Program-made: the position numbers and the translations under genes
Notes under the pieces: generated by a model
Seen by the model: the letters and a program-made list of their open reading frames with translations, nothing else
What the model was told of the DNA's origin: nothing
Databases searched by the model: none
Source: Bacilli bacterium
Lineage (GTDB): Bacteria; Bacillota_I; Bacilli_A; RF39; UBA660
DNA length: 64,000 bases
Direction of reading: 5' to 3'
Assembly (NCBI GenBank): GCA_017525035.1
Contig: JAFXTH010000005.1
Location: forward strand, 64,025-128,024
In this document: one piece after another, positions 1-64,000 of the stretch
Position numbering within the stretch: the first letter of the stretch is position 1
Layout: the number at the start of each line of letters is the position of its first letter

Positions 1-188
1 GAACTTGTTTTAGCTATATAAAATCATTTGAATATGTTCTTCAATTATTAGAAAGATATCAAGAAGACCATAGAGCAGTTGATAAAGCAATAGACAAAGT
101 AATTAATGGAGAGTCATCATTTAAAGGTATTGAAAGAACTTTAGATATTGATACAAAAGGTTGCAAGAAAATTTTAAGTAGATTCTAA
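1..188 (+). CDS. 3' end of a tandem-family protein of unknown function (partial)
   Basis: This is the last 61 codons of a gene that begins before the window, read in the frame starting at base 3 and ending with TAA. Its tail (DIDTKGCKKILSRF) matches the end of the next gene (SIETQGCKRLLKQY) and the terminal motif of the three genes after that, so it is the first visible member of a tandem paralogous family. The function is not known. A hairpin terminator overlaps the stop codon, so this copy ends its own transcript. Confidence that it is coding is high because the family motif is conserved. Confidence 0.75.
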   Translation, partial: TCFSYIKSFEYVLQLLERYQEDHRAVDKAIDKVINGESSFKGIERTLDIDTKGCKKILSRF

Positions 189-211
189 AAACTCACATTT
201 GTGAGTTTTTT
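187..211 (+). terminator. Rho-independent terminator
   Basis: AAAACTCAC and GTGAGTTTT pair across a short loop and are followed by a T-run. It overlaps the stop of the partial gene and separates it from the next copy. Confidence 0.75.
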
Positions 212-213
212 CA

Positions 214-242
214 TTGATTTATAAGGAAAAAATCATTATAAT
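214..242 (+). promoter_or_regulatory. Promoter of the four-gene paralog operon
   Basis: TTGATT (214-219) and TATAAT (237-242) are separated by exactly 17 bases. The predicted transcript starts near 249, giving a leader of about 23 bases before the ATG at 272. Confidence 0.6.
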
Positions 243-271
243 AAATAACTAAACATTGTTTGAGGGATTTT

Positions 272-1147
272 ATGGGGAACAGATTTAGTGATGAAAAAAT
301 TGACTATGAATATGCTGTCATGAAATATCATGAAGATATGAAAAATCTTATGTTTGAATATAAGCATGCATATGATCATGATACGATTCAAGCAATTAGA
401 TGTTTAGCAAGAAGATTAGTCAAACTAAATAATCCCCAAATTAAAAGAGACGCCGGTGTTATTGATGAAGAAACATTAAAGTTATTTTTTATAGAATCCT
501 TAAAAATATTAGAAAATAATAGAATAGTAAATTACTATAAAGATGTAATAAGAAGAACAAATATATCAAGAGATTCTAAACTTGATCATGATGATGGCCG
601 TCTTGTTAAAAATGAAGTCTCTAATCATTTTGTTACTTTTGAAGTAATATTACCACTAGGTAGATTAACACTAGAAGACGAAATTATATATGGTCATGAA
701 ATGGGGCATGTTCCTGAAATAGAACATCCACGCAGATCTTTCTTAGAGTATCAAGAAGTATTACCAATATTTCTTGAGTATTTAGTATTTGCAAAAAGAT
801 ACGGCCAGAAATCAGCAATGGATGCTTTCATTGGTGAAAGAATTCCAATGGATATAGAGCATGCAAAAGAAATAAAATACTTTTGTGATATGTCAGAAAG
901 AAATGCTTATATTCAGCAGATATATGCAAGATTGGAAGCAGCAGATTCATACAAATATTTAGAATCAACTGATTTTGTTTTGCAACTAGTAGATATTTTT
1001 GAAAAAGATAAAAGAAAAGTTGCAACAGAAATAAACAAAGTAATTGAAGGTAAATCATTTATTGATGTTGCCAAAGACTTATCAATAGAAACACAAGGAT
1101 GCAAGAGACTGTTAAAACAATACCAGACATACGGAAAGAGGGTTTAA
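272..1147 (+). CDS. Putative HExxH zinc metallopeptidase, lead member of tandem family
   Basis: A 291-residue protein with no signal peptide. It contains HEMGH (H142, E143, H146), the zinc-binding and catalytic motif of zincin peptidases, followed by several glutamates within 30 residues (E149, E151, E159, E162, E169), any of which could be the third zinc ligand as in gluzincins. The C-terminal 60 residues carry the family motif (IETQGCKRLLK). The start is ATG 272 behind a GAGGG ribosome site; a TTG at 260 lies inside that site. It heads an operon with three paralogs, in which the HExxH stretch is replaced by hydrophobic residues. Peptidase activity is inferred from the motif alone; the substrate and the exact peptidase family are unknown. 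Confidence 0.65.
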   Translation: MGNRFSDEKIDYEYAVMKYHEDMKNLMFEYKHAYDHDTIQAIRCLARRLVKLNNPQIKRDAGVIDEETLKLFFIESLKILENNRIVNYYKDVIRRTNISRDSKLDHDDGRLVKNEVSNHFVTFEVILPLGRLTLEDEIIYGHEMGHVPEIEHPRRSFLEYQEVLPIFLEYLVFAKRYGQKSAMDAFIGERIPMDIEHAKEIKYFCDMSERNAYIQQIYARLEAADSYKYLESTDFVLQLVDIFEKDKRKVATEINKVIEGKSFIDVAKDLSIETQGCKRLLKQYQTYGKRV

Positions 1148-1149
1148 AC

Positions 1150-1929
1150 ATGGGTAGAATAATGGGAAGAAGTATGGAGACATACGATTTATCAAAAACA
1201 TTTATGGAAGCACATTTTCCAAAATATAAAAGAGATAAAAGAGTAATTGATCTTGCAGAGCTAGGTAAAAGCCCTAATTTAATTAGAGACTATTTGCCAG
1301 AGCGTGCAGTAGATTTTATAAGAGATCATCAAGTTGTTGTAGTAAGAAACTTTATGATTCCGCATGAATTGACTATATTTCCAGATGATATAGAAAAACA
1401 AGATCCTTATATGATCATTCATAATAAACCACTAGAAGAGCACAAAAGAATTTTAGTATATTTTCTTGGTGGATTATTAAATAGATTACAAGATGATAGA
1501 ATGGATTTAAACGCCTTAAACATTCCATGTCAATATGCATCAGTATTACCAATACTATTTGATTCTTTATACATGAAAGAATCAGGTAGAATGGATGATG
1601 CTAGCCTTAGATTCCTACATGAATTAAGAGGTAATGCCAAAAGATATATAAAAGCATATGAAGATTATAATAAAAGTCCAGAAACAAAAGACATGAGACA
1701 ATTTATTGTCGGTACTTTACTATTTTTAATACAATTTTCATCTATGGATGCAGCACTTCAAATAATGGATAAATTTGGTGATGATAAAGAACAGATGAAA
1801 AAATTGATTGAAGAACTTATTGTTAATGAAAATGGAAATCAAAGAGAAGAGATATTGCTTGATAGAGGAATAGAAACAGTAGGATACAAAGCATTAAGAA
1901 AAGAAATAGAAGGGAAGAAGATAAGATGA
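1150..1929 (+). CDS. Tandem-family paralog lacking the HExxH motif
   Basis: A 259-residue soluble protein of unknown function. It starts MGRIMGRS, matching MSRI.xRS in the next two genes, which supports ATG 1150 (ribosome site AAAGAGGG) over an upstream in-frame ATG at 1099. The segment aligned with HEMGH of the preceding gene reads YFLGG, so the zinc ligands are gone. The helical segment VLPILFDSLYMKE and the C-terminal GIETVGYKALRKEIE are conserved with its neighbours. It begins 2 bases after the stop of the peptidase-like gene and overlaps the next gene by 4 bases, consistent with co-translation. It may be a non-catalytic partner or regulator of the first protein. Confidence 0.7.
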   Translation: MGRIMGRSMETYDLSKTFMEAHFPKYKRDKRVIDLAELGKSPNLIRDYLPERAVDFIRDHQVVVVRNFMIPHELTIFPDDIEKQDPYMIIHNKPLEEHKRILVYFLGGLLNRLQDDRMDLNALNIPCQYASVLPILFDSLYMKESGRMDDASLRFLHELRGNAKRYIKAYEDYNKSPETKDMRQFIVGTLLFLIQFSSMDAALQIMDKFGDDKEQMKKLIEELIVNENGNQREEILLDRGIETVGYKALRKEIEGKKIR

Positions 1930-2771
1930 GTAGAATATATGCAAGAAGTAATGAACTTTTTGATACCTGTAAGACTATCAATGCTATTCATATAAAAAGA
2001 CATAAACCCAATAGAACTATGGTTGATTGGAATGATCTTGAAAATTGCCCTAATCTTATCGAATGTTATTTAAGTAAAGATGCAGTAGATTTATTATCAA
2101 ATCATAAAATAGAAATATTAAAAGATCCTTTTTCATTACATGCAAGAAGATCAAATATTGTTGAAAATGAGTCAACAAGAGTAAGTTTTCCAACATTGTT
2201 TTTTGCAAGGGAAGAATTCAAAAGAGAACTTGTATTCCTTTTAGGACTTATTTTAGGACTACAAAACATTGATAAAGAAAGAGAAGATTTTTCATATGAT
2301 ATTCAAGATGAATATAGAGATGTATTACCTTTATTACTTGAATATTTATATATGAAAGATTCCAGTCAAGAAGATAAATATTCGCTTAAAAAACTATGGG
2401 AAATAAAAACATGGGTTAAAGATTATATTAAAAATGTGGCTGAATATAGAAAAAGAGTAGAAGCAGGTGAAACTTTATTAAGAACTGGAGTATACTTAAC
2501 ATCAGATGGTTTTGAAGGAACACTTGCCTATAGAGATGAAAATATTGAAAATATTGAGAACTTAACGCAACATGTTATAACTCCATTTTCATCTATGGAT
2601 GCGACACTTAAAATAATAGACATGAATTTATCACAAGATGAAGTAAAAGCTCTTTTAGATAAACTATATAAAAATGAATGTGATGATAGAGCAAGAGTAA
2701 TGGAATCATATGGTATTAAACAAGACGGATATAAAAGATTAATTAAAGAATTTGAACAACATAAGAGGTAA
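1926..2771 (+). CDS. Tandem-family paralog lacking the HExxH motif
   Basis: A 281-residue protein of unknown function starting MSRIYARS at an ATG that overlaps the preceding stop (ATGA). It shares with its neighbours the central VLPLLLEYLYMKD helix, the SSMDATLKIID segment and the terminal GIKQDGYKRLIKEFE motif. The HExxH position reads FLLGL. Compared with the preceding copy it has an insertion of roughly 20 residues before the SSMDA segment. No membrane segment or signal peptide is seen. Confidence 0.7.
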   Translation: MSRIYARSNELFDTCKTINAIHIKRHKPNRTMVDWNDLENCPNLIECYLSKDAVDLLSNHKIEILKDPFSLHARRSNIVENESTRVSFPTLFFAREEFKRELVFLLGLILGLQNIDKEREDFSYDIQDEYRDVLPLLLEYLYMKDSSQEDKYSLKKLWEIKTWVKDYIKNVAEYRKRVEAGETLLRTGVYLTSDGFEGTLAYRDENIENIENLTQHVITPFSSMDATLKIIDMNLSQDEVKALLDKLYKNECDDRARVMESYGIKQDGYKRLIKEFEQHKR

Positions 2772-2773
2772 AT

Positions 2774-3628
2774 ATGAGCAGAATATTAGGGAGAAGTTAC
2801 GATGTATATTTAGCATCAAAAGAGTTAAGAGAAGCAAGAATAAAAAAATATAAAGATGACTATACAAGAACAATATGGGAAAGCGTTATTAGCTCTCCAG
2901 AAAAATATAAAATATATTTACCACAATCAGCATTAGAATTCTTAGATAGTAAACCAATAAAAATAAGAAGAGATCCTTTTTTGGTTTATACAGAGATGCA
3001 AATACCTGATACTGATAATCAAGATAGATATATAATGTTTCCTTCTTTTGTTGCAGTAGAAAACTTTAAAACAGAATATGCTTACTATATTGGAATGCTT
3101 CTTTCTTATTATCATACTGATAATGAAGAGGATTTATACACTTTTCCAAAAGAATATAGTGACTTATTGCCAATGTTAATGGTATATCTTCATTTAAAAG
3201 AAAATGGTAAAGAAAAAGAATTTGTTAAGAAGTATTTATCAATATTAAGTAATTATGTTGGTACTTATATAACTGATTATGAAGCTTATGATAGTTTTGA
3301 AGAGTTTTATAGTGGTGCAGTAATTACTGAGATGACTGAAAAAAGATATGAAGACTTAAATGAAACAAGGCAAGAAAATGAAGAGAAAATGGTAAGTGCT
3401 TTTGGAGAAACAATAATACAATTATCAGCACTTGATGGAGCACTTCAAATAATAGATAGATGCAAAACTAAAGAAGATTTTAAGCAAATGATAGAAAAAT
3501 TATTTATTAATGAACCAAGAGATAGATCAAGCATTCTTCGCAGTGAAGGTATAGAAAGTTTTGGATATAAAAGATTAAGAAAAGAAATAGAAGCATCAAA
3601 AAAACAATTGCAAAATACAACAATTTGA
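2774..3628 (+). CDS. Tandem-family paralog lacking the HExxH motif
   Basis: A 284-residue protein of unknown function, last of the operon, starting MSRILGRS two bases after the preceding stop with AAGAGG as ribosome site. It keeps the family landmarks: LLPMLMVYLHLKE, LSALDGALQIID and the terminal GIESFGYKRLRKEIE, followed by a short extra tail. The HExxH position reads YYIGM. It ends in TGA, showing TGA is a stop here. The promoter of the pheS leader lies inside its last codons (3608-3636). Confidence 0.7.
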   Translation: MSRILGRSYDVYLASKELREARIKKYKDDYTRTIWESVISSPEKYKIYLPQSALEFLDSKPIKIRRDPFLVYTEMQIPDTDNQDRYIMFPSFVAVENFKTEYAYYIGMLLSYYHTDNEEDLYTFPKEYSDLLPMLMVYLHLKENGKEKEFVKKYLSILSNYVGTYITDYEAYDSFEEFYSGAVITEMTEKRYEDLNETRQENEEKMVSAFGETIIQLSALDGALQIIDRCKTKEDFKQMIEKLFINEPRDRSSILRSEGIESFGYKRLRKEIEASKKQLQNTTI

Positions 3629-3636
3629 TTTATAAT
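3608..3636 (+). promoter_or_regulatory. Promoter of the pheS-pheT T-box transcript
   Basis: TTGCAA (3608-3613) and TATAAT (3631-3636) with a 17-base spacer, overlapping the 3' end of the upstream gene. The predicted start is near 3643, just before the T-box stem I. Confidence 0.6.
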
Positions 3637-3639
3637 TTA

Positions 3640-3862
3640 TATAAATATTTGATTGCGATGATTAGGAAGTAGTAGTAAGAGTACTATCTAATAGAGAGCT
3701 AGTGTTAGGTGGAAGACTAGTAAGAAAAGTATTTATGAATTCGTCCTATAGGCATTTATTAATAATAAACGGTTGCACCGTTATAGCAATTGAGTGTATT
3801 TAAAAAATACTAAAATAAGGTGGTACCACGAGTAAAATCGTCCTTAGGTGCTGCCTTTTTTA
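3640..3862 (+). promoter_or_regulatory. T-box riboswitch leader, phenylalanine-responsive
   Basis: The leader contains the T-box core AAGGTGGTACCACG (about 3816-3829), an AGTAGTA element on the 5' side of stem I, a stem-I apical region with GGTGG, and GAATTC holding a TTC (Phe) triplet at 3740-3742 that fits as specifier codon. Downstream, GTGCTGCC leads into a run of Ts (3855-3861), the terminator arm. In this class uncharged tRNA-Phe stabilises the antiterminator and lets transcription reach pheS. The T-box core is clear; the specifier assignment is by position and by the downstream gene. Confidence 0.85.
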
Positions 3863-3879
3863 TTTGTATGGAGGTTATT

Positions 3880-4926
3880 ATGAAAGAAAAAGTAGAAAGC
3901 ATTAAAAGTGAATTAGCAAAAGATCTAGAAAATGTTAATACAACACAAGAAGTAGGTAATCTAAAAGTAAAATATTTAGGTAAAAAGGGTCTTGTAACAG
4001 AGCTTACTAGCAATATGAAGGATTTATCTATTGAAGAGAAAAAAGAAGTAGGACGTCTTTCTAATGAAGTTAAAAACTATGTTACTGAAGAACTTACTAA
4101 ATTAGAAGAAGAAATCAACAAAAAAGAACTTGAAAAGAAGTTAGCAAGTGAAAAGATTGATATCTCATTACCTAGTACAAAAGTAAATATTGGAGGAGCA
4201 AATATTCTTGAAAAACTAATTGAAGAAGTTGAGGAATTAGCAATGTCTATGGGATATGATGTTGTAGAAGGGCCTGAAGTAGAAAAAGATTTATATAACT
4301 TTGAATTATTAAATCTACCTAAGGGACATCCTGCAAGAGATGCTCAAGATACATTCTACACAGAAGGTGATACATGGCTACTTAGAAGCCAAACTTCACC
4401 AGTTCAAATTAGAACAATGTTAGCAAACGAAGAAAAAACTCCAATTAGAATTATTTGCCCAGGAAAGACTTACAGAAGAGATGATGATGATGCAACTCAT
4501 TCACATCAATTTACTCAAATAGAAGGTTTACTAGTAGATAAAGATATTTCACTAGCAAATTTAAAAGCAACTTTCGATATTATTGCTAAGAAATTATTTG
4601 GTAATGATAGAGAAACAAGATTTAGACCTAGCTTCTATCCATTTACTGAACCATCTGTAGAAATGGATATTTCATGTTTCAATTGTGGTGGTAAAGGATG
4701 TAACATTTGTAAAGGTACTGGATGGATCACTGTAGGTGGTGCTGGTATAGTTCATCACAATGTATTAGATAATTGTGGTTATGATTCAAATAAATGGACT
4801 GGATTTGCTTTCGGTTTTGGTGCAGAGCGTTTAGCAATGCTTAAATATGGTATTACAGATATTAGAACATTCTATACAAATGATTTAAGAAATAAAGAAA
4901 CATTTGATAGAAAGGAGGCTGAATAA
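3880..4926 (+). CDS. pheS: Phenylalanine--tRNA ligase alpha subunit
   Basis: A 348-residue class II synthetase subunit that charges tRNA-Phe as an alpha2-beta2 enzyme with PheT. The N-terminal coiled coil (to about residue 85) is followed by the catalytic core: GPEVE.D.YNFELLN, the motif 2 region TYRRDDDDATHSHQF, the Firmicutes-type cysteine insert CFNCGGKGCNICKGTGW, and motif 3 GFGAERLAMLKYG. The start is ATG 3880 with GGAGG at 3870-3874; an in-frame ATG at 3820 lies inside the T-box core and is not credible. Length is normal. Expression is controlled by the T-box just upstream and it is co-transcribed with pheT. Confidence 0.97.
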   Translation: MKEKVESIKSELAKDLENVNTTQEVGNLKVKYLGKKGLVTELTSNMKDLSIEEKKEVGRLSNEVKNYVTEELTKLEEEINKKELEKKLASEKIDISLPSTKVNIGGANILEKLIEEVEELAMSMGYDVVEGPEVEKDLYNFELLNLPKGHPARDAQDTFYTEGDTWLLRSQTSPVQIRTMLANEEKTPIRIICPGKTYRRDDDDATHSHQFTQIEGLLVDKDISLANLKATFDIIAKKLFGNDRETRFRPSFYPFTEPSVEMDISCFNCGGKGCNICKGTGWITVGGAGIVHHNVLDNCGYDSNKWTGFAFGFGAERLAMLKYGITDIRTFYTNDLRNKETFDRKEAE

Positions 4927-4927
4927 T

Positions 4928-7303
4928 ATGGCAATAAGCATGAATTGGGTTAAAGAATACGTTAACCTAGATGATGTTGATTTAAAAGATTTAGCTAAAA
5001 AAATAACAGACTCCGGAGTAAATGTTGAACATGTTACTTCAAATGAATTAAACAATTTAGTAGTAGGTGAAGTACTTGAATGTGAAGATATTCCAGATAC
5101 TCACTTACATAAATGTGTAGTAGATACTGGTCTTGATAAAAGACAAATAGTATGTGGTGCAAATAACTGTAGAAAAGGCATTAAAGTTATTGTTTCATTA
5201 CCAGGAGCAATACTTCCAGGAGGATTTGAAATAAAACCATCTGTAATTAGAGGTATTGAATCAAATGGTATGTTATGTGCATTATCAGAATTAGGACTTG
5301 AAGAAGATACACCTGAGAATCATGCTAAAGGAATCTTTGAACTACCACTTGATGCACCTGTTGGTGAAGATGTAGTTAAATATATGGCACTTGATGATAC
5401 TATTTATGAACTTGATTTAAATCCAAATAGAAACATTGACTGCACAAACCACATTGGATTTGCTTACGAAGTGGCATCAGTTCTAGGAAGAAAGGTAACA
5501 CTTCCAGATTTATCTACAAGTCCAATTAAAGATTCAGTTACAAAACATTTCTCATTAGAAATAGATACGCCAAACTGTATGATGTATAATGCTAAGATGG
5601 TAACTGGAGTTAAGATAAAAGAATCACCTGATTTTATTAAACATAGATTAATAGCAGCAGGTATGAGACCAATTAATAACGTTGTAGACATTTCAAACTA
5701 TGTAATGCTTGAATTTGGTCAACCTCTACATTTCTTTGATAAAGATAAACTTGGTAACAAGATTAAAGTAAGAATGGCAACAGATAAAGAAACTATTGTT
5801 ACTTTAGATAAAAAAGAAAGAGAATTAACAAATGAAGATATCGTTATAACTGATGGTAAGAAACCTGTATGTATCGCTGGAGTTATGGGTGGAGAAAATA
5901 CTGAAGTTGATGAAAACACAAAAGATATTTTAATTGAAAGTGCAATCTTTAATTCATACAATGTAAGATATACTTCACTAAGACTTGATCTAAGAAGCGA
6001 AGCTTCATTAAGATATGAACGTGGACTAAATTACGAATATTGTAATATGGCAATAGAAAGAGCATGTCATTTGCTTGAAAAGTATGCAGATGGTAAAGTA
6101 TTAAGCGATACTATTACACATGATAAGATTGATAAGAAAGTTAAAGTTGCAGATGTAACACTTGATGATGTTAACAAGACTTTAGGACTTTCAATGACTG
6201 ATGAAGACGTAAGAAGAAGCCTTAATAATTTAGGATTTGAGTATAAAGAAAATAAAGGAACATATACAGTAACTATTCCAAATAGAAGATTAGATGTTGA
6301 ACCTCATAGACAAGATTTAATTGAAGAAATTGGAAGATTATATGGATATGATAAGATTGAATCTAAATTACCAGTTGTAGAAACTAAAGAAGGTAACTAC
6401 ATTGGAAGTGTTAAAATAAGAAAACAAATAACAAAAAGATTAAGAGCATTAGGTCTTAATGAATGTAGAACATATACATTAATAAGCGATGAGGAAAATG
6501 AATTATTCAAATATAATAGACAAGAACCTATCGAATTATTAAGACCAATGAGTAATGATAAGAAAGTTATTAGACAATCACTTGTATCATCATTACTAAA
6601 AACATACGAATATAACAAATCAAGAAACGTAAAAGATGTAATGATCTATGAAATAGCAAATACTTACTATAACAAGACAGAAGAAGATACAAAGATTGCT
6701 ATCTTAATGAAAGGTAATTACATTAACTCTTCATGGAATCCAAATGGAATTAAAGTAGACTTCTATCTATTAAAAGGAATTTTAGAGAATTTGCTTGACT
6801 ATCTAGGACTTAAAAACAGATATCAATTAACAGCTAAAGAAATAGATGGAATTCATCCTGGAATAAGTGCTGAAATAACACTTGATAGAGAACCAATCGG
6901 ATATATGGGAAGAATACATCCTAATATTGCAAAAGATGAAATATATGTACTTGAAATATCTATGACTAAATTAGTAGATAAGAAGATTAAACCAATTAAG
7001 TATAAAGAAATCTCTAAATATCCATCAATTATGAAAGACTTAGCATTTATAATCAAGAAAGATGTAACTAGTGGAGAGCTTGAAGATACAATCAAGAGAA
7101 GTGGTGGTAAATTACTTACTAACATAGATGTATTTGATGTTTATACTGGTGAAAATGTTAAAGATGATGAGAAATCAATCGCATATTCATTAACATTTAG
7201 TGATCCTACTAAGACACTAAGCGATGAAGAAGTAATGCAAGTATTCAACAAAATAATTGAAGATGTATCTAAAAAGCATAATGCAGTATTAAGAGATAAA
7301 TAA
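4928..7303 (+). CDS. pheT: Phenylalanine--tRNA ligase beta subunit
   Basis: A 791-residue partner of PheS. It has the N-terminal OB-fold tRNA-binding domain (about residues 40-150), the B3/B4 editing domain (DLNPNR, DISNYVMLEFGQPLHFFD, MGG), the B5 domain, the catalytic-like core and a C-terminal ferredoxin-fold anticodon-binding domain (KYPSIMKDLAFIIK to the end). The start is ATG 4928 with AAGGAGG at 4912-4918, one base after the pheS stop. Length is typical. A terminator follows directly. Confidence 0.97.
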   Translation: MAISMNWVKEYVNLDDVDLKDLAKKITDSGVNVEHVTSNELNNLVVGEVLECEDIPDTHLHKCVVDTGLDKRQIVCGANNCRKGIKVIVSLPGAILPGGFEIKPSVIRGIESNGMLCALSELGLEEDTPENHAKGIFELPLDAPVGEDVVKYMALDDTIYELDLNPNRNIDCTNHIGFAYEVASVLGRKVTLPDLSTSPIKDSVTKHFSLEIDTPNCMMYNAKMVTGVKIKESPDFIKHRLIAAGMRPINNVVDISNYVMLEFGQPLHFFDKDKLGNKIKVRMATDKETIVTLDKKERELTNEDIVITDGKKPVCIAGVMGGENTEVDENTKDILIESAIFNSYNVRYTSLRLDLRSEASLRYERGLNYEYCNMAIERACHLLEKYADGKVLSDTITHDKIDKKVKVADVTLDDVNKTLGLSMTDEDVRRSLNNLGFEYKENKGTYTVTIPNRRLDVEPHRQDLIEEIGRLYGYDKIESKLPVVETKEGNYIGSVKIRKQITKRLRALGLNECRTYTLISDEENELFKYNRQEPIELLRPMSNDKKVIRQSLVSSLLKTYEYNKSRNVKDVMIYEIANTYYNKTEEDTKIAILMKGNYINSSWNPNGIKVDFYLLKGILENLLDYLGLKNRYQLTAKEIDGIHPGISAEITLDREPIGYMGRIHPNIAKDEIYVLEISMTKLVDKKIKPIKYKEISKYPSIMKDLAFIIKKDVTSGELEDTIKRSGGKLLTNIDVFDVYTGENVKDDEKSIAYSLTFSDPTKTLSDEEVMQVFNKIIEDVSKKHNAVLRDK

Positions 7304-7306
7304 TTT

Positions 7307-7332
7307 AAAACTACACAAAAGTGTAGTTTTTT
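7307..7332 (+). terminator. Rho-independent terminator after pheT
   Basis: AAAACTACAC and GTGTAGTTTT form a stem with a small loop, ending in a T-run. Confidence 0.85.
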
Positions 7333-7356
7333 GTTATCATTAGAATAGGTGATAGT

Positions 7357-8859
7357 ATGAAATTCATTGAAAGTATTAAAGAAAATAAGATGCAATATAC
7401 GATTACATTTTTATTACTAATTTTTTGTATATTATCTTGCACAAAAATAAATAGAGATAGATATTCTTATGATGAACATGATTATCTTTATGCATATTTC
7501 AATGATGATCATCAAGAAATAATAAGTGCTTCAAACTATACAAAAGATTTTGCAATATTAAAAGTAACAATTCCACAATCTTGGTTTGATGGCAAAAACT
7601 GTAGGGTAGTAGTAAATAGTGACAGTTTTGTTGAATATAACGATTCATATTATTATAAGGAAATAATAAATAAAAATGAAAATGTAAAAGTAGCAGCCTA
7701 CGATTTAGTGTGTCGTGATGACTTCGATGATATTTATTTAGAAACTTACAACTACGACTTGGAAATAGAAGATGCAACGATGGAGTTGGTTGATATAAAA
7801 AATATTGATAATATATTTGATATAATTGAAAAACCAACAACAACCACATTAGAAAGAGGATATGACGTTAATTACGAAATCAAAAACATCGCCAAAGAAT
7901 ACAATGATGGTAGAAAACCATATAATATAAAAAGCATTTCCGTTATAGACATAACAAACAAGAAACCTAACGTTAAATGTAGCATTAATGTAGCAGAAGA
8001 TTATTTACCAGTATACTTGTGTTATGACAAAGATGAGCAAATAATGTATATGTATACAGAAGCAGAAAAAATTTATTTAAACAAATATAGCAATTCATTG
8101 TTTGATGATTTAAACACTCTTACTAAAATAAAAGGTTTTGATAAATTAGATTTTTCAAACGTAGAAAATATGTCATATATGTTTGCAAACACAGCAATTG
8201 AATCATTAGATTTATCTAACTTAGATTTGACTAATGTAGGAAAAGTAGATGGTTTATTTTACAATACTACAATCGATACATTAAAACTAGGAAATCTTCA
8301 ATTGCCTAATGTTATATCTTTTGAAGATATGTTTAATGGAATAAAAACGAAAGTGTTAGATTTAAATAATCTTGATACGAAAAATGTAATAATAATGGCA
8401 AAGATGTTTAAAAATGCTGAAATAGAAAAATTAAATATATCAAAACTAAATACTTCTAAAGTGTATGACATGAGAGAAATGTTTTATAACGCTAATATTG
8501 GGGAATTTGACTTATCAAACTTTGATACATCAAGCCTAACTTACGCAGATTATATGTTTAAATTCAGTTATGTAACTAAACTTGACTTAAGTAACTTTAA
8601 ATTTCCTAATTTGAATAATAATAGATTTAAAAATTTATTTTCATACACACATAACTTAAAGCACTTGGATATTTCAAGCCTTGATTATGAAAATTTCGTT
8701 GATAAAGATACGCAAGAACCAAATCATAAAGTTGTTTTAGAGTTCTTTAAAGATATAAATAAAGAAGTAACAATTATAGTCAAAGATGAAAAGATGAAAA
8801 GACTTATATTAAACCATTGTGATAACATAAAAGACAGCAATGTAGTAATTAAAAAGTAA
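7357..8859 (+). CDS. DUF285/BspA-like leucine-rich-repeat surface lipoprotein
   Basis: A 500-residue protein with a hydrophobic N-terminal segment (residues about 13-27) ending in ILSC, a somewhat non-ideal lipobox, so it is probably lipid-anchored outside the membrane. The C-terminal third (about 265-430) consists of repeats of about 25 residues of the type MFxNxxIxxLDLSNLDTxxV, typical of DUF285/BspA-like leucine-rich repeats found in mycoplasmas and gut Firmicutes; these are usually adhesin or surface modules. The middle region is unassigned. The start ATG 7357 follows AGGTGAT. The gene sits between two terminators, so it is probably monocistronic. Ligand unknown. Confidence 0.75.
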   Translation: MKFIESIKENKMQYTITFLLLIFCILSCTKINRDRYSYDEHDYLYAYFNDDHQEIISASNYTKDFAILKVTIPQSWFDGKNCRVVVNSDSFVEYNDSYYYKEIINKNENVKVAAYDLVCRDDFDDIYLETYNYDLEIEDATMELVDIKNIDNIFDIIEKPTTTTLERGYDVNYEIKNIAKEYNDGRKPYNIKSISVIDITNKKPNVKCSINVAEDYLPVYLCYDKDEQIMYMYTEAEKIYLNKYSNSLFDDLNTLTKIKGFDKLDFSNVENMSYMFANTAIESLDLSNLDLTNVGKVDGLFYNTTIDTLKLGNLQLPNVISFEDMFNGIKTKVLDLNNLDTKNVIIMAKMFKNAEIEKLNISKLNTSKVYDMREMFYNANIGEFDLSNFDTSSLTYADYMFKFSYVTKLDLSNFKFPNLNNNRFKNLFSYTHNLKHLDISSLDYENFVDKDTQEPNHKVVLEFFKDINKEVTIIVKDEKMKRLILNHCDNIKDSNVVIKK

Positions 8860-8878
8860 TAAGCAATTATTACTTTTT
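8851..8878 (+). terminator. Rho-independent terminator
   Basis: AAAAAGTAAT and ATTACTTTTT pair around a short loop; the stem includes the stop codon of the preceding gene. Confidence 0.75.
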
Positions 8879-8892
8879 GTTATTAATAAATA

Positions 8893-8901
8893 TGTTATAA
8901 T
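8893..8901 (+). promoter_or_regulatory. Extended -10 promoter element
   Basis: TGTTATAAT directly after the terminator; no good -35. The predicted leader to ATG 8922 is only about 14 bases. Confidence 0.45.
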
Positions 8902-8921
8902 TAAGAAGAGTTGGTGATTTT

Positions 8922-9596
8922 ATGAAAGACAAAAAAGAAAGCAAAAAAGCATTCTTTATATTACTTGCAATATCAATAATCGTAGTAGTATCCATTCTCA
9001 TATTTGAGAAAGGATCAAAGGTTCTAAACCAATCAAAATACGAAGACCTTGATAAGATTGTAATTGATTCAGAACTTTCAAATATTGAAGTAAAATTTCT
9101 AGATACTGATTCAGTTAGCATATTAATATATGGTAAAGAAAATGATGAATTATCTGTAAAAGAAGAAGATAAAACACTAACTATTAAAAAGACAAGCACC
9201 AAAGGAGTATGTATATTAAATTGTGATGACAAAATAATACTTTACTTACCTAAAGAGTTTGAGCGTCTTGATATAACTACACAAATGGGTAATATTGATG
9301 CTAAAGAAGTAATAATTAATGATGTTAATATCAAAAGCAAGATAGGTAATGTTAACTTAGGTACTATTAAATCAGCTAATATAGAAACAGAAATTGGAAA
9401 TGTTACAATTGAAAACTTTGAAGGTGAATTTGATTCTTATATAAAAACTGATACGGGAAATGTTACTATTAGAAAAACAAAAAATCTAGATGTTGAAGCA
9501 AAAACTAATTCAGGGAAAGTAAATGTAAAAGAGACAAAAGACAATGATTATGTATTAACTATTGAAACTAACGTAGGAAATATAAAGGTTAAATAA
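8922..9596 (+). CDS. Membrane-anchored DUF4097-type beta-repeat protein
   Basis: A 224-residue protein with one N-terminal transmembrane helix (about residues 10-27) and an outside domain of short beta repeats built on alternating I/V/T residues with a recurring GN[IV] turn (MGNID, IGNVN, IGNVT, TGNVT, VGNIK). This pattern is that of the DUF4097 (YvlB-like) beta-helix family, of unknown biochemical role but often found in envelope-stress or anti-sigma settings. Two cysteines (GVCILNCDD) could form a disulfide. The start follows GGTGAT. It ends one base before the peptidase gene, so the pair is probably one transcript. Confidence 0.7.
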   Translation: MKDKKESKKAFFILLAISIIVVVSILIFEKGSKVLNQSKYEDLDKIVIDSELSNIEVKFLDTDSVSILIYGKENDELSVKEEDKTLTIKKTSTKGVCILNCDDKIILYLPKEFERLDITTQMGNIDAKEVIINDVNIKSKIGNVNLGTIKSANIETEIGNVTIENFEGEFDSYIKTDTGNVTIRKTKNLDVEAKTNSGKVNVKETKDNDYVLTIETNVGNIKVK

Positions 9597-9597
9597 T

Positions 9598-10233
9598 ATG
9601 AGATTATCAATAAATGGAAAAGAATATGAAGTAGTAATAACTAAAAAGATGAGTACTAGAAATACTTACTTAAGAGTTAAAGAAGATTTAAAGATATATG
9701 TTACTGCTAATACATTTACTTCAAACAAAGAAATAGAGAAAATAATAGTAAAAAACCAACAATCTATTATAAGAATGATTAACAAAATGGAAACAAGACA
9801 TAAAAATAATGAAGGATTCTTATATTTAGGTAAAAAATATGATATTATATACACGTCAAACGAAGGAATTACTCTAGGTGAAGAGAAAGTATTCCTAAAC
9901 CGAGATGTGGATCTTGATAAATGGTATAAAAAGCAAGCAGAAGTAGTTTTTAAGCAACACTTAGATGAATGCTATAACAGATTTTCAAGACGTATTCCAT
10001 ATCCATCATTAACGCTTAGAAAAATGACAACAAGATGGGGAGTATGTAATACTAAAACAAAAAGAGTTACATTAAATCTAGAATTAATAAAAAAACCAAT
10101 ATACTGTCTAGATTATGTAATTATGCATGAACTATCACATTTGATTCATGGGAACCATTCAAAAGAATTTTGGGCATTAGTAGAAGAAAACTGTCCAGAA
10201 TATAAAAAAATAAAAAGAATATTAAAAGAATAG
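9598..10233 (+). CDS. YgjP-like metal-dependent peptidase (M48/DUF45 type)
   Basis: A 211-residue soluble protein. The C-terminal half carries TTRWGVC and HELSH (H177, E178, H181) followed by H and F/W residues (GNHSKEFW), the signature of the YgjP/DUF45 zinc metallopeptidase family. The N-terminal half is a beta-rich domain (YEVVITKKMSTRNTYLRV) also typical of the family. The physiological substrate is not known. It starts one base after the preceding stop, suggesting translational coupling. Confidence 0.85.
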   Translation: MRLSINGKEYEVVITKKMSTRNTYLRVKEDLKIYVTANTFTSNKEIEKIIVKNQQSIIRMINKMETRHKNNEGFLYLGKKYDIIYTSNEGITLGEEKVFLNRDVDLDKWYKKQAEVVFKQHLDECYNRFSRRIPYPSLTLRKMTTRWGVCNTKTKRVTLNLELIKKPIYCLDYVIMHELSHLIHGNHSKEFWALVEENCPEYKKIKRILKE

Positions 10234-10242
10234 AGGAATAAT

Positions 10243-10974
10243 ATGCTTATAACTAGTTTAGACAATGATAGAATTAAGAATTATATTAAGCTTAAAGATA
10301 GAAAATATCGTAAGAAGACTAAAACATTTATTGTAGAAGGAATGCATTTAGTTCTTGAAGCATGTAAAAAAGATATAGTTGTTGAACTTATCGTAGAAAA
10401 AGATGTAGTACTTCCAATCAATCTTCCTACTGTATATGTAACTAATGAAATAATAAACAAGATTAGTGAAATGGAGTCTCCAAGTAATGTAATGGCTCTT
10501 TGTAGAATGGAAGATAATGATATAGTAGGAAATAAAATCTTAATGCTTGATGAAATACAAGATCCAGGAAACTTAGGTACAATAATTAGAAGTGCAGTAG
10601 CATTCAATGTAGATACAATTGTCTTAAGTCCTAATACAGTAGATATTTATAATCCGAAAGTAATAAGAGCAACTCAAGGAATGATGTTTCATATAAACAT
10701 AGTTATTAAAGATTTAATAGAAGTAATAAATGAACTAAAAAAAGAAGAAATACCTATTTATGGAACAAAGGTTGATTATGGTAAAGATGTAAGAGACTTA
10801 AAAGATAAAGATCGAAAGAAATATTGTTTAATAATGGGTAATGAAGGAAATGGTGTCAGTGAAGAAGTATTAGATTTATGTGATGCTTATTTCTATATAG
10901 ATATGAATGAAAAAGTAGAAAGCTTAAACGTGGGAGTTGCAACAAGTATATTACTTTATGAACTAAACAAATAG
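10243..10974 (+). CDS. TrmH/SpoU-family RNA 2'-O-methyltransferase
   Basis: A 243-residue protein with an N-terminal substrate-binding region (KTFIVEGMHLVLEAC) and a C-terminal SPOUT knot domain with the three family motifs: DPGNLGTIIRSA, MGNEGNGVSEEV and SLNVGVATSILLYEL. The family uses S-adenosylmethionine to methylate a ribose 2'-OH of 23S rRNA or tRNA; which nucleotide cannot be told from sequence. It is followed after 8 bases by rimM, so it belongs to a ribosome-maturation operon. Confidence 0.9.
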   Translation: MLITSLDNDRIKNYIKLKDRKYRKKTKTFIVEGMHLVLEACKKDIVVELIVEKDVVLPINLPTVYVTNEIINKISEMESPSNVMALCRMEDNDIVGNKILMLDEIQDPGNLGTIIRSAVAFNVDTIVLSPNTVDIYNPKVIRATQGMMFHINIVIKDLIEVINELKKEEIPIYGTKVDYGKDVRDLKDKDRKKYCLIMGNEGNGVSEEVLDLCDAYFYIDMNEKVESLNVGVATSILLYELNK

Positions 10975-10982
10975 GAGGACCT

Positions 10983-11480
10983 ATGGAAGAATATATAAGA
11001 ATAGGTAAAATTGTTAATACTCATGGTATTAAAGGTGAATTAAGACTATTAAGTAACTTCAAATACAAAGATAGAGTATTTGTACAAAACAGAAGAATAT
11101 ATATTGGCGATGAGAAAGAAGAACATATAATAACAAGTTATCGTCACCATAAAGTATTCGAAATGATTACTCTTGAAGGTTTTGGAAACATAAATGAAGT
11201 ATTAAGGTTCATAAACAAAGATGTATTTGTTAAGAAGAATGATTTAAACTTAGGCAAAAAAGAATTCTTAGATGAAGACTTAATTAATTTAAATGTAATA
11301 TTTAACAATGAAGAAGTAGGATACGTTGTAGCAGTAAGACAAATAAATCCAAAAAATAAAATCATAGAAGCAATGATACATGATAAAATGACTATGATTC
11401 CATATCATGAAGATTTTATTAAAGATGTTGATTTAGATAATAAAAAGATAGAATTAGAACTTATAGAAGGAATGATTTAA
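10983..11480 (+). CDS. rimM: 16S rRNA processing protein RimM
   Basis: A 165-residue ribosome maturation factor that binds S19 and helps assemble the 30S head. The N-terminal RimM domain starts IRIGKIVNTHGIKGELRL and the C-terminal PRC-barrel ends in MIPYHEDFIKDVDLDNKKIEL, both family hallmarks. A strong AGGAGG lies upstream of ATG 10983. The stop overlaps the trmD start (TAATG), the classic rimM-trmD coupling. Confidence 0.95.
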   Translation: MEEYIRIGKIVNTHGIKGELRLLSNFKYKDRVFVQNRRIYIGDEKEEHIITSYRHHKVFEMITLEGFGNINEVLRFINKDVFVKKNDLNLGKKEFLDEDLINLNVIFNNEEVGYVVAVRQINPKNKIIEAMIHDKMTMIPYHEDFIKDVDLDNKKIELELIEGMI

Positions 11481-12151
11481 TGAGAATAGATATATTAACA
11501 CTTTTCCCATCTATGTTTGATGGCTTCTTAAATAATTCAATTATTAAAAGAGCTATTGATAAGAATCTAGTAGAGATTAATATAGTTAATTTTAGAGATT
11601 ATTCAAAAGACCCACATCATAAAGTAGATGATACCCCTTATGGTGGAGGAAGTGGTATGGTACTTATGGTACAACCAATATATGATGCTGTTATGGATCT
11701 TAAAGATGAAGATACTAAAGTAATACTTTTGACACCAGATGGAGAAAAATATAATCAGAAAAAGGCATATGATTTAAAAAAATATAAACATTTAATAATT
11801 ATTTGTGGTCATTATGAAGGATTTGATGATAGAATAAGAAGTGTAGTTGATTTCGAAATCAGCATTGGTGATTATGTATTAACTGGAGGAGAACTTCCAA
11901 GCATGATAATTACTGATACAATCGTAAGATTAGTTGATGGAGTAATTGATGAAGAATCACATATCAATGATTCATTTAATCCTAATACAAATCTTTTGGA
12001 CTATCCAACATATACTAAACCAAGAGAGTTTATGGGGCTTACTGTTCCAGAAGTATTATTAAATGGAAATCACAAAGAAATAGAAGAATATAGATTAAAA
12101 GAAAGTATAAAGAAAACACAAGAAAAAAGACCAGATTTATTAGAGAAGTAG
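11480..12151 (+). CDS. trmD: tRNA (guanine-N1-)-methyltransferase TrmD
   Basis: A 223-residue SPOUT methyltransferase that makes m1G37 in tRNAs to prevent +1 frameshifting. Key stretches are DDTPYGGGSGMVL, ICGHYEGFDDRI and IGDYVLTGGELPSM, the AdoMet-binding trefoil knot. Length is a little short of the usual 230-250 residues but all motifs are present. It overlaps rimM by one base and precedes an unknown gene. The usual downstream rplS is 1.6 kb away here. Confidence 0.96.
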   Translation: MRIDILTLFPSMFDGFLNNSIIKRAIDKNLVEINIVNFRDYSKDPHHKVDDTPYGGGSGMVLMVQPIYDAVMDLKDEDTKVILLTPDGEKYNQKKAYDLKKYKHLIIICGHYEGFDDRIRSVVDFEISIGDYVLTGGELPSMIITDTIVRLVDGVIDEESHINDSFNPNTNLLDYPTYTKPREFMGLTVPEVLLNGNHKEIEEYRLKESIKKTQEKRPDLLEK

Positions 12152-12160
12152 GTGAGTTAT

Positions 12161-12625
12161 ATGGCTGAATCAAGTAGATTTTTAATAGTTAAAGAAAAAG
12201 ATTCTAAAGAAATTAAATATTTTGATTATGATAAACTTGATGGATATAATTTGAAAATGAAAAAAGACCTTCACTTTATGGATGCCATAGATGTTAATAG
12301 AGTAATAATTATTAATCCATCATTCATTGACAAAGTCGTAACAAGAAAAATAAATGCTAAATTTGATAGATTAATAAATATGATTCAAATCATTTGTGAA
12401 AACGATGATGATGAAAGCGGAGAAGGATATCGAATTGCACTAGATGAAGCTAATAAATTGAAAATGGAATTATGGAATAAATATAGAAAGTATCTTGCAA
12501 AAGAAAAACTAGACTTAATGATTAAGAAAATAGAGATACTTGAAGATGAATTAAATTTAAGATTAAATGTCTTGATGAATTCATTATATGAACAAGAACA
12601 ATTAAGTAGAGGACATAGTAGATAA
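12161..12625 (+). CDS. Unknown protein with YLV-type N-terminal motif
   Basis: A 154-residue acidic, largely helical cytoplasmic protein of unknown function. ATG 12161 is preceded by TAGGTGAG; a GTG at 12152 lies within that site. The N-terminus (RFLIVKEKDSKEIKYFDYDKL) resembles the start of the genes at 41629, 42490 and 47928 (hydrophobic pair, charged, then Y-Y/F-D), suggesting a shared small domain. The rest is charged helix with coiled-coil character. It lies 9 bases after trmD, at the end of that operon. Confidence 0.6.
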   Translation: MAESSRFLIVKEKDSKEIKYFDYDKLDGYNLKMKKDLHFMDAIDVNRVIIINPSFIDKVVTRKINAKFDRLINMIQIICENDDDESGEGYRIALDEANKLKMELWNKYRKYLAKEKLDLMIKKIEILEDELNLRLNVLMNSLYEQEQLSRGHSR

Positions 12626-12642
12626 GACTAAGTCCTTTTTTA
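12610..12642 (+). terminator. Rho-independent terminator
   Basis: AGGAC and TAGT pair with ACTA and GTCCT across one A-A mismatch, followed by a T-run; the stem includes the stop codon. Confidence 0.65.
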
Positions 12643-12671
12643 TTGCCATTTTCATGTTTTTATGGTATAAT
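12643..12671 (+). promoter_or_regulatory. Promoter with extended -10
   Basis: TTGCCA (12643-12648), 17-base spacer, TATAAT (12666-12671), with TG at 12663-12664. It begins in the T-run of the preceding terminator. Confidence 0.7.
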
Positions 12672-12699
12672 ATGTGCCAATTAGAGAAGAGGGAAATAT

Positions 12700-13080
12700 A
12701 TGAGATATGTTCACACAAATAAAGATCCAGAAGAAATAGATTATGTAATACCAGATAATGATGGAGATACATATGCCAAAGATAGTAGTGTTTCTGATGA
12801 TGAGATATTACCTTATGATGAAAATGATATGGATACAGCAAATACTGTTAATGGATTAATTAAATTTGGAGTATCAGGTGCAGGAGTCATAGTGGGTGGC
12901 ATCATGTTAGGTGTAGGCCTAAGTGGTAGTGTAGAAGGAACTAAAAAAATTGTAGCATTAGTAGCAGGTGCTGGAATCGCATCATTTAGTGTAGTAAAAT
13001 GCATTAAAAGTGCTATGACGATTGTTGGAATAGATCAAGAAAAAAATAAAAAATTAACGAAAGCAAAAGCTAAAGAATAA
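12700..13080 (+). CDS. Small glycine-rich membrane-hairpin protein, first of a related pair
   Basis: A 126-residue protein. The first 50 residues are acidic and hydrophilic. Then come two hydrophobic glycine-rich segments (about 51-77, FGVSGAGVIVGGIMLGVGL, and 84-107, IVALVAGAGIASFSVVKC), and a lysine-rich tail, which predicts a membrane hairpin with both ends inside. It is a diverged relative of the next gene: GAGIASFSVVKCIK versus GAGLLSFCAVKCVK. Function unknown. Glycine-zipper segments of this sort occur in holins, bacteriocins and small membrane-assembly proteins, but nothing here decides among them. It has its own promoter. Confidence 0.65.
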   Translation: MRYVHTNKDPEEIDYVIPDNDGDTYAKDSSVSDDEILPYDENDMDTANTVNGLIKFGVSGAGVIVGGIMLGVGLSGSVEGTKKIVALVAGAGIASFSVVKCIKSAMTIVGIDQEKNKKLTKAKAKE

Positions 13081-13097
13081 TAAAAGGGAGTGTTGGT

Positions 13098-13601
13098 ATG
13101 ATAACATATGGGCGATTAGACGCTAGTACAAAATTAGCTAGTACAATACCAGTAATTAGTACTAATGAAGAAAACGATTGTAGTTTAGTATATGCAAAGC
13201 CAATACCAGGCAATAATATGCAAAAAACTATAGGACTAAAAAAACAATTACCAAATATAGTATTATTTAAAGAATTAAATAATCAACAAAGCGCAGTTAC
13301 TACGAATACTTTGAAATTTGGTTTTAGTCTTACTGGAGTAGTTGCCGGAATTACAACATTATTAACGGGATTGGGAGTTAAAGGATTAACTGTAAACCAA
13401 TCATTATTATTAGAATTATTGGGAGCAGGTTTACTATCATTTTGTGCAGTTAAATGCGTTAAATGTTTAGTTAGAATTGCATGTCCACTTGATGGAAAAG
13501 AAGCGTTAATTCCTGATAGTGAAGATCCAAAAACTATTGAGGCACCAATGCAAGGGTCAATACAAGAAGAGCCCCCAATGAGACTTGAATTAAGAAGATA
13601 G
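13098..13601 (+). CDS. Small membrane-hairpin protein, second of a related pair
   Basis: A 167-residue protein related to the preceding one: a hydrophilic N-terminus (about 70 residues), then NTLKFGFSLTGVVAGITTLL and LLLELLGAGLLSFCAVKCVKCLV as two membrane segments, then a Pro/Glu-rich tail. The conserved second helix ends in several cysteines (CAVKCVKCL). It lies 17 bases after its partner with ribosome site AAGGGAG, so the two are co-transcribed and may form a complex. Function unknown. Confidence 0.65.
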   Translation: MITYGRLDASTKLASTIPVISTNEENDCSLVYAKPIPGNNMQKTIGLKKQLPNIVLFKELNNQQSAVTTNTLKFGFSLTGVVAGITTLLTGLGVKGLTVNQSLLLELLGAGLLSFCAVKCVKCLVRIACPLDGKEALIPDSEDPKTIEAPMQGSIQEEPPMRLELRR

Positions 13602-13606
13602 TAATG

Positions 13607-13633
13607 AAGCAAGAAAATTCTTGCTTTTTTATT
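13607..13633 (+). terminator. Rho-independent terminator
   Basis: Perfect AAGCAAGAA / TTCTTGCTT stem with a two-base loop core and a T-run. Confidence 0.85.
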
Positions 13634-13660
13634 TGTATTATGATACAATCTATTCGTTGT

Positions 13661-13697
13661 GTAATCCGCTGACACCATAATTTATAGTTATGATTAC
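13661..13697 (+). promoter_or_regulatory. Leader hairpin before rplS, candidate L19 leader
   Basis: GTAATC (13661-13666) pairs with GATTAC (13692-13697), with an inner ATAA/TTAT helix, immediately before the rplS ribosome site. Firmicutes are known to carry an autoregulatory L19 leader here. I see a supporting hairpin but did not test it against a covariance model. Confidence 0.4.
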
Positions 13698-13724
13698 CGT
13701 AAAAAACAGGAAAGGATGATAATC

Positions 13725-14069
13725 GTGAACGTAATTGACAAAATTACAGAAAAACAAATTAACCCAAATGTCCCAGAATTCAGAGTAGGGTACACAGTAA
13801 AAGTAAACGTTAAAATCGTTGAAGGAAACAAAGAAAGAATTCAAGCATATGAAGGAGTAGTTACTGCTCGTAAAGGTGGAGGAATAAGTGAAACTTTCAC
13901 TGTAAGAAAAGAATCTTATGGTGTAGGTGTTGAAAGAACATTCCCAATTCATTCACCAAAGATTGATAGTATTGAAGTAGTAAGAAAAGGTAAAGTAAGA
14001 AGAGCTAAATTAAACTTCTTAAAAGATGTTAAAGGTCAATACAGAATCAAAGAAAGAGGACAAAAATAA
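13725..14069 (+). CDS. rplS: 50S ribosomal protein L19
   Basis: A 114-residue ribosomal protein at the 30S-50S interface. Family hallmarks are [41 protein letters not shown] and [24 protein letters not shown]. The start is taken as GTG 13725, which has AAAGGATGAT at a sensible distance; ATG 13716 in the same frame touches the ribosome site and would add three atypical residues. It has its own leader hairpin and terminator. Confidence 0.96.
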
Positions 14070-14091
14070 GAGACCTAGTCTCTTTTTTTAT
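14068..14091 (+). terminator. Rho-independent terminator after rplS
   Basis: AGAGAC and GTCTCT stem with a 3-base loop and a T-run. Confidence 0.8.
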
Positions 14092-14100
14092 TAAAAGAAT

Positions 14101-14607
14101 ATGGATGAAAAAACAAAAAGAATAATAAAAGAGGTATTACCATTTGTAATAGTAATTGCAGTAGTCTTATTGTTTAAATCATTTATAATGACTCCAGTAC
14201 AAGTACAAGGAGATTCAATGGAACCTACATTAAATGAAGGTGACATTCTTATATTAAATAAAGTAAGTTACAAATTACATGGTATCAAAAGATTTTCTAT
14301 AGTAGTAATAGATAATGATGGTACTAATCTAATTAAAAGAGTAATTGGACTTCCTGGAGAAACAGTTAAAGTTGAAAACAACAAACTATTTATAGATGGT
14401 AAATTAGTAGAACAAGATTTTCTAGAGAAAAAACAAATTACAGAAGATTTTGAAATAACACTTGAAGATGGATATTACTTTGTAATGGGTGATAATAGAA
14501 ATATATCACTTGATAGTAGAAGCTTAGGACCATTTCATAAGAGTAAAATAAAGGGAACGGCATCATTTGTAATATTTCCATTTAATAGAATTGGAGGAAA
14601 GAATTAA
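14101..14607 (+). CDS. lepB: Signal peptidase I
   Basis: A 168-residue membrane protease that removes signal peptides from exported proteins. One N-terminal transmembrane helix (about residues 13-30) is followed by the catalytic serine motif QGDSMEPTL (S39), the lysine motif LIKRVIGLPGE (K79) and MGDNRNISLDSRSLGPF, matching Gram-positive type I enzymes. The start ATG 14101 sits just 10 bases beyond the rplS terminator and I see no clear Shine-Dalgarno; the protein may be made from read-through transcripts or a leaderless message. Length is typical. Confidence 0.93.
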   Translation: MDEKTKRIIKEVLPFVIVIAVVLLFKSFIMTPVQVQGDSMEPTLNEGDILILNKVSYKLHGIKRFSIVVIDNDGTNLIKRVIGLPGETVKVENNKLFIDGKLVEQDFLEKKQITEDFEITLEDGYYFVMGDNRNISLDSRSLGPFHKSKIKGTASFVIFPFNRIGGKN

Positions 14608-14631
14608 GGTAAAATTTAATTCTTTTTTTTA
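14598..14631 (+). terminator. Rho-independent terminator after lepB
   Basis: AGAATTAA and TTAATTCT stem, including the stop codon region, followed by eight Ts. Confidence 0.8.
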
Positions 14632-14730
14632 CATTATTTATAAAAAACTCAATTAAACTCTTTAAAAGTTTCCAAAGATATATTATTATATTAATAGTAT
14701 AAGATAATCTATAGGGATAGGTGATATTAG

Positions 14731-15573
14731 ATGTATAAAGTATTATATAATAAGAAAATTAGTGAAAACTCTTATGAGATGCTAGTAGAAGCACCATTAG
14801 TAGTTAAAAATGCATTACCAGGACAATTTGTTATTGTAATGCCACGTGAAGATGGGGAAAGAATACCTCTTACAATTTATGATTATGATAAAGAAAAAGG
14901 ATTACTTTATTTAATCTATCAAGTTGTTGGAGCATCAACTGAAGAATTATCAATGGTTACTGATGAAGTATTCTCAGTTGCAGGTCCTTTAGGAAATCCT
15001 AATGAGATATGTGCAAACCCTGAAGAATTCAAAGATAAAAGAATTGTTTATGTAGCAGGTGGAGTTGGTATTGCACCAGTATATCCACAAGTTAAATATC
15101 TACATGATCATGGATTTAAAGTAGATGTAATCTATGGAGCAAGAAATGTAGATTTATTACTAATAAGAGATAAGATAGAAGCTGTTGCAAATAAAATGAT
15201 GTATGTAACAGATGATGGATCTTTTGGAGATAAAGGATTTGTTACTACTGTTTTAGAACAACACATAAACGATTATGATATCTGTGTATCAATTGGACCA
15301 GTTATCATGATGAAAAATGTTTGCGATTTAACTAAGAAATTTAATTTACATACAATCGTAAGTATGAACCCATTAATGGTAGATGGTAGTGGAATGTGTG
15401 GAGCATGTCGTTGTGAAGTTGAAGGTAAGCCTAAATTTGCATGCATTCATGGTCCTGAATTTGATGGACATAAAATCAACTTTAACTTAGCACTTAAACG
15501 TATGAACATATATAAACAAGAAGAAAAAGAAAAATGGGATCAAATGAAAGCTAAACTTTCAAAAGAAGAATAA
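14731..15573 (+). CDS. NfnA-like FAD/NAD-binding, [2Fe-2S] flavoprotein subunit
   Basis: A 280-residue ferredoxin reductase-like subunit (PyrK/SudB/NfnA family). An N-terminal FAD-binding barrel (PGQFVIVMP, RIPLTIYD) is followed by an NAD-binding domain (VAGGVGIAPVYPQVKYL, IYGARN) and a C-terminal cysteine cluster MCGACRCEVEGKPKFACIHGPEFDGH that binds a [2Fe-2S] centre. It pairs with the next gene, 13 bases away. Such pairs are either NADH-dependent ferredoxin:NADP oxidoreductase (electron-bifurcating transhydrogenase) or sulfide dehydrogenase-type enzymes. Bifurcating activity is inferred from the pairing. The start follows GGTGAT. Confidence 0.88.
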   Translation: MYKVLYNKKISENSYEMLVEAPLVVKNALPGQFVIVMPREDGERIPLTIYDYDKEKGLLYLIYQVVGASTEELSMVTDEVFSVAGPLGNPNEICANPEEFKDKRIVYVAGGVGIAPVYPQVKYLHDHGFKVDVIYGARNVDLLLIRDKIEAVANKMMYVTDDGSFGDKGFVTTVLEQHINDYDICVSIGPVIMMKNVCDLTKKFNLHTIVSMNPLMVDGSGMCGACRCEVEGKPKFACIHGPEFDGHKINFNLALKRMNIYKQEEKEKWDQMKAKLSKEE

Positions 15574-15586
15574 TTAGGAGGGCATT

Positions 15587-16954
15587 ATGAACGATAAAAA
15601 AATTAAGGTTAGAATGCAAGATGCTAAAGAAAGAGTAAAGAACTTTAATGAAGTTGAACTTGGATATAACGATGAAGAAGCATTACAAGAAGCATCTAGA
15701 TGTTTGAATTGTAAGATTCCTAAATGCGTAGAAGGATGTCCAGTTAACATAATGATTCCTAATTTCATTAAAGCAGTAAAAGAAGGTAACTTAAAAGAAG
15801 CTTATGATATTATATCTGAATCATCAAGTTTACCTGCAGTATGTGGAAGAGTATGTCCACAAGAAAAACAATGTGAAAGCAAATGCGTTAAAGGTATAAA
15901 AGGAGAATCAATTTCAATTGGTTCACTAGAGCGTTATGTTGCAGATCAAGCAATATTGAATGGATTTAGTTCAACTAAACAAATTGGAAAGAATGGTTTT
16001 AAAGTTGCTATAGTAGGAAGTGGACCAGCAGGACTAACTTGTGCAGGTGATCTTGCAAAAAATGGTTTTGACGTAACAATATATGAAGTATTACATAAAG
16101 CAGGAGGAGTTCTAACCTATGGAATCCCTGAATTTAGACTTCCAAAAAGAATTGTACAAAAAGAAGTTGATAGTCTTAAAGCTTTAGGTGTAGATATCAA
16201 AACTGATGTTCCTATTGGTAATGCAATTACATTAAATGACTTACAAGAAGAGTATGATGCTGTTTTTGTAGGTACAGGAGCAGGACTTCCAAAGTTTATG
16301 AATATTCCTGGAGAAGATGGTAATGAAGTATTCTCAGCTAATGAAATACTAACAAGAATTAACTTAATGGGTGCTTATAAAGACGATGCTAAGACTCCAA
16401 TTAAAAAAGTAAAAGTAGCTTATGTAATTGGTGGTGGTAACGTTGCAATGGATGCTGTTAGATCATTAAAACGTTTAGGTATAGAAGCACATCTAATGTA
16501 TAGAAGAGGAATTGATGAATTACCTGCAAGAAAAGTAGAAGTAGAACATGCTAAAGAAGAAGGAATAATCTTTGACTTGTTAAGAAATCCAAAGTTTATT
16601 ATTACAGATGAAAAGAATAGCGTTGTAGGAATGCAAGTAGTTAAAATGACTTTAGGAGAACCTGGAGCAGATGGAAGAAGAAACGTAATTGAAGAAGAAG
16701 GTTCTGAATATTTTGTCGGATGCGATATGGTAGTTATGGCGCTTGGTACAAGTCCTAACCACGAAGCACTAAAACAAAGTCCAATTGTATTAACTGAAAA
16801 AGGATTAATCGAAGTTGAAGGGACAAAAACTTCACTTGATAATGTTTATGCCGGTGGAGATGCCGTTACAGGAGCAGCAACTGTAATACTTGCAATGGAA
16901 GCTGGAAAGAAAGCAGCTAAAGAAATAATCGATAGATTAATAAAAAAGAACTAA
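15587..16954 (+). CDS. NfnB-like / glutamate synthase small-chain-type NADPH oxidoreductase
   Basis: A 455-residue protein. The N-terminus has two cysteine clusters (CLNCKIPKCVEGCPVN and CGRVCPQEKQCESKC) for two [4Fe-4S] centres, then an FAD site (VAIVGSGPAGLTCAGDLA), an NADPH site (AYVIGGGNVAMDAVRSLKRLG) and the closing GDAVTGAATVILAMEAGKKAA. This is the GltD-like fold of NfnB/SudA. No glutamate synthase large subunit is nearby, which with the adjacent NfnA-like gene favours the Nfn transhydrogenase reading: moving electrons between NADH, NADPH and ferredoxin. AGGAGGG precedes ATG 15587. Confidence 0.9.
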   Translation: MNDKKIKVRMQDAKERVKNFNEVELGYNDEEALQEASRCLNCKIPKCVEGCPVNIMIPNFIKAVKEGNLKEAYDIISESSSLPAVCGRVCPQEKQCESKCVKGIKGESISIGSLERYVADQAILNGFSSTKQIGKNGFKVAIVGSGPAGLTCAGDLAKNGFDVTIYEVLHKAGGVLTYGIPEFRLPKRIVQKEVDSLKALGVDIKTDVPIGNAITLNDLQEEYDAVFVGTGAGLPKFMNIPGEDGNEVFSANEILTRINLMGAYKDDAKTPIKKVKVAYVIGGGNVAMDAVRSLKRLGIEAHLMYRRGIDELPARKVEVEHAKEEGIIFDLLRNPKFIITDEKNSVVGMQVVKMTLGEPGADGRRNVIEEEGSEYFVGCDMVVMALGTSPNHEALKQSPIVLTEKGLIEVEGTKTSLDNVYAGGDAVTGAATVILAMEAGKKAAKEIIDRLIKKN

Positions 16955-16970
16955 AATAGTTCTTTTTTTA
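16942..16970 (+). terminator. Rho-independent terminator
   Basis: AAAAAAGAACTA and TAGTTCTTTTTT stem containing the stop codon, then Ts. Confidence 0.8.
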
Positions 16971-17031
16971 TAAAAATAATTTTCTTTTTTTAACATTAGT
17001 GATAAAATATTAATATAATATGGAGGAATGT

Positions 17032-17487
17032 ATGAAGAAGTATAAGTTTTTAGCTTTACTATTAGTAATGGTATTTGTATTAACTGGTTGTGGATCAACA
17101 AACAAATTAGTAACAGCATTAAATAGTGTTGTTGATGACACCGTAAAAAAATGGAAAGATAAAGGAAGCGTAACAGTTATAACAATTAGTGGAATTCAAG
17201 GTGACTTAACTAAAATCAATGAAAACTATTATATAATTGCAACAGGAGATAAAGAGTTTGAAAGATCATCTTTATCAACGCTTTATACAACAGACGTTGA
17301 AGCATATAAAGGGACTACTTATGGTACTATGAGAGCTATGCTTAGTGAAAACAAAGTTAATTATGTAATGGTATATGATGCTTCTACAAAAAAATACTAT
17401 AATATAGAAATTGATTATAAAACTGTAAAGATAAACGAAGTAAAAGAAGAATATCCACATTTTTCTAATGCTTCAGAAATAGATTAG
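17032..17487 (+). CDS. Small putative lipoprotein
   Basis: A 151-residue secreted protein with lysines at the N-terminus, a hydrophobic stretch and a good lipobox LTGC (cysteine near residue 20), so lipid-anchored outside. The mature part is a small mixed alpha/beta domain with no recognised family. The start is ATG 17032 behind TGGAGG; an in-frame ATG at 17020 precedes the ribosome site. TTAACA and TATAAT (16990-17019, 18-base spacer) are present upstream but would leave almost no leader. The next gene follows after 16 bases. Confidence 0.7.
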   Translation: MKKYKFLALLLVMVFVLTGCGSTNKLVTALNSVVDDTVKKWKDKGSVTVITISGIQGDLTKINENYYIIATGDKEFERSSLSTLYTTDVEAYKGTTYGTMRAMLSENKVNYVMVYDASTKKYYNIEIDYKTVKINEVKEEYPHFSNASEID

Positions 17488-17503
17488 AAAGGAATGAAAA
17501 AAT

Positions 17504-18610
17504 ATGAACGAAGAAAATAAAGAAATATTACCTGAAACTACAGTAGCACCTGCAGAAGAGGTAGCTACTCCAGAAGTTGTACCTGCACCAGCAGAAGTAC
17601 AAGCTACACCAGAACCTGTTGTAGAAGAACCAGTTGTAGAAGAACCAGTTGTAGAAGCTGTAGCAGAAACTCCTGCTGTGGAGCCTGCACCAGTAGAAAC
17701 ACCAGCAGAAGCACCAGTAGAAGCTGAAGTTCCAACAGAGGTACCAAAGGAAGAACCAACAACAACTGAAACACCTGTAACAGCAGAACCAGTAGCAGCA
17801 GAACCAGTAGTAGAAACTCCTGCTACACCTGCACCAGAGCCTAATAAGAAAGGAAATGGTGGAATAATTATTGCAGTTGTTCTACTTATCTTAGCGATAG
17901 CATTTGTAGTACTTATGCCATATCTACCATTCTTTAGTGACAGCAAGAAACCTGAAAATAACACTAACACAAATACTAACACAACACCACAACCTGCTGT
18001 AGCAACTGCTAAAGACTATGAAGGTGTATATGAAAGTGAAACAAAAAAACTTTATTTATATAACACTGGGAAAAATCAACTTGCTCTTAACATAGATGGT
18101 GATTATATTTATTCAAGAGATGTAGAAGTTATTAATGGTAAAATAACAATTCAAGGTTATGAAGATAATGCTACTATAGTTTTATCAGAAGATAAGAAAT
18201 CAATAACTATTAGCGGAGAAAACGCAAATATAACTGGTGAATATAAGAAAGTATCAGCATACACAAAAGAACAATATTTCAATGATTATTTTGGAGATAT
18301 GGAATATTTAAATTCTAAATACAATGGTAAATATACACTTGAAAAAGCTACATTAATGATGTATCAATCAGATAAAGAAACAGTTCGTGTTTTTATTAAC
18401 AAAGAAGAAGCAAGCAGCGATACAGCATTTAAAATTGAAGCAGATGGAAGCTTACGTGAAGAATTCTTGGATGATGTTTATACAATTAAATTTGGTGAAA
18501 ATAGTGTAATATTTGAAACTGTTAAAGGTGAAAAAAAGTTTGATGGTACTTACATATATGCTGGTGCCATAACTATTGATGATATCATCGCAAACTTCAT
18601 TAGTGGGTAA
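17504..18610 (+). CDS. Single-pass membrane protein with Pro/Glu/Ala-rich cytoplasmic region
   Basis: A 368-residue protein in three parts. Residues 1 to about 118 are low-complexity repeats of Pro, Glu, Val, Ala and Thr (PVVEEPVVEEPVVE, PAEAPVEAE). One transmembrane helix follows (about 122-145). An Asn/Thr stalk (ENNTNTNTNTT) leads to an extracellular beta-rich domain (about 160-368). No signal peptide, so the repetitive part should be inside. The architecture, including the Asn/Thr stalk, recurs in the gene at 21267. The function is unknown. It shares an operon with the lipoprotein upstream. Confidence 0.65.
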   Translation: MNEENKEILPETTVAPAEEVATPEVVPAPAEVQATPEPVVEEPVVEEPVVEAVAETPAVEPAPVETPAEAPVEAEVPTEVPKEEPTTTETPVTAEPVAAEPVVETPATPAPEPNKKGNGGIIIAVVLLILAIAFVVLMPYLPFFSDSKKPENNTNTNTNTTPQPAVATAKDYEGVYESETKKLYLYNTGKNQLALNIDGDYIYSRDVEVINGKITIQGYEDNATIVLSEDKKSITISGENANITGEYKKVSAYTKEQYFNDYFGDMEYLNSKYNGKYTLEKATLMMYQSDKETVRVFINKEEASSDTAFKIEADGSLREEFLDDVYTIKFGENSVIFETVKGEKKFDGTYIYAGAITIDDIIANFISG

Positions 18611-18625
18611 AACAAAAAATAAATA

Positions 18626-18654
18626 AAAGTAGTTAAAGATAACTACTTTTTTTA
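18626..18654 (+). terminator. Rho-independent terminator
   Basis: AAAGTAGTT and AACTACTTT perfect stem with a T-run that leads straight into the next promoter. Confidence 0.85.
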
Positions 18655-18663
18655 TGCTATAAT
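18655..18663 (+). promoter_or_regulatory. Extended -10 promoter element
   Basis: TGCTATAAT next to the terminator T-run, 21 bases before the start codon of the glycosyltransferase; weak -35. Confidence 0.5.
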
Positions 18664-18684
18664 TAAATTATCTAGGAGGATTAT

Positions 18685-19671
18685 ATGAAGAAGGACACAA
18701 AAAAAATTAAAACATTATATATAGTAGTTCCTTGCTACAATGAAGAAGAAGTTTTAAATGAAACAACAAAAAGACTAGAAGAAAAAATGAAAAAATTAGT
18801 CAAGTCTAATAAGATATCTGATGATAGTAGGGTAATGTATGTAAATGACGGATCAAAGGATAAAACGTGGGAATTAATTGAAAAAATCAGTAAAGAACAT
18901 AAATACTTTACTGGTATATGTTTATCAAGAAATAGAGGGCACCAAAACGCTTTGTTAGCAGGACTTATGACTGCAAAAGAATATGCAGATGTAGTAATTT
19001 CTATGGACGCTGATTTACAAGATGACATCAATGCAGTAGATGAAATGCTAGAAAAATATTATGATGGATGCGATATTGTTTATGGTGTAAGAAGTGCTAG
19101 AAAAAAAGATTCATGGTTTAAGAAGCATACAGCTCAAGCTTTTTATAAATTTATGAAAAAAATGGGAGTAGATATCGTATATAACCATGCAGATTATAGA
19201 TTAACTAGTAAAAGAGTATTAAATAATTTTGCTGATTATAAAGAGGTTAATTTATTCTTAAGAGGAATATTCCCTTTAATAGGTTATAAATCAGATGTAG
19301 TTTATTATGAAAGAAGTGAAAGATTTGCTGGAGAATCAAAATATCCATTAAAGAAAATGCTTAATTTCGCATGGGATGGAATTACTTCGTTTTCAGTTAA
19401 ACCAATTAGATTATTATTAACTTTTGGAATAATTATATTTATCGTTAGTATGTTAGTTACATTATATTGTATAATTGCAAAGTTAACAGGAAACACAATA
19501 GCTGGATGGACTTTCTTAGCATGTTCAATATGGATAATGGGTGGAATCCAAATGATTTCTTTAGGTATTATTGGAGAATATATTGGTAAGACATATAGTG
19601 AAACAAAAAGACGTCCAAGATATGTTATAAGTAGGAACTTGAAGGAAGAAGAAAATGAAAAAGATAATTAA
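18685..19671 (+). CDS. Family 2 glycosyltransferase, GtrB/DPM1-like polyprenyl-phosphate type
   Basis: A 328-residue membrane-associated glycosyltransferase. The GT-A domain has VVPCYNEEEVL, YVNDGSKDKTW, LSRNRGHQNALLAG and the metal/nucleotide site SMDADLQDD; ERSERFAGESKYPLKKM is the GtrB-type acceptor region. Two C-terminal transmembrane helices end near ISLGIIGEYIGK. Relatives attach a sugar from a nucleotide donor to undecaprenyl phosphate at the inner membrane face. It overlaps the next gene by 17 bases, and that gene encodes a candidate enzyme to use the lipid-linked sugar. AGGAGG precedes ATG 18685. Confidence 0.9.
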   Translation: MKKDTKKIKTLYIVVPCYNEEEVLNETTKRLEEKMKKLVKSNKISDDSRVMYVNDGSKDKTWELIEKISKEHKYFTGICLSRNRGHQNALLAGLMTAKEYADVVISMDADLQDDINAVDEMLEKYYDGCDIVYGVRSARKKDSWFKKHTAQAFYKFMKKMGVDIVYNHADYRLTSKRVLNNFADYKEVNLFLRGIFPLIGYKSDVVYYERSERFAGESKYPLKKMLNFAWDGITSFSVKPIRLLLTFGIIIFIVSMLVTLYCIIAKLTGNTIAGWTFLACSIWIMGGIQMISLGIIGEYIGKTYSETKRRPRYVISRNLKEEENEKDN

Positions 19672-21163
19672 GCATAAATATAAAATCTTTTGCTTTTTGG
19701 TCGCTTTTGTATTCTTACTTTTCACAAGTAAAAATTCCTTTTTATATGTTTTTAATGATTGGGTAGATGCTAATGCATTCTTTACTGTAGGTAAAGGTAT
19801 GATGAACGGAGTAGTGCCTTATAAAGACATATTTGAACAAAAGGGAATATTACTATATTTAATATATGGCATTGGATATTTAATAAGTAATTATTCTTTT
19901 CATGGCGTATTTATATTAGAAGTATTAAGCTTTACTATATTTTTATACTATATGTATAAAATAATAAGTATGTACTTAAATGAGAAGTATACATTTTTAA
20001 TACTTCCAATACTTACTTTCATAATTACAACATCAACATCATTTGTACAAGGTGGATCATGTGAAGAATTTTGTTTGCCATTCTTTGGTGTGTCACTATA
20101 CTATTTTATTAGACATTTTAAAGAAGAACTAACAAGCAAAGAAATATATATAAATGGTGTTATGGCTGGCTGTATATTGCTTATGAAATATACAATGTTA
20201 GGTTTTTGGATAGGTTTTGGATTGTTTATCTTTATAGATTTACTAATTAAAAAGAAAACAAAAAAAGCATTTTTATTCTGCCTTAAGTTTTTAATAGGAA
20301 TGTTTGCACCATTTGCAATTGCACTTATTTATTTGTTTATGACTGGTGGTATAAATGATTTCTTTAATGATTATTTTATAATAAATATGACTTCATATAA
20401 TCCAGGTGAAAAATATAACATAGTACAAAGAGTTATAAGAATATTTAGATCATCATATGTAGCAATAAGACAAAATGGTTTAATAATTACAGGATTAATT
20501 TTATCTTCACCTTTATTTATATGCTTTATTAAAGATAGACACAAACTAATGAAGATAGGCCTAATATCAAGTATGGTATTATCTTATGTATTTATATTCT
20601 GGGGTCTAAAAGTATATAGATACTATATGCTACCAACGATAATATTCACACTTATTACCATAATAGGAATAATTTCATTAATACAAAAATACACAGATAA
20701 AATGTTATATAAAAAATATTTAAATGTATTCTTTGTAATAATATTTATTCTTTCGGCATTCTTAAGTTATAAAAAGGCTAATTATGGATGCGATATTAAA
20801 AAGAGTAAGAGTGATTACTTCCAATATAAATATGCAGAATATATAAACAAATACGAAAATCCTACACTTTTGAATATGGGATTTTTAGATGTTGGAGTAT
20901 ATACAACTTCAGGTATTATTCCAACTACTAAATACTTTGAAGTACAAAATCTAGATTATGAAAGTTATCCAGAAAACTTAGATGAAATGGAAAAATACGT
21001 TAAAAACAAAGAGATAATGTTTATCGTATATGCCTCAATGGAAAAAGATGTAGATGTACCTAGTTACGTTACAGATAACTATGAATTGGTATATGAAGAT
21101 AAATATGTTTTTGAAAAAGAAAATTATGTAGCATTCCTTTATAAAGTTAAAGAAGAAAGTTAA
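19655..21163 (+). CDS. Polytopic membrane protein, probable GT-C glycosyltransferase
   Basis: A 502-residue protein with about ten to eleven hydrophobic helices. The first outside loop reads DWVDANAFFTVGKGMMNGVVPYKDIFEQKG, the pattern of GT-C fold enzymes (ArnT/PMT-like) that transfer a sugar from a polyprenyl-phosphate carrier to an outside acceptor. A soluble C-terminal region of about 100 residues follows the last helix. It is translationally coupled to the GtrB-like enzyme. Acceptor unknown; neighbouring surface proteins with Thr-rich stalks are candidates. Family assignment rests on topology, this motif and context. Confidence 0.7.
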   Translation: MKKIIKHKYKIFCFLVAFVFLLFTSKNSFLYVFNDWVDANAFFTVGKGMMNGVVPYKDIFEQKGILLYLIYGIGYLISNYSFHGVFILEVLSFTIFLYYMYKIISMYLNEKYTFLILPILTFIITTSTSFVQGGSCEEFCLPFFGVSLYYFIRHFKEELTSKEIYINGVMAGCILLMKYTMLGFWIGFGLFIFIDLLIKKKTKKAFLFCLKFLIGMFAPFAIALIYLFMTGGINDFFNDYFIINMTSYNPGEKYNIVQRVIRIFRSSYVAIRQNGLIITGLILSSPLFICFIKDRHKLMKIGLISSMVLSYVFIFWGLKVYRYYMLPTIIFTLITIIGIISLIQKYTDKMLYKKYLNVFFVIIFILSAFLSYKKANYGCDIKKSKSDYFQYKYAEYINKYENPTLLNMGFLDVGVYTTSGIIPTTKYFEVQNLDYESYPENLDEMEKYVKNKEIMFIVYASMEKDVDVPSYVTDNYELVYEDKYVFEKENYVAFLYKVKEES

Positions 21164-21224
21164 CGTTTAACTTTACAAATCAAGTCTAAAATATTTTAAA
21201 AATAATTTTATAGATTATTTGTTA

Positions 21225-21233
21225 TGATATAAT
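21225..21233 (+). promoter_or_regulatory. Extended -10 promoter element
   Basis: TGATATAAT, 33 bases before ATG 21267; -35 poor. Confidence 0.4.
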
Positions 21234-21266
21234 TATGATGTAATAAAAGAATATTAGGAGGATAAT

Positions 21267-21920
21267 ATGGATAATAACGTTAAGAAAAAAGATAATAAAA
21301 TGCTTATAATTGTCATTGGTCTTATAGTTTTAGCACTACTACTTTTCGCATTATGGTTCTTTGTTTTTAAAGGAGATAATAAAAAAGAAAATACAACTAA
21401 TACTAATAATACTAATACTGAAAATGAGACAAAAGATGTTGAACCTAAAAAAGGAGAATATGACTACACTAAAGGTGTTCTTCATACAGTAGATGGTTCA
21501 TCTAAATTTGTAATAAAAGGTGTAATGCTAGTTGGAAAAGAAAGAGAAGAACTAGGTTACATGGACAAGTATGCAGAAGAAACAGGATTTAAAACGAAAG
21601 ACTTAAAAACAAAATTTGAATTAGGTGAATGGATTAATATATATCTAGATACAGAGTTTGTTGCTAATGAAGATGAAGCAAGAATATATATAACTCCGCA
21701 TAAGACAATAGAAGAACATCAACAGCTTGATATCGAAGGATTAAACTCAAATGCTTTAGAAGCAGGTGGATTCTTCTTTGTATATAGGCAAACGGATTAC
21801 AGAAACTTTAACTTTGCTGGTAATGGATTAGTTGAAAAAGGAAGCCAACCAGGAACATATGATATCTTATTTACACTAGAAGGAAAAATACTTTATTATA
21901 TAGTAATAGATGTTGAATAA
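21267..21920 (+). CDS. Single-pass membrane protein with Asn/Thr stalk
   Basis: A 217-residue protein: a short lysine-rich cytoplasmic start, one transmembrane helix (about residues 12-34), an Asn/Thr/Glu stalk (ENTTNTNNTNTENETKD), then an extracellular domain of about 150 residues with FVIKGVMLVGKE and TYDILFTLEGK. No family recognised. The layout mirrors the gene at 17504, and the two bracket the glycosyltransferase pair. GGAGG precedes the ATG; a terminator follows. Confidence 0.65.
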   Translation: MDNNVKKKDNKMLIIVIGLIVLALLLFALWFFVFKGDNKKENTTNTNNTNTENETKDVEPKKGEYDYTKGVLHTVDGSSKFVIKGVMLVGKEREELGYMDKYAEETGFKTKDLKTKFELGEWINIYLDTEFVANEDEARIYITPHKTIEEHQQLDIEGLNSNALEAGGFFFVYRQTDYRNFNFAGNGLVEKGSQPGTYDILFTLEGKILYYIVIDVE

Positions 21921-21945
21921 AAAACTCATTAAATGAGTTTTTTTA
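21920..21945 (+). terminator. Rho-independent terminator
   Basis: AAAACTCATT and AATGAGTTTT stem with T-run. Confidence 0.85.
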
Positions 21946-21959
21946 TTTTGTAAAAAATA

Positions 21960-21988
21960 TTGTTTTACTACTAAAATTATGCTATAAT
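21960..21988 (+). promoter_or_regulatory. lysS promoter with extended -10
   Basis: TTGTTT (21960-21965), 17-base spacer, TATAAT (21983-21988) with TG at 21980-21981. Confidence 0.65.
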
Positions 21989-22013
21989 TTGGATTATTAA
22001 TGAGGTGGATATT

Positions 22014-23504
22014 ATGAATGAATTTTCAGAACAAGAAAGAGTTAGAAGAGAAAAATTAGTTGACATTGAAAAGTACACAAACCCATATCCAGAAAGATTT
22101 GAAGTTACTAATACTTTAGAAGAAACTAGAGTATTACCAGATGGAACTGAGAACATAAGCATTGCTGGACGTATTGTGTTTATGAGAAAAATGGGTAAAC
22201 TTAGTTTTGTACGTTTAAGAGACATACAAGCAGATATGCAAGTTCAATTAAAAAGCGACGTGACAAATGAAGAAGATTATGAATTCTTCAAAAAACTTGT
22301 AGACGTTGGAGATTTTATTGGAGCAACAGGTACAGTTATAACTTCACAAACAGGAGAAAAAACTTTACTAGCATCAACAATAAAATTCTTAGGAAAAGCT
22401 CTAAAACCACTTCCAGAAAAATATCATGGATTAACTGATACTGAATTAAAATATCGTCAAAGATATATTGATTTAATATCAAACGATGAATCAAGAAAAG
22501 TATTTTTAGGAAGAAGTAAATTATATTCATTCTTACATAGATTTTTAGCAGAAAATGGATTCTTACAAGTTGAGACTCCAATTATGCAAAACGCAGTATG
22601 TGGTGCAGCAGCAAGACCTTTTTATACTCACCATAATGCACTTGATATAGATCTAAACTTAAGGATTGCACCAGAAACATATCTAAAGCAATGTGTAGCA
22701 GGAGGATTTACAAAAGTATATGAACTTGCTAAATGTTTTAGAAATGAAGGAATGGATTCTGAACACTTACAAGAATTTACTCAAGTAGAGTGGTATGCAG
22801 CATATTGGAACTTTGAAGATAATATTAAGTTTTACCAAAGATTTATCAAAGAATTATTAACTGAACTTCTTGGTACAACAACAATTACTTACAAAGAAAC
22901 AGTATTAGATTTTGGTAAAGAAAACTTCGATCGTATTAATTATGTAGAGAAGATGAGAGAAATACTAGGATTTGATTTCTTAGATGTAACTGAACCAAAA
23001 GAATTAAAAGATAAGATAGTTGAAAAAGGATTATTTACTTATGCTGAACTTGAAGATTACTATTCAATCAGCCAAATAATTGACTTTGTATATAAAAGAA
23101 CTATAAGAGAAGGAATTGTACAACCAACAATTATTTACAATTATCCAGCATTCTTAATTCCACTTGCAAGAAGAAATGATAATGATAAGAGAATTATTGA
23201 TGTATTCCAAGTAGTAGCATGCGGTACAGAATTATGTAAGGCTTATTCAGAGCTTGTAAATCCAATTGAACAAAGAGCAGCATTCGAAGATCAATTAAAA
23301 GCTAAAGATCAAGGTGACGAAGAAACAATGGAAATTGATGAAGGATTTATGGGAGCTATGGAACAAGGAATGCCTCCAATATCTGGTTTAGGATTTGGAA
23401 TTGATAGATTACTAATGATTATCTATAATCAACCATCAATAAGAGATGTTGTATTATTCCCAACAATGAAAGAAATTAAAAAAATAGATAATGAACAAGA
23501 ATAA
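22014..23504 (+). CDS. lysS: Lysine--tRNA ligase, class II
   Basis: A 496-residue synthetase charging tRNA-Lys. The N-terminal OB-fold anticodon-binding domain (ISIAGRIVFMRKMGKLSFVRLRD) is followed by the class II core: motif 2 around AKCFRNEGMDSEHLQEFTQVEWY, and motif 3 PISGLGFGIDRLLMI. Length is normal. Start ATG 22014 follows GAGGTGGAT; an in-frame GTG at 22005 lies inside that site. Monocistronic with its own promoter and terminator. Confidence 0.97.
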   Translation: MNEFSEQERVRREKLVDIEKYTNPYPERFEVTNTLEETRVLPDGTENISIAGRIVFMRKMGKLSFVRLRDIQADMQVQLKSDVTNEEDYEFFKKLVDVGDFIGATGTVITSQTGEKTLLASTIKFLGKALKPLPEKYHGLTDTELKYRQRYIDLISNDESRKVFLGRSKLYSFLHRFLAENGFLQVETPIMQNAVCGAAARPFYTHHNALDIDLNLRIAPETYLKQCVAGGFTKVYELAKCFRNEGMDSEHLQEFTQVEWYAAYWNFEDNIKFYQRFIKELLTELLGTTTITYKETVLDFGKENFDRINYVEKMREILGFDFLDVTEPKELKDKIVEKGLFTYAELEDYYSISQIIDFVYKRTIREGIVQPTIIYNYPAFLIPLARRNDNDKRIIDVFQVVACGTELCKAYSELVNPIEQRAAFEDQLKAKDQGDEETMEIDEGFMGAMEQGMPPISGLGFGIDRLLMIIYNQPSIRDVVLFPTMKEIKKIDNEQE

Positions 23505-23528
23505 AGATTACTTAGGTAATCTTTTTTT
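23504..23528 (+). terminator. Rho-independent terminator after lysS
   Basis: AAGATTAC and GTAATCTT stem, 4-base loop, T-run. Confidence 0.85.
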
Positions 23529-23570
23529 ATGGCAAATATGTAAAGAATAGAGATCTATTCTTTTATTAAC

Positions 23571-23599
23571 TTTACAATAAAAAATATAATATATATAAT
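23571..23599 (+). promoter_or_regulatory. Promoter of the first Esx-like cluster
   Basis: TTTACA (23571-23576), 17-base spacer, TATAAT (23594-23599). A 9-bp hairpin (23542-23563) with a short T-stretch lies just upstream and may be a second terminator for lysS. Confidence 0.5.
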
Positions 23600-23621
23600 T
23601 AAAATAAAGAAGGTGTATATA

Positions 23622-24407
23622 ATGAATGAAGAAGAGACATTATATATCAATTCAGATATATTAGATAAATTCATGTCTGGAGTTAATAAATGTTCTTTAA
23701 AGATTGGTGACCATATCGTTTCATCAGAGAAAGACTATAAAAAACTTAAAGAAAATGATTTATATGGTGATGGTTTCAACAAAGTAGAAAAAGGTATGAA
23801 TGAAACTAATCATACAATGATTAACTGTAATAAAGTTAATGAAGAATTTTTAACTAAATATATACTTCTTGAAGAAAAAGGTAAAGAAATAATTGATGAT
23901 TTATATATACCTAATGATCTAAAAACAGGAAATGAGTTTTCTACGTCTTTATTTAATCAAACAAATTTAAATAAAGATGATAGCAATTCTATTAAAACGT
24001 ATATGATGAGTGATAGCAAAACAGAAGATGAATATAACGTTGTAAAAGAAGAAATAGTTAATGATAACAAAAACCTAGATTATGATGTTGAAATAGAAAA
24101 CATAGACGTTAATAAAGAAAATATTAATAATTTAAATAAAGAGATTAGTAGTGAAGCGAAAGCAGATGAAGAAGTCACAGTTAAAGAAGCAAATCTTGAC
24201 TATGTAGAAAATAACAAAGTATTAGATGATAACGTTGTAGAAAATATAAATGTATCTAAAGAAGAACTACATGATGTAGACAACAAGATTGTTATAGATA
24301 ATGAATTTACTACAGAAAATCAAAATATTACTAATGAAGATATTCCTTTAGATGAAATAGAAAAACAGGATGAATCTTTAGAAGCTGAAGAAGTAGAGGA
24401 TGAGTAA
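23622..24407 (+). CDS. Acidic Esx-cluster protein with long disordered tail
   Basis: A 261-residue protein, first gene of a four-gene operon with two WXG100-like proteins. Residues 1 to about 100 look like a helical hairpin of Esx size (ILDKFMSGVNKCSLKIGDH ... KGKEIIDDLYIP) but no WXG is visible. The remaining 160 residues are very rich in Asn, Asp, Glu and Val and are probably disordered. No signal peptide. It could be a secreted substrate or a chaperone of the cluster; function unknown. The start is ATG 22 bases after the -10, behind AAGGTG. Confidence 0.6.
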   Translation: MNEEETLYINSDILDKFMSGVNKCSLKIGDHIVSSEKDYKKLKENDLYGDGFNKVEKGMNETNHTMINCNKVNEEFLTKYILLEEKGKEIIDDLYIPNDLKTGNEFSTSLFNQTNLNKDDSNSIKTYMMSDSKTEDEYNVVKEEIVNDNKNLDYDVEIENIDVNKENINNLNKEISSEAKADEEVTVKEANLDYVENNKVLDDNVVENINVSKEELHDVDNKIVIDNEFTTENQNITNEDIPLDEIEKQDESLEAEEVEDE

Positions 24408-24409
24408 TT

Positions 24410-24715
24410 ATGAAGATAATTGTAACTTATAAAGAATTAGAAAATGTTTCTAATAATGTTAAAGAAAATTCTCACTTAATCGATGATCAATTAGATAAGA
24501 TGACTTTATTAGTAAATGATATGAAGAAAAATTGGCAGGGGGATGCAGCAGATATTTTTTATAATAGTATTGAAGCATATATAGAAAAATTGAGAAAGGT
24601 TCCTATATGCCATAGAAATATTTCAAGTATTATTAATTTCTTAAATAAAAACTACAATTCAATTGATAAAGAATTCGCACAGACACTAAAAAATGCGGTG
24701 GTAAATCATGAGTAA
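24410..24715 (+). CDS. WXG100-family (Esx-like) protein
   Basis: A 101-residue helical protein with W42-Q43-G44 in the middle (KKNWQGDAADIFYNSIEAY), the size and motif position of the WXG100 family. These form four-helix dimers exported by type VII (ESX/Ess) systems. The start follows the previous stop by 2 bases and the end overlaps the next gene by 8 bases, so the partners are made together. Family call is firm; secretion is inferred, since no motor ATPase is in the window. Confidence 0.85.
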   Translation: MKIIVTYKELENVSNNVKENSHLIDDQLDKMTLLVNDMKKNWQGDAADIFYNSIEAYIEKLRKVPICHRNISSIINFLNKNYNSIDKEFAQTLKNAVVNHE

Positions 24716-25055
24716 AATAGTACTAAAAAATGAAAATGAATTTGAAGATTCAATAAAGAAATTAAATAATATTAAGGAAGAAATTGACAAAATACTTGAA
24801 TTGCAAAATAAAGAAATAGATAAAATAAACGATACAAGAGTATGGACAAGTGATGCAGAAAGAGCATTATGTTCAAAGTATAATTCGTTAAAAAATAATT
24901 ATACTGACATTGATGATTCCTTAAATAACTATATAAAGTTTATGGAAACAACTTTAGATAAATATAGAGGAATTGATACACAAAGAAATACTAACATAGA
25001 TGATAATCAAAATGAATTAAATGTTGTAACAAATAATAATATTGAAGAACAATAG
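24708..25055 (+). CDS. WXG100-like protein with WTS turn
   Basis: A 115-residue helical protein with RVWTSDAERALCSKY at residues 45-59: the tryptophan (W46) is in the WXG position but the third residue is Ser rather than Gly, an accepted WXG100 variation. A hydrophilic Asn-rich tail of about 20 residues follows the second helix. It overlaps the preceding WXG gene by 8 bases, the layout of EsxA/EsxB-type heterodimer partners. Confidence 0.75.
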   Translation: MSKIVLKNENEFEDSIKKLNNIKEEIDKILELQNKEIDKINDTRVWTSDAERALCSKYNSLKNNYTDIDDSLNNYIKFMETTLDKYRGIDTQRNTNIDDNQNELNVVTNNNIEEQ

Positions 25056-25066
25056 GCGGTGATTAT

Positions 25067-25978
25067 ATGGCGCTAGAAGACGATGATGAGGATTGGTACT
25101 TTTATCCGTGGCTAGATCCTAAAAATGATGGCAAAAAATTTACAAAAGAAGAAATAATAGCAGCATTTCCTCGTGCTGATGGAATAGGGTATGGAGTTGG
25201 AGAAACAGTTGATGGCGCTATTGAAGAATTAAAAGCACAAGGAAGGTATGAATACTCTGAAAAAGAATACTTAGATATGATCGACGAAAAGCTAGATCAT
25301 GCTAAGACACGAGTATTAGAGCATGAAGTATCTCCATATGATATGGATGGAAAAGTTCTTGATAGATTAGATACCATCAGTGATGATGAACTGGATGAAG
25401 TTATTGAAAATGATTTGATGCCAGTATTTATTAATAAACTTGAAGATATTAGAACATGTTTTGATGAATTTAATTCATTACGAAGAGATTGCCTAGATGT
25501 ATTATGCGGATCATATGCTAGTGTTAACAAAGAAGTGTTTGGAACAGTAAGTGAGGATATGAATGTTCTATACAAGTACATGATGGAATCAACACTTCCT
25601 GCAATTGATAAAATAGTTGAGTTAAAAGAAACTATTGAAGAACTTCACAAAAAGGAAAAAGAACTAGAAGAATTATTACCAAAAATAGAAGAGAAAGAAA
25701 AACATATACCATATAATGATTATGAATATGTAACATCAGAATCTGAATATCAATATAACTGGAATACATTACAGTATGAAAGACTTCCAAATGGTGGAAT
25801 TATTAAAATGTATAAACAAAGTTATTATAAATATTTAGAAGAACTAGATCGTATGAGAAAAGCAGCAGAAGAGTTAAGAGAAGACATTAAAAAAATAAAG
25901 GAAAAAGAAAGAGAAATAATAAAAGATATTAAAAACTTTGAAGAATTAAGATTAGTTTTTACTGATATTGTTGAGTAA
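25067..25978 (+). CDS. Coiled-coil protein of the Esx-like cluster
   Basis: A 303-residue soluble protein, last gene of the operon. An acidic aromatic N-terminus (DDDEDWYFYPWLDP) is followed by a helical middle (about 110-190) and a strongly charged coiled coil (about 195-300, rich in KEKELEELLPK and EELREDIKKIKEKE). No enzymatic motif, signal peptide or membrane segment. Its position after two WXG100-like genes suggests a larger substrate or an adaptor. Start ATG follows GCGGTGAT. Function unknown. Confidence 0.65.
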   Translation: MALEDDDEDWYFYPWLDPKNDGKKFTKEEIIAAFPRADGIGYGVGETVDGAIEELKAQGRYEYSEKEYLDMIDEKLDHAKTRVLEHEVSPYDMDGKVLDRLDTISDDELDEVIENDLMPVFINKLEDIRTCFDEFNSLRRDCLDVLCGSYASVNKEVFGTVSEDMNVLYKYMMESTLPAIDKIVELKETIEELHKKEKELEELLPKIEEKEKHIPYNDYEYVTSESEYQYNWNTLQYERLPNGGIIKMYKQSYYKYLEELDRMRKAAEELREDIKKIKEKEREIIKDIKNFEELRLVFTDIVE

Positions 25979-25996
25979 TTATATAAAAAGTAATAA

Positions 25997-26022
25997 AATG
26001 GATTATTTTAATCCATTTTTTT
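25997..26022 (+). terminator. Rho-independent terminator
   Basis: AATGGATT and AATCCATT stem with T-run. Confidence 0.8.
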
Positions 26023-26030
26023 GTTATAAT
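26022..26030 (+). promoter_or_regulatory. Extended -10 promoter element
   Basis: TGTTATAAT overlapping the end of the terminator T-run, 15 bases before ATG 26046. Confidence 0.5.
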
Positions 26031-26045
26031 TTAAGTGGTGATAAT

Positions 26046-26714
26046 ATGAAACTTGTAACTTTTCAGTCATATGAAGCATTAAAATATTTAATTAATAATG
26101 GATATCTAGAATGTGATCCAAAAAACATTGATTTATCAAAGACAGCTAAAGTGTACGATTACATAATAGATAAGATGAATAAAAGTATTAAAAATAATAG
26201 TAGTGCTAAATATCCTTTATGGTGCTGGGTTAAATGTTATAACAATATATGTCCACCAAAGCATAAAGGTAAAAAAATAGAAGGTTTTGATGTAAAAATA
26301 ACTTTTAACAAAGATAAGAAAGATATATTTATAACAGATTTTAGAAGATATTCTTTTTTATTAAACAACATACTAATACCCAATAGTATTAAAGAAAAAG
26401 AAGAGTTTGATAAATTATTAAAAAAATATAATATAACTCATGAAGAATTAAAGACTTATATAAGAAATGATAAGAATAAAAGAAGTGATAAAGACTTTTT
26501 GAATATATGCCAAAAAATAGAGAAAACATTTGATAGATGCATAACAAGTGACAGTGATATCTTACAAGGATGTATCTGGAGAATTGATCTTAAAGATATA
26601 GAAAAAATTGAAATATTAAATGATGATTCTTACACATATGGATCATTAAACTATATAAGAAGCAATGGTAAAAGATTTGACTGGATAAAAGATTATTACA
26701 AATTATTGAAATAG
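26046..26714 (+). CDS. DUF3841-family protein
   Basis: A 222-residue soluble protein. The start MKLVTFQSYEALKYLINNGYLECDP, the segment YPLWCWVKCYN and the acidic ITDFRRYSFLLNN fit the DUF3841 family, whose biochemical role is unknown. The gene has its own extended -10 promoter and begins a run of closely spaced genes (12-30 base gaps) for small enzymes. ATG 26046 follows GTGGTGAT; an upstream in-frame start at 25968 would fall before the terminator and is rejected. Confidence 0.7.
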   Translation: MKLVTFQSYEALKYLINNGYLECDPKNIDLSKTAKVYDYIIDKMNKSIKNNSSAKYPLWCWVKCYNNICPPKHKGKKIEGFDVKITFNKDKKDIFITDFRRYSFLLNNILIPNSIKEKEEFDKLLKKYNITHEELKTYIRNDKNKRSDKDFLNICQKIEKTFDRCITSDSDILQGCIWRIDLKDIEKIEILNDDSYTYGSLNYIRSNGKRFDWIKDYYKLLK

Positions 26715-26726
26715 GGTGGTATTATT

Positions 26727-27302
26727 ATGAACAATATAAAAAATATTATATTTGATTTAGGCGGCGTAATACTAAAAGGACAAGCATCATCAGTATTAAA
26801 TAAATTAAATATAAATGAAAATGAATATAAAGAATTATCCAAGTTTTTTGATAACTGGGAAGATTTAGATAAAGGAGAGATTACTCTAGAAGAAAAGTAT
26901 GATATGTGTAATTTCCCAAATGAATTAGATAAATATAAAGATTTTTTAACTAATTATTTTAAAGTAAGAGACATTAATGATGATGTAATTAAATTTATTA
27001 ATGAGTTAAAATCTAAGGGATATAAGATTTATATACTTTCTGATAATAATAAAGAAACAGCAAAGTATATAAGAAGTATTCTTAAAAACATAGATGGTTT
27101 TGTAATATCATGTGATTACCGCGCAATTAAGCATGATGGTAAACTATTCGAAATATTACTTAATGAATATAGTTTAAAGCCAGAAGAATGTTATTTTATA
27201 GATGATCTAGTAGAAAATATTAACATGGCTAAAAGATATAATATTGAAGGTTATTTATTTGATGAAAATAAAGATAACTTAGAACTATATGATAAGTTTT
27301 AA
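26727..27302 (+). CDS. HAD-superfamily hydrolase (YihX-like)
   Basis: A 191-residue phosphatase-like protein. Motif I is FDLGGV, with Gly in place of the second Asp, as in the YihX/epoxide-hydrolase-N branch. Motif II is ILSDNN, the lysine is in KHDGK and motif IV in YFIDDLVENI. Substrates are probably sugar phosphates or other small phosphoesters. It follows the DUF3841 gene by 12 bases. Confidence 0.85.
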   Translation: MNNIKNIIFDLGGVILKGQASSVLNKLNINENEYKELSKFFDNWEDLDKGEITLEEKYDMCNFPNELDKYKDFLTNYFKVRDINDDVIKFINELKSKGYKIYILSDNNKETAKYIRSILKNIDGFVISCDYRAIKHDGKLFEILLNEYSLKPEECYFIDDLVENINMAKRYNIEGYLFDENKDNLELYDKF

Positions 27303-27332
27303 GTAAATTATTAATAAAGGAAGAATGAATTT

Positions 27333-27947
27333 ATGATTAAACATATTGTATTTGATGTTGATAGAACTTTAGTAGATAGTTTTGAGCCAGAATTATTAAG
27401 TTTGCAAGAAGCAATTGAAATAGTGACACAGCAAAAATTAGAAAGAGAAGATTTATCAAAATTGACAACACTACCTACTAGTGAATTTTTTAAACGTTTA
27501 AATCTAAGCGATTTAGAAATTAAACAAATCAATAAAGAATGGGAGATAACATTTTCTAAATATAAAACAGTGTGTTTTAAAAATATTAAAGAACTTATTA
27601 AAGAATTAAATAATAGGGGATATATAATTGATATTATTACATCAAGAACTTTAGAAGAATATCATGAACTTGATAATGAATTAAGTGACATAAGTAATAT
27701 TATCAATACAGTAATAACTTCGGATATAATAAAAAATCCTAAACCAAATAGTGAAAGTATGGATTTATTATGCAGTAGGACTAACTGCTCTAAAGATGAA
27801 ATTATTTATGTAGGTGATAGTAAAATAGATAAAGATTTCTCAATAAGTAGTGGCTGCTTATTTATACCTGCATGTTGGGAGAATAAAGATTTAATGAATG
27901 AAGAAAATGCATGCTTTGATCCAATAGATATATTGAAAAGACTATGA
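27333..27947 (+). CDS. HAD-superfamily hydrolase
   Basis: A 204-residue protein with motif I FDVDRTLVDS, motif II DIITSRT, lysine NPKPNSESM and motif IV YVGDSKIDKDF, the order of a phosphoglycolate phosphatase-like HAD enzyme. Substrate unknown. It sits between another HAD gene and a nucleoside-deoxyribosyltransferase-like gene, all about 20-30 bases apart. Confidence 0.88.
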   Translation: MIKHIVFDVDRTLVDSFEPELLSLQEAIEIVTQQKLEREDLSKLTTLPTSEFFKRLNLSDLEIKQINKEWEITFSKYKTVCFKNIKELIKELNNRGYIIDIITSRTLEEYHELDNELSDISNIINTVITSDIIKNPKPNSESMDLLCSRTNCSKDEIIYVGDSKIDKDFSISSGCLFIPACWENKDLMNEENACFDPIDILKRL

Positions 27948-27966
27948 TAATTAAAAAGGAGATTTT

Positions 27967-28338
27967 ATGAAAAACATCGTATTATGCGGAAGCATGAAAG
28001 TAAAAGACAAAATTATAACTATATCAGAAGAGTTAGAAAAGATGGGATACAAAACTTTATTACCTGTAGAGTGTATGCAAGGAGTTGATAAATTAATTGC
28101 ATCAAGAGCACATCTAGATAGAGTAATTGACCCCAAAAATAAAATAATATTAATAGTAAATGAAACAAAGAATGGTATAGAAAACTATATAGGAGCAAAT
28201 AGTTTTGCAGAAATAGCTTTTGGTTATTATTTTAATAAGAAGGTATATTTATTAAACGATATATATGAACCATACAAAGATGAGTTAATTGGATGGAAAG
28301 TAACACCTTTAAATGGTGATTTAACAAAGATTAAATGA
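27967..28338 (+). CDS. Nucleoside 2-deoxyribosyltransferase-like protein
   Basis: A 123-residue protein with the Rossmann-like start MKNIVLCGSMKVKDKII and the segment NGIENYIGANSFAEIAFGYYFNKKVYLLND, which matches the small nucleoside 2-deoxyribosyltransferase-like family (NDT/DUF4406 type), where the conserved glutamate in NSFAEIAFG is the catalytic nucleophile position. The activity (base exchange or nucleotide N-glycoside hydrolysis) is inferred. AAGGAG precedes the ATG. Confidence 0.65.
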   Translation: MKNIVLCGSMKVKDKIITISEELEKMGYKTLLPVECMQGVDKLIASRAHLDRVIDPKNKIILIVNETKNGIENYIGANSFAEIAFGYYFNKKVYLLNDIYEPYKDELIGWKVTPLNGDLTKIK

Positions 28339-28348
28339 GAGGTAAAAT

Positions 28349-28990
28349 ATGATAAATGATTATGACAAAATTGAAGTTAATACACAAAGTAGTATTAAAT
28401 TTAAACTTGATAAAATAATATATTTTGATCCTTATAAAATAGAAGATAATATAAATGATGCTGATATAATATTTATTACGCACAATCATTACGATCATAT
28501 GGATCCTGAATCAATTAATAAAGTTAAAAATGATAACACAATAATAGTAGCACCAAAAACTATGGAAGATACTATTAGAGAAATTAAATTTAAAGATTAT
28601 ATATTTTTAAATCCAAATGAAGAGATTGATTTAGACGATATAAATATCAAGACAATACCAGCATACAATCTAGAAAAACCATTTCATCCAAGAACAAATA
28701 ATTGGTTAGGTTATATACTTACTTATAATAACGTTACTTATTATGTAGCAGGAGATACAGATAAGACTAATGAAGCAGAAAATATTAAATGTGATATAGC
28801 ACTTATTCCAATCGGTGGTAAATTTACTATGAATGTCGAAGAAGCAAGTGAATTTGTAAAAACAATTAATCCTAAAGTAGTAATTCCTATACACTATGGT
28901 TCAATAATCGGAGATATACAAGATGGGAAAAGATTAAAAGAACTACTATCTAATACATCTATTGAAGTAATAGAAAAACTAAAGTTTTAA
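28349..28990 (+). CDS. MBL-fold metal-dependent hydrolase
   Basis: A 213-residue metallo-beta-lactamase-fold hydrolase with the zinc site THNHYDHMD, a later GDTDKT aspartate and the terminal PIHYGS histidine, the pattern of the UlaG/YtkL-like branch. Substrate unknown. The start follows GAGAGG, 10 bases after the previous gene, so it is part of the same transcript. Confidence 0.88.
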   Translation: MINDYDKIEVNTQSSIKFKLDKIIYFDPYKIEDNINDADIIFITHNHYDHMDPESINKVKNDNTIIVAPKTMEDTIREIKFKDYIFLNPNEEIDLDDINIKTIPAYNLEKPFHPRTNNWLGYILTYNNVTYYVAGDTDKTNEAENIKCDIALIPIGGKFTMNVEEASEFVKTINPKVVIPIHYGSIIGDIQDGKRLKELLSNTSIEVIEKLKF

Positions 28991-29007
28991 TATAAGAGGT
29001 GATCAAC

Positions 29008-29646
29008 ATGCTAAAAAATGCCATAATTTTCGATTTAGATGGAACTTTATGGGATGCCTCAAATCAAACGTATATATCATATAACTATGTCTTGAAAAAG
29101 CATAATATGGAAGAGGTATCCAAACAAAAAGTATGTGATAATTTTGGAAACAATAGAGTACAAGCAGCAGAGCATTTCTTTCCAACTATGCCTTACGAAG
29201 AAGCCGAAAAAATATTAAATGAAGTAGAAATTAATATTTCCGATAATTTAATTAATTGTGGTGGTAAATACATCTACGAAGGAGTAGAAAAAGCGTTAAA
29301 GGAATTATCACAAAAATATGAATTATATATAGTTAGCAATTGTTCACATAGAAGATACATTGAATCATTTGTTAAAGGCGGTAATTTCGAAAATATCTTC
29401 AAAGATTACATCGCAGCATTTGAATTCAAATTGCAAAAATATGAGGCAATACTAAAAATAATCAATGAAAATAACATTGATAATGCAATTTATGTTGGAG
29501 ATACAGAAAATGATAGAATAGCAGCAGAAAAAGCAAACATCCCTTTTGTGCAATGTTTATATGGCTTTGATAAAGACTTAAATTGCAAATATAAAATAAA
29601 TAATATAAATGAATTAAATAATTTAGTAGATGAATTTATATTTTGA
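29008..29646 (+). CDS. HAD-superfamily hydrolase
   Basis: A 212-residue HAD phosphatase with FDLDGTLWD, the motif II region LYIVSNCSHR, lysine in EFKLQKYEA and YVGDTENDRIAA. It resembles phosphoglycolate phosphatase-like enzymes. It is the third HAD gene in 3 kb. ATG 29008 follows AAGAGGTGAT; the in-frame GTG at 28999 is part of that ribosome site. A terminator follows. Confidence 0.88.
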   Translation: MLKNAIIFDLDGTLWDASNQTYISYNYVLKKHNMEEVSKQKVCDNFGNNRVQAAEHFFPTMPYEEAEKILNEVEINISDNLINCGGKYIYEGVEKALKELSQKYELYIVSNCSHRRYIESFVKGGNFENIFKDYIAAFEFKLQKYEAILKIINENNIDNAIYVGDTENDRIAAEKANIPFVQCLYGFDKDLNCKYKINNINELNNLVDEFIF

Positions 29647-29652
29647 ATTAAT

Positions 29653-29679
29653 GAAGGTTGATGTTAATCAATCTTTTTT
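29653..29679 (+). terminator. Rho-independent terminator
   Basis: GAAGGTTGAT and ATCAATCTTT stem (with G-T pairs) and T-run. Confidence 0.75.
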
Positions 29680-29758
29680 ATTTTTATCATCATAAAGTGA
29701 AGATTATAAAAATTCTATTAAAAATTTACGCACATTTTACATTCAACAAATTAATTAA

Positions 29759-29787
29759 TTGCATATTAGATTTTTGTGTGATATATT
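29759..29787 (+). promoter_or_regulatory. Promoter of the second Esx-like cluster
   Basis: TTGCAT (29759-29764), 17-base spacer, TATATT (29782-29787) with TG at 29779-29780. An AAGATT direct repeat lies in the short leader just after it. Confidence 0.6.
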
Positions 29788-29823
29788 AATATTAAGATTA
29801 AGATTAAGGTAGGTGACAATAAA

Positions 29824-30171
29824 ATGGCATTAAGTAGACAAGGAATTGCAGCAGTAAGAAGCGGAGCAGGTAAAATTAGCAATTTAGCAACTAAAGTACA
29901 AGGTTCAGGGGAAGAATTAAGTACAATTTTAAGAGGAAATGGAAATTATCAATATTTTAAAATAGGTACTGACAAAGGATCACATGTTGATAGTAAATTA
30001 AATCTAACATTAGATACTTTGTTAGACAGATTAGTTCCTCAATTAAGTAGTATTCATACTACTTTAGAAGGTTTCTGTGCTAGACAAGAAGAAGAAAATA
30101 GAATTCTTGAAATGAGAGCAAGACAGCAAAGAGAACAAGCAAGTCAGCCTCAACAAGCACCTAGTCCATAG
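29824..30171 (+). CDS. Short helical protein with GNGN motif, Esx-like size
   Basis: A 115-residue protein of unknown function with no signal peptide. Two helices flank G38-N39-G40-N41-Y-Q-Y-F and a following GTDKG; the tail is Gln/Pro-rich. The next gene shares the motif (NGNGNFQIF..GTEKG) at the same residue numbers and the LVPQL/LVPQM helix. The motif sits where WXG100 proteins have WXG (W42 in the protein at 24410), so this may be a divergent or analogous hairpin family. TAGGTGAC precedes the ATG. Confidence 0.65.
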   Translation: MALSRQGIAAVRSGAGKISNLATKVQGSGEELSTILRGNGNYQYFKIGTDKGSHVDSKLNLTLDTLLDRLVPQLSSIHTTLEGFCARQEEENRILEMRARQQREQASQPQQAPSP

Positions 30172-30206
30172 TTTAAATATTTTAATAAGATGGGAGGAGA
30201 AGAAAT

Positions 30207-30521
30207 ATGGCAATTGATAGAGAAGGAATTACTTTAGGTAATGAATATGTAGCTCAATTGAGAAAACAAGCAGATGAATTTGCATCACTAAGCAGTGATA
30301 TAATAAGTTTTTTAAATGGAAATGGAAATTTCCAAATTTTTAGAGAAGGTACAGAAAAAGGTGATAGTATTTATAAAAACATTAATACTTGTGTAGATAC
30401 TATTGTGCAACAACTAGTACCACAAATGCAAAAAATAGGAAACACAACAAGCGGATTATTAGATAATCAACAAAATTATAATAAAGCAGATGAAATGATT
30501 GACCGCGAAATGGTTCAATAG
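30207..30521 (+). CDS. Short helical protein with GNGN motif, paralog of preceding gene
   Basis: A 104-residue protein with two predicted helices around G38-N39-G40-N41-F and EGTEKGDSIYKNINTCVDTIVQQLVPQM. It is clearly related to the preceding 115-residue protein, which has the same spacing from the start codon. No WXG, signal peptide or membrane segment. A strong GGGAGGAG precedes the ATG. It may pair with its neighbour as a heterodimer. Confidence 0.65.
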   Translation: MAIDREGITLGNEYVAQLRKQADEFASLSSDIISFLNGNGNFQIFREGTEKGDSIYKNINTCVDTIVQQLVPQMQKIGNTTSGLLDNQQNYNKADEMIDREMVQ

Positions 30522-30535
30522 GAGGAGGATGTAAA

Positions 30536-30895
30536 GTGAGTAATAATACATTTAATGTAACAGAATTTAGAAGTATCTATACAATGATTGAAGACAAAAT
30601 TAACAGTTTATCTTCAAAGTCTAACGAAATAGAATCACTATGTGCAAATTTATCAAGCTTAGTTGATTCAACTGACTCTAATTTATCAACTACTTATGCT
30701 AATCTTTCAAATACCATTTCAGTAGCAAAAAATAAAATTGTTGGTTTCTTAGATGACTTAGAAGCAGAAATGAAACTTTATGAAGCTAAGACAATCGAAA
30801 ATGAAGAACAAACAAATGCTGAGTTAAAAGATATTAATGCAAACATTGACGACATAGCATCTATCTTTAACAGTATAGCAGGAAAGAATGCGTAG
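30536..30895 (+). CDS. Helical-hairpin protein related to the tail of the next gene
   Basis: A 119-residue all-helical protein, Ser/Asn/Thr-rich, starting at GTG 30536 behind GGAGGAGG. From FNVTEFRSIYTMIEDKINSL to DDIASIFNSIAGK it aligns over its whole length with the last 120 residues of the next protein (FNANELTTIVGSLETTKTNL to DEISGLFDSIGN). Size and hydrophilic helical character are Esx-like but no WXG is present. Function unknown. Confidence 0.65.
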   Translation: MSNNTFNVTEFRSIYTMIEDKINSLSSKSNEIESLCANLSSLVDSTDSNLSTTYANLSNTISVAKNKIVGFLDDLEAEMKLYEAKTIENEEQTNAELKDINANIDDIASIFNSIAGKNA

Positions 30896-30905
30896 GTGAT
30901 TATAT

Positions 30906-31910
30906 ATGTCAGAAGCAGAAAGACAATGTAGAATTAATCATATAGACCATCAAACAGTTAAACATGATGATGAACAGGTAATAATGACAGACATTAAGGC
31001 AGATGAAACATATTGGTCTTACAATAATGTTACTGGAGGACATTACGAAACGACAGGATTTAGAAGAGTAAAAAATGAAGATGGCGGTTTTACAGATTAT
31101 TATCCAGATCATATACAAGTATTTAGCGGTAAAGGGTCAAAAGAACCTTCATATGAGCAATATCAATATGTATATGAGCAAAATGGTCAAAAAATTGTAC
31201 GTACGGAAAAACGCGTGTTGTGGAGTACTGGTGATACTAATAAACCTCGTACTACAATAACTTATTCTCAAATGAAAGAAGACGGTACAATCGGTGATAC
31301 TATTAGGACGGATACATATAACGACGATGGTCATCAAATACAATCTACCATTGAACATGGTGGCCTTGGTAATGAAAAAATAACATACAATTATGAATAT
31401 GATGATGAAGGCAAATTAATTCGTGAATTCTACGAGGAAGGCGATGACAAAAACATTGAAATCAATTATGATGAAACTGGTGAAAAAGTTTCAAGTAGAA
31501 CATATGACGCAGAAGGAAATGTTGTAAGATCACAAGTTGCTGAATCCATAACATTTGGTGGTAAAAAATATACTTTCAATGCCAATGAATTAACTACAAT
31601 TGTTGGTTCATTAGAAACAACAAAAACTAACTTATCAACTCAACTTATGGAGATTTCTGCTCAATGTAGTGAAATTGCAAGCCTTGCAAGTTCACATGAT
31701 TCAGGTGTAAGTAGTACTATGAATAATTTAGGAACTACTTGTGAAACTTGTAAGACTTTAATATCTCAGTTAATTGAAACTTTACAAACTGATATTAATA
31801 CTTACGTTGATAACACTATTGCCAATGAATATGATAATTCTAAGGAATTACAACAAATCGATTCTTCATTGGATGAAATTAGTGGTTTATTTGATTCTAT
31901 AGGAAATTAA
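30906..31910 (+). CDS. YD-like repeat protein with C-terminal Esx-like helical domain
   Basis: A 334-residue protein, last in the cluster. Residues about 40-210 hold tyrosine/aspartate-rich beta repeats (ITYNYEYDDEGKLIREFYEEG, TYDAEGNVVRSQ) reminiscent of YD/RHS or MORN-like antecedents. Residues about 213-334 are a helical domain homologous to the whole of the preceding 119-residue protein. In LXG toxins the helical secretion domain is N-terminal; here it is C-terminal. No toxin catalytic motif was recognised and no signal peptide is present. TAGGTGAT precedes the ATG; a terminator follows. Confidence 0.65.
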   Translation: MSEAERQCRINHIDHQTVKHDDEQVIMTDIKADETYWSYNNVTGGHYETTGFRRVKNEDGGFTDYYPDHIQVFSGKGSKEPSYEQYQYVYEQNGQKIVRTEKRVLWSTGDTNKPRTTITYSQMKEDGTIGDTIRTDTYNDDGHQIQSTIEHGGLGNEKITYNYEYDDEGKLIREFYEEGDDKNIEINYDETGEKVSSRTYDAEGNVVRSQVAESITFGGKKYTFNANELTTIVGSLETTKTNLSTQLMEISAQCSEIASLASSHDSGVSSTMNNLGTTCETCKTLISQLIETLQTDINTYVDNTIANEYDNSKELQQIDSSLDEISGLFDSIGN

Positions 31911-31934
31911 TTGAATTTAAATATAGTAATAAAT

Positions 31935-31957
31935 TGAGGTTATTAACCTCTTTTTTT
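31935..31957 (+). terminator. Rho-independent terminator
   Basis: GAGGTTA and TAACCTC stem with T-run. Confidence 0.85.
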
Positions 31958-32047
31958 ATAAAAAAAATACTTTTATAATAGTATAAAAAACAAACAGAGA
32001 TTAAAAAATATTAACATTTTATATAATATTTGAACGAGGTGAGAATA

Positions 32048-32635
32048 ATGGAGATTATTAAATTTGATTTAGAAGAACTTAAAAATAATCTTAATGGTTT
32101 TTCATGTTACATTTTAGGTAGAAGTTATGATCTAGAAGAAAATGGAGCATCTGAAGACTTTGAAAGGGCATTAGAATATTATAATGAAGGTATGGACCTA
32201 AATTATCCTTTATGTGAGTATTCACTCGGTATTTCGCTTATATTGGGATTAGGTGAAGCATTAAATATTGATAAAGAAAAAGGAACTAAGTTATTAATAG
32301 ATGCTTATCCTAGAATTTTAGATTTAATTAATAATCAAAGTTTATCACCTGAAGAAAGACTATATGCTAGATTTGTAACTGGTGCTTATCATTATTATGG
32401 ATTAGGTAACATAGAAAAAAATGATAAGAAGGCATTTGATATAATCCAACAATGCGCTAATGAAGGGCATATTGCTGCTATATATGACTTGGGAGCAAAC
32501 TTTTATTATAACGGGGTTGGCACTGAACAAGACATTGAGAAAGCCAAGTACTATTTAAAATTAGCATGTGATGCAGGACTTCCAAGAGCAATAAGAAAAT
32601 ACGATGAGTACGGATTTGGTACTAAGAAAATATGA
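32048..32635 (+). CDS. Sel1-repeat protein
   Basis: A 195-residue helical protein with three to four Sel1-like (TPR-type) repeats of about 36 residues: YYNEGMDLNYPLCEYSLGISLILGLG, GAYHYYGLGNIEKNDKKAFDII, and IYDLGANFYYNGVGTEQDIEKAKYYLKLA. Such repeats make protein-binding scaffolds. No signal peptide. The start is ATG 32048 behind GAGGTGAG; TATAAT is present at 32022-32027 without a fitting -35. The partner is unknown. Confidence 0.8.
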   Translation: MEIIKFDLEELKNNLNGFSCYILGRSYDLEENGASEDFERALEYYNEGMDLNYPLCEYSLGISLILGLGEALNIDKEKGTKLLIDAYPRILDLINNQSLSPEERLYARFVTGAYHYYGLGNIEKNDKKAFDIIQQCANEGHIAAIYDLGANFYYNGVGTEQDIEKAKYYLKLACDAGLPRAIRKYDEYGFGTKKI

Positions 32636-32667
32636 TATAATAATATGTGGCGGGAGGAAGTGTTTAT

Positions 32668-33246
32668 ATGCCTTGTTTAGCTATACATTTAGCAATTGCA
32701 AAAAAATATTTAGAAAATCATCCAGATGAGAATAGAGAAGACTTTATTTTAGGAACTATTGCACCTGATATTAATATGCCTAACATTAGTGAATACATTA
32801 ATGGTGTAACAGATGATAAGAATAGTCATCACTTTGGATTAAATTATCAAACAGAAGATTTAATAGAATATATGCAAAAGAAAGTAGATTTCAGCTTGTT
32901 TTTTCAAAACAATGATATTAATACTACTTTTTTAAGAGCATATTTTCTTCATTTGTTATGCGATTATCGATTCTTTGGTGAATATATAACAGATGAAAGA
33001 CTAATGGGATTATCATTTAGAGAAGCAGTTAGGATTGGATTCAATGACTATGATTTAATAACTCCAATATTAATATCTAGATATAATTTGGAAATACCAG
33101 AACAAATTAAAGACATTGTTTCAAGAAAAGGTGAAGGTACACTTCAACTATTAGACGAAGACTTAGTATATAGATTTATAGATGAGATGGCAGAAGTAAA
33201 TCTTGATGAAGAGAAAAGTAAACTTACTAATAATATAAAGAGGTAA
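32668..33246 (+). CDS. Zinc-dependent phospholipase C-like hydrolase
   Basis: A 192-residue soluble protein with an early histidine (LAIHLAIAKKYLE), GTIAPDI, NSHHF and YFLHLLCDYRFF, in the order of the zinc-dependent phospholipase C / S1-P1 nuclease-like fold. The intracellular bacterial members of this family have no assigned substrate. ATG 32668 follows CGGGAGGA; the in-frame GTG at 32647 precedes that site. Next gene after 5 bases. Confidence 0.7.
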   Translation: MPCLAIHLAIAKKYLENHPDENREDFILGTIAPDINMPNISEYINGVTDDKNSHHFGLNYQTEDLIEYMQKKVDFSLFFQNNDINTTFLRAYFLHLLCDYRFFGEYITDERLMGLSFREAVRIGFNDYDLITPILISRYNLEIPEQIKDIVSRKGEGTLQLLDEDLVYRFIDEMAEVNLDEEKSKLTNNIKR

Positions 33247-33251
33247 ATAAT

Positions 33252-33728
33252 ATGAGTAAAATAGAAACTACTTTATGCATATTAAAAAAAGAGGATTCAA
33301 TCTTACTTGCCTTAAAGAAAAGAGGATTTGGTGAGGGTAAATATAATGGTGTTGGAGGGAAAATAGAAGAAAACGAGACTCCTGAAGAAGCAATGATTCG
33401 AGAAACTCAAGAAGAAATTCATGTAACACCAACCGAATATGAAAAAGTAGGTATAGTTGAATTTGATGAATATATTAAAGGCAAAAAAGAGAATTTAGTA
33501 TTTCACCTATATATAGCAAATAAATGGTCAGGAGAACCTACCGAAAGTGATGAAATGAACCCTTTTTGGTTTAAAATTGATAACATTCCATATGATAAAA
33601 TGTTTTCAGATGATAAATATTGGCTTCCTTTGATTATGGAAGGTAAAAAAATAAAAGCATACTTTGATTTTGATGAGAATTGGAATATATTATCAAATAG
33701 AATTGAAGAAGTAGAAAAGTTTGATTAA
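33252..33728 (+). CDS. NUDIX hydrolase, MutT/MTH1-like
   Basis: A 158-residue enzyme with a complete Nudix box (GKIEENETPEEAMIRETQEEIHV, residues about 36-58). The start IETTLCILKKEDSILLALKKRGFGEGKYNGVGGK and later WFKIDNIPYDKMFSDDKYWLP resemble 8-oxo-dGTP diphosphatases of the NUDT1 branch, which sanitise oxidised nucleotides. Substrate choice is inferred. Confidence 0.9.
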   Translation: MSKIETTLCILKKEDSILLALKKRGFGEGKYNGVGGKIEENETPEEAMIRETQEEIHVTPTEYEKVGIVEFDEYIKGKKENLVFHLYIANKWSGEPTESDEMNPFWFKIDNIPYDKMFSDDKYWLPLIMEGKKIKAYFDFDENWNILSNRIEEVEKFD

Positions 33729-33751
33729 AAATCAAACAAGAGGTGTGAAAG

Positions 33752-33868
33752 ATGAAGTATAGTGATTTGCTAGATGCACATCTAAAATATGGTACAACAA
33801 AAGAAAATATTAATATAAGAAATGGATATGAAGTTATTCCTAAAATAGTAGTAGAATTATTTAAATAA
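33752..33868 (+). CDS. 38-residue small protein
   Basis: A short frame encoding 38 residues (MKYSDLLDAHLKYG ... KIVVELFK) behind a good ribosome site AAGAGGTG (33739-33746), in the 170-base gap between the NUDIX gene and the PP2C-like gene. Its codon use is like that of the neighbours. It has no known family. The ribosome site and fit within the operon support translation, but at this length chance cannot be excluded. Confidence 0.45.
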   Translation: MKYSDLLDAHLKYGTTKENINIRNGYEVIPKIVVELFK

Positions 33869-33895
33869 ATGGTATCATGAACAGGTGGTGAAAAC

Positions 33896-34735
33896 ATGTT
33901 AATATATAAAAATACTTTTGAAAATATTAAAACAATTGGATTAAACTTTCCCGTTGAAGATCAGTATTATGCAAATGATAGGGAAGCAATAGTTGCAGAT
34001 GGAATAACTAGAGATCCAATTGGCATTAGTGATTTTTCTAAGCATACAAACATAGATATGATAAAACAATATCCAAGACCTAGTGGTGCAGAGTTAGCTG
34101 CTAGAAAAGTATGTGACTCATTTTCAAATAGTAGTGGGACATTGAAAGAAAGATTAGTAATTGCTAACAAAGAAGTGAAAGTATTAAATCAAAAATATAT
34201 TAAGAATTGTGATTATCTAGAAAATGACTATTATGGTACTGTTGCTTCATGTATAAATATCCAAAATGATATTTTAAATTATGCATATATTTGTGATTGC
34301 GGTATCATCGTGTATGATAGTAACGGTAGTATTAAATTTAAAACTGACGATGACAAAGAATTATATTCTGATCCATATATAGATAAAATAGGTATACCAT
34401 GGTATTTACCTGAAGCAAGGAAAATTGTTAGAAGTAAATATAGAAATAATTTAAATAATATTATTGATGGTAAGTGTGTTTCTTATGGTGCATTAACTGG
34501 TGAAGAAGGTGCCATACATTTTATTAGAGAAGGAAGCGTTCACTTAGATAATGAAGACATCATAGTAGTATATAGTGATGGGTTTACTAATTATTTAAAT
34601 GATAATGAATTTATTAATCAAGTATTAAATTTTGAGCAAGAAAGATTTGAGGAGTTTATTGAAAATAAATCGAAAGAAGACTATGAGAAATATGGAAAAG
34701 AAAAAACATTAGTAATATATAAAACAGTGAATTAA
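33896..34735 (+). CDS. PP2C-like serine/threonine phosphatase domain protein
   Basis: A 279-residue soluble protein with the outline of a PP2C/SpoIIE-type phosphatase: AIVADGITRDP early (metal-binding Asp), GAELAARKVCDSF, a central DYYGTVASCINIQ and late IIVVYSDGFTNYL. The D-G pairs are the usual manganese ligands. The first metal motif is diverged (ADGIT instead of DGMGG), so activity should not be assumed. No kinase partner is nearby. CAGGTGGTG precedes the ATG. Confidence 0.7.
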   Translation: MLIYKNTFENIKTIGLNFPVEDQYYANDREAIVADGITRDPIGISDFSKHTNIDMIKQYPRPSGAELAARKVCDSFSNSSGTLKERLVIANKEVKVLNQKYIKNCDYLENDYYGTVASCINIQNDILNYAYICDCGIIVYDSNGSIKFKTDDDKELYSDPYIDKIGIPWYLPEARKIVRSKYRNNLNNIIDGKCVSYGALTGEEGAIHFIREGSVHLDNEDIIVVYSDGFTNYLNDNEFINQVLNFEQERFEEFIENKSKEDYEKYGKEKTLVIYKTVN

Positions 34736-34779
34736 GATATGGAACTAGAATATAGCTTTTATAAAAAGAGGTGAAATCT

Positions 34780-35418
34780 ATGAAATTAATATTAAGTTCT
34801 TCTGATTTTCTTAATGAGTATTCTAAACAAGTAATAATAAATAATATTGATAAAGAATTGTTGGATAATAAAGTATTATTCATACCTAATGAAAAAGCAA
34901 CTAAAGAAAAAATAAATTCAAATAAATATTATGATAGATTATATAGAGATGGTTTCACAAATAGAGATAATATTTATATATTTGATGAAACTGAAGTTGA
35001 TAGATTTAGAAATCTTAATATTGATTTGATATATATAAGTGGAGGTAATACTTTTGCAACGTTAGATAAAATAAAAAAATGTGATTTTGATAAAGATATA
35101 ATTGATTATATAAAAAATGGTGTAATATATATTGGAGGTTCTTGCGGTGCTCACATAGTAAGTAAAAATATCAAGCACTTAGAAGAGTTAGATAATAATT
35201 ATTTAAATATTAAAGAATATGATGCTTTAGGATTATTTAATGGAATTATAATACCTCATTATAATGAAGAAAAATATAATCCTGAATTAAGAAAACAAGT
35301 GTATAACAATTTAGTAAATGAAAATAAATATAAAGTTTATGCGTTGACAAATGATGATTCATTAGTTATTATTGACGATACAATTATTAAATATAAAGGA
35401 GTTGATCCAAATGAATGA
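34780..35418 (+). CDS. Peptidase E-like (S51) protein
   Basis: A 212-residue protein with YISGGNTFATLDKIK, the nucleophile elbow IGGSCGAHIVSKNI (serine in GSCGA, usually GSSAG), and FNGIIIPHYNE (histidine), the order of the S51 dipeptidase E family of class I glutamine amidotransferase-like fold. Cys next to the serine is unusual. Relatives cleave Asp-X dipeptides, but the role of this branch is unproven. ATG 34780 follows AAGAGGTGA. It overlaps rbgA by 8 bases. Confidence 0.8.
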   Translation: MKLILSSSDFLNEYSKQVIINNIDKELLDNKVLFIPNEKATKEKINSNKYYDRLYRDGFTNRDNIYIFDETEVDRFRNLNIDLIYISGGNTFATLDKIKKCDFDKDIIDYIKNGVIYIGGSCGAHIVSKNIKHLEELDNNYLNIKEYDALGLFNGIIIPHYNEEKYNPELRKQVYNNLVNENKYKVYALTNDDSLVIIDDTIIKYKGVDPNE

Positions 35419-36250
35419 AAATAAAACTAATATAAACTGGTATCCAGGACATATGGCTAAAGCAAAAAGAGAACTTAAAGAAAATATGAAATTAATAGAT
35501 GTTGTCTATGAAGTAATTGATGCCAGAATGCCTGTTAGTTCCAAAGTAGTAGATATGGATGATATCGTTGGTAACAAACCTAAGATATTAGTTGTATCTA
35601 AATATGATATATGTGATAAGAAAGAGACTGATAAAGTTCTTGAAACATATAAGGATTACACTATAGTTAAATGTGATCTTTTAAATGGTAATATCAACGA
35701 GTTAATTAGTAAGACTAAAGAACTTTCTAAAACTATTAATGAAGAACGTCAAAAGAAAGGCTTAAAACCTCGTAAAATTCGTGTTTTAGTTGTTGGAGCA
35801 CCAAATGTAGGTAAAAGCACTTTAATCAATAAATTAGTAGGTAGAAAGGCCGTACAAACTGGTAATACTCCAGGTGTTACTAAAACAATTGGATGGATTA
35901 GAATAAATAATGACATAGAACTTATGGATTCACCAGGAATATTATGGCCTAAGTTAGAAAATCAAGAGAATGCTCATATACTAGCGGCCCTTTCTTCAAT
36001 TAAAGAAGAAATACTTGATACAGAAGATATTGCAAGATTTACTATAAGAAAGCTTGAAGAATTGTATCCGGAAAAATTAAAAGAAAGATATAAATTAGAT
36101 AATATTGACCATGATAATATATATGAAGAAATTGCAAAGAAAAGAGGTCTATTATCTAAAGGGGCAGAAGTTGATTATGATAAAGTATATTTAACAATAA
36201 TTAGAGATTTAAAAGATGGGAGATTTGGAAATATTACTTTAGATAGATAA
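35411..36250 (+). CDS. rbgA: Ribosome biogenesis GTPase RbgA (YlqF)
   Basis: A 279-residue circularly permuted GTPase required for late 50S assembly in Firmicutes. The order is INWYPGHMAKAKRE, then G4 (VSKYD), then G1 (GAPNVGKSTLIN), G2 (TGNTPGVTK) and G3 (DSPGILWPK), with a C-terminal helical domain. ATG 35411 lies inside the end of the preceding gene behind GGAGTTGAT. In Bacillus rbgA sits next to rnhB; here rnhB is two genes downstream. Confidence 0.96.
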   Translation: MNENKTNINWYPGHMAKAKRELKENMKLIDVVYEVIDARMPVSSKVVDMDDIVGNKPKILVVSKYDICDKKETDKVLETYKDYTIVKCDLLNGNINELISKTKELSKTINEERQKKGLKPRKIRVLVVGAPNVGKSTLINKLVGRKAVQTGNTPGVTKTIGWIRINNDIELMDSPGILWPKLENQENAHILAALSSIKEEILDTEDIARFTIRKLEELYPEKLKERYKLDNIDHDNIYEEIAKKRGLLSKGAEVDYDKVYLTIIRDLKDGRFGNITLDR

Positions 36251-36265
36251 CTATAGGAGAATAAT

Positions 36266-37531
36266 ATGGGTAAGAAAAAGAAAAGACATGTTAAAAAGGA
36301 ACCTATTATAATACTTGTATTATTAATTGGGCTTATCGGATATTTTATATTTAATTATGTAGTAAAGCTTATTAATGGTGATCCTAGCGCTTTAAAGATA
36401 AGCTTAAATGGTGATGAAGTAATCACACTAAAATATAAAGATGGCGAATATACCGATGAAGGTGCTAAAGCATCATATAAGGATGAAGATATAACTAACA
36501 ATATTAAGGTATCCGGTAAAGTAGATTATGATAAAGTTGGAACTTATAAAATTAAATACACGGTTAAATATAAAAAAATAGAAAAAGAAATTGAAAGAGA
36601 AATTAAGATCATTGATGAAATAAAACCAGAAATAGAATTAACTGGTGGAGAAACTACATTTTTAATACTTGGAACTGATTACAAAGATAAAGGTGCTACA
36701 GCAAAAGATAACTATGATGGTGATATAACAGATAAAATAGTAATAGATACCTCTGATCTTGATAAAAACAAAATAGGAACATATAAAGTCCATTATAAAG
36801 TTAAAGATTCTAGTGGTAATGAAACAGTCGCTGATAAAATAGTAGAAGTTAAGAAAAAAGGTGCTGCTAATCAAAAAATAGCAGTACTTAATTATCATTT
36901 TTTCTACGAAAACAAAAGTGAAAATTGTAATGAAGATATATGCTTGAATATGAAAAACTTTAGACAACAACTTAAATATCTAAAAGATAATGGTTATACG
37001 ACACTTACAATAGATGAGTTTGTAGCATGGATGTATGGTGAAATAGATGTTCCTGAGAAATCTGTTTTAATTACAATTGACGATGGTGCACATGGTACAA
37101 GTAAAATAAATGGCAACCACTTAATACCAGCATTAGAAGAATATAAGATGCATGCAACATTATTCTTAATAACTGGATGGTGGGATATTAAGAACTATAA
37201 ATCACCATATTTAGATGTCGAGTCACATACACATAATCTACATCTTGGTGGCAATTGCGGTCATAGATCAAAAGTTAATTGCATACCTCATGATGATTTA
37301 CTAAAAGATTTGCAAAAATCAATTAAAATTACTAAATCAGATGCAGCATTTTGTTTCCCATTCTACGACTATACTGATGAATCAATAAAAGTAGTTAAAG
37401 AAGCGGGATTTAAAACAGCATTTGTTGGGCTTAGAAGAAAAGCATCTAGAAATGACGATAAATACAAAATACCTAGATACCCAATATCTGACAACACATC
37501 ACTTGAAACTTTTAAAAGCTATGTTAGTTAA
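36266..37531 (+). CDS. Membrane-anchored polysaccharide deacetylase with DUF5011 domains
   Basis: A 421-residue protein: cytoplasmic lysine-rich start, one transmembrane helix (about 14-34), two bacterial Ig-like DUF5011 domains (about 45-120 and 122-195; YTDEGAKASYKDEDIT, YKDKGATAKDNYDGDIT), then a NodB deacetylase domain (about 200-421) with ITIDDGAHGT and VESHTHNLHLG for metal binding. It probably trims acetyl groups from cell-wall glycan outside the cell. The usual TFDDG is IDDG here. A terminator follows. Confidence 0.88.
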   Translation: MGKKKKRHVKKEPIIILVLLIGLIGYFIFNYVVKLINGDPSALKISLNGDEVITLKYKDGEYTDEGAKASYKDEDITNNIKVSGKVDYDKVGTYKIKYTVKYKKIEKEIEREIKIIDEIKPEIELTGGETTFLILGTDYKDKGATAKDNYDGDITDKIVIDTSDLDKNKIGTYKVHYKVKDSSGNETVADKIVEVKKKGAANQKIAVLNYHFFYENKSENCNEDICLNMKNFRQQLKYLKDNGYTTLTIDEFVAWMYGEIDVPEKSVLITIDDGAHGTSKINGNHLIPALEEYKMHATLFLITGWWDIKNYKSPYLDVESHTHNLHLGGNCGHRSKVNCIPHDDLLKDLQKSIKITKSDAAFCFPFYDYTDESIKVVKEAGFKTAFVGLRRKASRNDDKYKIPRYPISDNTSLETFKSYVS

Positions 37532-37532
37532 T

Positions 37533-37563
37533 AAAAAAACATTATAATTTTATAATGTTTTTT
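37533..37563 (+). terminator. Rho-independent terminator
   Basis: AAAAACATTATAA and TTATAATGTTTTT stem with T-run. Confidence 0.85.
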
Positions 37564-37564
37564 C

Positions 37565-37593
37565 TTTAATTATTATAATTATTTTGCTATAAT
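37565..37593 (+). promoter_or_regulatory. Promoter with extended -10
   Basis: TTTAAT (weak -35), 17-base spacer, TATAAT (37588-37593) with TG at 37585-37586. Confidence 0.45.
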
Positions 37594-37613
37594 CATAATA
37601 TAGGAGTGATGAT

Positions 37614-38711
37614 ATGAAAAAGGATAAAGAAAAAGTAACATCAAATGATGTCTTAGATGCCTTATCAATGCGTATAAACGATGTATTGAAATTCACAAAG
37701 AAGAATAGAGATAAGAAAAATAACTCTTATTTCTGGTTAGTTAAGATCATACTTTTAATATTCTATATTTTTATAATTAGTATATTATTTGATGCTACAA
37801 GAGATTTTGGGGTTTTATTAATATTTACTGTCGGTAAATCATTAAGAAGTGTTTTAGCACTAGGTTGGGCAGCAATTATAGGATTCATGAAAGGCATAGT
37901 AATACTTTATACAATATTTGATAACATCAATACATTTACTGAAAGTGAGTTCTATAAAAAATTATACGTAAAAGATAAACCACTACTTAAAAAGAAAGAA
38001 AAGATATTTGACATTGTTAAAAATGTACTAAAAGGAATTTCAATTGTATTCCTACTTATTACAGGTTTAGCAGCAGCATTAATGCTATTTGTAGCAATTC
38101 TATTCGTAAAATTATTACTTGATGGAGTATATGTTATAAGTCCAATAGTAATTGCCTTAGCCGCATTTGCAATATGTTATTTAAGTTTCAAACATATTCA
38201 AAACAAGTTCTTTAATACTAGACCAGCAATATCAAATTCAAGTTATTTATTAGCAGTTATAGTACTTATTATAGGAGTTGCATTCTTTGCTTATGAAACA
38301 AGTGGTTATGAATATAAAAATGGACTTCCACTAGGCTTTGAAACAATTAAGCAATCAGAAGTATTTGATGTATCAAAAGTAAGTGAGATTAAAATATCTG
38401 CTGATACAAAGCTTGATAGTATGAGAGTATACATTGATAATAGTTTAGTTGATGAAATAAGAGTAGAACTAGAATATTACAATACTACTGAAGTAAGTTA
38501 CATAAAAACATTTAGTGACGATGATACTTTATATTTAATGTTTACAAGTAAATTGCATTTTAGATTCGAAGATATTTATGATGTAGCAAAACTTGCATCT
38601 GCTACATTCAATAACAGCACAATTTACAATTACAACTTATTTAAATATCCTAATATAAAAGTATATGCTAACGAAAAGACAATTAAGAAGATAACTACTA
38701 ACCATAAGTAA
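37614..38711 (+). CDS. Polytopic membrane protein with outside beta domain
   Basis: A 365-residue protein. An N-terminal cytoplasmic region (about 40 residues) is followed by roughly six hydrophobic helices between residues 42 and 230, and a C-terminal outside domain of about 130 residues ([21 protein letters not shown] ... [15 protein letters not shown]) whose strand pattern recalls DUF4097 repeats. Membrane proteins with such tails often act in envelope-stress circuits, but that is inference. Its stop is one base before rnhB, so the two are co-transcribed. Confidence 0.6.
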
Positions 38712-38712
38712 T

Positions 38713-39348
38713 ATGAAAGAAATCATAGATAATAGAGAATATGAAAAAGAATTAAATAAAAAAGGGATTAAAGTTATTGCTGGTGTGGATGAGGTAGGAC
38801 GTGGACCTTTAGTTGGGCCGGTAGTAACCGCATGTGTTGTACTTCCAGAGGGTTATACATTAGATGGATTAACTGATTCAAAAAAGTTAACTAAAAAACA
38901 ACGTGAGAGGTATTTTGATATTATAAAGAATGATGCTTTAGCAATTGGTATTGGAATAAAAGATGAGAAAGTAATTGATGAAGTTAATATATATGAAGCA
39001 ACTAAACTTGCTATGAAAGAAGCCATTGATAATTGTAATAAAATTATTAAGCTCGAGCATGTATTAATTGATGCAATGAAACTTGATATTGAGATTCCAA
39101 CAACTTCAATTATAAAAGGTGATCAAAAAAGTATAACCATATCAGCAGCCAGTGTAATTGCAAAGGTTACACGTGATAGAATGATGGATGAACTTGATAA
39201 AATATATCCAATGTATGGTTTTTCTAAAAATGCTGGATATGGAACAAAGCAACACATTGAAGCAATAAAGGAATACGGAATAATAGAAGAACATAGAAAA
39301 ACATTTAAACCAGTATGCTTTTATTTAGATAAGATTAATAAGAAATAG
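38713..39348 (+). CDS. rnhB: Ribonuclease HII
   Basis: A 211-residue enzyme that cuts RNA in RNA-DNA hybrids, including single ribonucleotides. [17 protein letters not shown] holds the D-E pair (D26, E27), later VLIDAMKL provides the third carboxylate, and [10 protein letters not shown] and [14 protein letters not shown] are family landmarks. Complete and of normal length. A second RNase H (HIII) is encoded at 55265-56197. Confidence 0.96.
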
Positions 39349-39382
39349 ATTTTTAATAGTTTTTATTAAAAATCTTTTTTAT
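39347..39382 (+). terminator. Rho-independent terminator after rnhB
   Basis: AGATTTTTAATA and TATTAAAAATCT stem with T-run; overlaps the stop codon. Confidence 0.85.
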
Positions 39383-39431
39383 TCTAAGAAAAATAAAAAT
39401 AAACGTGTTATTATAGAAGTAGGTGATATAT

Positions 39432-41591
39432 ATGACTGTTGATGTATTAGTAGAATTATCAAATAGAAATATTGATAAAACATTCACATATAACGTTCCT
39501 AAAGACTTAGAGGTAGATATCAAAAAAGGTGTAAGAGTTAAAGTGCCTTTTGGAAAACAAAAACTTGAAGGTTTCATTATAGGAATAGACAACAATATAC
39601 AAGATGATTTGAAAGATATATACGAAGTAGTAGATAAAGATGTCATATTAAATGATGAACTACTAAGTCTTGGCCAATATATCAAAGATAAAACTTTATG
39701 TACATTAATAAGTGCTTACCAAACGATGCTTCCAAAAGCTTTGAAAGCACAAGATAGAACTAACATCAAAAAGTCATATACTAAATTACTTGAATTAAAT
39801 ATAGATAAGAACGAAATAAGTAATTATAAATTGAATGATAAACAATTATTAATAATAAATGAAATAATTAATGGTAATAATAAAAAAGAAGATTTGAATA
39901 AGATATCTATTTCTTCAATTAAGACATTATTAACTAAAAATATTATTAAAGAAACACAAATAGAAAAATATAGATTGAATAATGAGTCAAATATTAAATA
40001 TCCAAAATACGAATTAAATCCTGATCAAGTTAAAGCAAGGGATGAAATATTAAATACTGATGACTCTGTATATCTATTTCATGGTGTTACTGGGAGTGGT
40101 AAGACAGAGGTATATATGGATATTATCGAAAAGATGATTAAAAAGGATAAGACAGCCATTGTGCTTGTGCCTGAAATATCACTTACACCTCAAATGGTTG
40201 GAAGGCTTAAATCAAGATTTAATGATACAATAGCAATCCTTCATAGTAGATTAAGTGAAGGAGAAAAGTATGATGAGTATAGAAAGATTGCTAAAGGACT
40301 GGTTAAGATTGTTATTGGAGCAAGAAGTGCCGTTTTTGCGCCATTAACTAATATTGGAGTAATAGTAATTGATGAAGAACATACGACATCGTATAAGCAA
40401 GAATCAAATCCTAAATATAGTGCAATTGATATTGCAATAGAAAGAGCAAAAACACATAATGCTAAAGTAATTTTAGGAAGTGCTACACCTTCACTTGAGA
40501 GCTATTCTAGAACATTAGCTAATATTTATCATTTAGTAGAATTAAATAAAAGAGCCAATGATAAACCTCTTCCTAAAGTTAATATTGTAGATATGAATAA
40601 AGAAAAAAAGAAAGGTTCATATTTTTCTCAAGTGTTAATAGATAAAATAAATGAATGTTTAAATAAAAAAGAACAGATAATTCTTTTATTAAATAGAAGA
40701 GGATATGCTTCGTTTGTAACATGTTCATCTTGTGGCTATGTAAGCAAATGCCCAAACTGCGATGTTACTCTTACTTATCATAAGTCAAGTGATATGGAAA
40801 GATGTCATTATTGTGGTTATGCTATTAAACGTCATGATATATGCCCTGAGTGTCATGAAAAAGCAATTAAAAATTTAGGAGTAGGAACAGAAAAGATAGA
40901 AGAAGAATTAAATAAATTATTTAATGCTAAAATAATAAGAATGGATTTTGATACAACAGGAACTAAAGGTGCACATGAAAGAATAATAAATGCTTTTAAA
41001 AATCATGAATACGATATTCTTTTAGGTACGCAAATGATTGCTAAAGGCCTTGATTTTCCGCTTGTCACTTTAGTCGGAGTAATAAACGCTGACACATCAC
41101 TTATGATTCCAAATTTTAGAAGCAGTGAATATACTTTCCAATTATTATCACAAGTTGCAGGAAGAAGTGGTAGAAGTGATAAGGAAGGTTGTGTTATAAT
41201 ACAGACGTATAATAAAGATCATTATGCTATTAAATTATCTGAGACCCAAGATTACTTATCGTTCTTTAAACAAGAAATGGCGATTAGAAAGAAACTTAAC
41301 TATCCACCATATTGTTATATAGTATCAGTAAAAGTAATTAGCACTGATTATGAAACTGCAAAGAATGAAAGCAACACTATAGCATACAAACTAAGAGAAA
41401 ACCTAACGAATTCTGAAATATTAGGTCCATCTATCGGAAGTATCTTTAAAGTTAAGAATACTTATCGATTTGGAATTACTATAAAATATAAAAAAGAAGA
41501 CAACTTATATCCATATTTAAATATGTTAGTAGAACACTATAAAAACAACGCTAAAATAAGGCTTGACATTGACTTTAATCCAATTTTGTGA
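39432..41591 (+). CDS. priA: Primosomal replication restart helicase PriA
   Basis: A 719-residue superfamily 2 helicase that reloads the replisome at stalled forks. The N-terminal 3'-DNA-binding domain (TFTYNVP, VRVKVPFGKQ) is followed by Walker A GVTGSGKTEVY, the DEEH box and the PriA zinc module of eight cysteines (CSSCGYVSKCPNC, CHYCGY, CPECH), then the C-terminal lobe with GTQMIAKGLDFP and QVAGRSGR. ATG 39432 follows AGGTGAT; an in-frame GTG at 39423 belongs to that site. It ends in TGA. Confidence 0.97.
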   Translation: MTVDVLVELSNRNIDKTFTYNVPKDLEVDIKKGVRVKVPFGKQKLEGFIIGIDNNIQDDLKDIYEVVDKDVILNDELLSLGQYIKDKTLCTLISAYQTMLPKALKAQDRTNIKKSYTKLLELNIDKNEISNYKLNDKQLLIINEIINGNNKKEDLNKISISSIKTLLTKNIIKETQIEKYRLNNESNIKYPKYELNPDQVKARDEILNTDDSVYLFHGVTGSGKTEVYMDIIEKMIKKDKTAIVLVPEISLTPQMVGRLKSRFNDTIAILHSRLSEGEKYDEYRKIAKGLVKIVIGARSAVFAPLTNIGVIVIDEEHTTSYKQESNPKYSAIDIAIERAKTHNAKVILGSATPSLESYSRTLANIYHLVELNKRANDKPLPKVNIVDMNKEKKKGSYFSQVLIDKINECLNKKEQIILLLNRRGYASFVTCSSCGYVSKCPNCDVTLTYHKSSDMERCHYCGYAIKRHDICPECHEKAIKNLGVGTEKIEEELNKLFNAKIIRMDFDTTGTKGAHERIINAFKNHEYDILLGTQMIAKGLDFPLVTLVGVINADTSLMIPNFRSSEYTFQLLSQVAGRSGRSDKEGCVIIQTYNKDHYAIKLSETQDYLSFFKQEMAIRKKLNYPPYCYIVSVKVISTDYETAKNESNTIAYKLRENLTNSEILGPSIGSIFKVKNTYRFGITIKYKKEDNLYPYLNMLVEHYKNNAKIRLDIDFNPIL

Positions 41592-41597
41592 TATAAT
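41569..41597 (+). promoter_or_regulatory. Promoter with extended -10, inside the end of priA
   Basis: TTGACT (41569-41574), 17-base spacer, TATAAT (41592-41597) with TG at 41589-41590. A second perfect TTGACA lies at 41563-41568 but is too far from the -10. Confidence 0.7.
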
Positions 41598-41628
41598 ACC
41601 GGCAATTAAAAGATTGGGGGTTGTGAGC

Positions 41629-42486
41629 GTGCAAACTATGGTTACTATGAGTGAAAAAGCACCAAGATATCATTTGATATTGGAAACAGTATCTGGTGTA
41701 AAATATTATTATGATGCTAATATGGGAACCTTCGTTAGAATGGGGCTAAAAGACACACCATATAAAGCACCACTTCATGTATTTGACATGATAACAGCAA
41801 CTTTTGAATCTCGTGAACAAATGGCACAGACATTTAGTATTAAAGAAGATATTAAAATAATGTATGTTGCATATCGTTTTAAAGGAGAATGGCGCTTAGC
41901 ACCAGTATTTAATAATGAAAAATGGGCTAAACTTGCACATTCATATGGTGAAATTAATACAGTATCTAAATATAGTAAAAGACCTAAACATGTAATTGAT
42001 TTTAGACTTTATTCTAATTTAGAATTATTTAATGATGTATATAAAGAACTTATGGATCCTGAATCAGAATTTGCTGATATTATTATTAAAAACAAAACAA
42101 GAAGAATACATTTATCGCAATTTACAATTAATGCAATAACTAATGCTAGAGCCCATGAGCAAGCTATAAAAGATAAAATGAAAACATTATCAATAGAAAA
42201 TGGACGTGAAGTAGGGTTAGGTGAACTTCCAGTAATATATCTTCAAGATAGAACTGGATACTATCAAGAATTAAGAAATTGTGTTACTAACTATCGTGAG
42301 TTTAGAGTATTATACTTAAATTATTGCAAATATAAAAATGAACAAGCTATGAAATTAAAACCTGACGAAAAGAAAAAGCCAATTGATAATGTAACATCAC
42401 TAAAACTACAAAAGAACCCACCAGTAGGAAAAAAACCAATTGAAAAACCAGAACAACTTTCGTTCTTTAATTTAATAGGAGGATAA
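41629..42486 (+). CDS. Unknown protein, paralog of following gene
   Basis: A protein of about 285 residues, function unknown. The start is uncertain: GTG 41629 has GGGGG at a good distance (41614-41618), and the in-frame ATG codons 41638 and 41647 are alternatives; anything before 41604 would precede the predicted transcript start. The N-terminus RYHLILETVSGVKYYYDANMG and the middle RLAPVFNNEKWAKLAHSYGEIN resemble the next gene (KYYLVREYTSTGDKEYYDLSE; RLTPVFNDQTLNALAKVTEDG), and both end in FRVLYLNY/CRALYLGY followed by a charged tail. No membrane segment. Confidence 0.6.
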   Translation: MQTMVTMSEKAPRYHLILETVSGVKYYYDANMGTFVRMGLKDTPYKAPLHVFDMITATFESREQMAQTFSIKEDIKIMYVAYRFKGEWRLAPVFNNEKWAKLAHSYGEINTVSKYSKRPKHVIDFRLYSNLELFNDVYKELMDPESEFADIIIKNKTRRIHLSQFTINAITNARAHEQAIKDKMKTLSIENGREVGLGELPVIYLQDRTGYYQELRNCVTNYREFRVLYLNYCKYKNEQAMKLKPDEKKKPIDNVTSLKLQKNPPVGKKPIEKPEQLSFFNLIGG

Positions 42487-42489
42487 TAA

Positions 42490-43113
42490 ATGAGAAGAGA
42501 AGGCAAGTATTACCTTGTAAGAGAATACACATCTACAGGAGATAAGGAATATTATGATTTATCTGAAAGATATTTTACTGAAGATCAACCAGAACCAGTA
42601 GCTTTATCAAAAATTGACGCAACAACGACACTATTTGATTCAGCAAGAGATTTCTTCACATTAGTAGATGGAGAACCTATGCAAAGAGATAGTGGTGTAG
42701 GATTATATATAGAATCAGTGCCTGCTAAAGAAAGTGAATTACCAAAAAGATTAACACCTGTATTTAATGATCAAACATTAAATGCACTTGCTAAAGTAAC
42801 AGAAGATGGCGTTAATTTTACTGGTAATGAGCAATATTCATTTTTATTAGCAGCAATTCGTGAGATAATTGATAGAAATAATGGCTTTGCACGTAGTGTG
42901 ATAGAAGCAACAAGTGAAGATACAAAATTAAATGATGAATGTAGGACACTAGTATCTAAGCAAAGTTACAATCCTAATTCAGATATGTTCCCACAATTTA
43001 TGGAACAATTTGGTTCATACAAGCAATGTAGGGCGTTATATCTAGGATATAAAAGACATAAGATTAGAGAAGAAGAAAAGAAAAAACGCGAAGGAGTTCA
43101 ACCAGGAATTTAA
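42490..43113 (+). CDS. Unknown protein, paralog of preceding gene
   Basis: A 207-residue soluble protein of unknown function, 3 bases after its longer paralog, with AGGAGG before the ATG inside that gene's last codons. Shared landmarks are the N-terminal YYLVREY..YYDL motif (also at 12161 and 47928), PVFNDQTLNALAK and QCRALYLGYKRHK. The tail is highly charged (EEEKKKREG). The pair lies directly upstream of parE but is closed off from it by a terminator. Confidence 0.65.
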   Translation: MRREGKYYLVREYTSTGDKEYYDLSERYFTEDQPEPVALSKIDATTTLFDSARDFFTLVDGEPMQRDSGVGLYIESVPAKESELPKRLTPVFNDQTLNALAKVTEDGVNFTGNEQYSFLLAAIREIIDRNNGFARSVIEATSEDTKLNDECRTLVSKQSYNPNSDMFPQFMEQFGSYKQCRALYLGYKRHKIREEEKKKREGVQPGI

Positions 43114-43139
43114 AGAGACAAGACGTCTCTTTTTTTTAT
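43113..43139 (+). terminator. Rho-independent terminator
   Basis: AAGAGAC and GTCTCTT stem, short loop, eight Ts. Confidence 0.85.
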
Positions 43140-43292
43140 TTACTTGCACTAGTTATCAAAAATATGTTATATTTTATATAGAAAAAGAATAAGTTAGAGA
43201 TAGCTTGTTTTTTTATCGCTATATTGTTAACTTATGTAAACTTTGTTTAAATAAGGTATCAATTTAGTTATAATTATATTGGAGTTGATATA

Positions 43293-45194
43293 ATGGCTTA
43301 CGATGAGAAATCAATAAAAATACTAGAAGGACTTGAAGCAGTTAGAAAAAGACCTGGTATGTACATTGGGTCTACTGACAAAAAGGGATTACACCATCTA
43401 GTATGGGAAATTGTAGATAATTCAATAGATGAAGTAATTAACGGATATGGTGATTATATTGGTGTTACTATAAATAAAGATGGTAGTATAACTGTTGAAG
43501 ACCATGGCCGTGGAGTTCCAACTGGACGTCATGAATCAGGAAAATCTACTCCTGAAGTTATTTATACTGTGCTTCATGCTGGTGGTAAGTTTGAAGAAGG
43601 CGGATATAAAGTATCAGGAGGTCTTCATGGTGTTGGTGCATCGGTTGTTAATGCATTATCAACATGGATGGAAGTAGATATTAAAAGAGATAAAAAAGAG
43701 CATGTTATACGCTTTGAAAACGGTGGCCATGTTGCAGAACCACTAAAGGAAATTGGTACAACTAATAAGACAGGAACAAAAGTAACATTTATGCCTGATC
43801 CTAAAATATTTCCAATAACTACATTCTCATTTACGACTATTTGTGAGAGAATGCAGGAATCTGCTTTCTTACTAAAGGGACTTACTATTGAAGTTACTGA
43901 TGAAGAAAGTGGACGTAATAATAAATATCATTATGAAAATGGTATTAGAGAATTCGTTGAGTATTTAAACGACGATAAGACTCCACTTCATAAAGTTATT
44001 TCTTTTGAAGGATCAAAAGAAGGTATTGAAGTAGATATAGCAATGCAATATACAGATACATATCAAGAAAATATTGTATCTTTCGTTAATAATGTTAAAA
44101 CACCAGATGGTGGTTCTCATGAAGTTGGATTCAAAACAGCCTTAACTCGTGTATTTAACGATTATGCTAAAAATAACAATTATATTAAAACAAAAGATAA
44201 TTCGCTTGAAGGTAGTGATGTAAGAGAAGGTCTTACTGCTATCATAAGTTTAAAAGTACCTGAAGCATTACTTCAATTCGAAGGACAAACTAAAGGTAAA
44301 TTAGGAACTCCAATTGCAAGAAATGTAGTAGAAGCAATTGTAAGTGAAAAACTATCTTACTTTTTAGAAGAAAATAAAAAAGTTGCAACTGATATACTTG
44401 ATAAGTCATTAAAGAGTAAAGTTGCAAGAGAAGCCGCAAGAAAAGCTCGTGAAGAAGCAAGAAAAGGTAAAACAAACAATAAAAAAGAGCATGCTTTATC
44501 TGGTAAATTAACACCAGCACAAACAAAAAACAAAAATAAAAATGAATTATTCCTAGTAGAGGGTGATTCAGCCGGTGGTTCAGCTAAGCAAGGAAGAGAT
44601 AGAAAATTCCAAGCAATACTTCCACTTCGTGGTAAGGTTATTAATACAGAAAAAGCAAGTTTGGATGATATTTTTAAAAACGAAGAAATCAATACAATGA
44701 TATATACAATAGGTGCAGGATACGGACCTAACTTTGAAATAGAAGATTGCGAATATGATAAAGTAATCATAATGAGTGACGCTGATGAAGATGGTGGTCA
44801 TATTCAATGTTTATTGATGACATTCTTCTATCGTTACATGAGACCTTTAATTGAAGCAGGAAAGCTTTATATTGCACTTCCACCTTTATTTAAAATACAA
44901 AGTGGTAAAACAGTAGAATATGCTTACACTATTGAAGAAATGCAAGAAAAGTCAAAAGGTAAGAAATGTGAAATTCAAAGATATAAAGGATTAGGTGAAA
45001 TGAATGCGGATCAGCTTGCTGATACAACAATGAATCCTGCCACAAGAAAGTTAATAAGAGTTAAAATAGATGATGCACTACTTGCTGAAAAGCGTGTAAG
45101 TGTATTAATGGGAGATAATGTTGAACCAAGAAAAGCTTGGATTGAAGAAAACGTTGTTTTCTCATTAGAGGATGATTATAAAATCGAAGCATAA
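43293..45194 (+). CDS. parE: DNA topoisomerase IV subunit B
   Basis: A 633-residue ATPase subunit of the decatenating topoisomerase. The GHKL ATPase has VDNSIDEV, DHGRGVP and GGLHGVGASVVNALS; the Toprim part has LVEGDSAGGSAKQGRDRKFQAILPLRGKVINTEKA and SDADEDGGHI. ALSGKLTPAQTKNKNKNEL before the Toprim and FKNEEINTMI after it are ParE-type rather than GyrB-type. TATAAT at 43269-43274 is a possible -10. The start follows TTGGAG. parC follows after 24 bases. Confidence 0.93.
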   Translation: MAYDEKSIKILEGLEAVRKRPGMYIGSTDKKGLHHLVWEIVDNSIDEVINGYGDYIGVTINKDGSITVEDHGRGVPTGRHESGKSTPEVIYTVLHAGGKFEEGGYKVSGGLHGVGASVVNALSTWMEVDIKRDKKEHVIRFENGGHVAEPLKEIGTTNKTGTKVTFMPDPKIFPITTFSFTTICERMQESAFLLKGLTIEVTDEESGRNNKYHYENGIREFVEYLNDDKTPLHKVISFEGSKEGIEVDIAMQYTDTYQENIVSFVNNVKTPDGGSHEVGFKTALTRVFNDYAKNNNYIKTKDNSLEGSDVREGLTAIISLKVPEALLQFEGQTKGKLGTPIARNVVEAIVSEKLSYFLEENKKVATDILDKSLKSKVAREAARKAREEARKGKTNNKKEHALSGKLTPAQTKNKNKNELFLVEGDSAGGSAKQGRDRKFQAILPLRGKVINTEKASLDDIFKNEEINTMIYTIGAGYGPNFEIEDCEYDKVIIMSDADEDGGHIQCLLMTFFYRYMRPLIEAGKLYIALPPLFKIQSGKTVEYAYTIEEMQEKSKGKKCEIQRYKGLGEMNADQLADTTMNPATRKLIRVKIDDALLAEKRVSVLMGDNVEPRKAWIEENVVFSLEDDYKIEA

Positions 45195-45218
45195 ATAATA
45201 CTTTAAGTAGGTGATATT

Positions 45219-47858
45219 ATGAAAGAGGTTAAAGAAGCCATAGAGGATATATATGAATATGCTCTTGAAGAAATAATGGGCCAAAGATTTGGTAGTTATT
45301 CTAAATACATTATTCAAGATAGAGCAATTCCTGACGTACGTGATGGATTAAAACCTGTTCAAAGAAGAATTATATATTCAATGCATAAAGAGCATAACAC
45401 TTATGATAAACCTTATAGAAAAAGTGCTAAAACAGTTGGAGATGTTATAGGTAATTACCATCCACATGGTGACACTTCAATTTATGAGGCAATGGTAAGA
45501 ATGAGTCAAGATTGGAAACTTAGAATTCCATATATTGATATGCATGGTAATAACGGATCAATTGATGGTGATTCTCCTGCCGCTTACCGTTACACTGAAG
45601 CACGTTTATCAAAATTTAGTAATGAACTTGTAAGAGACTTAGAGAAGGACACCGTAGAGTTTGCACCAAACTTTGACGATACAGTTTTGGAGCCAACTGT
45701 GCTTCCTGCTAGATATCCAAACTTACTTGTTAATGGTACAAATGGTATATCAGCAGGTTTTGCAACAAACATTCCACCGCATAACTTAGGTGAGATAATT
45801 GATGCAACAATAAAAAGAATTGATTCTCCAAATTGCCATTTGGATACTTTAATGGATATTGTTAAAGGACCTGATTTTCCAACTGGTGGTATTGTTGAAG
45901 CAGGAGACGGAATAAGAAAAGCTTATGAAACAGGTAAAGGTAAGATATTTGTTAAAGCAAGAACTAATTTTGAGGAATCAAAAGGAAAAGTATCATTAAT
46001 AATTACAGAAATACCTTACGAAGTAAACAAAGCTTTACTTGTAAGAAAAATAGATGAAATTATAATAGATAAGAAAATAGATGGAATACTTGAATTAATA
46101 GATGAATCAGATAGAGAAGGCTTAAGAATAGCGATTGATTTAAAGAAAGATTGCAATAAAGAAATGATTCTTAACTATTTACTTAAAAATACTGAATTAC
46201 AAATATCATTTAACTTCAATATGATTGCAATAGTAAATCGTGCACCAAAACAACTTGGACTTGCAGAAATACTAGATGCTTATATTGTTCATCAAAGAGA
46301 AGTAATTTTAAGAAGAACAAAGTTTGATTTAGATCATGCTAAAGCAAGACTTCATATCGTTGAAGGTTTAATTAGATGCTTATCTATACTTGATGAAGTA
46401 ATAAAAACAATTAGAGCAAGTAAAAATAGACAAGAATCTAAAGAAAACTTAGTTGCTAAATTTGGTTTTTCACCAGAACAAGCAGAAGCAATTATTACAT
46501 TGCAACTATATAGATTATCAAATACAGACGTAACACTTCTTGAAGAAGAAATGAAAGAGTTACAGGCATTAATTGCAAAATATGAATTGATTCTTAAGGA
46601 TGAAAATGAACTTAAGAGTGTTATGAAAGAGGAATTAAGAGCAGTTAAGAAAGAATTTGCTGAACCAAGAAAGACAGATATAAAAGAAGAAATAACTGAT
46701 ATCAAGATTGATTCAACAGAAATGATTGCTAAAGAAGACGTTATTGTAGCGCTAACAAAAGATGGATATATTAAAAGAACATCTCAAAGAAGTTACTCAT
46801 CATCTAATAATGAGACTCCACAACTTAAAGATGGGGACTATATTATTGGAATGTTTGAGTTAAATACACTAGATACAGTACTTGTGTTTACATCTCTTGG
46901 TAACTACTTATACATACCTGTTCATGTAATACCAGCTCTTGTATGGAAAGATCAAGGTAAACATGTAAGTAACATAGTTAAACTTGAACAAGATGAGCAA
47001 GTAATAAGTGTTATACCAATAAGAGACTTTAATGCAAAAGATACTATTGTTGTAGCAAGTGAAAATGGAATGATTAAGAAAACATCCGTTGAAGAGTTTA
47101 AAACATTAAGATATACAAAACCAATTTGTTGTATGAAACTAAAAGACAAAGATAAGATAGTAAATGCCTTTATGTTAAAGCATAATGAAATCTTTGTTGC
47201 AACAGAAGAAGGTTATGGATTATGGTTTGACCAAAGTGAAATACCATGTGTTGGACTTAAAGCATCAGGTGTCAAATCAATTAACTTAAAAGGTGATAAA
47301 GTAGTATCAGTATCTAACTTTGATGTAAATGAAGAAGAATATGTTTCTGTAGTAACTGCTAAAGGAACAGGTAAGAGAATTAAGATAAACGAGTTTGATA
47401 AATCATCAAGAGCAAAAAGAGGACTAATGCTTCTTCGTGAAGTTAAATCAAATCCATATAAAGTATTAAATGTATTTGTAACTCCTACAAAGAATATTTT
47501 AGGATTAAAAGCAAATGACATTGAATATATCAAATTAACTGAATTACCAATTGCAGATAGATACTCAACAGGATCAGTTATAACTAAGCTTAAATTAACT
47601 GATGCATTTGTAAGAGCAGAACTTCAATCAAAAGAAAATATAGGAAATAATAATATAAGTGAATCTTCATCATCTGTTGTTGAACCAATTAAAGAAGAGA
47701 TAAAAGAAGAACCTAAAATAATTATTGAAAAACTTGTAGATGTGCCTGAAGTTAAAGTAGAACCTAAAAAAGAAGTTAAAAGAGTAAAAGAAAAAGTAAA
47801 TCTTAAAGAAATAGATGATAGATTACTAACAATAGAAGACTTTCTGAATTCAGATTAG
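45219..47858 (+). CDS. parC: DNA topoisomerase IV subunit A
   Basis: An 879-residue cleavage subunit. [37 protein letters not shown] and [13 protein letters not shown] are present, with catalytic tyrosine Y125. The C-terminal half is a beta-pinwheel with repeats such as [13 protein letters not shown] and [13 protein letters not shown]. The quinolone-contact position is Thr86 (Ser in many relatives) with Glu90 retained. A Lys/Glu/Val-rich extension of about 75 residues follows the pinwheel, making it longer than the usual 800-820 residues. The start follows TAGGTGAT. Confidence 0.93.
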
Positions 47859-47869
47859 TCTTCTTTTTC
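47834..47869 (+). terminator. Rho-independent terminator after parC
   Basis: AGAAGACT and AGTCTTCT stem with an inner CTGAATTCAG palindrome and a T-run; includes the stop codon. Confidence 0.75.
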
Positions 47870-47898
47870 TTGACGAAAAAATCTTATTATGCTAACAT
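47870..47898 (+). promoter_or_regulatory. Promoter with extended -10 (TGCTAACAT)
   Basis: TTGACG (47870-47875), 17-base spacer, TAACAT (47893-47898) with TG at 47890-47891. Close in form to the promoter at 60373-60401. Confidence 0.65.
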
Positions 47899-47927
47899 AT
47901 ACCACGGAAAACGGGGGAATAATTAAT

Positions 47928-48476
47928 ATGTATTTGGTAAGAGAATATGATATTAAAGAAAAGGGAAAATGCGAAGAAGATGATACTCTACTAAATGAAA
48001 TATATTTAGGAAACAGAAGAGTAGAGAAGTTTGCTAATTTTATTCAAACTGATAGCTATATTTATTATTTATCGTCAGATGAACCAAAAATATTGGTAAG
48101 AACAAATAATGCTACTCCTAGTGAATTCTTTATAATCGGCTTTAATCCATACGAAAGAGATAATCCAGATCCAACAGCACATTCAAAAGTTGTTGTAAAT
48201 ACAAGTACAGCTAAAATTTCAATGTATGGTAAACTACATCACGAGACACCTATAATAGAAGCATCATTTGATCATTGTACTGCAACATGGGATGTAAGAT
48301 GTAACGTTACAAGACATAATGAACCATCAAACTTAAAAGATGCTTTAAAAAGATATAGAGAACGTGATAAAATTGGCGCAGATAACCTAGAAAAAACATT
48401 GCAAGTGTCAAAAGAAATATTTGAAAAGATTAGAATTGAATCTCAAAAGAGAAAAAACAAGTCACCTAATGCATAA
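47928..48476 (+). CDS. Unknown protein with YLVREY N-terminus
   Basis: A 182-residue soluble protein of unknown function. It begins MYLVREYDIKEKGK, like YYLVREY at 42490, and has a beta-rich middle (FFIIGFNPYERDNPDP; KISMYGKLHHETPIIEASFDHCTATWDVRCN) and a charged helical tail. ATG 47928 follows CGGGGGAA; an in-frame start at 47889 would overlap the promoter. It has its own promoter directly after the parC terminator. Confidence 0.6.
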   Translation: MYLVREYDIKEKGKCEEDDTLLNEIYLGNRRVEKFANFIQTDSYIYYLSSDEPKILVRTNNATPSEFFIIGFNPYERDNPDPTAHSKVVVNTSTAKISMYGKLHHETPIIEASFDHCTATWDVRCNVTRHNEPSNLKDALKRYRERDKIGADNLEKTLQVSKEIFEKIRIESQKRKNKSPNA

Positions 48477-48497
48477 AATTACATAGGTGATTTTTTT

Positions 48498-48818
48498 ATG
48501 AAAGAAAAGTTTAAAAGCTTTGTAAAAGCTAATCCACGATTAATTAATTATGTTAAAGATAATAATGTTTCCTGGCAAAATTTATACGAAATATATTCAC
48601 TTTATGGTGAAGATCCTAACATATGGAATAAATATTTAAATAGCAAATCTTCTCTTATTGATGATTTATTAAATATAATTAAAGGTGTTAACTTAGAAAA
48701 TGTTAGGAAGACTACCGAGGGAATACAAAAAGTAATATCAATAATTCAAGGGCTTGATGAATCTAAACCAATGGAAGAATATCAAAAGAAAGAAGAATAT
48801 ATTGATATAGATGATTAA
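48498..48818 (+). CDS. ylbD: YlbD-like protein
   Basis: A 106-residue protein. FKSFVKANPRLINYVKDNNVSWQNLYEIYSLYGEDPNIWNKY matches the YlbD family (annotated in Bacillus as a putative coat protein: FKAFVKxHP, WQELYEEWxLxGE). It is followed by YlbE-, YlbF- and YlbH-like genes in Bacillus order, which strengthens the call. Its function outside spore formers is unknown. GGTGAT precedes the ATG. It overlaps ylbE by 8 bases. Confidence 0.8.
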   Translation: MKEKFKSFVKANPRLINYVKDNNVSWQNLYEIYSLYGEDPNIWNKYLNSKSSLIDDLLNIIKGVNLENVRKTTEGIQKVISIIQGLDESKPMEEYQKKEEYIDIDD

Positions 48819-49032
48819 TGAAACAATGGCTAGAATTAAACAAGATCAAATACTATATAATTATTTGAAATATCACTCTTACTGGTATACAAGAATATTA
48901 CTTAATGAAAATAGTATAAAAGAAATGATTAATGAAATGAAAAAAGAATACAAACTTACTACTGAAGATAAATTAAAAGATTTAAATAATAAATTAGAAC
49001 TAGTTTCTTCACTTTTAGAAGTATTATCATAA
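48811..49032 (+). CDS. ylbE: YlbE-like protein
   Basis: A 73-residue protein. DQILYNYLKYHSYWYTRILLNENSIKEM matches the YlbE-like family core (xxPYWYRKLSRNP). Function unknown. It overlaps ylbD by 8 bases and ends in a terminator, with the U32 gene next. Confidence 0.75.
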   Translation: MINETMARIKQDQILYNYLKYHSYWYTRILLNENSIKEMINEMKKEYKLTTEDKLKDLNNKLELVSSLLEVLS

Positions 49033-49044
49033 TACTTCTTTTAT
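49017..49044 (+). terminator. Rho-independent terminator
   Basis: AGAAGTATT and AATACTTCT stem with a short T-run, including the ylbE stop. Confidence 0.65.
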
Positions 49045-49052
49045 GTTATAAT
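49024..49052 (+). promoter_or_regulatory. Promoter with extended -10
   Basis: TTATCA (49024-49029), 17-base spacer, TATAAT (49047-49052) with TG at 49044-49045; overlaps the terminator. Confidence 0.45.
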
Positions 49053-49069
49053 AACTTTGGTGATTTTTT

Positions 49070-51322
49070 ATGCATAAAGTCGAATTATTAAGCCCTGTAG
49101 GTAATATGGAATGTCTGTATCAAGCAGTTAAAAATGGTGCTGATGCAGTTTATTTAGGTGGCAAAAAATTTGGTGCCAGACATTATGCAAATAACTTTGA
49201 TTATGATGAGTTAATAAGCGCAATTAAATATTGCCATTTATATGACGTTAAAATTTATGTCACAGTTAATACAATTACTTTTGAAGATGAATTAGATGAT
49301 GTATTAGACTTTGTAGATTTCTTATATACAAATCAAGTAGATGCAATAATAGTACAAGATATTGGACTAATGAGTATTATTAGAAAGAAATTTCCTAATA
49401 TGGAAATACATGCTTCAACACAAGCACATAACCATAATGATGAGGGTCTTAACTTTTTAAAATCTCTTGGAGTTAAAAGAGCAGTACTTGCAAGAGAATT
49501 ATCACTAAATGAAATAAAAGAATTAAAATCAGATATTGATAAAGAAATATTTATTCATGGCGCATTATGTGTATCTTATTCAGGAAGTTGCTTATTTAGT
49601 GCAATGCATGGTAATAGAAGTGGTAATAGGGGAGAATGTGTCGGATCATGTCGTCTACCATACAAATTATATGAAAACAATAAACAAATAAACACAAACG
49701 GAGAATATCTATTGAGCACTAAATCTTTATGTACAATAAATAATATAGATAAATTAATCGAAAGTGGTGTAACTTCGTTTAAAATAGAAGGAAGAATGAA
49801 ATCTAAAGAATATGTTGGATACATTACTAAACTTTATAGAGAAAAGATTGATGAATATTATTTAAAGAAGAAATATAACGTTACAGATAAAGAAATAGAA
49901 AATATCAAGAAATTATACAATAGAGAATTAACTTCAGGATACTTATTTGAAAGTTATGGTAAGACTTTAATGAATATTAAAACACCTAACCATATTGGTA
50001 CTATTTTAGGAAAAGTAATAAGTATAGATAAAAATCAAATTAAAATTAAATTAGAAGATGATTTAAACCAGGAAGATGGTATTAGATTTGATAATGATAA
50101 AGGTTTAATAGTAAACAGACTTTATAATGAAAAAGGATTACTAACAAATCAAGTAACAAAAGGTAATATTGCCATAGTAGACAATAAGATTGGGCTTAGA
50201 AATGCCGATATAGTACGAAAAACACTTGATGTTTTATTAGTAAATGAAATAAATAAATATAATGATAAGAAAATTGAAATAGAAATTGAATGTAATGCTC
50301 ATATTGGAAAAGAACTAGAAGTAACTATAAAAGATAATTATAATAAAGTAACAAAATATGGAAATAATGTTGAAGAAGCAAAAAATGCTCCAACTCAAAA
50401 AGAAAGAATAAAAGAACAATTAGAAAAACTAGGAGATAGTCCATTTATATCTAAAGAAACAATAATAGATATGAGTGATAATGTATTTATCCCTATAAAA
50501 GAATTAAATGAATTAAGAAGAAATGCAGTAATTGAGTTAATTGATAAAAGAGAAAATAGGAAAATAAGAGAAGTAATTAGAAATGATGTAAAAGAAGAAA
50601 TGAATAAAATAAATTATGCATCACTTTCGATTAACGTATTAGCAAGAAACGAAGAACAAATTAAAGTAGCAATTGAAAATAACGTGGATACTATATATAC
50701 AGATGATTTATCCCTATATAAGAAATATAAAGACAAATGTAATATTTATCTAAAAACGAGACGAGTATCTAAAAATATTGGTGAATATAATAATGAAAAC
50801 CTTCTTGCAACAGAGTGGGGAGCTGTATATAAATATGCTAAAAATAACAATGTAGTAACTGACTATTTCTTAAACGTAACTAATAGATACACTATTGAAG
50901 AATTAAATAAACTAGGAGCTAAAAGAATAACTATTTCTCCTGAAGTTAACCTAAATAATATTAAATTACTTGCAAAGGAAGCAAATAATATAGAATTAAT
51001 TATTTATGGAAGAATTGAGCTAATGGTAACTAAGTATTGTCCTATGAATATGTTAATTAACAAAGACAGCAAATCATGTAACTTATGTGATATAAATAAG
51101 TATTATTTAAAAGATAAAGATGATAATATTTACCCATTAATTAATGAAAAACATCTAACACATATACTTGATTCTAAGCCACTTGATTTAACTAGTAACA
51201 TAAAAGAATATATAGATTTTGGCATCAGAAATTATAGATTAGAATTATACAATGAATCAAAAGAAGAAATTGAAAATTTAATTAAAATTGTAAGGTATAA
51301 CTATGAACATAGAAATAATTAA
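49070..51322 (+). CDS. U32 family peptidase-like RNA hydroxylation protein
   Basis: A 750-residue protein. The N-terminal U32 domain has ELLSPVGNMECLYQAVKNGADAVYLGG, the family signature EIFIHGALCVSYSGSCLFS, and RGECVGSCRLPY; cysteines KYCPMNML...CNLCD lie near the C-terminus. This long two-part form resembles RlhA/YhbU-type proteins, which are needed for hydroxylation of 23S rRNA or tRNA bases, rather than true collagenases. It interrupts an otherwise Bacillus-like ylb gene order. It overlaps ylbF by 20 bases. Confidence 0.88.
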   Translation: MHKVELLSPVGNMECLYQAVKNGADAVYLGGKKFGARHYANNFDYDELISAIKYCHLYDVKIYVTVNTITFEDELDDVLDFVDFLYTNQVDAIIVQDIGLMSIIRKKFPNMEIHASTQAHNHNDEGLNFLKSLGVKRAVLARELSLNEIKELKSDIDKEIFIHGALCVSYSGSCLFSAMHGNRSGNRGECVGSCRLPYKLYENNKQINTNGEYLLSTKSLCTINNIDKLIESGVTSFKIEGRMKSKEYVGYITKLYREKIDEYYLKKKYNVTDKEIENIKKLYNRELTSGYLFESYGKTLMNIKTPNHIGTILGKVISIDKNQIKIKLEDDLNQEDGIRFDNDKGLIVNRLYNEKGLLTNQVTKGNIAIVDNKIGLRNADIVRKTLDVLLVNEINKYNDKKIEIEIECNAHIGKELEVTIKDNYNKVTKYGNNVEEAKNAPTQKERIKEQLEKLGDSPFISKETIIDMSDNVFIPIKELNELRRNAVIELIDKRENRKIREVIRNDVKEEMNKINYASLSINVLARNEEQIKVAIENNVDTIYTDDLSLYKKYKDKCNIYLKTRRVSKNIGEYNNENLLATEWGAVYKYAKNNNVVTDYFLNVTNRYTIEELNKLGAKRITISPEVNLNNIKLLAKEANNIELIIYGRIELMVTKYCPMNMLINKDSKSCNLCDINKYYLKDKDDNIYPLINEKHLTHILDSKPLDLTSNIKEYIDFGIRNYRLELYNESKEEIENLIKIVRYNYEHRNN

Positions 51323-51611
51323 TAAATTAGACGAGATAATTGAATTATTTAAAAACGATAAAGAATATAATAAAATGCTAGAATTAAGTAATAAATTAAG
51401 TAATAATAAAGAACTTTTAGATAAGATAAATAAAATAAAAGACTATAAGTCTTATGATGATAAGTATATAGAACTAAAAAAAGATGTAATAAATAATAGT
51501 GACTATAAAGAATATAAAGAATTAGAAAAAGATTACTATTTGTTTATTAGAGAAATCAATAGAAAATTAAATAGCCTTAAAGAAAAGAGTGATGGTTGTG
51601 AAAATCATTAG
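51303..51611 (+). CDS. ylbF: YlbF-family regulator
   Basis: A 102-residue helical protein with two long helices (KLDEIIELFKNDKEYNKMLELSNKLSNNKELLDKI ... YKELEKDYYLFIREINRKLNSL), the YlbF/YmcA fold. In Bacillus YlbF is part of the Y-complex that directs RNase Y and affects competence and sporulation. The ATG lies inside the end of the U32 gene with no separate ribosome site, implying translational coupling. It overlaps rsmD. Confidence 0.8.
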   Translation: MNIEIINKLDEIIELFKNDKEYNKMLELSNKLSNNKELLDKINKIKDYKSYDDKYIELKKDVINNSDYKEYKELEKDYYLFIREINRKLNSLKEKSDGCENH

Positions 51612-52143
51612 TGGAAGTTTAAAAGGAAGAACCATTAAAGGTTTTGACATTGATGGCACAAGACCAACGATGGATAGAGTAAAAGAATCTTTATTTGGAA
51701 CAATTCAAGGGTACATACCTGATAGTACAGTCCTAGACTTGTTTTCAGGTTCGGGTAATTTAGGTTTTGAAGCAATAAGTAATAATGCAAAATATTGTTA
51801 TTTTAATGACTTGAACAAAAAATGTACTACATTAATAGAAAAATATATTAAAGATTTTGATATAAGCAATAGCTGTAAAGTATTAAATATGCATTATAAC
51901 AAAGCACTTAATTACTTTATTGAGCAAAATATCAAGTTTGATATTATATTTCTAGATCCACCATATAAAATGGATATATTAAATGAAATAATAGATAAAA
52001 TACATTCAAATAATCTACTTAACTCTAAAGGTATAATAGTATGTGAAATAAATTCACTATATTTAAATATAGATTATTATGAAAAAATCAAAGAGAAAAA
52101 ATATGGAGACAAATATATAGTTATATATAAAAATAATCTTTGA
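51598..52143 (+). CDS. rsmD: 16S rRNA (guanine(966)-N(2))-methyltransferase
   Basis: An RsmD-family enzyme of about 181 residues. KIISGSLKGRTIKG, RPTMDRVKESLFG, the AdoMet site VLDLFSGSGNLGFEAIS and the catalytic DPPY are all present. GTG 51598 gives the family-typical MKIISGSLKGR start; ATG 51592 in the same frame is an alternative. It overlaps ylbF, as ylbF and ylbH neighbour each other in Bacillus. The usual coaD partner is not the next gene here. It ends in TGA. Confidence 0.93.
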   Translation: MKIISGSLKGRTIKGFDIDGTRPTMDRVKESLFGTIQGYIPDSTVLDLFSGSGNLGFEAISNNAKYCYFNDLNKKCTTLIEKYIKDFDISNSCKVLNMHYNKALNYFIEQNIKFDIIFLDPPYKMDILNEIIDKIHSNNLLNSKGIIVCEINSLYLNIDYYEKIKEKKYGDKYIVIYKNNL

Positions 52144-52185
52144 TTAATTATTAAATAAATTGTATAATTAATAATAGGTGATGAT

Positions 52186-53196
52186 ATGAAACTGAATAAT
52201 AAAGGGTTTGCATTCTCTACAATGCTATATGGAACACTTGCACTTATAACAGTAATTCTTTATGTTATTCTTGGAATAAATAAAGGAGCAAGTGATGAAA
52301 TATACTTTTATGGGGATGAAATTGAAGCAAAATTAAATGAATGTGTATATGAAGAAGTAACTTTGGAAAACTGTTATTCAGCACATGTTGGAACTTGTGA
52401 TCCCACACCATATCATGCATGCCTAGGGATTAGCGATAGTCCAACAGAGGTAGCTGGGGAGTTAATTTCAGAAACATTAAAGACAAAAGTAGTAACATCA
52501 GGTGATGGATTATACGCAGATTTCTTAACAAATAGAAGATACATATATCGTGGAAATAGCGTTAATAACTATATTAAATATGCAAACAAAGTATGGAGAA
52601 TAGTAAGTATTGAACCAGATGGAAGTTTAAAATTACTTGACTATACTTATAACAAAATAACTCAATGGGATACAAATGAACAAGACAACTGGCCAACATC
52701 CACATTAAAAGTATTCTTAAACAGCAATTATTTAACGACAATAACTGATACATCAAAAATTGTTAGTGGTCAATGGGAATCAACAATAGTATATCCTAGC
52801 GCAGGTACACAAGGATTAACTATACAAGAATATAACGAACAATATAACAATCAAATGAGCAACGTAACTTCGTATGCTCAAGTTGGAATTCTTTCGGTTT
52901 ATGATTACATGGCTGCATCAAGAAATGCTGCATGTCAACAGCATATGACTACTCAAGCTGGATGTACATCTTGGCTTTCAAACTTTAGAGGATGGACATT
53001 AAATATCGACGGAGACGAAACTAATGGTAAATATGCTTTCCATTTCACAAGTAGTGATAATCCTGAAGAGAGCAATAAACTTGGAGATGACTTAACTGGA
53101 TCATCGCAAAAAGTATATCCAGTTATAACGCTTGATAGAAATAGTGTTTTATTATCAGGGGATGGATCTTCAGATAATCCATATGTATTAAAGTAA
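52186..53196 (+). CDS. Prepilin-like surface protein with DUF6273-type domain
   Basis: A 336-residue protein with a type IV prepilin-like leader: MKLNNKGFAFSTMLYGTLALITVILYVILGI, a short basic start, G before F, then a 25-residue hydrophobic helix. The usual Glu at mature position 5 is Thr. The outside part has paired cysteines (CYSAHVGTCDPTPYHAC) and a domain VWRIVSIEPDGSLKLL ... WPTSTLKVFLN resembling DUF6273, common in gut Firmicutes. No prepilin peptidase or pilus ATPase is in the window. TAGGTGAT precedes the ATG. Confidence 0.7.
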   Translation: MKLNNKGFAFSTMLYGTLALITVILYVILGINKGASDEIYFYGDEIEAKLNECVYEEVTLENCYSAHVGTCDPTPYHACLGISDSPTEVAGELISETLKTKVVTSGDGLYADFLTNRRYIYRGNSVNNYIKYANKVWRIVSIEPDGSLKLLDYTYNKITQWDTNEQDNWPTSTLKVFLNSNYLTTITDTSKIVSGQWESTIVYPSAGTQGLTIQEYNEQYNNQMSNVTSYAQVGILSVYDYMAASRNAACQQHMTTQAGCTSWLSNFRGWTLNIDGDETNGKYAFHFTSSDNPEESNKLGDDLTGSSQKVYPVITLDRNSVLLSGDGSSDNPYVLK

Positions 53197-53197
53197 T

Positions 53198-53944
53198 ATG
53201 GGATTCGTGTTTGGATTTCTTGGTATAATATTTGGAATAATATTCTTACTTATAATTGCATACATATACTTAGTACACAAACTAAGAGGTATGGGATTTC
53301 AAGGCAACAGCTTATCAGATATTAAAGATGAAATAGAAGATATCGCTGATACAGTACCTAAGCAAGTAAGTGGAATGACTCAAATATTCTTACCGCAAAT
53401 ATTGAATGATTTTGAAGATTTTAATTTAAATGAATTATATTTGCTAACAGAGAAGAGTATAAGGCAAGTATTAAATGCAATAGAAAATAAAGATTTAAAT
53501 ATCTTACATGATAAAGATTTTAACTTAATAAATAAAAAGTTAAAATTTCAATTGGAAGATTTAATAAATAGTGATATACTATACACGTATGATGATATAA
53601 TTTTTCATAAACACGCAATAAAGAATTATATAAAGAAAAATGGTACTGCAACTATAGAAATAACATCATCTTTAGAATATTATTATGGCAAAAGTGTTAA
53701 TGGAGAAAACAAAGTAAAAAGCAAGAAGAAAAAGCAAGTAAGATATATTACTAAGTACGTTTATATCGTCAATAATGATGCCTACAAAAAAGACATCAAT
53801 ATATATGGACTAAATTGTCCTAACTGTGGTGCTGTGGTACAAAGCTTAGGAAATAAAAAATGTTCATATTGTAAAACTAGTCTAAATATTCAAGTAGTTG
53901 ATCTACTTAAATGTTGGAAATTAATAGAAATAAAAGAGAATTAG
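53198..53944 (+). CDS. Membrane protein with C-terminal zinc ribbon
   Basis: A 248-residue protein with one N-terminal transmembrane helix (about residues 5-27), a helical and mixed cytoplasmic region (DFEDFNLNELYLLTEKSIRQVLNAIENKD; GTATIEITSSLEYYYGKSVNG) and a C-terminal zinc ribbon CPNCGAVVQSLGNKKCSYC. The middle recalls Tim44-like domains. It lies one base after the prepilin-like gene and 10 bases before the SPFH gene, so it may work with the SPFH protein at the membrane. Confidence 0.65.
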   Translation: MGFVFGFLGIIFGIIFLLIIAYIYLVHKLRGMGFQGNSLSDIKDEIEDIADTVPKQVSGMTQIFLPQILNDFEDFNLNELYLLTEKSIRQVLNAIENKDLNILHDKDFNLINKKLKFQLEDLINSDILYTYDDIIFHKHAIKNYIKKNGTATIEITSSLEYYYGKSVNGENKVKSKKKKQVRYITKYVYIVNNDAYKKDINIYGLNCPNCGAVVQSLGNKKCSYCKTSLNIQVVDLLKCWKLIEIKEN

Positions 53945-53954
53945 GAGGAAAACT

Positions 53955-55226
53955 ATGGGATTAATTAAAGCCGCTCTAGGAGCAATTGGCGGAACATTAG
54001 GGGATCAATGGAAGGATCTCATCAGCTGTGAGGACATGGGTAATGATGTTCTTATGGTTAAAAAAACAACTAAGAATGGAATCATTACAAAAGACAGTAG
54101 AATCATTGTAGCACCTGGTCAAGTTGCAGTAATCTACGATTCTGGAACAATTCTAGATGCAACAGCAGAAGAAGGATCATATAACTTTGATCAATCAACT
54201 TCACCATCTTTCTTTGCAGGTCAATTTGGTGACGTATTCAAAGAAATGTGGACTCGTTTCACATATGGTGGAGCACCAAATAAAGAACAAGCAGTATTCT
54301 TCTTTAATATTAAAGAAATAAAAGATAACAAATTTGGAACAGGAACACCAATTCCATATCAAGATTGGTCACATCCAATTCCAAACCAAATGACAGGATC
54401 TATGACTCCATTAAGAGTACAAGTTAGATGTTATGGTAAATATACATTTAAAATTAATGATCCAGCAATATTCATGAGAAATCATGCAGGAACTGCAGAT
54501 AAAGTTACTAAAGATGATTTAGTAGAACAAATGAGAACAGAAGTTGTAGCTTCATTCCAAAACGTATTAAACGAACTTGGAACAGCTAATCATAAAGTTC
54601 CAGTACTAGAACTTCCAAGTAACACAGATGAAATTAAAAAGACAATGGACGAGAAAGTATTCGACGCACCAATCCGTGAAAGAGGAATTCAATTAGTAGG
54701 ATTTGCTGTTGAATCAGTAACTCTTGATGATGAATCTTCTAAGAAGATTGATAACTACGAACTTTCTTCAAATGCTTACATGCAACAAGGTACTCTTGTT
54801 GGTGCATATGCTAATGCAGTTCAAGATGCAGCTAACAACGCTAACGGAGCAGCTAATGGTTTCTATGGTGTTGGTATGATGAACATGGCAAGTGGAGGAA
54901 TGATGGGTGGTACAGCTCAAGGTGTATTCCAAGGTCAAGGTGTGTCAGCACAAACTCCAGTTGATCCATTTGCTAAACCTGAAGTTGCAGCAGTAGCAGC
55001 AGCTCCAGCAGCAGCACCTGTTGAAGCAGGAGTTCCATGTCCTAAATGTGGTACACCAATAGTAGGTAAGTTCTGTACTGAATGTGGAACACCAAAACCA
55101 AGTGATGAACCAGCTCCAGCAGCACCTGCTGAAGAAGCACCAGCAACAGAAGAAAAGAAATGCCCACAATGCGGAGCAGTAGTAACTGGTAAATTCTGTA
55201 CTGAATGTGGAACTGAAATAGAATAG
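53955..55226 (+). CDS. SPFH-domain (YdjI-like) protein with two zinc ribbons
   Basis: A 423-residue protein. Residues about 1-290 are the SPFH/virion-core-like domain of the YdjI family (DVLMVKKTTKNGIITKDSRIIVAPGQVAVIYDSG; YGGAPNKEQAVFFFN; LRVQVRCYGKYTFKINDP). A Gly/Met/Ala-rich linker leads to two zinc ribbons (CPKCGTPIVGKFCTECGT and CPQCGAVVTGKFCTECGT) joined by a Pro/Ala/Glu spacer. SPFH proteins form membrane-associated rings or microdomain scaffolds; YdjI is part of an envelope-stress group in Bacillus. TTAGGAGG precedes the ATG. Confidence 0.88.
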   Translation: MGLIKAALGAIGGTLGDQWKDLISCEDMGNDVLMVKKTTKNGIITKDSRIIVAPGQVAVIYDSGTILDATAEEGSYNFDQSTSPSFFAGQFGDVFKEMWTRFTYGGAPNKEQAVFFFNIKEIKDNKFGTGTPIPYQDWSHPIPNQMTGSMTPLRVQVRCYGKYTFKINDPAIFMRNHAGTADKVTKDDLVEQMRTEVVASFQNVLNELGTANHKVPVLELPSNTDEIKKTMDEKVFDAPIRERGIQLVGFAVESVTLDDESSKKIDNYELSSNAYMQQGTLVGAYANAVQDAANNANGAANGFYGVGMMNMASGGMMGGTAQGVFQGQGVSAQTPVDPFAKPEVAAVAAAPAAAPVEAGVPCPKCGTPIVGKFCTECGTPKPSDEPAPAAPAEEAPATEEKKCPQCGAVVTGKFCTECGTEIE

Positions 55227-55231
55227 CAAAA

Positions 55232-55262
55232 TAAAAGAACTTCATTTGAAGTTCTTTTTTTA
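55232..55262 (+). terminator. Rho-independent terminator, probably bidirectional
   Basis: AAAGAACTTC and GAAGTTCTTT stem with T-run on the plus strand and TTTTATTTT on the minus strand; it serves the SPFH gene and the convergent rnhC. Confidence 0.85.
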
Positions 55263-55264
55263 TT

Positions 55265-56197
55265 TTAATAAATCATAATACCAAGAATTCTTTCGGTATT
55301 TTTAAAGTTGTATTTGGCAACTTCCTTAAGTTTTCCTTTACCATATGTTTCTACAACTTCTTTACCAACTGAATCAACATCAGCTCCAGCTCCTTTTACC
55401 AAAGGAATATGCAAGCTATCAGATAATTTATCAAATTCTTTCAAGAAAATATATCTACTAATAATAGATGCACAAGCAACAGCTAAGTTTTTATCTTCTG
55501 CTTTAGTCATAAATGTAATATCTCTTTGTATTTCTGGATTACCTTGTAAATATTCATAATATCTTGCTTCACGAGCAAATTCATCAACAATTATAAAGTC
55601 ATATTTTAAATCTTCTTCATGAGTCATTCTCCATAACACTTTATTATGCATAATAGCCTTAATTTTATTAATATTATAAGTATCGCTATATTTTGCATTA
55701 TATTCTGAATTACTCATAATTAAGCTTTTGTATTTAATCTTTTTAATAAGTTCAGGTGCTACTTTAAGAATCTTTTCATCATCTAGTTTTTTTGAATCCT
55801 TAACTCCAAGAGATTCTACGAAAGGTATATCATCTTTTGCTACATAACAACTTGTTACAACAATAGGTCCAAAATAATCACCTGTACCAACTTCATCTGA
55901 TCCAATAGAAGAGCAAGTATAATATTTCATTTCATCTTTTTTGATCTTAGTAGTATTAACCCTTGAACTTCCATCAATATCAGCCCACATATTGGCATCA
56001 ATATCAGCACTAATACCTTGAAACATTACTTTGCCTGATTCATATAATGTAATAACAGTATCGCCATCTTGTGCTTGAAAAACAACATATGGTATTACCT
56101 TATCCCTTTTTTTATCTTCATAGAATTTAATAAGTTTCTCTCTAGTTTTATCACTAACTCTAAGAACAACACAATTGTTTGGATTCTTATTAGCCAT
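55265..56197 (-). CDS. rnhC: Ribonuclease HIII
   Basis: A 310-residue enzyme, the only minus-strand gene in the window. The N-terminal TBP-like substrate-binding domain (VVFQAQDGDTVITLYESGKVMFQG) is followed by the RNase H core with SSIGSDEVGTGDYFGPIVV (D101, E102), IIVDEFAREARYYEYLQG and ACASIISRYIFLKEF. The start is ATG at 56197 on the minus strand with GAGGTGG; a GTG nine bases further upstream is within that site. RNase HIII removes RNA-DNA hybrids and overlaps in role with RnhB. Confidence 0.95.
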   Translation of the reverse strand: MANKNPNNCVVLRVSDKTREKLIKFYEDKKRDKVIPYVVFQAQDGDTVITLYESGKVMFQGISADIDANMWADIDGSSRVNTTKIKKDEMKYYTCSSIGSDEVGTGDYFGPIVVTSCYVAKDDIPFVESLGVKDSKKLDDEKILKVAPELIKKIKYKSLIMSNSEYNAKYSDTYNINKIKAIMHNKVLWRMTHEEDLKYDFIIVDEFAREARYYEYLQGNPEIQRDITFMTKAEDKNLAVACASIISRYIFLKEFDKLSDSLHIPLVKGAGADVDSVGKEVVETYGKGKLKEVAKYNFKNTERILGIMIY

Positions 56198-56216
56198 AGC
56201 AACCACCTCTAATTAA

Positions 56217-56225
56217 ATTATAACA
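56217..56225 (-). promoter_or_regulatory. Extended -10 promoter of rnhC
   Basis: TGTTATAAT read on the minus strand, about 20 bases before the rnhC ATG; weak -35. It is divergent from the tRNA promoter. Confidence 0.45.
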
Positions 56226-56292
56226 TTTATTTACTATATTTATTAATCAAAATAAATAAAAATGTAAATAATGATAAAATCTTAATTTTTTC

Positions 56293-56321
56293 TTGCATGA
56301 GATATTAAAATATGATATTAT
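56293..56321 (+). promoter_or_regulatory. tRNA operon promoter
   Basis: TTGCAT (56293-56298), 17-base spacer, TATTAT (56316-56321) with TG at 56313-56314, 13 bases before the first tRNA. Confidence 0.6.
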
Positions 56322-56334
56322 TATTTTTGTCGAT

Positions 56335-56411
56335 GGACCCTTAGCTCAGTTGGTTAGAGCATCCGGCTCATAACCGGGCGGTCATAGGTTCGAGTCCTAT
56401 AGGGTCCACCA
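56335..56411 (+). tRNA. tRNA with CAT anticodon (Ile2 or elongator Met)
   Basis: A complete 77-base cloverleaf: acceptor GGACCCT/AGGGTCC, discriminator A, encoded CCA, D-arm GCTC..GAGC, anticodon loop CTCATAA, T-arm ATAGG TTCGAGT CCTAT. G1-C72 is paired and the anticodon stem (TCCGG/CCGGG) lacks three G-C pairs, so it is not initiator tRNA. The acceptor and D-arm (GGACCCTTAGCTCAG) look more like Firmicutes tRNA-Ile2, which needs lysidine at C34, than elongator Met, but this needs a model comparison. Confidence 0.92.
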
Positions 56412-56425
56412 CTTATAATATATAT

Positions 56426-56509
56426 GCGGGTGTGGCGGAATTGGCAGACGCACTAGACTTAGGATCTAGCGCCTTTGGCTTGCAGGTTCAACTCCTGTCA
56501 CCCGCACCA
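56426..56509 (+). tRNA. tRNA-Leu (TAG)
   Basis: An 84-base cloverleaf with acceptor GCGGGTG/CACCCGC, discriminator A and encoded CCA. The anticodon stem is CTAGA/TCTAG with loop CTTAGGA (anticodon TAG at 56460-56462), and the long variable arm marks a class II tRNA. It lies 14 bases after the first tRNA, so both are processed from one transcript. Confidence 0.95.
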
Positions 56510-56520
56510 TATTGTTAAAA

Positions 56521-56547
56521 GATCAATCAGAAATGATTGATTTTTTT
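56521..56547 (+). terminator. Rho-independent terminator of the tRNA operon
   Basis: ATCAATCA and TGATTGAT stem with seven Ts. Its right half is identical over 20 bases to the terminator at 57188-57218. Confidence 0.85.
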
Positions 56548-56564
56548 GTTTTCAAATATTTTTA

Positions 56565-56573
56565 TGCTATAAT
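56565..56573 (+). promoter_or_regulatory. Extended -10 promoter element
   Basis: TGCTATAAT following the tRNA terminator, 42 bases before ATG 56615. Confidence 0.45.
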
Positions 56574-56614
56574 AAATATATAATAGAAGTAAAATAAAAT
56601 GCGAGGTACAATAA

Positions 56615-57175
56615 ATGGGAAAAGTTGTAGAAAATCAAGATAAGTTTCTTGAATGTATGAGAAGAGCTGTAAGTGATATCGAAGGAGAAGAATTTGAACT
56701 TAAAACCGTAAACCTATATCATCCATGGTATACATTATTTGGTGATAATTTTAGAGTAGGGCGTATAGTCGTTATGGGGAATAAGGACTATATGGATAAA
56801 TTTAGAATTAGTGAAAAAGAACTTTTTGCTGGTATAGATAAAGCAGCTCCAGAGTCAACTGACTATAGAGCACAAGCATTGCCTAAATGGTTTGCTCAAA
56901 ATGATGAACAAACAAAATCACTAGTTTTAAAAGAAACAAGTGATAGACTAGCTAATGGTGAAATAGTTCATAGTTATAAGCCTGTAACAAACTTAAATAA
57001 GTATTATCAATATGCAAGCGGGTTAATTAATATTTTAAATAGTATTAAAGATGACGATGAGTATCTTGAAAGAGTTTCAAATGACCTAGACGACATTGTT
57101 CAAGTAGTTAAACCAAGAAAAGATGAACCTGTTAGCAAGACGATGCAACAAGAAGAGATAGGACCACAAAAATAG
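56615..57175 (+). CDS. Unknown soluble protein
   Basis: A 186-residue mixed alpha/beta protein, no signal peptide. The middle reads FRVGRIVVMGNKDYMDKFRISEKELFAGIDKA and the second half is helical (LNKYYQYASGLINILNSIKDDDEYLERVSNDLDDIV) with a charged tail. No family recognised. It is alone between two near-identical terminators, with GCGAGG before the ATG. Confidence 0.6.
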   Translation: MGKVVENQDKFLECMRRAVSDIEGEEFELKTVNLYHPWYTLFGDNFRVGRIVVMGNKDYMDKFRISEKELFAGIDKAAPESTDYRAQALPKWFAQNDEQTKSLVLKETSDRLANGEIVHSYKPVTNLNKYYQYASGLINILNSIKDDDEYLERVSNDLDDIVQVVKPRKDEPVSKTMQQEEIGPQK

Positions 57176-57187
57176 TAAAATAAATAT

Positions 57188-57218
57188 AAAAATCAATCCA
57201 AAATGATTGATTTTTTTG
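57188..57218 (+). terminator. Rho-independent terminator
   Basis: AAATCAATC and GATTGATTT stem with T-run; near-copy of the one at 56521-56547. Confidence 0.85.
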
Positions 57219-57236
57219 TTCTACAAACACCAAAAC

Positions 57237-57265
57237 TTGATTTTTAAGGCAAAATATGGTATAAT
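57237..57265 (+). promoter_or_regulatory. Promoter with extended -10
   Basis: TTGATT (57237-57242), 17-base spacer, TATAAT (57260-57265) with TG at 57257-57258. Confidence 0.65.
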
Positions 57266-57294
57266 ATGCGCATATATATGGGGGAGTTATAGTT

Positions 57295-58761
57295 ATGGAA
57301 AAGAATTTTATTCCGAAATTAGAAACAGAAAAATATTTAATTGGTAGTTTTGATGCTTATTTAGATGCAACAAAACAATTAATTAAAAACAATCAAAATA
57401 TGATAGATGAAAGCAATATGATTATATTATTAATGCCAACTAATTATAGAGCAGCAATCGTAGATAAAAATGGAGAATATGTAGGATATATCGGATTATA
57501 TAATGTTGATGCTAAAAACGGTATTGGATCTATAAGATTTGAAACAAATAGAGAATTAAATGAAACAGATAAAGAGGCAATACTTAATGAATTTACTAAA
57601 TATGCTAACGATTCATTGAATATTACTAGTATACAAGAAACAGTATATACAACAGATAAAGGAGCAGAAATAGAAAGAACTGCAATTGCTCCAGCAGCAA
57701 ATATTGTTCTTACTAATGATGTTTTAGTACCTGGAATATCTGATGAGGATTTAGCAAAGTTCTCAGAAGAATATTCAGTACCAAAATTACAGTTTCCTTT
57801 TACTATTAAAGCAAACGATAGAACAATAGGTATTATTGGTTTAAGTAGTCTTATTTGGTCAAATAAAAGAGCTAATTTAAATATATTTTTAGATAAAGCT
57901 TTAGGTGATGATGTAGCTAAAGAATTATCTGGTTTACTTATAGATGATTATATTAATTATGTTCATGCATCAAACGTTCATAATGTTACATTATCAGTTA
58001 ATGGAAGCAATAATGCAATGTTAGACTTATTAAATAGAACTAATATGAACTATTATGGTACTATACCATTTGGTGCAGTAAATGGAAGTAATGTTGAATC
58101 AAATTTAATGTTCCAACATATTCCTAATATGAAAAAAGAAAATGGAATATTCGTTCCAGATAATAAATTTGTACCAGTATCAATGATAGACACTGATAAA
58201 AAAGAAATGTCAGAAAAGATTGATTTAGGTAATGGATTTAAAATGGTAAGACCAACTGCATTCGAAAAAGAAGGAATCGATGCAAATCACATAATCGATG
58301 GTCATATAAATGCTATGAAAAATAGAGATGGATTTACAATACCTCTAGGAGAAGATAAATACTTCTTACAAAGAGGTAATGGAAACTATGGTATTTCTAA
58401 AGCAGTAATGAACTTTAGTTATGTAGTTTTAGATGAAAAAAATAACTATGCAGGATACGTAAATATCTTAAGAACAAATTCAGATGGCAAAAACGTAGAA
58501 ATAGAAATAGGAATAGATCCTAAATTACAACATAATGGTTTAGGTACTATGGCTATAAATGCATTCTATGATGAATTATTCTCTATGGGTGTTGCAAGTG
58601 TTACAAGTTCAGTATTTAGTTTTAACACTCCATCAATTAAATTACACGAAAAAGTAGCTAAATTAAATGGTATAAGATTAGAATCATATTACATTAATGG
58701 AAAACAATGGAATATGAATGTATATTCACAAGTAAATGAAAAAATTAAAACACTTTCATAG
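57295..58761 (+). CDS. GNAT-family protein with three acetyltransferase-like domains
   Basis: A 488-residue soluble protein. The C-terminal domain (about 310-488) is a standard GNAT acetyltransferase with the acetyl-CoA loop IEIGIDPKLQHNGLGTMAINAFYDELFSMG and the trailing NTPSIKLHEKVAKLNG. The middle (about 145-300: RTIGIIGLSSLIWSNKRANLNIFLDKALGDDVAKEL ... NAMLDLLNRTNMNYYGTIPFG) and the N-terminus (EYVGYIGLYNVDAKNGIGSIRFETNRELN) repeat the GNAT strand-helix order but lack the Q/R-x-x-G-x-G/A loop, so they are probably inactive. The acceptor is unknown. A GGGGGAG ribosome site precedes the ATG. Confidence 0.75.
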   Translation: MEKNFIPKLETEKYLIGSFDAYLDATKQLIKNNQNMIDESNMIILLMPTNYRAAIVDKNGEYVGYIGLYNVDAKNGIGSIRFETNRELNETDKEAILNEFTKYANDSLNITSIQETVYTTDKGAEIERTAIAPAANIVLTNDVLVPGISDEDLAKFSEEYSVPKLQFPFTIKANDRTIGIIGLSSLIWSNKRANLNIFLDKALGDDVAKELSGLLIDDYINYVHASNVHNVTLSVNGSNNAMLDLLNRTNMNYYGTIPFGAVNGSNVESNLMFQHIPNMKKENGIFVPDNKFVPVSMIDTDKKEMSEKIDLGNGFKMVRPTAFEKEGIDANHIIDGHINAMKNRDGFTIPLGEDKYFLQRGNGNYGISKAVMNFSYVVLDEKNNYAGYVNILRTNSDGKNVEIEIGIDPKLQHNGLGTMAINAFYDELFSMGVASVTSSVFSFNTPSIKLHEKVAKLNGIRLESYYINGKQWNMNVYSQVNEKIKTLS

Positions 58762-58782
58762 ACGTTATATATATGATATAAT
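58754..58782 (+). promoter_or_regulatory. Promoter with extended -10
   Basis: TTTCAT (weak -35), 17-base spacer, TATAAT (58777-58782) with TG at 58774-58775. Confidence 0.45.
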
Positions 58783-58805
58783 GTATCTGAAAGTGGTGAT
58801 AATGT

Positions 58806-58958
58806 ATGGATAATAGCGAAAAAGAATTAGAAAAAAAAGTTGAACAAACAACAGAAATAAATCAAGACAAAAAAGATATCGAAGATTTTATAAAAGAAGT
58901 AAATAAACAAATAAAAGAATTACACGAAGAGGGGTTATTAAAGAAAAAAGATGAGTAA
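58806..58958 (+). CDS. 50-residue charged small protein
   Basis: A short frame encoding a 50-residue, highly charged helical peptide (MDNSEKELEKKVEQ ... HEEGLLKKKDE) with its own extended -10 promoter, a GTGGTGAT ribosome site and a terminator overlapping its stop. These three signals make translation likely despite the length. Function unknown. Coiled-coil pairing is plausible. Confidence 0.65.
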   Translation: MDNSEKELEKKVEQTTEINQDKKDIEDFIKEVNKQIKELHEEGLLKKKDE

Positions 58959-58970
58959 TCATCTTTTTTC
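58944..58970 (+). terminator. Rho-independent terminator
   Basis: AAAAAGATGA and TCATCTTTTT stem with T-run, including the stop of the small gene. Confidence 0.8.
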
Positions 58971-58976
58971 ATTTGT

Positions 58977-59005
58977 TTTACAAACATTTATATAAATGAT
59001 ATAAT
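58977..59005 (+). promoter_or_regulatory. Promoter with extended -10
   Basis: TTTACA (58977-58982), 17-base spacer, TATAAT (59000-59005) with TG at 58997-58998. Confidence 0.7.
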
Positions 59006-59031
59006 ATAGGCACTTTTAAAGGGGCATATTT

Positions 59032-60366
59032 ATGAATAATAAGAATAAATATACAAAATATAAAACTTTAATAATTGTATTTGTAATAGTGCTTTTAATA
59101 GTACTAGTATCTTTACTATTATCTAAATTAGTATTACCTTTAAGTGTCATTTTAATATTTATTGGTCTATTATATTTATCTATATACTATCCTAAAAAGA
59201 AAGATGATGAAGAAATTGAAATAGTTATAATATCTAAAGATAGTGAAGAAAAGAAAAAGGAAGAACTTAGAAACAAACTTAAAGACAATATCTTAGCTAT
59301 TGATATAAAAACTATAAAAGATAGTAAGAACGAAGATAAAGTAATTGAAATTGATATAGTATCAATAAAAGATGATAAAGAAGACAAAAAAGTAACAAGT
59401 TATATTAAACAAGAAAATGTAACGGAGAAAGTTTTATTTGCAAACAATATACCTAAAAAAGAATATGAAAAAGCTAAAGAAGAAAAAGAAGTAGTTACGA
59501 AATTATCTGAAAGCATAAGAAAACTTAAAGATAATCCTACTATTATTACTAAATCAAAAGAAGACGCTAAAACTATCAATAAACTATTTAAAAGTAGTGT
59601 ATCTACTAAACCAAGTTATATTGTCACATCATCATTTAATAATAAAGAAAACAATGCAAAAAGAAGAGTTAACGCAAGAAAACTTGCCAACAACGTGTAT
59701 AATGCCTGTGATAAAGAAATAAAAGAAAATAAGATTGAACCATTAACAAAAGAAGAAAAACTAACATGTGCCTATATAAAAACTGCTGTAGACGATAAAG
59801 ATGTTAAGTTTTCCAAGGATAAAGATGGCTACATAAATGTAATTGGTAGTAATTCTTCAAGAATAAAATTTAAAATAGGGAAAAAAGATAAATACGTAGT
59901 ACTTCCAAAAGATGAAGCAAAGAGTATAAAACTTGATAAATATGAATGTAGCAATGAAGAAAACAAAAATAGTAATATACGTGTAGTATTGAACAAAATA
60001 AAAGATGTTTTAATAATTAAAAATCCTTTAATTAAAATATTAAAGAAAGAAAAAATAATAAAAGAAAAGAAAGATGAATATTCATTTAATATTAGTATAG
60101 AAGAAGCTAAGAAATTAATTAAGTTAGAAGAAGAAAACAAAAAACTATTAGATAAACTTAGTAATATTAATAAAAATGCCCACATTCTTCATGATAGCAA
60201 GAGCTATAATCAAGAATTAAAGCTGTTAAATAAAGGAATAAATAAGTTAAAGAACAAGAACATTAATATAACTAATTTAATTATTAGAAGAAACAATTTA
60301 TTAAAATTTTTGAGCCAAGAAAAAGAGAAACAAAAGCAATTGAAAAAAATTAACAATAACAACTAG
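59032..60366 (+). CDS. Membrane-anchored lysine-rich protein
   Basis: A 444-residue protein with two N-terminal transmembrane helices (about residues 12-32 and 34-52) forming a hairpin, then almost 390 residues of strongly charged, lysine-rich cytoplasmic sequence with coiled-coil parts (ISIEEAKKLIKLEEENKKLLDKLSNINKN and a final KEKQKQLKK). A central stretch (about 245-300, FSKDKDGYINVIGSNSSRIKFKIGKKDKYVVLP) may be a small folded domain. No family recognised. AAAGGGG precedes the ATG. No terminator is seen after it. Confidence 0.6.
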   Translation: MNNKNKYTKYKTLIIVFVIVLLIVLVSLLLSKLVLPLSVILIFIGLLYLSIYYPKKKDDEEIEIVIISKDSEEKKKEELRNKLKDNILAIDIKTIKDSKNEDKVIEIDIVSIKDDKEDKKVTSYIKQENVTEKVLFANNIPKKEYEKAKEEKEVVTKLSESIRKLKDNPTIITKSKEDAKTINKLFKSSVSTKPSYIVTSSFNNKENNAKRRVNARKLANNVYNACDKEIKENKIEPLTKEEKLTCAYIKTAVDDKDVKFSKDKDGYINVIGSNSSRIKFKIGKKDKYVVLPKDEAKSIKLDKYECSNEENKNSNIRVVLNKIKDVLIIKNPLIKILKKEKIIKEKKDEYSFNISIEEAKKLIKLEEENKKLLDKLSNINKNAHILHDSKSYNQELKLLNKGINKLKNKNINITNLIIRRNNLLKFLSQEKEKQKQLKKINNNN

Positions 60367-60372
60367 ATTAAC

Positions 60373-60401
60373 TTGATATAGAAATGCCATTATGCTAAGA
60401 T
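60373..60401 (+). promoter_or_regulatory. Promoter with extended -10 (TGCTAAGAT)
   Basis: TTGATA (60373-60378), 17-base spacer, TAAGAT (60396-60401) with TG at 60393-60394; same form as the promoter at 47870-47898. Confidence 0.6.
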
Positions 60402-60423
60402 AAATAACTATGGGGGCATTATT

Positions 60424-61203
60424 ATGGCAGATAAGAAATTAGAACGTGAATTAAGAATAATACGTGAGAAGTTGGCAGATTTTGAAGATACAAGAGTAAT
60501 AGATGAAAAACAATACATAGATTTAGTTTTTGCAACAGCAAAAAACTATGGTCAAAATACAATTAGTTTGTTTGCATTTGCATTAATTCTTGGTGTAATT
60601 GGTGAATCATCAGAATTTGATAGAGTAGCTAGAAGATTAGATGTTAGAAAAATAGATCTTGATGATATATATAATAGTAAGTATTTTCGTGGAAAAGAAA
60701 ATGGTGAGGATAACGTTCGTTTCGAAATGTCTTATGAGGATTTTGAAGAGATTATAAATAGAGATCCAGAAGCAACTGTTGCAATTAATAATGCCATGCT
60801 TAAATACAATGCTACACTTGAAATGGCATTTGTAAGCGAAGGCAAATGCCAATTAAAAAATGATGATCCTAATGGTGAATTTACTACAGCATATTATGAT
60901 GAACCTGGCGCTGAATCAGAAGAAGTTGCTTATACAGATGGTGAAATTGTAGATGATGGTATATTCCCTGATACAGAAGAGCCATATACGACTGAAAGAG
61001 ATTTTACAGTTAAAAACGCTACTTATCTTATTGTTACAACGGAAAGCAAAGGTGTAGTACGTGGTGCTACGGTACGTGGCTTTGCTATAGGAGACTTTCA
61101 AAATATAATTGATGAAACAATGAAAATTAAAAAAGGTAATCATTCTGGATATAAAATAAGCATTAAAGATAAGCCTAGAGCTTATACTCTACATAGAAAT
61201 TAA
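60424..61203 (+). CDS. Unknown soluble protein
   Basis: A 259-residue acidic protein of unknown function. The first half is helical (KLERELRIIREKLADFE; QYIDLVFATAKNYGQNTISLFAFALILGVIG; MSYEDFEEIINRDPEATVAINNAM). A glutamate/aspartate linker (about 150-190) leads to a small beta domain (FTVKNATYLIVTTESKGVVRGATVRGFAIGDFQNII). One hydrophobic helix in the first half is too short and polar to be a clear membrane span. GGGGGCA lies before the ATG. A terminator follows. Confidence 0.6.
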   Translation: MADKKLERELRIIREKLADFEDTRVIDEKQYIDLVFATAKNYGQNTISLFAFALILGVIGESSEFDRVARRLDVRKIDLDDIYNSKYFRGKENGEDNVRFEMSYEDFEEIINRDPEATVAINNAMLKYNATLEMAFVSEGKCQLKNDDPNGEFTTAYYDEPGAESEEVAYTDGEIVDDGIFPDTEEPYTTERDFTVKNATYLIVTTESKGVVRGATVRGFAIGDFQNIIDETMKIKKGNHSGYKISIKDKPRAYTLHRN

Positions 61204-61229
61204 AACATTTGATTTTTCAAATGTTTTTT
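61202..61229 (+). terminator. Rho-independent terminator
   Basis: AAAACATTTGA and TCAAATGTTTT stem with T-run. Confidence 0.85.
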
Positions 61230-61241
61230 ATTGCAATAATG

Positions 61242-61250
61242 TGTTATAAT
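61242..61250 (+). promoter_or_regulatory. Extended -10 promoter element
   Basis: TGTTATAAT 16 bases before ATG 61267; -35 weak. Confidence 0.5.
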
Positions 61251-61266
61251 AAAATAGGTGATTAAA

Positions 61267-62067
61267 ATGAGAAACGTAAAGATAGTGTTTACAGATTTAG
61301 ATGGTACCCTAACATACGCTTCAGGAAAGATCGATATTAAAAATAAAAAGATATTTGAAAATCTTAAAAATATCGGTATTCCAGTAGTTATTAATACAGG
61401 AAGATCAATACCTTATGCAGTATCTATTTGCAAACAATTCTCAACAAGCAATTATGTTATTGCATCCAATGGTGCCGAAGTATATAACTATGTATCAAAA
61501 AATATGATTTATAGAAGCACAATCAATAGTGATAATGCTGCTAAATTAGATGCTTTAATAGAAAAATATAATCTAATGTTCATGGCAAATGGAATAGAAA
61601 GAATATATTCTAATAAAACAGAAGATAACGTAGGATTTGTTATGGTAAATAAATTAAGTGACATAACTGAAGAAGAAATATCTCAAGTAGTAATTCAATC
61701 ATATAACTTAGATAATATGATGCATTTTAGAAAAGATTTACTTGAAACAACTAGTTTGAAAATTGGCAATAAGACAAAACATGTTACTGAAGGTAAGCTT
61801 CTATACTACGATGTGGTAAATAATGATGTATCTAAAGGTCATGCGCTTGAAGTTTTATGCAATCACTTAAATATTAAATGTGAAAGAGCCATGGCAATAG
61901 GTGACTCAGATAATGATCTAGAAATGCTTGAAAAAGCAGGATATAAAGTTGCTGTTGCAAATGCAAGTGATAAATTAAAGGAAGTTGCCAATTATTTAAC
62001 ACTTTCTAATAAACAAAACGGGGTTGGAATAATATTAGCTCAACTATATTCTAGTTTGAACGAATAG
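61267..62067 (+). CDS. Cof-type HAD-IIB phosphatase
   Basis: A 266-residue phosphatase of the Cof/YidA group. Motif I is FTDLDGTL, motif II VINTGRS, a C2 cap fills the middle (about 80-190), and motif IV is AMAIGDSDNDLEMLEKAG preceded by KGHALEVL. These enzymes remove phosphate from sugar phosphates, nucleotides or cofactors; the substrate cannot be named. ATG 61267 follows TAGGTGAT; an in-frame GTG at 61258 lies in that site. The transketolase gene follows after 9 bases. Confidence 0.92.
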   Translation: MRNVKIVFTDLDGTLTYASGKIDIKNKKIFENLKNIGIPVVINTGRSIPYAVSICKQFSTSNYVIASNGAEVYNYVSKNMIYRSTINSDNAAKLDALIEKYNLMFMANGIERIYSNKTEDNVGFVMVNKLSDITEEEISQVVIQSYNLDNMMHFRKDLLETTSLKIGNKTKHVTEGKLLYYDVVNNDVSKGHALEVLCNHLNIKCERAMAIGDSDNDLEMLEKAGYKVAVANASDKLKEVANYLTLSNKQNGVGIILAQLYSSLNE

Positions 62068-62076
62068 GAGATACTT

Positions 62077-64000
62077 ATGGATGATAAAAGGGAACCAATT
62101 AATAATGAAGATTTGTCAAGAATAATTGATAATATAAGAGCGCTTGGAATAGACATGATTAGTGAAGCTAATAGTGGTCATCCAGGTATTGTATTAGGAG
62201 CAGCTCCAATTATCAGTACTTTGTATACAAGTCATTTAAAAATAAGACAAGATGATCCTAAATGGATAAATAGAGATAGATTTGTAATGAGTGCAGGACA
62301 TGGTTCAGCACTATTATATGCAACATTATTCATGGCAGGATACGATATACCATTTGAAGAACTTAAAAACTTTAGAAAGCTTAATTCAATAACTCCAGGA
62401 CATCCAGAATATGGGGTTACAAATGGGGTAGATATATCTACTGGACCATTAGGCCAAGGTATAGCATCTGCTGTTGGGATGGCTATAAGTGAAAGATTTT
62501 TAAGAAATTACTTCGGTGAAGAAATTATAGATTATTACACTTATGTATTATGTGGTGATGGAGATTTAATGGAAGGAATAAGCTATGAAGCAACTTCATT
62601 AGCAGGCAAATTAAATCTTAACAAATTAATTGTATTATATGACTCTAATGATGTAACTTTAGATGGCGAATTAAAAACATCATTTAATGAGGATATAAAA
62701 GCAAGATTTGAAGCTATCGGATGGAATTATTTACGTGTTGAAGATGGTGAAAACATAGAACTTCTAAATAATGCAATATTTATGGCAAAACAGTCTCTTG
62801 ATCGACCAACAATCATTGAGGTAAAAACTGTAATAGGTAAATATAGCAAAAATGAAGGTACATGTAAAGTGCATGGTTCACCACTTGATTTAGAAGATAT
62901 CAATAATATAAAAGAACAATTAGGTCTAAGGCCAATTCCATTTGCAATATCTCTTGAAACACAAATAATAATGAAAGAAGAGATATATGATAGAAATTCA
63001 GTAGTATATAGACATTGGAATGAAGCTGTAGAAAAACTAGATGATAAATATAAAGAAAGCCTAGAATTATTAAAAGATAGCGATAAGCCAATTAAACTAC
63101 AAGAAATAGATTATGATTTCCCTGAAGATGGAAAGGATTCAACTAGAAATGTATCTGGTAAAGTAATTAATTCTATTGCCAAAACATATCCTTTCTTAAT
63201 CGGAGGAAGCGCTGACGTATCTAAGTCATCAATGGCTAGAATTAATGATACGGAAAGCTTTGATTTAATTAATCCTAGTGGTAGAAATATCAATTTTGGT
63301 ATTAGAGAACATGCAATGGGTGCAATTGCTAATGGTATAGCCTTATCTGGTTTAACTCCATTTGTATCAACATTCTTTGCATTCTCAGACTACTTAAAAC
63401 CAGCGCTTAGAATGTCTGCACTTATGAATTTGCCTGTAATATATGTATTTAGTCACGATTCAATAAGCGTAGGAGAAGATGGACCAACACATCAGCCAGT
63501 TGAACAATTAGCATCATTAAGGGCTTTACCAAATTTTGATACATATCGTCCTGCTGATGCAAACGAAACAATTGGGGCATATAAAGCAATACTTGAATTA
63601 AGACGTCCAGCAGCTATTGTACTTGGAAGAAATAAAGTTAAGATAGAAGAATCTACATCAAGTAGTAATGTTATTAAAGGAGCTTATATAGTACAAAAAG
63701 AAATTAATAATCTAGAAGCTATAATAATAACATCAGGTGAAGAATTAGAATTAACAATGAAGGTATATAATAACTTAATAGAAAAAGGTTATGGTATAAG
63801 AATAGTAAGTATGCCTTCTATGGAAAGATTTGAACAAATGGATAAAGAATATCAAGAACAAATACTTCCAAAAGATGTTAAAACATTCGTTATTGAAGCA
63901 AGTGCATCACTTTCTTGGTATAAATATGTTAAAGATAAATCATACATGTTTACAATAGATGAGTTTGGTGCAAGTGGTCCTAAAGATAAAGTATTTGAAA
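62077..64000 (+). CDS. tkt: Transketolase (3' end beyond the window)
   Basis: 641 codons of an open frame with no stop before the window ends. The ThDP-binding domain has ISEANSGHPGIVLGAAPI, SAGHGSALLYATLFMAGY, GPLGQGIASAVGMA and the GDGDLMEG motif with a following N (YDSND). The pyrimidine domain has GIREHAMGAIANGIALSG and FSHDSISVGEDGPTHQPVEQLASLRALPN. It transfers two-carbon ketol units in the non-oxidative pentose phosphate pathway. Transketolases are usually about 650-670 residues, so only the end is missing. TAGGAGA precedes the ATG, and it shares a transcript with the HAD gene. Confidence 0.95.
   Translation, partial: MDDKREPINNEDLSRIIDNIRALGIDMISEANSGHPGIVLGAAPIISTLYTSHLKIRQDDPKWINRDRFVMSAGHGSALLYATLFMAGYDIPFEELKNFRKLNSITPGHPEYGVTNGVDISTGPLGQGIASAVGMAISERFLRNYFGEEIIDYYTYVLCGDGDLMEGISYEATSLAGKLNLNKLIVLYDSNDVTLDGELKTSFNEDIKARFEAIGWNYLRVEDGENIELLNNAIFMAKQSLDRPTIIEVKTVIGKYSKNEGTCKVHGSPLDLEDINNIKEQLGLRPIPFAISLETQIIMKEEIYDRNSVVYRHWNEAVEKLDDKYKESLELLKDSDKPIKLQEIDYDFPEDGKDSTRNVSGKVINSIAKTYPFLIGGSADVSKSSMARINDTESFDLINPSGRNINFGIREHAMGAIANGIALSGLTPFVSTFFAFSDYLKPALRMSALMNLPVIYVFSHDSISVGEDGPTHQPVEQLASLRALPNFDTYRPADANETIGAYKAILELRRPAAIVLGRNKVKIEESTSSSNVIKGAYIVQKEINNLEAIIITSGEELELTMKVYNNLIEKGYGIRIVSMPSMERFEQMDKEYQEQILPKDVKTFVIEASASLSWYKYVKDKSYMFTIDEFGASGPKDKVFE

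Follow-up and report, generated by a model that had tools for sequence, protein, structure and literature searches.

A conserved tandem gene array in RF39 bacteria encodes predicted compact M3-like peptidases and pseudopeptidase paralogs

The described enzymes closest in structure to the proteins reported here are the oligoendopeptidase F (PepF) and Pz-peptidase members of metallopeptidase family M3 (PDB 2h1j, 2h1n, 3ahm, and 3sks), which rank first in structural comparisons with both a live copy, that is, one with an HExxH zinc-binding motif, and a dead copy that lacks it. The likeness extends to sequence profiles, where the HExxH motif, an acidic third ligand, a Glu seven residues on, and a C-terminal Tyr region all align, but PepF is double the length, its first ~190 residues have no counterpart in the array proteins, and its third ligand follows HExxH by about 25 or more residues, compared with 16 in the array proteins. 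Angiotensin-converting enzyme (ACE) of family M2, the neurolysin-type M3A peptidases, and the M32 carboxypeptidases belong to the same fold group; they score lower than PepF and are much larger proteins. In its manner of working, the array would most resemble the mitochondrial processing peptidase (M16B), albeit with an M3-like fold. As a 2024 review describes it, the inactive alpha paralog of that enzyme completes the active beta zinc peptidase, and its bacterial homologs are encoded in two-gene operons (PMC11266112). The two systems share a zinc-less paralog that is kept beside an active one with its fold conserved under selection, but the fold of the mitochondrial enzyme is unrelated, the partnership proven there is one that we propose for the array, and dead copies in the arrays number as many as four for each live gene. 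In the literature that we searched, no paper linked pseudopeptidases to family M3, and no M3 pseudopeptidase is listed in that review's section on other pseudometallopeptidases (PMC11266112).

The array is real, conserved, and mostly unannotated. It lies at the start of the window, the 64,000-nucleotide stretch of contig JAFXTH010000005.1, from a gut-type bacterium, that was analyzed, and comprises six related genes, A to F, in tandem on the same strand. The window opens inside the array, and the upstream DNA (L001) was read as well. The features are as follows.

Copy A: L001:8578-9387, forward strand; HETGH, 269 aa, directly before copy B.
Copy B: L001:9389-10213, forward strand, with its 3' end at 1..188 of the window; HEFGH, 274 aa, starting 636 bases upstream of the window.
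Terminator-like stem-loop: 187..210, forward strand; 10 pairs followed by a T run, after copy B.
Promoter-like site TTGATT-17-TATAAT: 214..242, forward strand; upstream of copy C, a consensus match only.
Copy C: 272..1147, forward strand; 291 aa, HEMGH (H142, E143, H146), candidate third ligand E162, and E169; predicted compact M3-like zinc peptidase.
Copy D: 1150..1929, forward strand; pseudopeptidase of 259 aa in which YFLGG replaces HExxH.
Copy E: 1926..2771, forward strand; pseudopeptidase, 281 aa, FLLGL; overlaps copy D by 4 bases (ATGA).
Copy F: 2774..3628, forward strand; pseudopeptidase, 284 aa, YYIGM.
T-box leader of pheS-pheT: 3649..3848, forward strand; downstream neighbor, outside the array.

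The array is flanked by frr and by the T-box-pheS-pheT unit, names that we assigned by reading the sequences of these neighbors. A preliminary description based on the window had recognized the same-strand tandem array and counted five genes, one with and at least three without HExxH, and had advised looking for more copies upstream of base 1. Two genes, A and B, were found to begin there, which brings the count to six and the number of HExxH genes to three (HETGH, HEFGH, and HEMGH); the other three (D, E, and F) do lack the motif. The placement of HEMGH in the first complete copy at H142, E143, and H146 agrees with our numbering from the ATG at 272, and the start of the first dead copy is now set at 1150, since the upstream ATG at 1099 falls within the preceding gene.

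Copies A to C are similar to one another (BLASTP E values of 1e-19 to 1e-38), as are copies D to F (1e-32 to 1e-40). Between the two groups the similarity is weak by BLAST and clear by profile alignment (98.9% probability, E 2e-17), which pairs HEMGH of copy C with YFLGG of copy D just as had been proposed; the Gly of this motif is an invariant residue within the dead clade. Two further motifs had been ascribed to all members, the second of them where the copies are complete. The C-terminal GIExxGYKxLxKExE is exact in the dead copies, and the live copies have the related [DS]I[DE]TxxCKxLL, while the central VLPxLxxYLxxK proves to be the dead copies' version of E-Y-x-E-x-L-P-x-x-x-E-Y, the segment that bears the candidate third zinc ligand. 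Conserved termini of their own mark the dead copies as well, MSR[LI]YGR at the N-terminus and GYKxLxKE at the C-terminus. Composition-preserving shuffles put the chance occurrence of HExxH at 1.1% of such proteins; the array has it in three, at aligned positions. The H, E, H, and downstream E are invariant in every aligned live member across many genera, the candidate third ligand is acidic in 38/38 proteins (Glu in 32, Asp in 6) with a Glu seven residues later, and distant family members retain HExxH...[ED]xx[SP]xxxE. By eye no signal peptide is seen in any of the array proteins, and all are therefore probably cytosolic.

AlphaFold2 models of copy C (pLDDT 92.6, pTM 0.91) and copy D (pLDDT 91.4, pTM 0.89) provide a path to the M3 family that is separate from sequence. 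In the copy C model HExxH ends one helix and E162 and E169 lie at the start of a later one, the layout of a gluzincin, so that HEMGH is not in a surface loop, the outcome named beforehand as counting against the original proposal. When the top 1000 chains from Foldseek were re-aligned with VIA-align, the best matches to copy C were M3 PepF and Pz-peptidase (2h1j, Z 15.4, rmsd 4.0, 269 residues), with ACE/M2, M3A, and M32 enzymes next (Z about 11-12.7); Foldseek itself gave no M3 chain among the top matches listed for copy C, where the top rows are noise. For copy D, Foldseek ranked oligoendopeptidase F first (E 3e-3) and VIA-align returned the same M3 chains as best (Z 13.8, 241 residues); the dead copies are predicted to keep the fold of the live ones. 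The models cover only residues ~189-559 of PepF, and the array proteins have 259-295 residues, versus about 600 for M3. A search of the viral structure library returned nothing at E below 0.001.

At the level of sequence, hhalign of the live set against an M3 profile built from 27 PepF proteins of relatives gave 228 aligned columns (E 3e-6, score 54), whereas the best of 30 shuffles scored 23.5 and unrelated neighboring families about 17. It paired HExxH with HELGH and E162 of copy C with the third ligand in EVAST, and the Glu that follows was paired as well. Once HExxH is masked the match is no better than those of shuffles, and this sequence link is therefore no proof by itself; the fold evidence is separate. 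Two links from outside the array agree with a relationship to M3. One is L168, a distant member in a congener, which reaches E 6e-4 against Pfam M3 and 1e-6 against NCBIfam TIGR02289, both below the cut-offs; the other is the PepF match from the class-wide search described below. A profile search of PDB sequences gave one weak ACE match around HExxH (E 0.4). The array members themselves match no Pfam, NCBIfam, PHROGs, or PADLOC family above background. The earlier view that they belong to no named family consequently holds as far as sequence models go, yet their fold and, to a weak degree, their sequence are M3-like. An M48 identity was tried and rejected, with no match in the genome itself. 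Of the features of Pfam M3 (PF01432), we find HExxH (in A-C), the acidic ligand plus Glu, and the fold of the catalytic region; a match to the curated model and the full-length architecture of about 550-700 residues are both missing, and for this reason we leave the array members out of that family. Copies A, B, and C are best described as compact zinc oligopeptidases, with both zinc binding and peptidase activity predicted.

A profile search found related HExxH proteins in 70/288 genomes sampled from the order. In a sample of the class, 9/296 genomes had matches, all within one bacterial family except for one to a true M3 PepF (593 aa, E 9e-4). Scanning the genome contigs with a single sequence gave no matches, and scanning them with a profile gave seven loci, all in genomes already covered. 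An uncurated group of half-size M3-like peptidases is thus present in about a quarter of the order's sampled genomes, and current annotation misses both this group and its inactive partners. The dead clade was found only in the genus of the window (10 genomes, 23 proteins), with up to four dead copies per genome, and in eight genomes the dead copies stand beside a live gene. The live profile matches nothing in G008 or G009, and no array lies between frr and pheS in G008.

In a maximum-likelihood tree of 52 proteins all 23 dead copies fall on one branch (support 100/99), the simplest reading of which is that HExxH was lost once in the genus and that the dead gene then multiplied. Between G000 and G010 the amino-acid identities are 46, 43, 61, 73, 56, and 70% for copies A to F, respectively, and the corresponding dN/dS values, which are rough since dS is near saturation (near 1 for several genes), are 0.49, 0.49, 0.28, 0.17, 0.46, and 0.30. 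The whole array therefore evolves faster than its surroundings (neighboring genes, 0.03-0.11), copy D is its slowest-evolving member, and the dead copies are constrained at least as much as the live ones on these rough values. The dead copies are under purifying selection (dN/dS 0.17-0.46), and taken together the data suggest that they serve a genuine function, possibly in partnership with the live copy. What emerges is a clade of inactive peptidase paralogs with a single origin that has multiplied and is maintained by selection in about ten species, most of which also have a live paralog.

The genes from C to F are closely packed (2 bp between C and D, a 4 bp overlap of D and E, and 2 bp between E and F), and in 8/8 arrays the first dead gene abuts a live gene, a few bases apart at most. 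As a lead, the terminator-like and promoter-like sites set the C-F unit apart from the upstream live genes A and B. A similar stem-loop occurs at the same B-C place in G010, where the promoter-like sequence is nearly identical, and stem-loops with T runs were read by eye in G001 and G002. Shuffles contain promoter-like matches as often as this sequence does, and the promoter-like site is for that reason a lead only. The simplest reading is that C-F is a unit that produces one live peptidase in step with its dead paralogs. This retains part of the original suggestion of one active peptidase followed by pseudo-enzymes from one transcript, in that the HEMGH gene is directly joined to three dead genes, but the array as a whole has three predicted live peptidases (A, B, and C) rather than one.

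We put forward, with moderate confidence, a mechanism in which compact M3-like peptidases are accompanied by conserved pseudopeptidase paralogs that probably act as their partners or as peptide binders. Copies A-C would keep only the C-terminal catalytic part of the M3 oligoendopeptidase F-type fold. Their zinc site would be formed by HExxH together with the downstream acidic residue, and a Tyr and a Ser toward the C-terminus are conserved. Copies D-F all go back to a single ancient gene in which the zinc site was lost while the fold persisted, and they have been retained as working proteins. We infer a binding role for them, the most likely targets being live subunit C, produced alongside them, or the other dead copies, and they may supply a wall or lid that is absent from the truncated enzyme, in the manner of the inactive alpha subunit of the mitochondrial processing peptidase; closing the channel of a half-size M3 enzyme may depend on partners of this kind. 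A stronger version, which we consider rather unlikely, is that of a split heteromeric M3-type peptidase in which dead paralogs made from the same message would rebuild the channel with a small live subunit in which the N-terminal wall typical of the M3 clamshell is missing, and would set the choice of substrate.

That HExxH is a chance motif in an unrelated family of helical non-peptidases would accord with the absence of a curated family match and with a sequence link to M3 that rests on HExxH, but we judge it highly improbable, given that HExxH, the downstream acidic residue, and the Glu are conserved over many genera and that the independent structure comparison places M3, M2, and M32 enzymes at the top for both live and dead copies. 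Nor do we regard D-F as decaying pseudogenes of a peptidase, an idea that would explain why the zinc site is gone and that is scarcely credible, since every reading frame is intact, ten genomes carry up to four copies each, the clade goes back to one ancient origin, and dN/dS stays well under 1; we reject it on dN/dS and phylogeny. Somewhat less remote, yet still improbable, is that the array is a fast-changing module of the conflict or defense type at a variable chromosomal site, with the dead copies serving as decoys or immunity-like partners of the live ones. The raised dN/dS of the array (0.17-0.49 versus 0.03-0.11), its variable copy number, and frr-pheS cargo that differs among species (genes for DUF7192 and AAA_5 in G003) would fit, but no PADLOC or PHROGs family rises above background and the viral contigs contain no relatives of the array proteins.

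The serious rival is an independent binding role, which we hold to be possible though doubtful: D-F would be free-standing peptide-binding or sensor proteins that reuse the old substrate cleft without copy C, and their position behind C would simply reflect tandem duplication. Its seriousness comes from three genomes. In G004 a single contig carries two dead copies in the frr-pheS interval, G007 has one just upstream of pheS, preceded by a gene that we take to be alaS, and no live relative was detected in either assembly (74% and 78% complete, respectively), which also speaks against an obligate partnership; conversely, a C-type live gene occurs without dead copies in G164, which belongs to another genus. 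The conserved termini peculiar to the dead copies and the slow evolution of copy D point the same way. Against this, the first dead gene abuts a live gene wherever both are found, and since the two exceptions come from assemblies that are less than 80% complete, a live copy may lie elsewhere in those genomes. Ordinary M3 PepF is also present in congeners, and in G134, from another genus, a separate second loss has given rise to a zinc-less copy (L174) that adjoins a live one.

At the level of sequence, proteins with an HEEGH motif that are encoded side by side in genome G005 (C81; L168:1453-5632) bridge the compact peptidase family of the array and M3, the family of oligoendopeptidase F; they carry the M3-like motif EIESTFFE and score under the Pfam M3 cut-off. 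The window's own genome (G000) encodes a 498-aa protein with the motifs HEFIH and EFPSIYFE (C5; L169:4289-5785), which has no match in Pfam or NCBIfam and is a predicted additional, uncurated M3-like peptidase. An ordinary M3 oligoendopeptidase is present in all 11 of the 11 congeners tested, and the lack of any Pfam M3 match across the G000 assembly (88% complete) may be an assembly gap.

Tandem growth of the compact family is recurrent; three members with HExxH lie in tandem in another genus (L172:3851-6621). In G134, also from another genus, a live copy is adjoined by a zinc-less one (L174:3310-5049) in which HExxH loss is an independent event. A lone live paralog with the motif HELTH, HELSH or HELVH forms its own clade (L031, L032, L033, L059, and L060) and, in G003, G010, and G011, is always found in the same position, flanked by a ThiF-like gene on one side and uppS-cdsA on the other.

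The frr-pheS interval that holds the array looks like a variable gene site, and its cargo differs among congeners (L001, L024-L030, L150, and L151):

Across congeners: arrays of peptidase genes; large surface-type proteins; proteins resembling pilins
G008: rubredoxin/ferredoxin-like genes
G003: DUF7192 and an AAA_5 ATPase

A 410-416 aa protein family, with no Pfam match, lies immediately 3' of the zinc-less copies in G002 (L026:5050-6300) and G004 (L151:3953-5185). Two genes lie 3' of pheT in the window:

7357-8859: DUF285 repeat protein
8922-9596: DUF4097 (toastrack) protein

Proteins clustering with this DUF285 protein sit beside or within the array in G001 and G011.

What the first reader, a model, noticed from the sequence alone, without database searches (positions are those of the whole stretch)
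29824..30521. Possible new Esx-like hairpin family with GNGN instead of WXG
Two adjacent genes (115 and 104 residues) both carry GNGN[YF]Q.F..GT[DE]KG at residues 38-52, with helices on both sides and a shared LVPQ[LM] helix. WXG100 proteins of the same size have WXG at about residue 42. The match of size, motif position, paired genes and nearby true WXG100 genes suggests an undescribed relative or analog.
Basis: partly seen in the sequence, partly recalled or inferred. Interest (0 to 1): 0.7.

Follow-up and report, generated by a model that had tools for sequence, protein, structure and literature searches.

The report
WXG-less partner pair beside type VII ATPase
Two small proteins that looked like an odd twin pair are in fact one half of a new two-protein module that, in related gut bacteria, sits right beside the type VII secretion motor where the usual WXG100 partner proteins normally sit, so it probably does their job without the hallmark WXG motif.

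Summary
Both genes are real paralogues (31% identity, E 2.6e-14) and match no Pfam, NCBIfam, PHROG or PDB family. In ten or more uncultured Bacilli genomes, every relative ('family A') lies directly upstream of a second, unrelated-looking helical gene ('family B', SEDSNLS ... YxxxTxxNE). The window carries A-A-B-(YD-like)-B as one operon, 29824-31910. In three genomes the A-B module lies beside the type VII ATPase gene essC (YukD-EssC-A-B; A-B-A-B-EssC; A-B-A-B-YukD-EssC). These EssCs lie on separate branches of the EssC tree, and close relatives carry WXG100-type genes there instead. EssC occurs in 11/11 module genomes against 204/386 in the bacterial family. Two of the three genomes with EssC-adjacent modules have no detectable WXG100. 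No relative was found in phages, plasmids or viral contigs. By profile comparison, A shows no homology to WXG100 and B only a weak trace. So 'works like an Esx/Lap pair of a T7SS' is well supported; 'is a WXG100 member' is not met. GNGN is not the family motif; FxxGTxxG plus a terminal FxxxQxxLN is. The partner of each GNGN protein is probably a B protein, not the other GNGN protein.

The parts
29824..30171 (+). A1: family A protein, 115 aa, GNGNYQYFKIGTDKG, C-terminal FCARQEEEN
30207..30521 (+). A2: family A protein, 104 aa, GNGNFQIFREGTEKG, C-terminal LLDNQQNYN
30536..30895 (+). B1: family B partner protein, 119 aa, STDSNLS and YEAKTIENE motifs
   Evidence: homologous to the C-terminus of the next gene and to the gene following family A in every relative
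30906..31910 (+). X-B2: 334 aa, N-terminal YD-repeat-like region (residues 1-220) and C-terminal family B domain
   Evidence: (TIGR01643 17.9 bits, cut-off 15.8); N-terminal part has no relative in 193 family genomes
31566..31907 (+). family B domain within X-B2 (cargo in front of the targeting domain, a reversed order)
31936..31950 (+). terminator-like stem with T run, end of the four-gene operon
24410..25055 (+). context: WXG100 gene pair of the same genome

Best explanation
Families A and B form a two-protein secretion module of a Bacilli type VII secretion system (EssC/YukD type). A is a small helical protein of about 95 residues and B a helical protein of about 110 residues. I infer that one A and one B pair to form a helical bundle that presents an export signal to EssC, as Esx pairs or Lap-LXG complexes do. 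B can carry cargo: a YD-like domain in front of it in the window, low-complexity tails behind it in G092 and G510. So B is probably the exported carrier and A its obligate partner. The window encodes two A and two B units in one operon, one B being a cargo-bearing substrate. Shown: A next to B everywhere, B-cargo fusions, adjacency to essC, EssC in all carriers, A-B in place of the WXG100-type genes beside essC. Inferred: hairpin fold, A-B binding, secretion, and which motif is the signal (FxxxQ in A, [YF]xxxTxxNE in B).
For: Profiles of A and B built from a few loci independently hit neighbouring genes in further genomes. G297: YukD-like, EssC, A, B. G345: A-B-A-B-EssC. G495/L115: A-B-A-B, YukD-like, EssC, then a DUF4176-like gene. 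EssC in 11/11 module genomes against 204/386 of the family. The three module-bearing EssCs are on separate branches; two are sister to EssCs flanked by WXG100-type genes, and the third (sister G273) groups with WXG100-flanked G092. G297 and G345 have no PF06013 match. B fused to other sequence in the window, G092 and G510. A and B distance matrices correlate, r 0.915, and fall to as low as 0.51 when paralogues are swapped inconsistently. Synonymous change exceeds amino-acid change in all four genes of the G103/G388 pair. No phage, plasmid or viral relatives.
Against: Only 3 of 11 modules lie next to essC; the window's own module does not (its genome's EssCs are on contigs C1 and C3). Most module genomes also have ordinary WXG100 proteins. 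No fold, complex or secretion was tested. Co-variation of A and B is also expected from duplication of the pair as a unit. The genomes are incomplete MAGs, so missing WXG100 genes may be assembly gaps.
Confidence: 0.66

Rival explanations
1. A and B are Lap-like targeting factors that stay in the cell: they bind the helical domain of a cargo (here X-B2) and bring it to EssC, but are not themselves exported, as reported for Lap1/DUF3130 and Lap2/DUF3958.
For: Two small helical genes next to a cargo with a helical domain is the Lap layout (PMC9600955; PMC11217815). Lap1 has a turn motif and a terminal FxxxD; A has a turn motif and a terminal FxxxQ.
Against: B is itself the domain fused to cargo. 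The modules at essC in G297, G345 and G495 have no obvious large cargo beside them. No DUF3130/TIGR04197 match in A, and none above cut-off in these genomes.
Confidence: 0.2
2. A and B are divergent true members of the WXG100 superfamily that lost the WXG motif.
For: Size, paired genes, slot next to essC; some B members keep a W after the SEDSNLS stretch; B against WXG100 profile probability 25-27%, reversed control 3%; weak ESAT6_2 hits in 3 of 18 B.
Against: A against WXG100 probability 2-7%, reversed control 9%; no PF06013 match in any listed A or B hit.
Confidence: 0.3
3. The module is unrelated to secretion; its closeness to essC in three genomes is incidental.
For: Eight of eleven modules are not next to essC.
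Against: Three adjacent cases in separate EssC lineages in genomes of about 1.2 Mb, and EssC in all 11 carriers.
Confidence: 0.08

Closest known systems
WXG100 / Esx pairs (PF06013, EsxA/YukE)
   Same: about 100 residues, two adjacent helical genes, slot beside YukD-EssC, helix-break-helix profile
   Different: no WXG motif, no PF06013 match, A has no detectable profile similarity; pair is always two different families in the order A then B
Lap1/Lap2 partners of LXG toxins (DUF3130/TIGR04197, DUF3958)
   Same: two small helical genes with a cargo; conserved turn motif and aromatic-xxx-polar motif at the end of the second helix region
   Different: FxxxQxxLN instead of FxxxD, turn FxxGTxxG instead of DxxTxxxGN; no match to TIGR04197; B itself is fused to cargo
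TslA-TlaA1-TlaA2 reverse-order lipase system
   Same: cargo in front, helical targeting domain behind (X-B2 in the window), small helical partners in the same operon (PMC10730906)
   Different: cargo is YD-like rather than a lipase; the targeting domain is family B, not LXG-like by any match; partners precede rather than follow the cargo
T7SSc-T7SSj variants
   Same: minimal clusters of an EssC-type ATPase with a YukD-like protein (PMC11217815)
   Different: the survey states that all novel subtypes contain a WXG100 protein (TsxA), although none could be pinpointed for T7SSi; G297 and G345 show none here

Membership tests
WXG100 (PF06013) | sequence match to the WXG100 profile | tested here: not met
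   no PF06013 hit listed for A or B members in hmmscan; hhalign A 2-7%, B 25-27%
WXG100 (PF06013) | WXG motif in the interhelical turn | tested here: not met
   absent in all 17 A; a W in some B at a shifted place, without a consistent WXG
WXG100 (PF06013) | antiparallel helical hairpin | not testable with these tools
WXG100 (PF06013) | encoded with an EssC/EccC ATPase | tested here: met
   11/11 genomes; adjacent in three
WXG100 (PF06013) | exported by the system | not tested
   needs experiment
Lap1 (DUF3130 / TIGR04197) | match to the family profile | tested here: not met
   no TIGR04197 hit in A and none above cut-off in 11 genomes; the DUF3130 search gave no control signal and is uninformative
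Lap1 (DUF3130 / TIGR04197) | DxxTxxxGN and FxxxD motifs | tested here: not met
   A has FxxGTxxG and FxxxQ (17/17 have the Q motif)
Lap1/Lap2 | encoded beside an LXG-domain effector | tested here: inconclusive
   window: beside X-B2, not LXG by profile; G510: an LXG-like-looking ORF and a DUF4176-like ORF within 6 kb, judged by eye
Phage tail / virion protein | homologues in phages | tested here: not met
   no relatives in viral contigs, phages, plasmids

The most novel reading that the evidence does not exclude
The A-B module is a WXG100-independent substrate/partner pair that has replaced the WXG100 pair at the essC locus at least three times within one family of uncultured Bacilli, so that some bacteria run a type VII system with no WXG100 protein at all.
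Probability: 0.4. Interest if true: 0.75.

Novelty: new variant of a known kind. Interest (0 to 1): 0.6.

Why it matters
WXG100 proteins are treated as one of the two universal parts of type VII systems (PMC11217815). A module that sits in their place without the motif, and without detectable homology in one of its two proteins, makes it testable which feature EssC really reads: the WXG turn, the aromatic-xxx-polar motif at the end of helix 2, or only the helical pair. It also gives annotators two unlabelled families, in gut bacteria whose secretion systems seem little described.

Tried and rejected
Single-protein searches of Pfam, NCBIfam, PHROGs and PDB gave only chance coiled-coil matches. 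PDB profile search: ESAT-6 at E 0.4-0.5 for A and HP0062 at E 0.024 for B, too weak and mixed with coiled coils to count. P1-P2 heterodimer: set aside once family B was found. Phage origin: rejected. Family search of DUF3130 across the phylum rang nowhere, not even in controls, so it shows nothing. First genome-contig scan with P1/P2 found nothing. Weak family A hits inside long unrelated ORFs at E 0.001-0.01 were dismissed because the profile of B found no partner beside those fetched.

Full report
Observation. The two ORFs are as described. They align without gaps over about 100 residues, share GNGN[YF]Q.F..GT[DE]KG at 38-52 and LVPQ at 70-73, and hit each other at E = 2.6e-14 in the whole genome, 1.25 Mb in 24 contigs. 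They match no described family: chance-level coiled-coil hits only in Pfam, NCBIfam, PHROGs and PDB, alone and as a family.

A second family. The next gene (30536-30895, 119 aa) is homologous to the C-terminal 112 residues of the one after it (30906-31910, 334 aa), E 8e-17. Distant relatives of the GNGN proteins in G109 and G103 are each followed at once by a gene of this second kind. I call the first kind A and the second B. Profiles of A and B made from five sequences each then hit neighbouring genes in G092, G297 and G345. Later profiles did so in G388, G495, G510 and G162 and the same layout is read in RUG591 (L116). In G273 a B is present; an interrupted A-like stretch appears to lie just upstream of it. 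G103, G345, G388, G495 and RUG591 carry A-B-A-B. In the window the order is A-A-B-(X)B in one operon closed by a terminator-like stem at 31936-31950. So the partner of a GNGN protein is most simply a B protein.

Conserved features. Across 17 A proteins the fixed or nearly fixed points are F45, G52 and Q88 (numbering of the second window protein), that is FxxGTxxG in the turn region and FxxxQxxLN near the end; GNGN is not general. Across 18 B proteins the most conserved stretches are SxDSxLS and [YF]xxxTxxNE; some B members have a W after SEDSNLS, for example EWDNMALAF and DWEGLSAAF. Averaged helix propensity shows two amphipathic helices around a central break in A, B and WXG100 alike. Synonymous change exceeds replacement in all four genes between G103 and G388: dS 0.27-0.78 against dN 0.02-0.20.

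Link to type VII secretion. In G297 the order is YukD-like, EssC (1537 aa), A, B. In G345 it is A-B-A-B-EssC. In G495 (L115) it is A-B-A-B, YukD-like, EssC, a 199-aa gene, a DUF4176-like gene; YukD-like and DUF4176-like are read by eye, not by profile. A full-length EssC is present in 11 of 11 module genomes, against 204 of 386 genomes of the family; if carriers were random, 11 of 11 would have a chance of about 0.001. In more than a dozen of the other fetched EssC loci a WXG100-type pair or gene lies near essC instead, and no essC locus has both immediately adjacent (that WXG100 profile was built from this clade, and loci with neither were also common, partly because flanks were short). The EssC tree puts the three module-bearing EssCs in three places: sister to WXG100-flanked G086 (support 1.0), sister to WXG100-flanked G162b (0.998), and with G273 and WXG100-flanked G092. 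So the module came to this slot more than once. A PF06013 search finds nothing at all in G297 and G345; these are drafts of 82% and 94% completeness, so this is suggestive only.

Cargo. B is found fused: behind a YD-repeat-like region in the window (NCBIfam TIGR01643, 17.9 bits against a cut-off of 15.8, E 0.0033), and in front of low-complexity repeats in G092 and G510. The window's YD-like part has no relative in 193 family genomes, which fits a fast-changing cargo but does not prove one. The order cargo-then-helical-domain resembles the TslA lipase (PMC10730906).

Homology tests. Profile-profile comparison of A with WXG100 proteins of this clade gives 2-7% probability, below the 9% for the reversed profile. 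B gives 25-27%, against 3% reversed. So B may be a distant WXG100 relative, while A is either an analogue or too diverged. Neither meets Lap1's profile or motifs.

Distribution. No relative was found in viral contigs, phages or plasmids. Searches at order and class level found the family only within one taxonomic family of uncultured Bacilli; named records come from bins titled Lapin (perhaps rabbit) and RUG591 (perhaps rumen) (the sources are my reading of the record titles).

Reading. The best explanation is a WXG-less Esx/Lap-like pair serving EssC, with B as carrier and A as partner. The association with the type VII system is well supported; fold, binding, export and signal motif are inferred. 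First-reader verdict: the hunch of a type VII relative or analogue holds, but the motif, the partner and the homology need correction.

Noticed in passing
window 23613-25978: WXG100 locus: 264-aa acidic protein, two WXG100-type proteins (24410, 24708) and a 303-aa helical protein; a second type VII-like gene set about 4-5 kb from the finding.
   Followed up: partly
G000 C1:65167-69633 and C3:4187-8386 (L119, L120): The window's genome has two EssC genes on other contigs. One is followed by YukD and a WXG100 pair; the other has two small helical genes, one with YWLG and one without W, in divergent orientation.
   Followed up: partly
L122:1190-3019: Next to EssC in G109, two tandem large ORFs share an N-terminal region NIDFAYALQSLRSMNQYKTNFLELMGDIGGD...; possible further type VII substrates of an unlabelled kind.
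   Followed up: no
L062:1558-3690: About 4-6 kb from the G510 module, a 390-aa LXG-like-looking protein, a DUF4176-like protein and a 222-aa helical protein on the opposite strand, a likely effector locus.
   Followed up: no
window 30906-31565: YD-repeat-like domain with no relative in 193 genomes of the family; possibly a short Rhs-like cargo.
   Followed up: partly

What the first reader, a model, noticed from the sequence alone, without database searches (positions are those of the whole stretch)
30536..31910. Esx-like domain fused to the C-terminus of a YD-like repeat protein, with a free copy next door
The last 120 residues of the 334-residue protein align with the complete 119-residue neighbour. 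The head has Tyr/Asp-rich beta repeats (YEYDDEGKLIREF). LXG and related polymorphic toxins put the helical export domain first and the effector last; here the order is reversed. The free copy could be its export partner.
Basis: partly seen in the sequence, partly recalled or inferred. Interest (0 to 1): 0.7.

Follow-up and report, generated by a model that had tools for sequence, protein, structure and literature searches.

The report
Secretion tag on the protein's tail
A small-genome bacterium carries a four-gene operon of type VII secretion helper-like proteins in which one helper is fused to the end of a beta-sheet protein, so the presumed export tag sits at the tail instead of the front; such back-to-front substrates are already known in another form, so this is a new variant and not a new kind of system.

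Summary
Residues 223-333 of the 334-aa protein F (30906-31910) align without gaps to 5-115 of the neighbour c (30536-30895): 33% identity, E 8e-17, far above composition and hydrophobic-pattern shuffles. Relatives carry conserved b-c gene pairs, often as b-c-b-c; in three genomes they sit beside EssC-EsaB genes, which ties b and c to type VII secretion. The window's genome has two EssC loci on other contigs. F is best read as a substrate whose Esx-like hairpin is C-terminal. The likelier partner of that hairpin is a b-type protein, not the free c copy. The head is a predicted single-layer YD/OspA-like beta-sheet with no relative found. Reversed domain order is not new: TslA of Staphylococcus aureus has it (PMC10730906). 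The predicted new class with variable heads is not supported: several hundred genomes gave only this reverse fusion and one forward fusion (G141). No secretion, complex or toxicity was tested. New variant of a known kind; moderate interest.

The parts
29824..30171 (+). b-type Esx-like helical protein 1 (115 aa)
   Evidence: Paralog of 30207-30521 (31% identity, z about 28); no convincing Pfam, NCBIfam or PHROG family
30207..30521 (+). b-type Esx-like helical protein 2 (104 aa), motif GNGNFQxFxxGTxKG at the hairpin turn; YNKAD (a YxxxD motif) at residues 91-95
   Evidence: Predicted helices 5-38, 40-48 and 50-103, mean pLDDT 89.9; motif scan; homologs directly precede c-type genes in relatives
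30536..30895 (+). free c-type Esx-like helical protein (119 aa)
   Evidence: 33% identity to the tail of F over 111 aa; homologs in relatives
30906..31547 (+). head of F, residues 1-214: predicted single-layer antiparallel beta-sheet, YD-like
   Evidence: AlphaFold2 strands from 18 to 211; YD_repeat_2x above cut-off at residues 160-175; Foldseek hits to OspA sheets and to Rhs effectors RhsA and RhsP; no homolog in 376 family genomes
31548..31910 (+). C-terminal c-type Esx-like domain of F, residues 215-334
   Evidence: predicted helices 226-261, 266-306, 311-333 (low confidence)
31936..31950 (+). intrinsic terminator: GAGGTTATTAACCTC followed by a T run
   Evidence: one palindrome, scored on both strands; shuffle mean 0.3

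Best explanation
29824-31910 is a type VII secretion (T7SS) substrate operon placed away from the EssC loci. It encodes two b-type and two c-type helical hairpins of an undescribed Esx-like pair family, and the second c-type hairpin carries an N-terminal beta-sheet passenger. Proposed mechanism: a b-type protein packs against the C-terminal c domain of F to form a helical bundle that serves as a composite export signal; the EssC ATPase recognises it and carries the beta-head out, so F is a reverse substrate, as TslA is. The free c pairs with the other b-type protein. The head is probably a small non-enzymatic binding or surface module. Shown: homology of c and tail, homology of the two b proteins, gene order, EssC in the genome, b-c next to EssC in three relatives. 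Inferred: dimerisation, export, which b pairs with the tail, and what the head does.
For: Tail/c homology. The b-then-c gene order recurs in G141, G152, G158, G210, G419, G357, G344, G018, G302, G391, G303, G434 and G539; b-c-b-c tandems in G152, G391, G434 and G539. b-c genes adjoin EssC with EsaB in G344, G391 and G539, with EssC 37-43% identical to that of the window's genome. Own genome: two full-length EssC, each with an EsaB-like gene and Esx-type genes. All 7 clearly c-positive genomes inside the EssC-surveyed set carry EssC, against 109 of 243 overall (hypergeometric 0.003). b and c distance matrices correlate over 15 pairs (Mantel r 0.82, p 1e-4), though shared ancestry alone could give this. 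b-type predicted as a helical hairpin at pLDDT 90. Precedent for C-terminal T7 targeting domains with helical partners.
Against: No secretion or interaction data. b and c reach no curated family: WXG100 E 0.04 in one of seven c members, ESAT6_2 E 0.004 for the tail with a score far below its cut-off; profile comparison with the genome's WXG100 proteins is inconclusive (6% and 2% probability). No WXG motif in the window's b or c proteins. The reverse fusion is seen in one draft assembly only. F's tail helices are modelled at low confidence from a two-row alignment. Pair assignment within the window is unresolved (r 0.815 against 0.825 when swapped). No EssB/YukC was found in the 88%-complete genome, so the machine may not be a canonical T7SSb.
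Confidence: 0.66

Rival explanations
1. The free c copy is itself the export partner of F: c-type hairpins pair with each other (homotypic, as Firmicute EsxA does) and the two b proteins form a separate dimer.
For: c and tail are paralogs encoded next to each other; sagEsxA-like WXG100 proteins form homodimers (PMC3935865).
Against: In every related locus with a clear c gene, a b gene directly precedes it, including loci with a single b and a single c (G158, G210, G141, G344), so no second c is needed.
Confidence: 0.2
2. F is a polymorphic antibacterial toxin, the head is the toxin domain, and the downstream Sel1-repeat gene (32030-32635) is its immunity protein.
For: TslA and LXG loci have this logic; the Sel1 gene directly follows F and, like F, was found in no other genome of the genus.
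Against: A terminator separates the two genes; the head matches no enzyme or toxin family and is a predicted beta-meander; no head variation could be seen because no relative was found.
Confidence: 0.15
3. The proteins are unrelated to T7SS: generic helical bundle or coiled-coil proteins, perhaps cell-surface or cytoskeletal.
For: Weak hits to coiled-coil and trimeric autotransporter structures; no curated T7SS family reached.
Against: b-c pairs beside EssC-EsaB genes in three genera; enrichment with EssC; paired proteins of about 100 aa without an evident membrane segment (hydropathy maximum 0.65).
Confidence: 0.1
4. F is a chance or recent fusion in one lineage with no export role: a duplicated c gene captured by a beta-repeat gene.
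For: Head and fusion found in one genome only.
Against: Tail and free c are only 33% identical yet both keep most of the family's conserved residues (the S.DS turn, Y and NE), so the tail has probably been under constraint for long.
Confidence: 0.1

Closest known systems
TslA with TlaA1/TlaA2 (Staphylococcus aureus, PMC10730906)
   Same: N-terminal globular domain, C-terminal helical domain, small helical partner genes beside it; the T7SS reads a C-terminal targeting domain.
   Different: TslA has a phospholipase head, a three-helix LXG-like tail, an immunity gene and partner genes at the 3' end; here the head is a beta-sheet, the tail is a paralog of a neighbouring free protein, the partner genes lie upstream and no immunity gene is in the operon.
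LXG effectors with Lap1/Lap2 (DUF3130/DUF3958; PMC9600955)
   Same: Two small helical genes upstream of the substrate; composite helical targeting complex.
   Different: LXG domain is N-terminal; no DUF3130, DUF3958 or LXG match here, and no DxxTxxxGN motif.
WXG100 / EsxA-EsxB
   Same: About 100-aa helical hairpins encoded in pairs, in some genomes next to EssC and EsaB.
   Different: No WXG motif in the window's b or c proteins; family profiles not reached.
G141 protein (L036:2477-3268, minus strand)
   Same: A c-type domain fused to a repeat-containing passenger, with a b-type gene directly upstream.
   Different: Domain order is forward (c domain first) and the passenger is a duplicated DGT/DANGNSY repeat not detectably related to the F head.
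Rhs/YD-repeat proteins
   Same: YD-like strands in the head; Rhs proteins are linked to T7SS loci (PMC11217815).
   Different: Only about 200 residues and one repeat above cut-off, too small for the Rhs shell.

Membership tests
WXG100 (PF06013 / TIGR03930) | Match to the family profile above its cut-off | tested here: not met
   One of seven c members at E 0.04, none of the b members; no cut-off reached
WXG100 (PF06013 / TIGR03930) | WXG motif at the hairpin turn | tested here: not met
   No W in a, b, c or tail; W near the turn only in some relatives (G141, G158, G344, G303)
WXG100 superfamily fold | Helix-turn-helix hairpin, dimer-forming | tested here: inconclusive
   b predicted as a hairpin at pLDDT 90; Esx structures appear among Foldseek hits only at E about 1-3; c tail modelled helical at low confidence; dimerisation not tested
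LXG effector | N-terminal LXG domain | tested here: not met
   No LXG profile match; helical domain is C-terminal
Lap1/Lap2 (DUF3130, DUF3958) | Profile match and DxxTxxxGN / FxxxD motifs | tested here: not met
   No profile match; no DxxTxxxGN, and no C-terminal F/YxxxD/E except YNKAD in 30207-30521
Reverse T7SS substrate (TslA-like architecture) | Globular N-terminal domain plus C-terminal helical targeting domain with adjacent helical partner genes | tested here: met
   architecture only
Reverse T7SS substrate (TslA-like architecture) | EssC-dependent export | not testable with these tools
   EssC is present in the genome; export needs experiments
T7SS-linked gene family | Genetic linkage to EssC | tested here: met
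   Homologous b-c genes beside EssC in G344, G391, G539; not linked in the window itself
YD-repeat / Rhs | Several YD repeats above cut-off | tested here: inconclusive
   One repeat at 17.9 bits against 15.8; RhsA and RhsP among Foldseek hits at E 0.001-0.004 with low TM-scores

The most novel reading that the evidence does not exclude
This clade's type VII system uses a modular Esx hairpin (c-type) as a carrier that can be attached to either end of a passenger (C-terminal in the window, N-terminal in G141), with b-type proteins as dedicated co-export partners, so the machine would be indifferent to the position of the tag and passengers need not be toxins.
Probability: 0.3. Interest if true: 0.6.

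Novelty: new variant of a known kind. Interest (0 to 1): 0.42.

Why it matters
If true, a single Esx hairpin and not only an LXG-like domain can act as a C-terminal export tag, in a bacterium outside the model genera whose genome encodes EssC but no detectable EssB. It also points to an undescribed Esx pair family (b-c) that standard profiles miss, which would help to find substrates in such genomes. The same domain at opposite ends of two passengers offers a direct test of whether the position of the tag matters.

Tried and rejected
Composition as the cause of the similarity: rejected. Separate start for the tail, or two genes read as one: no in-frame start codon near the junction. Relatives of the fusion and of the b pair in GTDB contigs, and of the b pair in viral contigs: none; plasmids (F) and phages (c): none. 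Deciding which b pairs with the tail by co-divergence: unresolved. Common ancestry of b and c with each other or with WXG100 by profile comparison: inconclusive. Homology between the F head and the G141 repeats: none detectable (score 46 against shuffle mean 41). Weak A1/A2 hits in long proteins (E 0.0004-0.01) were treated as coiled-coil noise. Search of solved-structure sequences: nothing convincing.

Full report
Check of the observation. The last 111 residues of F align without gaps with the neighbour at 33% identity, E 8e-17. Score 177 compares with a shuffle mean of 38.8 and a maximum of 71 in 5000 shuffles, or 109 when the hydrophobic pattern is kept, so composition does not explain it. 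The fusion is one uninterrupted frame without an internal start at the junction.

The two genes upstream, 29824-30171 and 30207-30521, are paralogs of each other (31% identity, z about 28) and not detectably related to c (profile comparison probability 1.6%). I call them b-type. The operon is b, b, c, head-c and ends with an intrinsic terminator at 31936-31950.

Relatives. Profile searches over the family and order (243, 386 and 365 genomes, overlapping samples) found c-type genes in roughly 16 genomes, at widely varying strength. Each clear one is directly preceded by a b-type gene: G141, G152, G158, G210, G419, G357, G344, G018, G302, G391, G303, G434 and G539. Tandem b-c-b-c occurs in G152, G391, G434 and G539. 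In G344 and G539 the b-c genes lie in line with EssC and EsaB genes on one strand, and in G391 b-c-b-c lies directly upstream of EssC and EsaB. This is the strongest evidence that the family belongs to type VII secretion. The window's operon has the same make-up as the tandem (two b, two c), with one c carrying a passenger; the 'free copy' is then simply the other c.

The machine in the window's genome. The genome is 1.25 Mb in 24 contigs, 88% complete. It has two EssC genes above the curated cut-off on other contigs, each with an EsaB-like gene and Esx-type genes, and 19 WXG100-like places, of which several are standard pairs upstream of proteins with helical N-termini. EssB/YukC was not found. 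In the same 243 genomes, 109 have EssC above cut-off; all seven clearly c-positive genomes are among them (p 0.003).

The head. AlphaFold2 with a two-row alignment gives about fifteen antiparallel strands, best confidence between residues 81 and 210, then three helices. Overall confidence is low (62.7). Foldseek hits are OspA single-layer sheets and the T6SS Rhs effectors RhsA and RhsP, with low TM-scores. One YD repeat passes its cut-off; repeats are otherwise weak. No enzyme family matches. The head has no relative in 376 family genomes.

Order reversal. In G141 the c domain comes first and is followed by a duplicated DGT-type repeat, not detectably related to the F head. So the same domain occurs at either end of a passenger in two genomes. 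Reversed T7SS substrates were described in 2023: TslA, with a lipase head, an LXG-like C-terminal domain and partners TlaA1 and TlaA2 (PMC10730906), and similar lipases occur at T7SSe and T7SSg loci (PMC11217815). The suggestion that the reversed order would define something new therefore has a precedent.

Mechanism. Most likely a b-type protein pairs with the c-type tail and the complex is exported by EssC, with the head as passenger. Pairing is inferred from gene order and from co-divergence of b and c (r 0.82), which common ancestry could also produce; which b pairs with the tail is unresolved. Export is inferred. The function of the head is the weakest part: a binding or surface module is my preference because no enzyme signature is found, but a toxin cannot be excluded.

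Verdict. Organism identity was not established.

Noticed in passing
window 23613-25978: A second, separate T7SS-type cluster: two WXG100-type proteins (24410, 24708), a low-complexity acidic protein before them and a helical 303-aa protein after them.
   Followed up: partly
L091:2660-5773: In the same genome, a WXG100-type pair is followed by two proteins with helical N-termini and C-terminal alpha/beta-hydrolase (esterase-like) domains: probable forward T7SS substrates.
   Followed up: partly
L039:1096-2007 and L108:5996-6961: In two relatives (G055, G515) Esx-type clusters contain proteins with a helical N-terminus and a C-terminal phage tail lysozyme domain (PF18013).
   Followed up: partly
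window 32030-32635: Sel1-repeat protein just downstream of F, found in no other of the 12 genomes of the genus searched; a possible but unproven immunity gene.
   Followed up: partly
L079:6062-6745 and L078:4902-5291: In G357 the b and c proteins end in the same tail, LGSER, also present on c of G419; in G391 both b proteins end in nearly the same RKAG-QE tail. Possibly a shared C-terminal signal.
   Followed up: no
window 26727-29646: Three HAD-like phosphatase genes and a metallo-beta-lactamase-like gene lie between the two Esx clusters (named from sequence appearance, not searched).
   Followed up: no
G000 contigs C1 and C3 (L046, L047): Two different EssC loci with EsaB-like genes and Esx pairs but no detectable EssB: apparently a pared-down type VII system.
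   Followed up: partly
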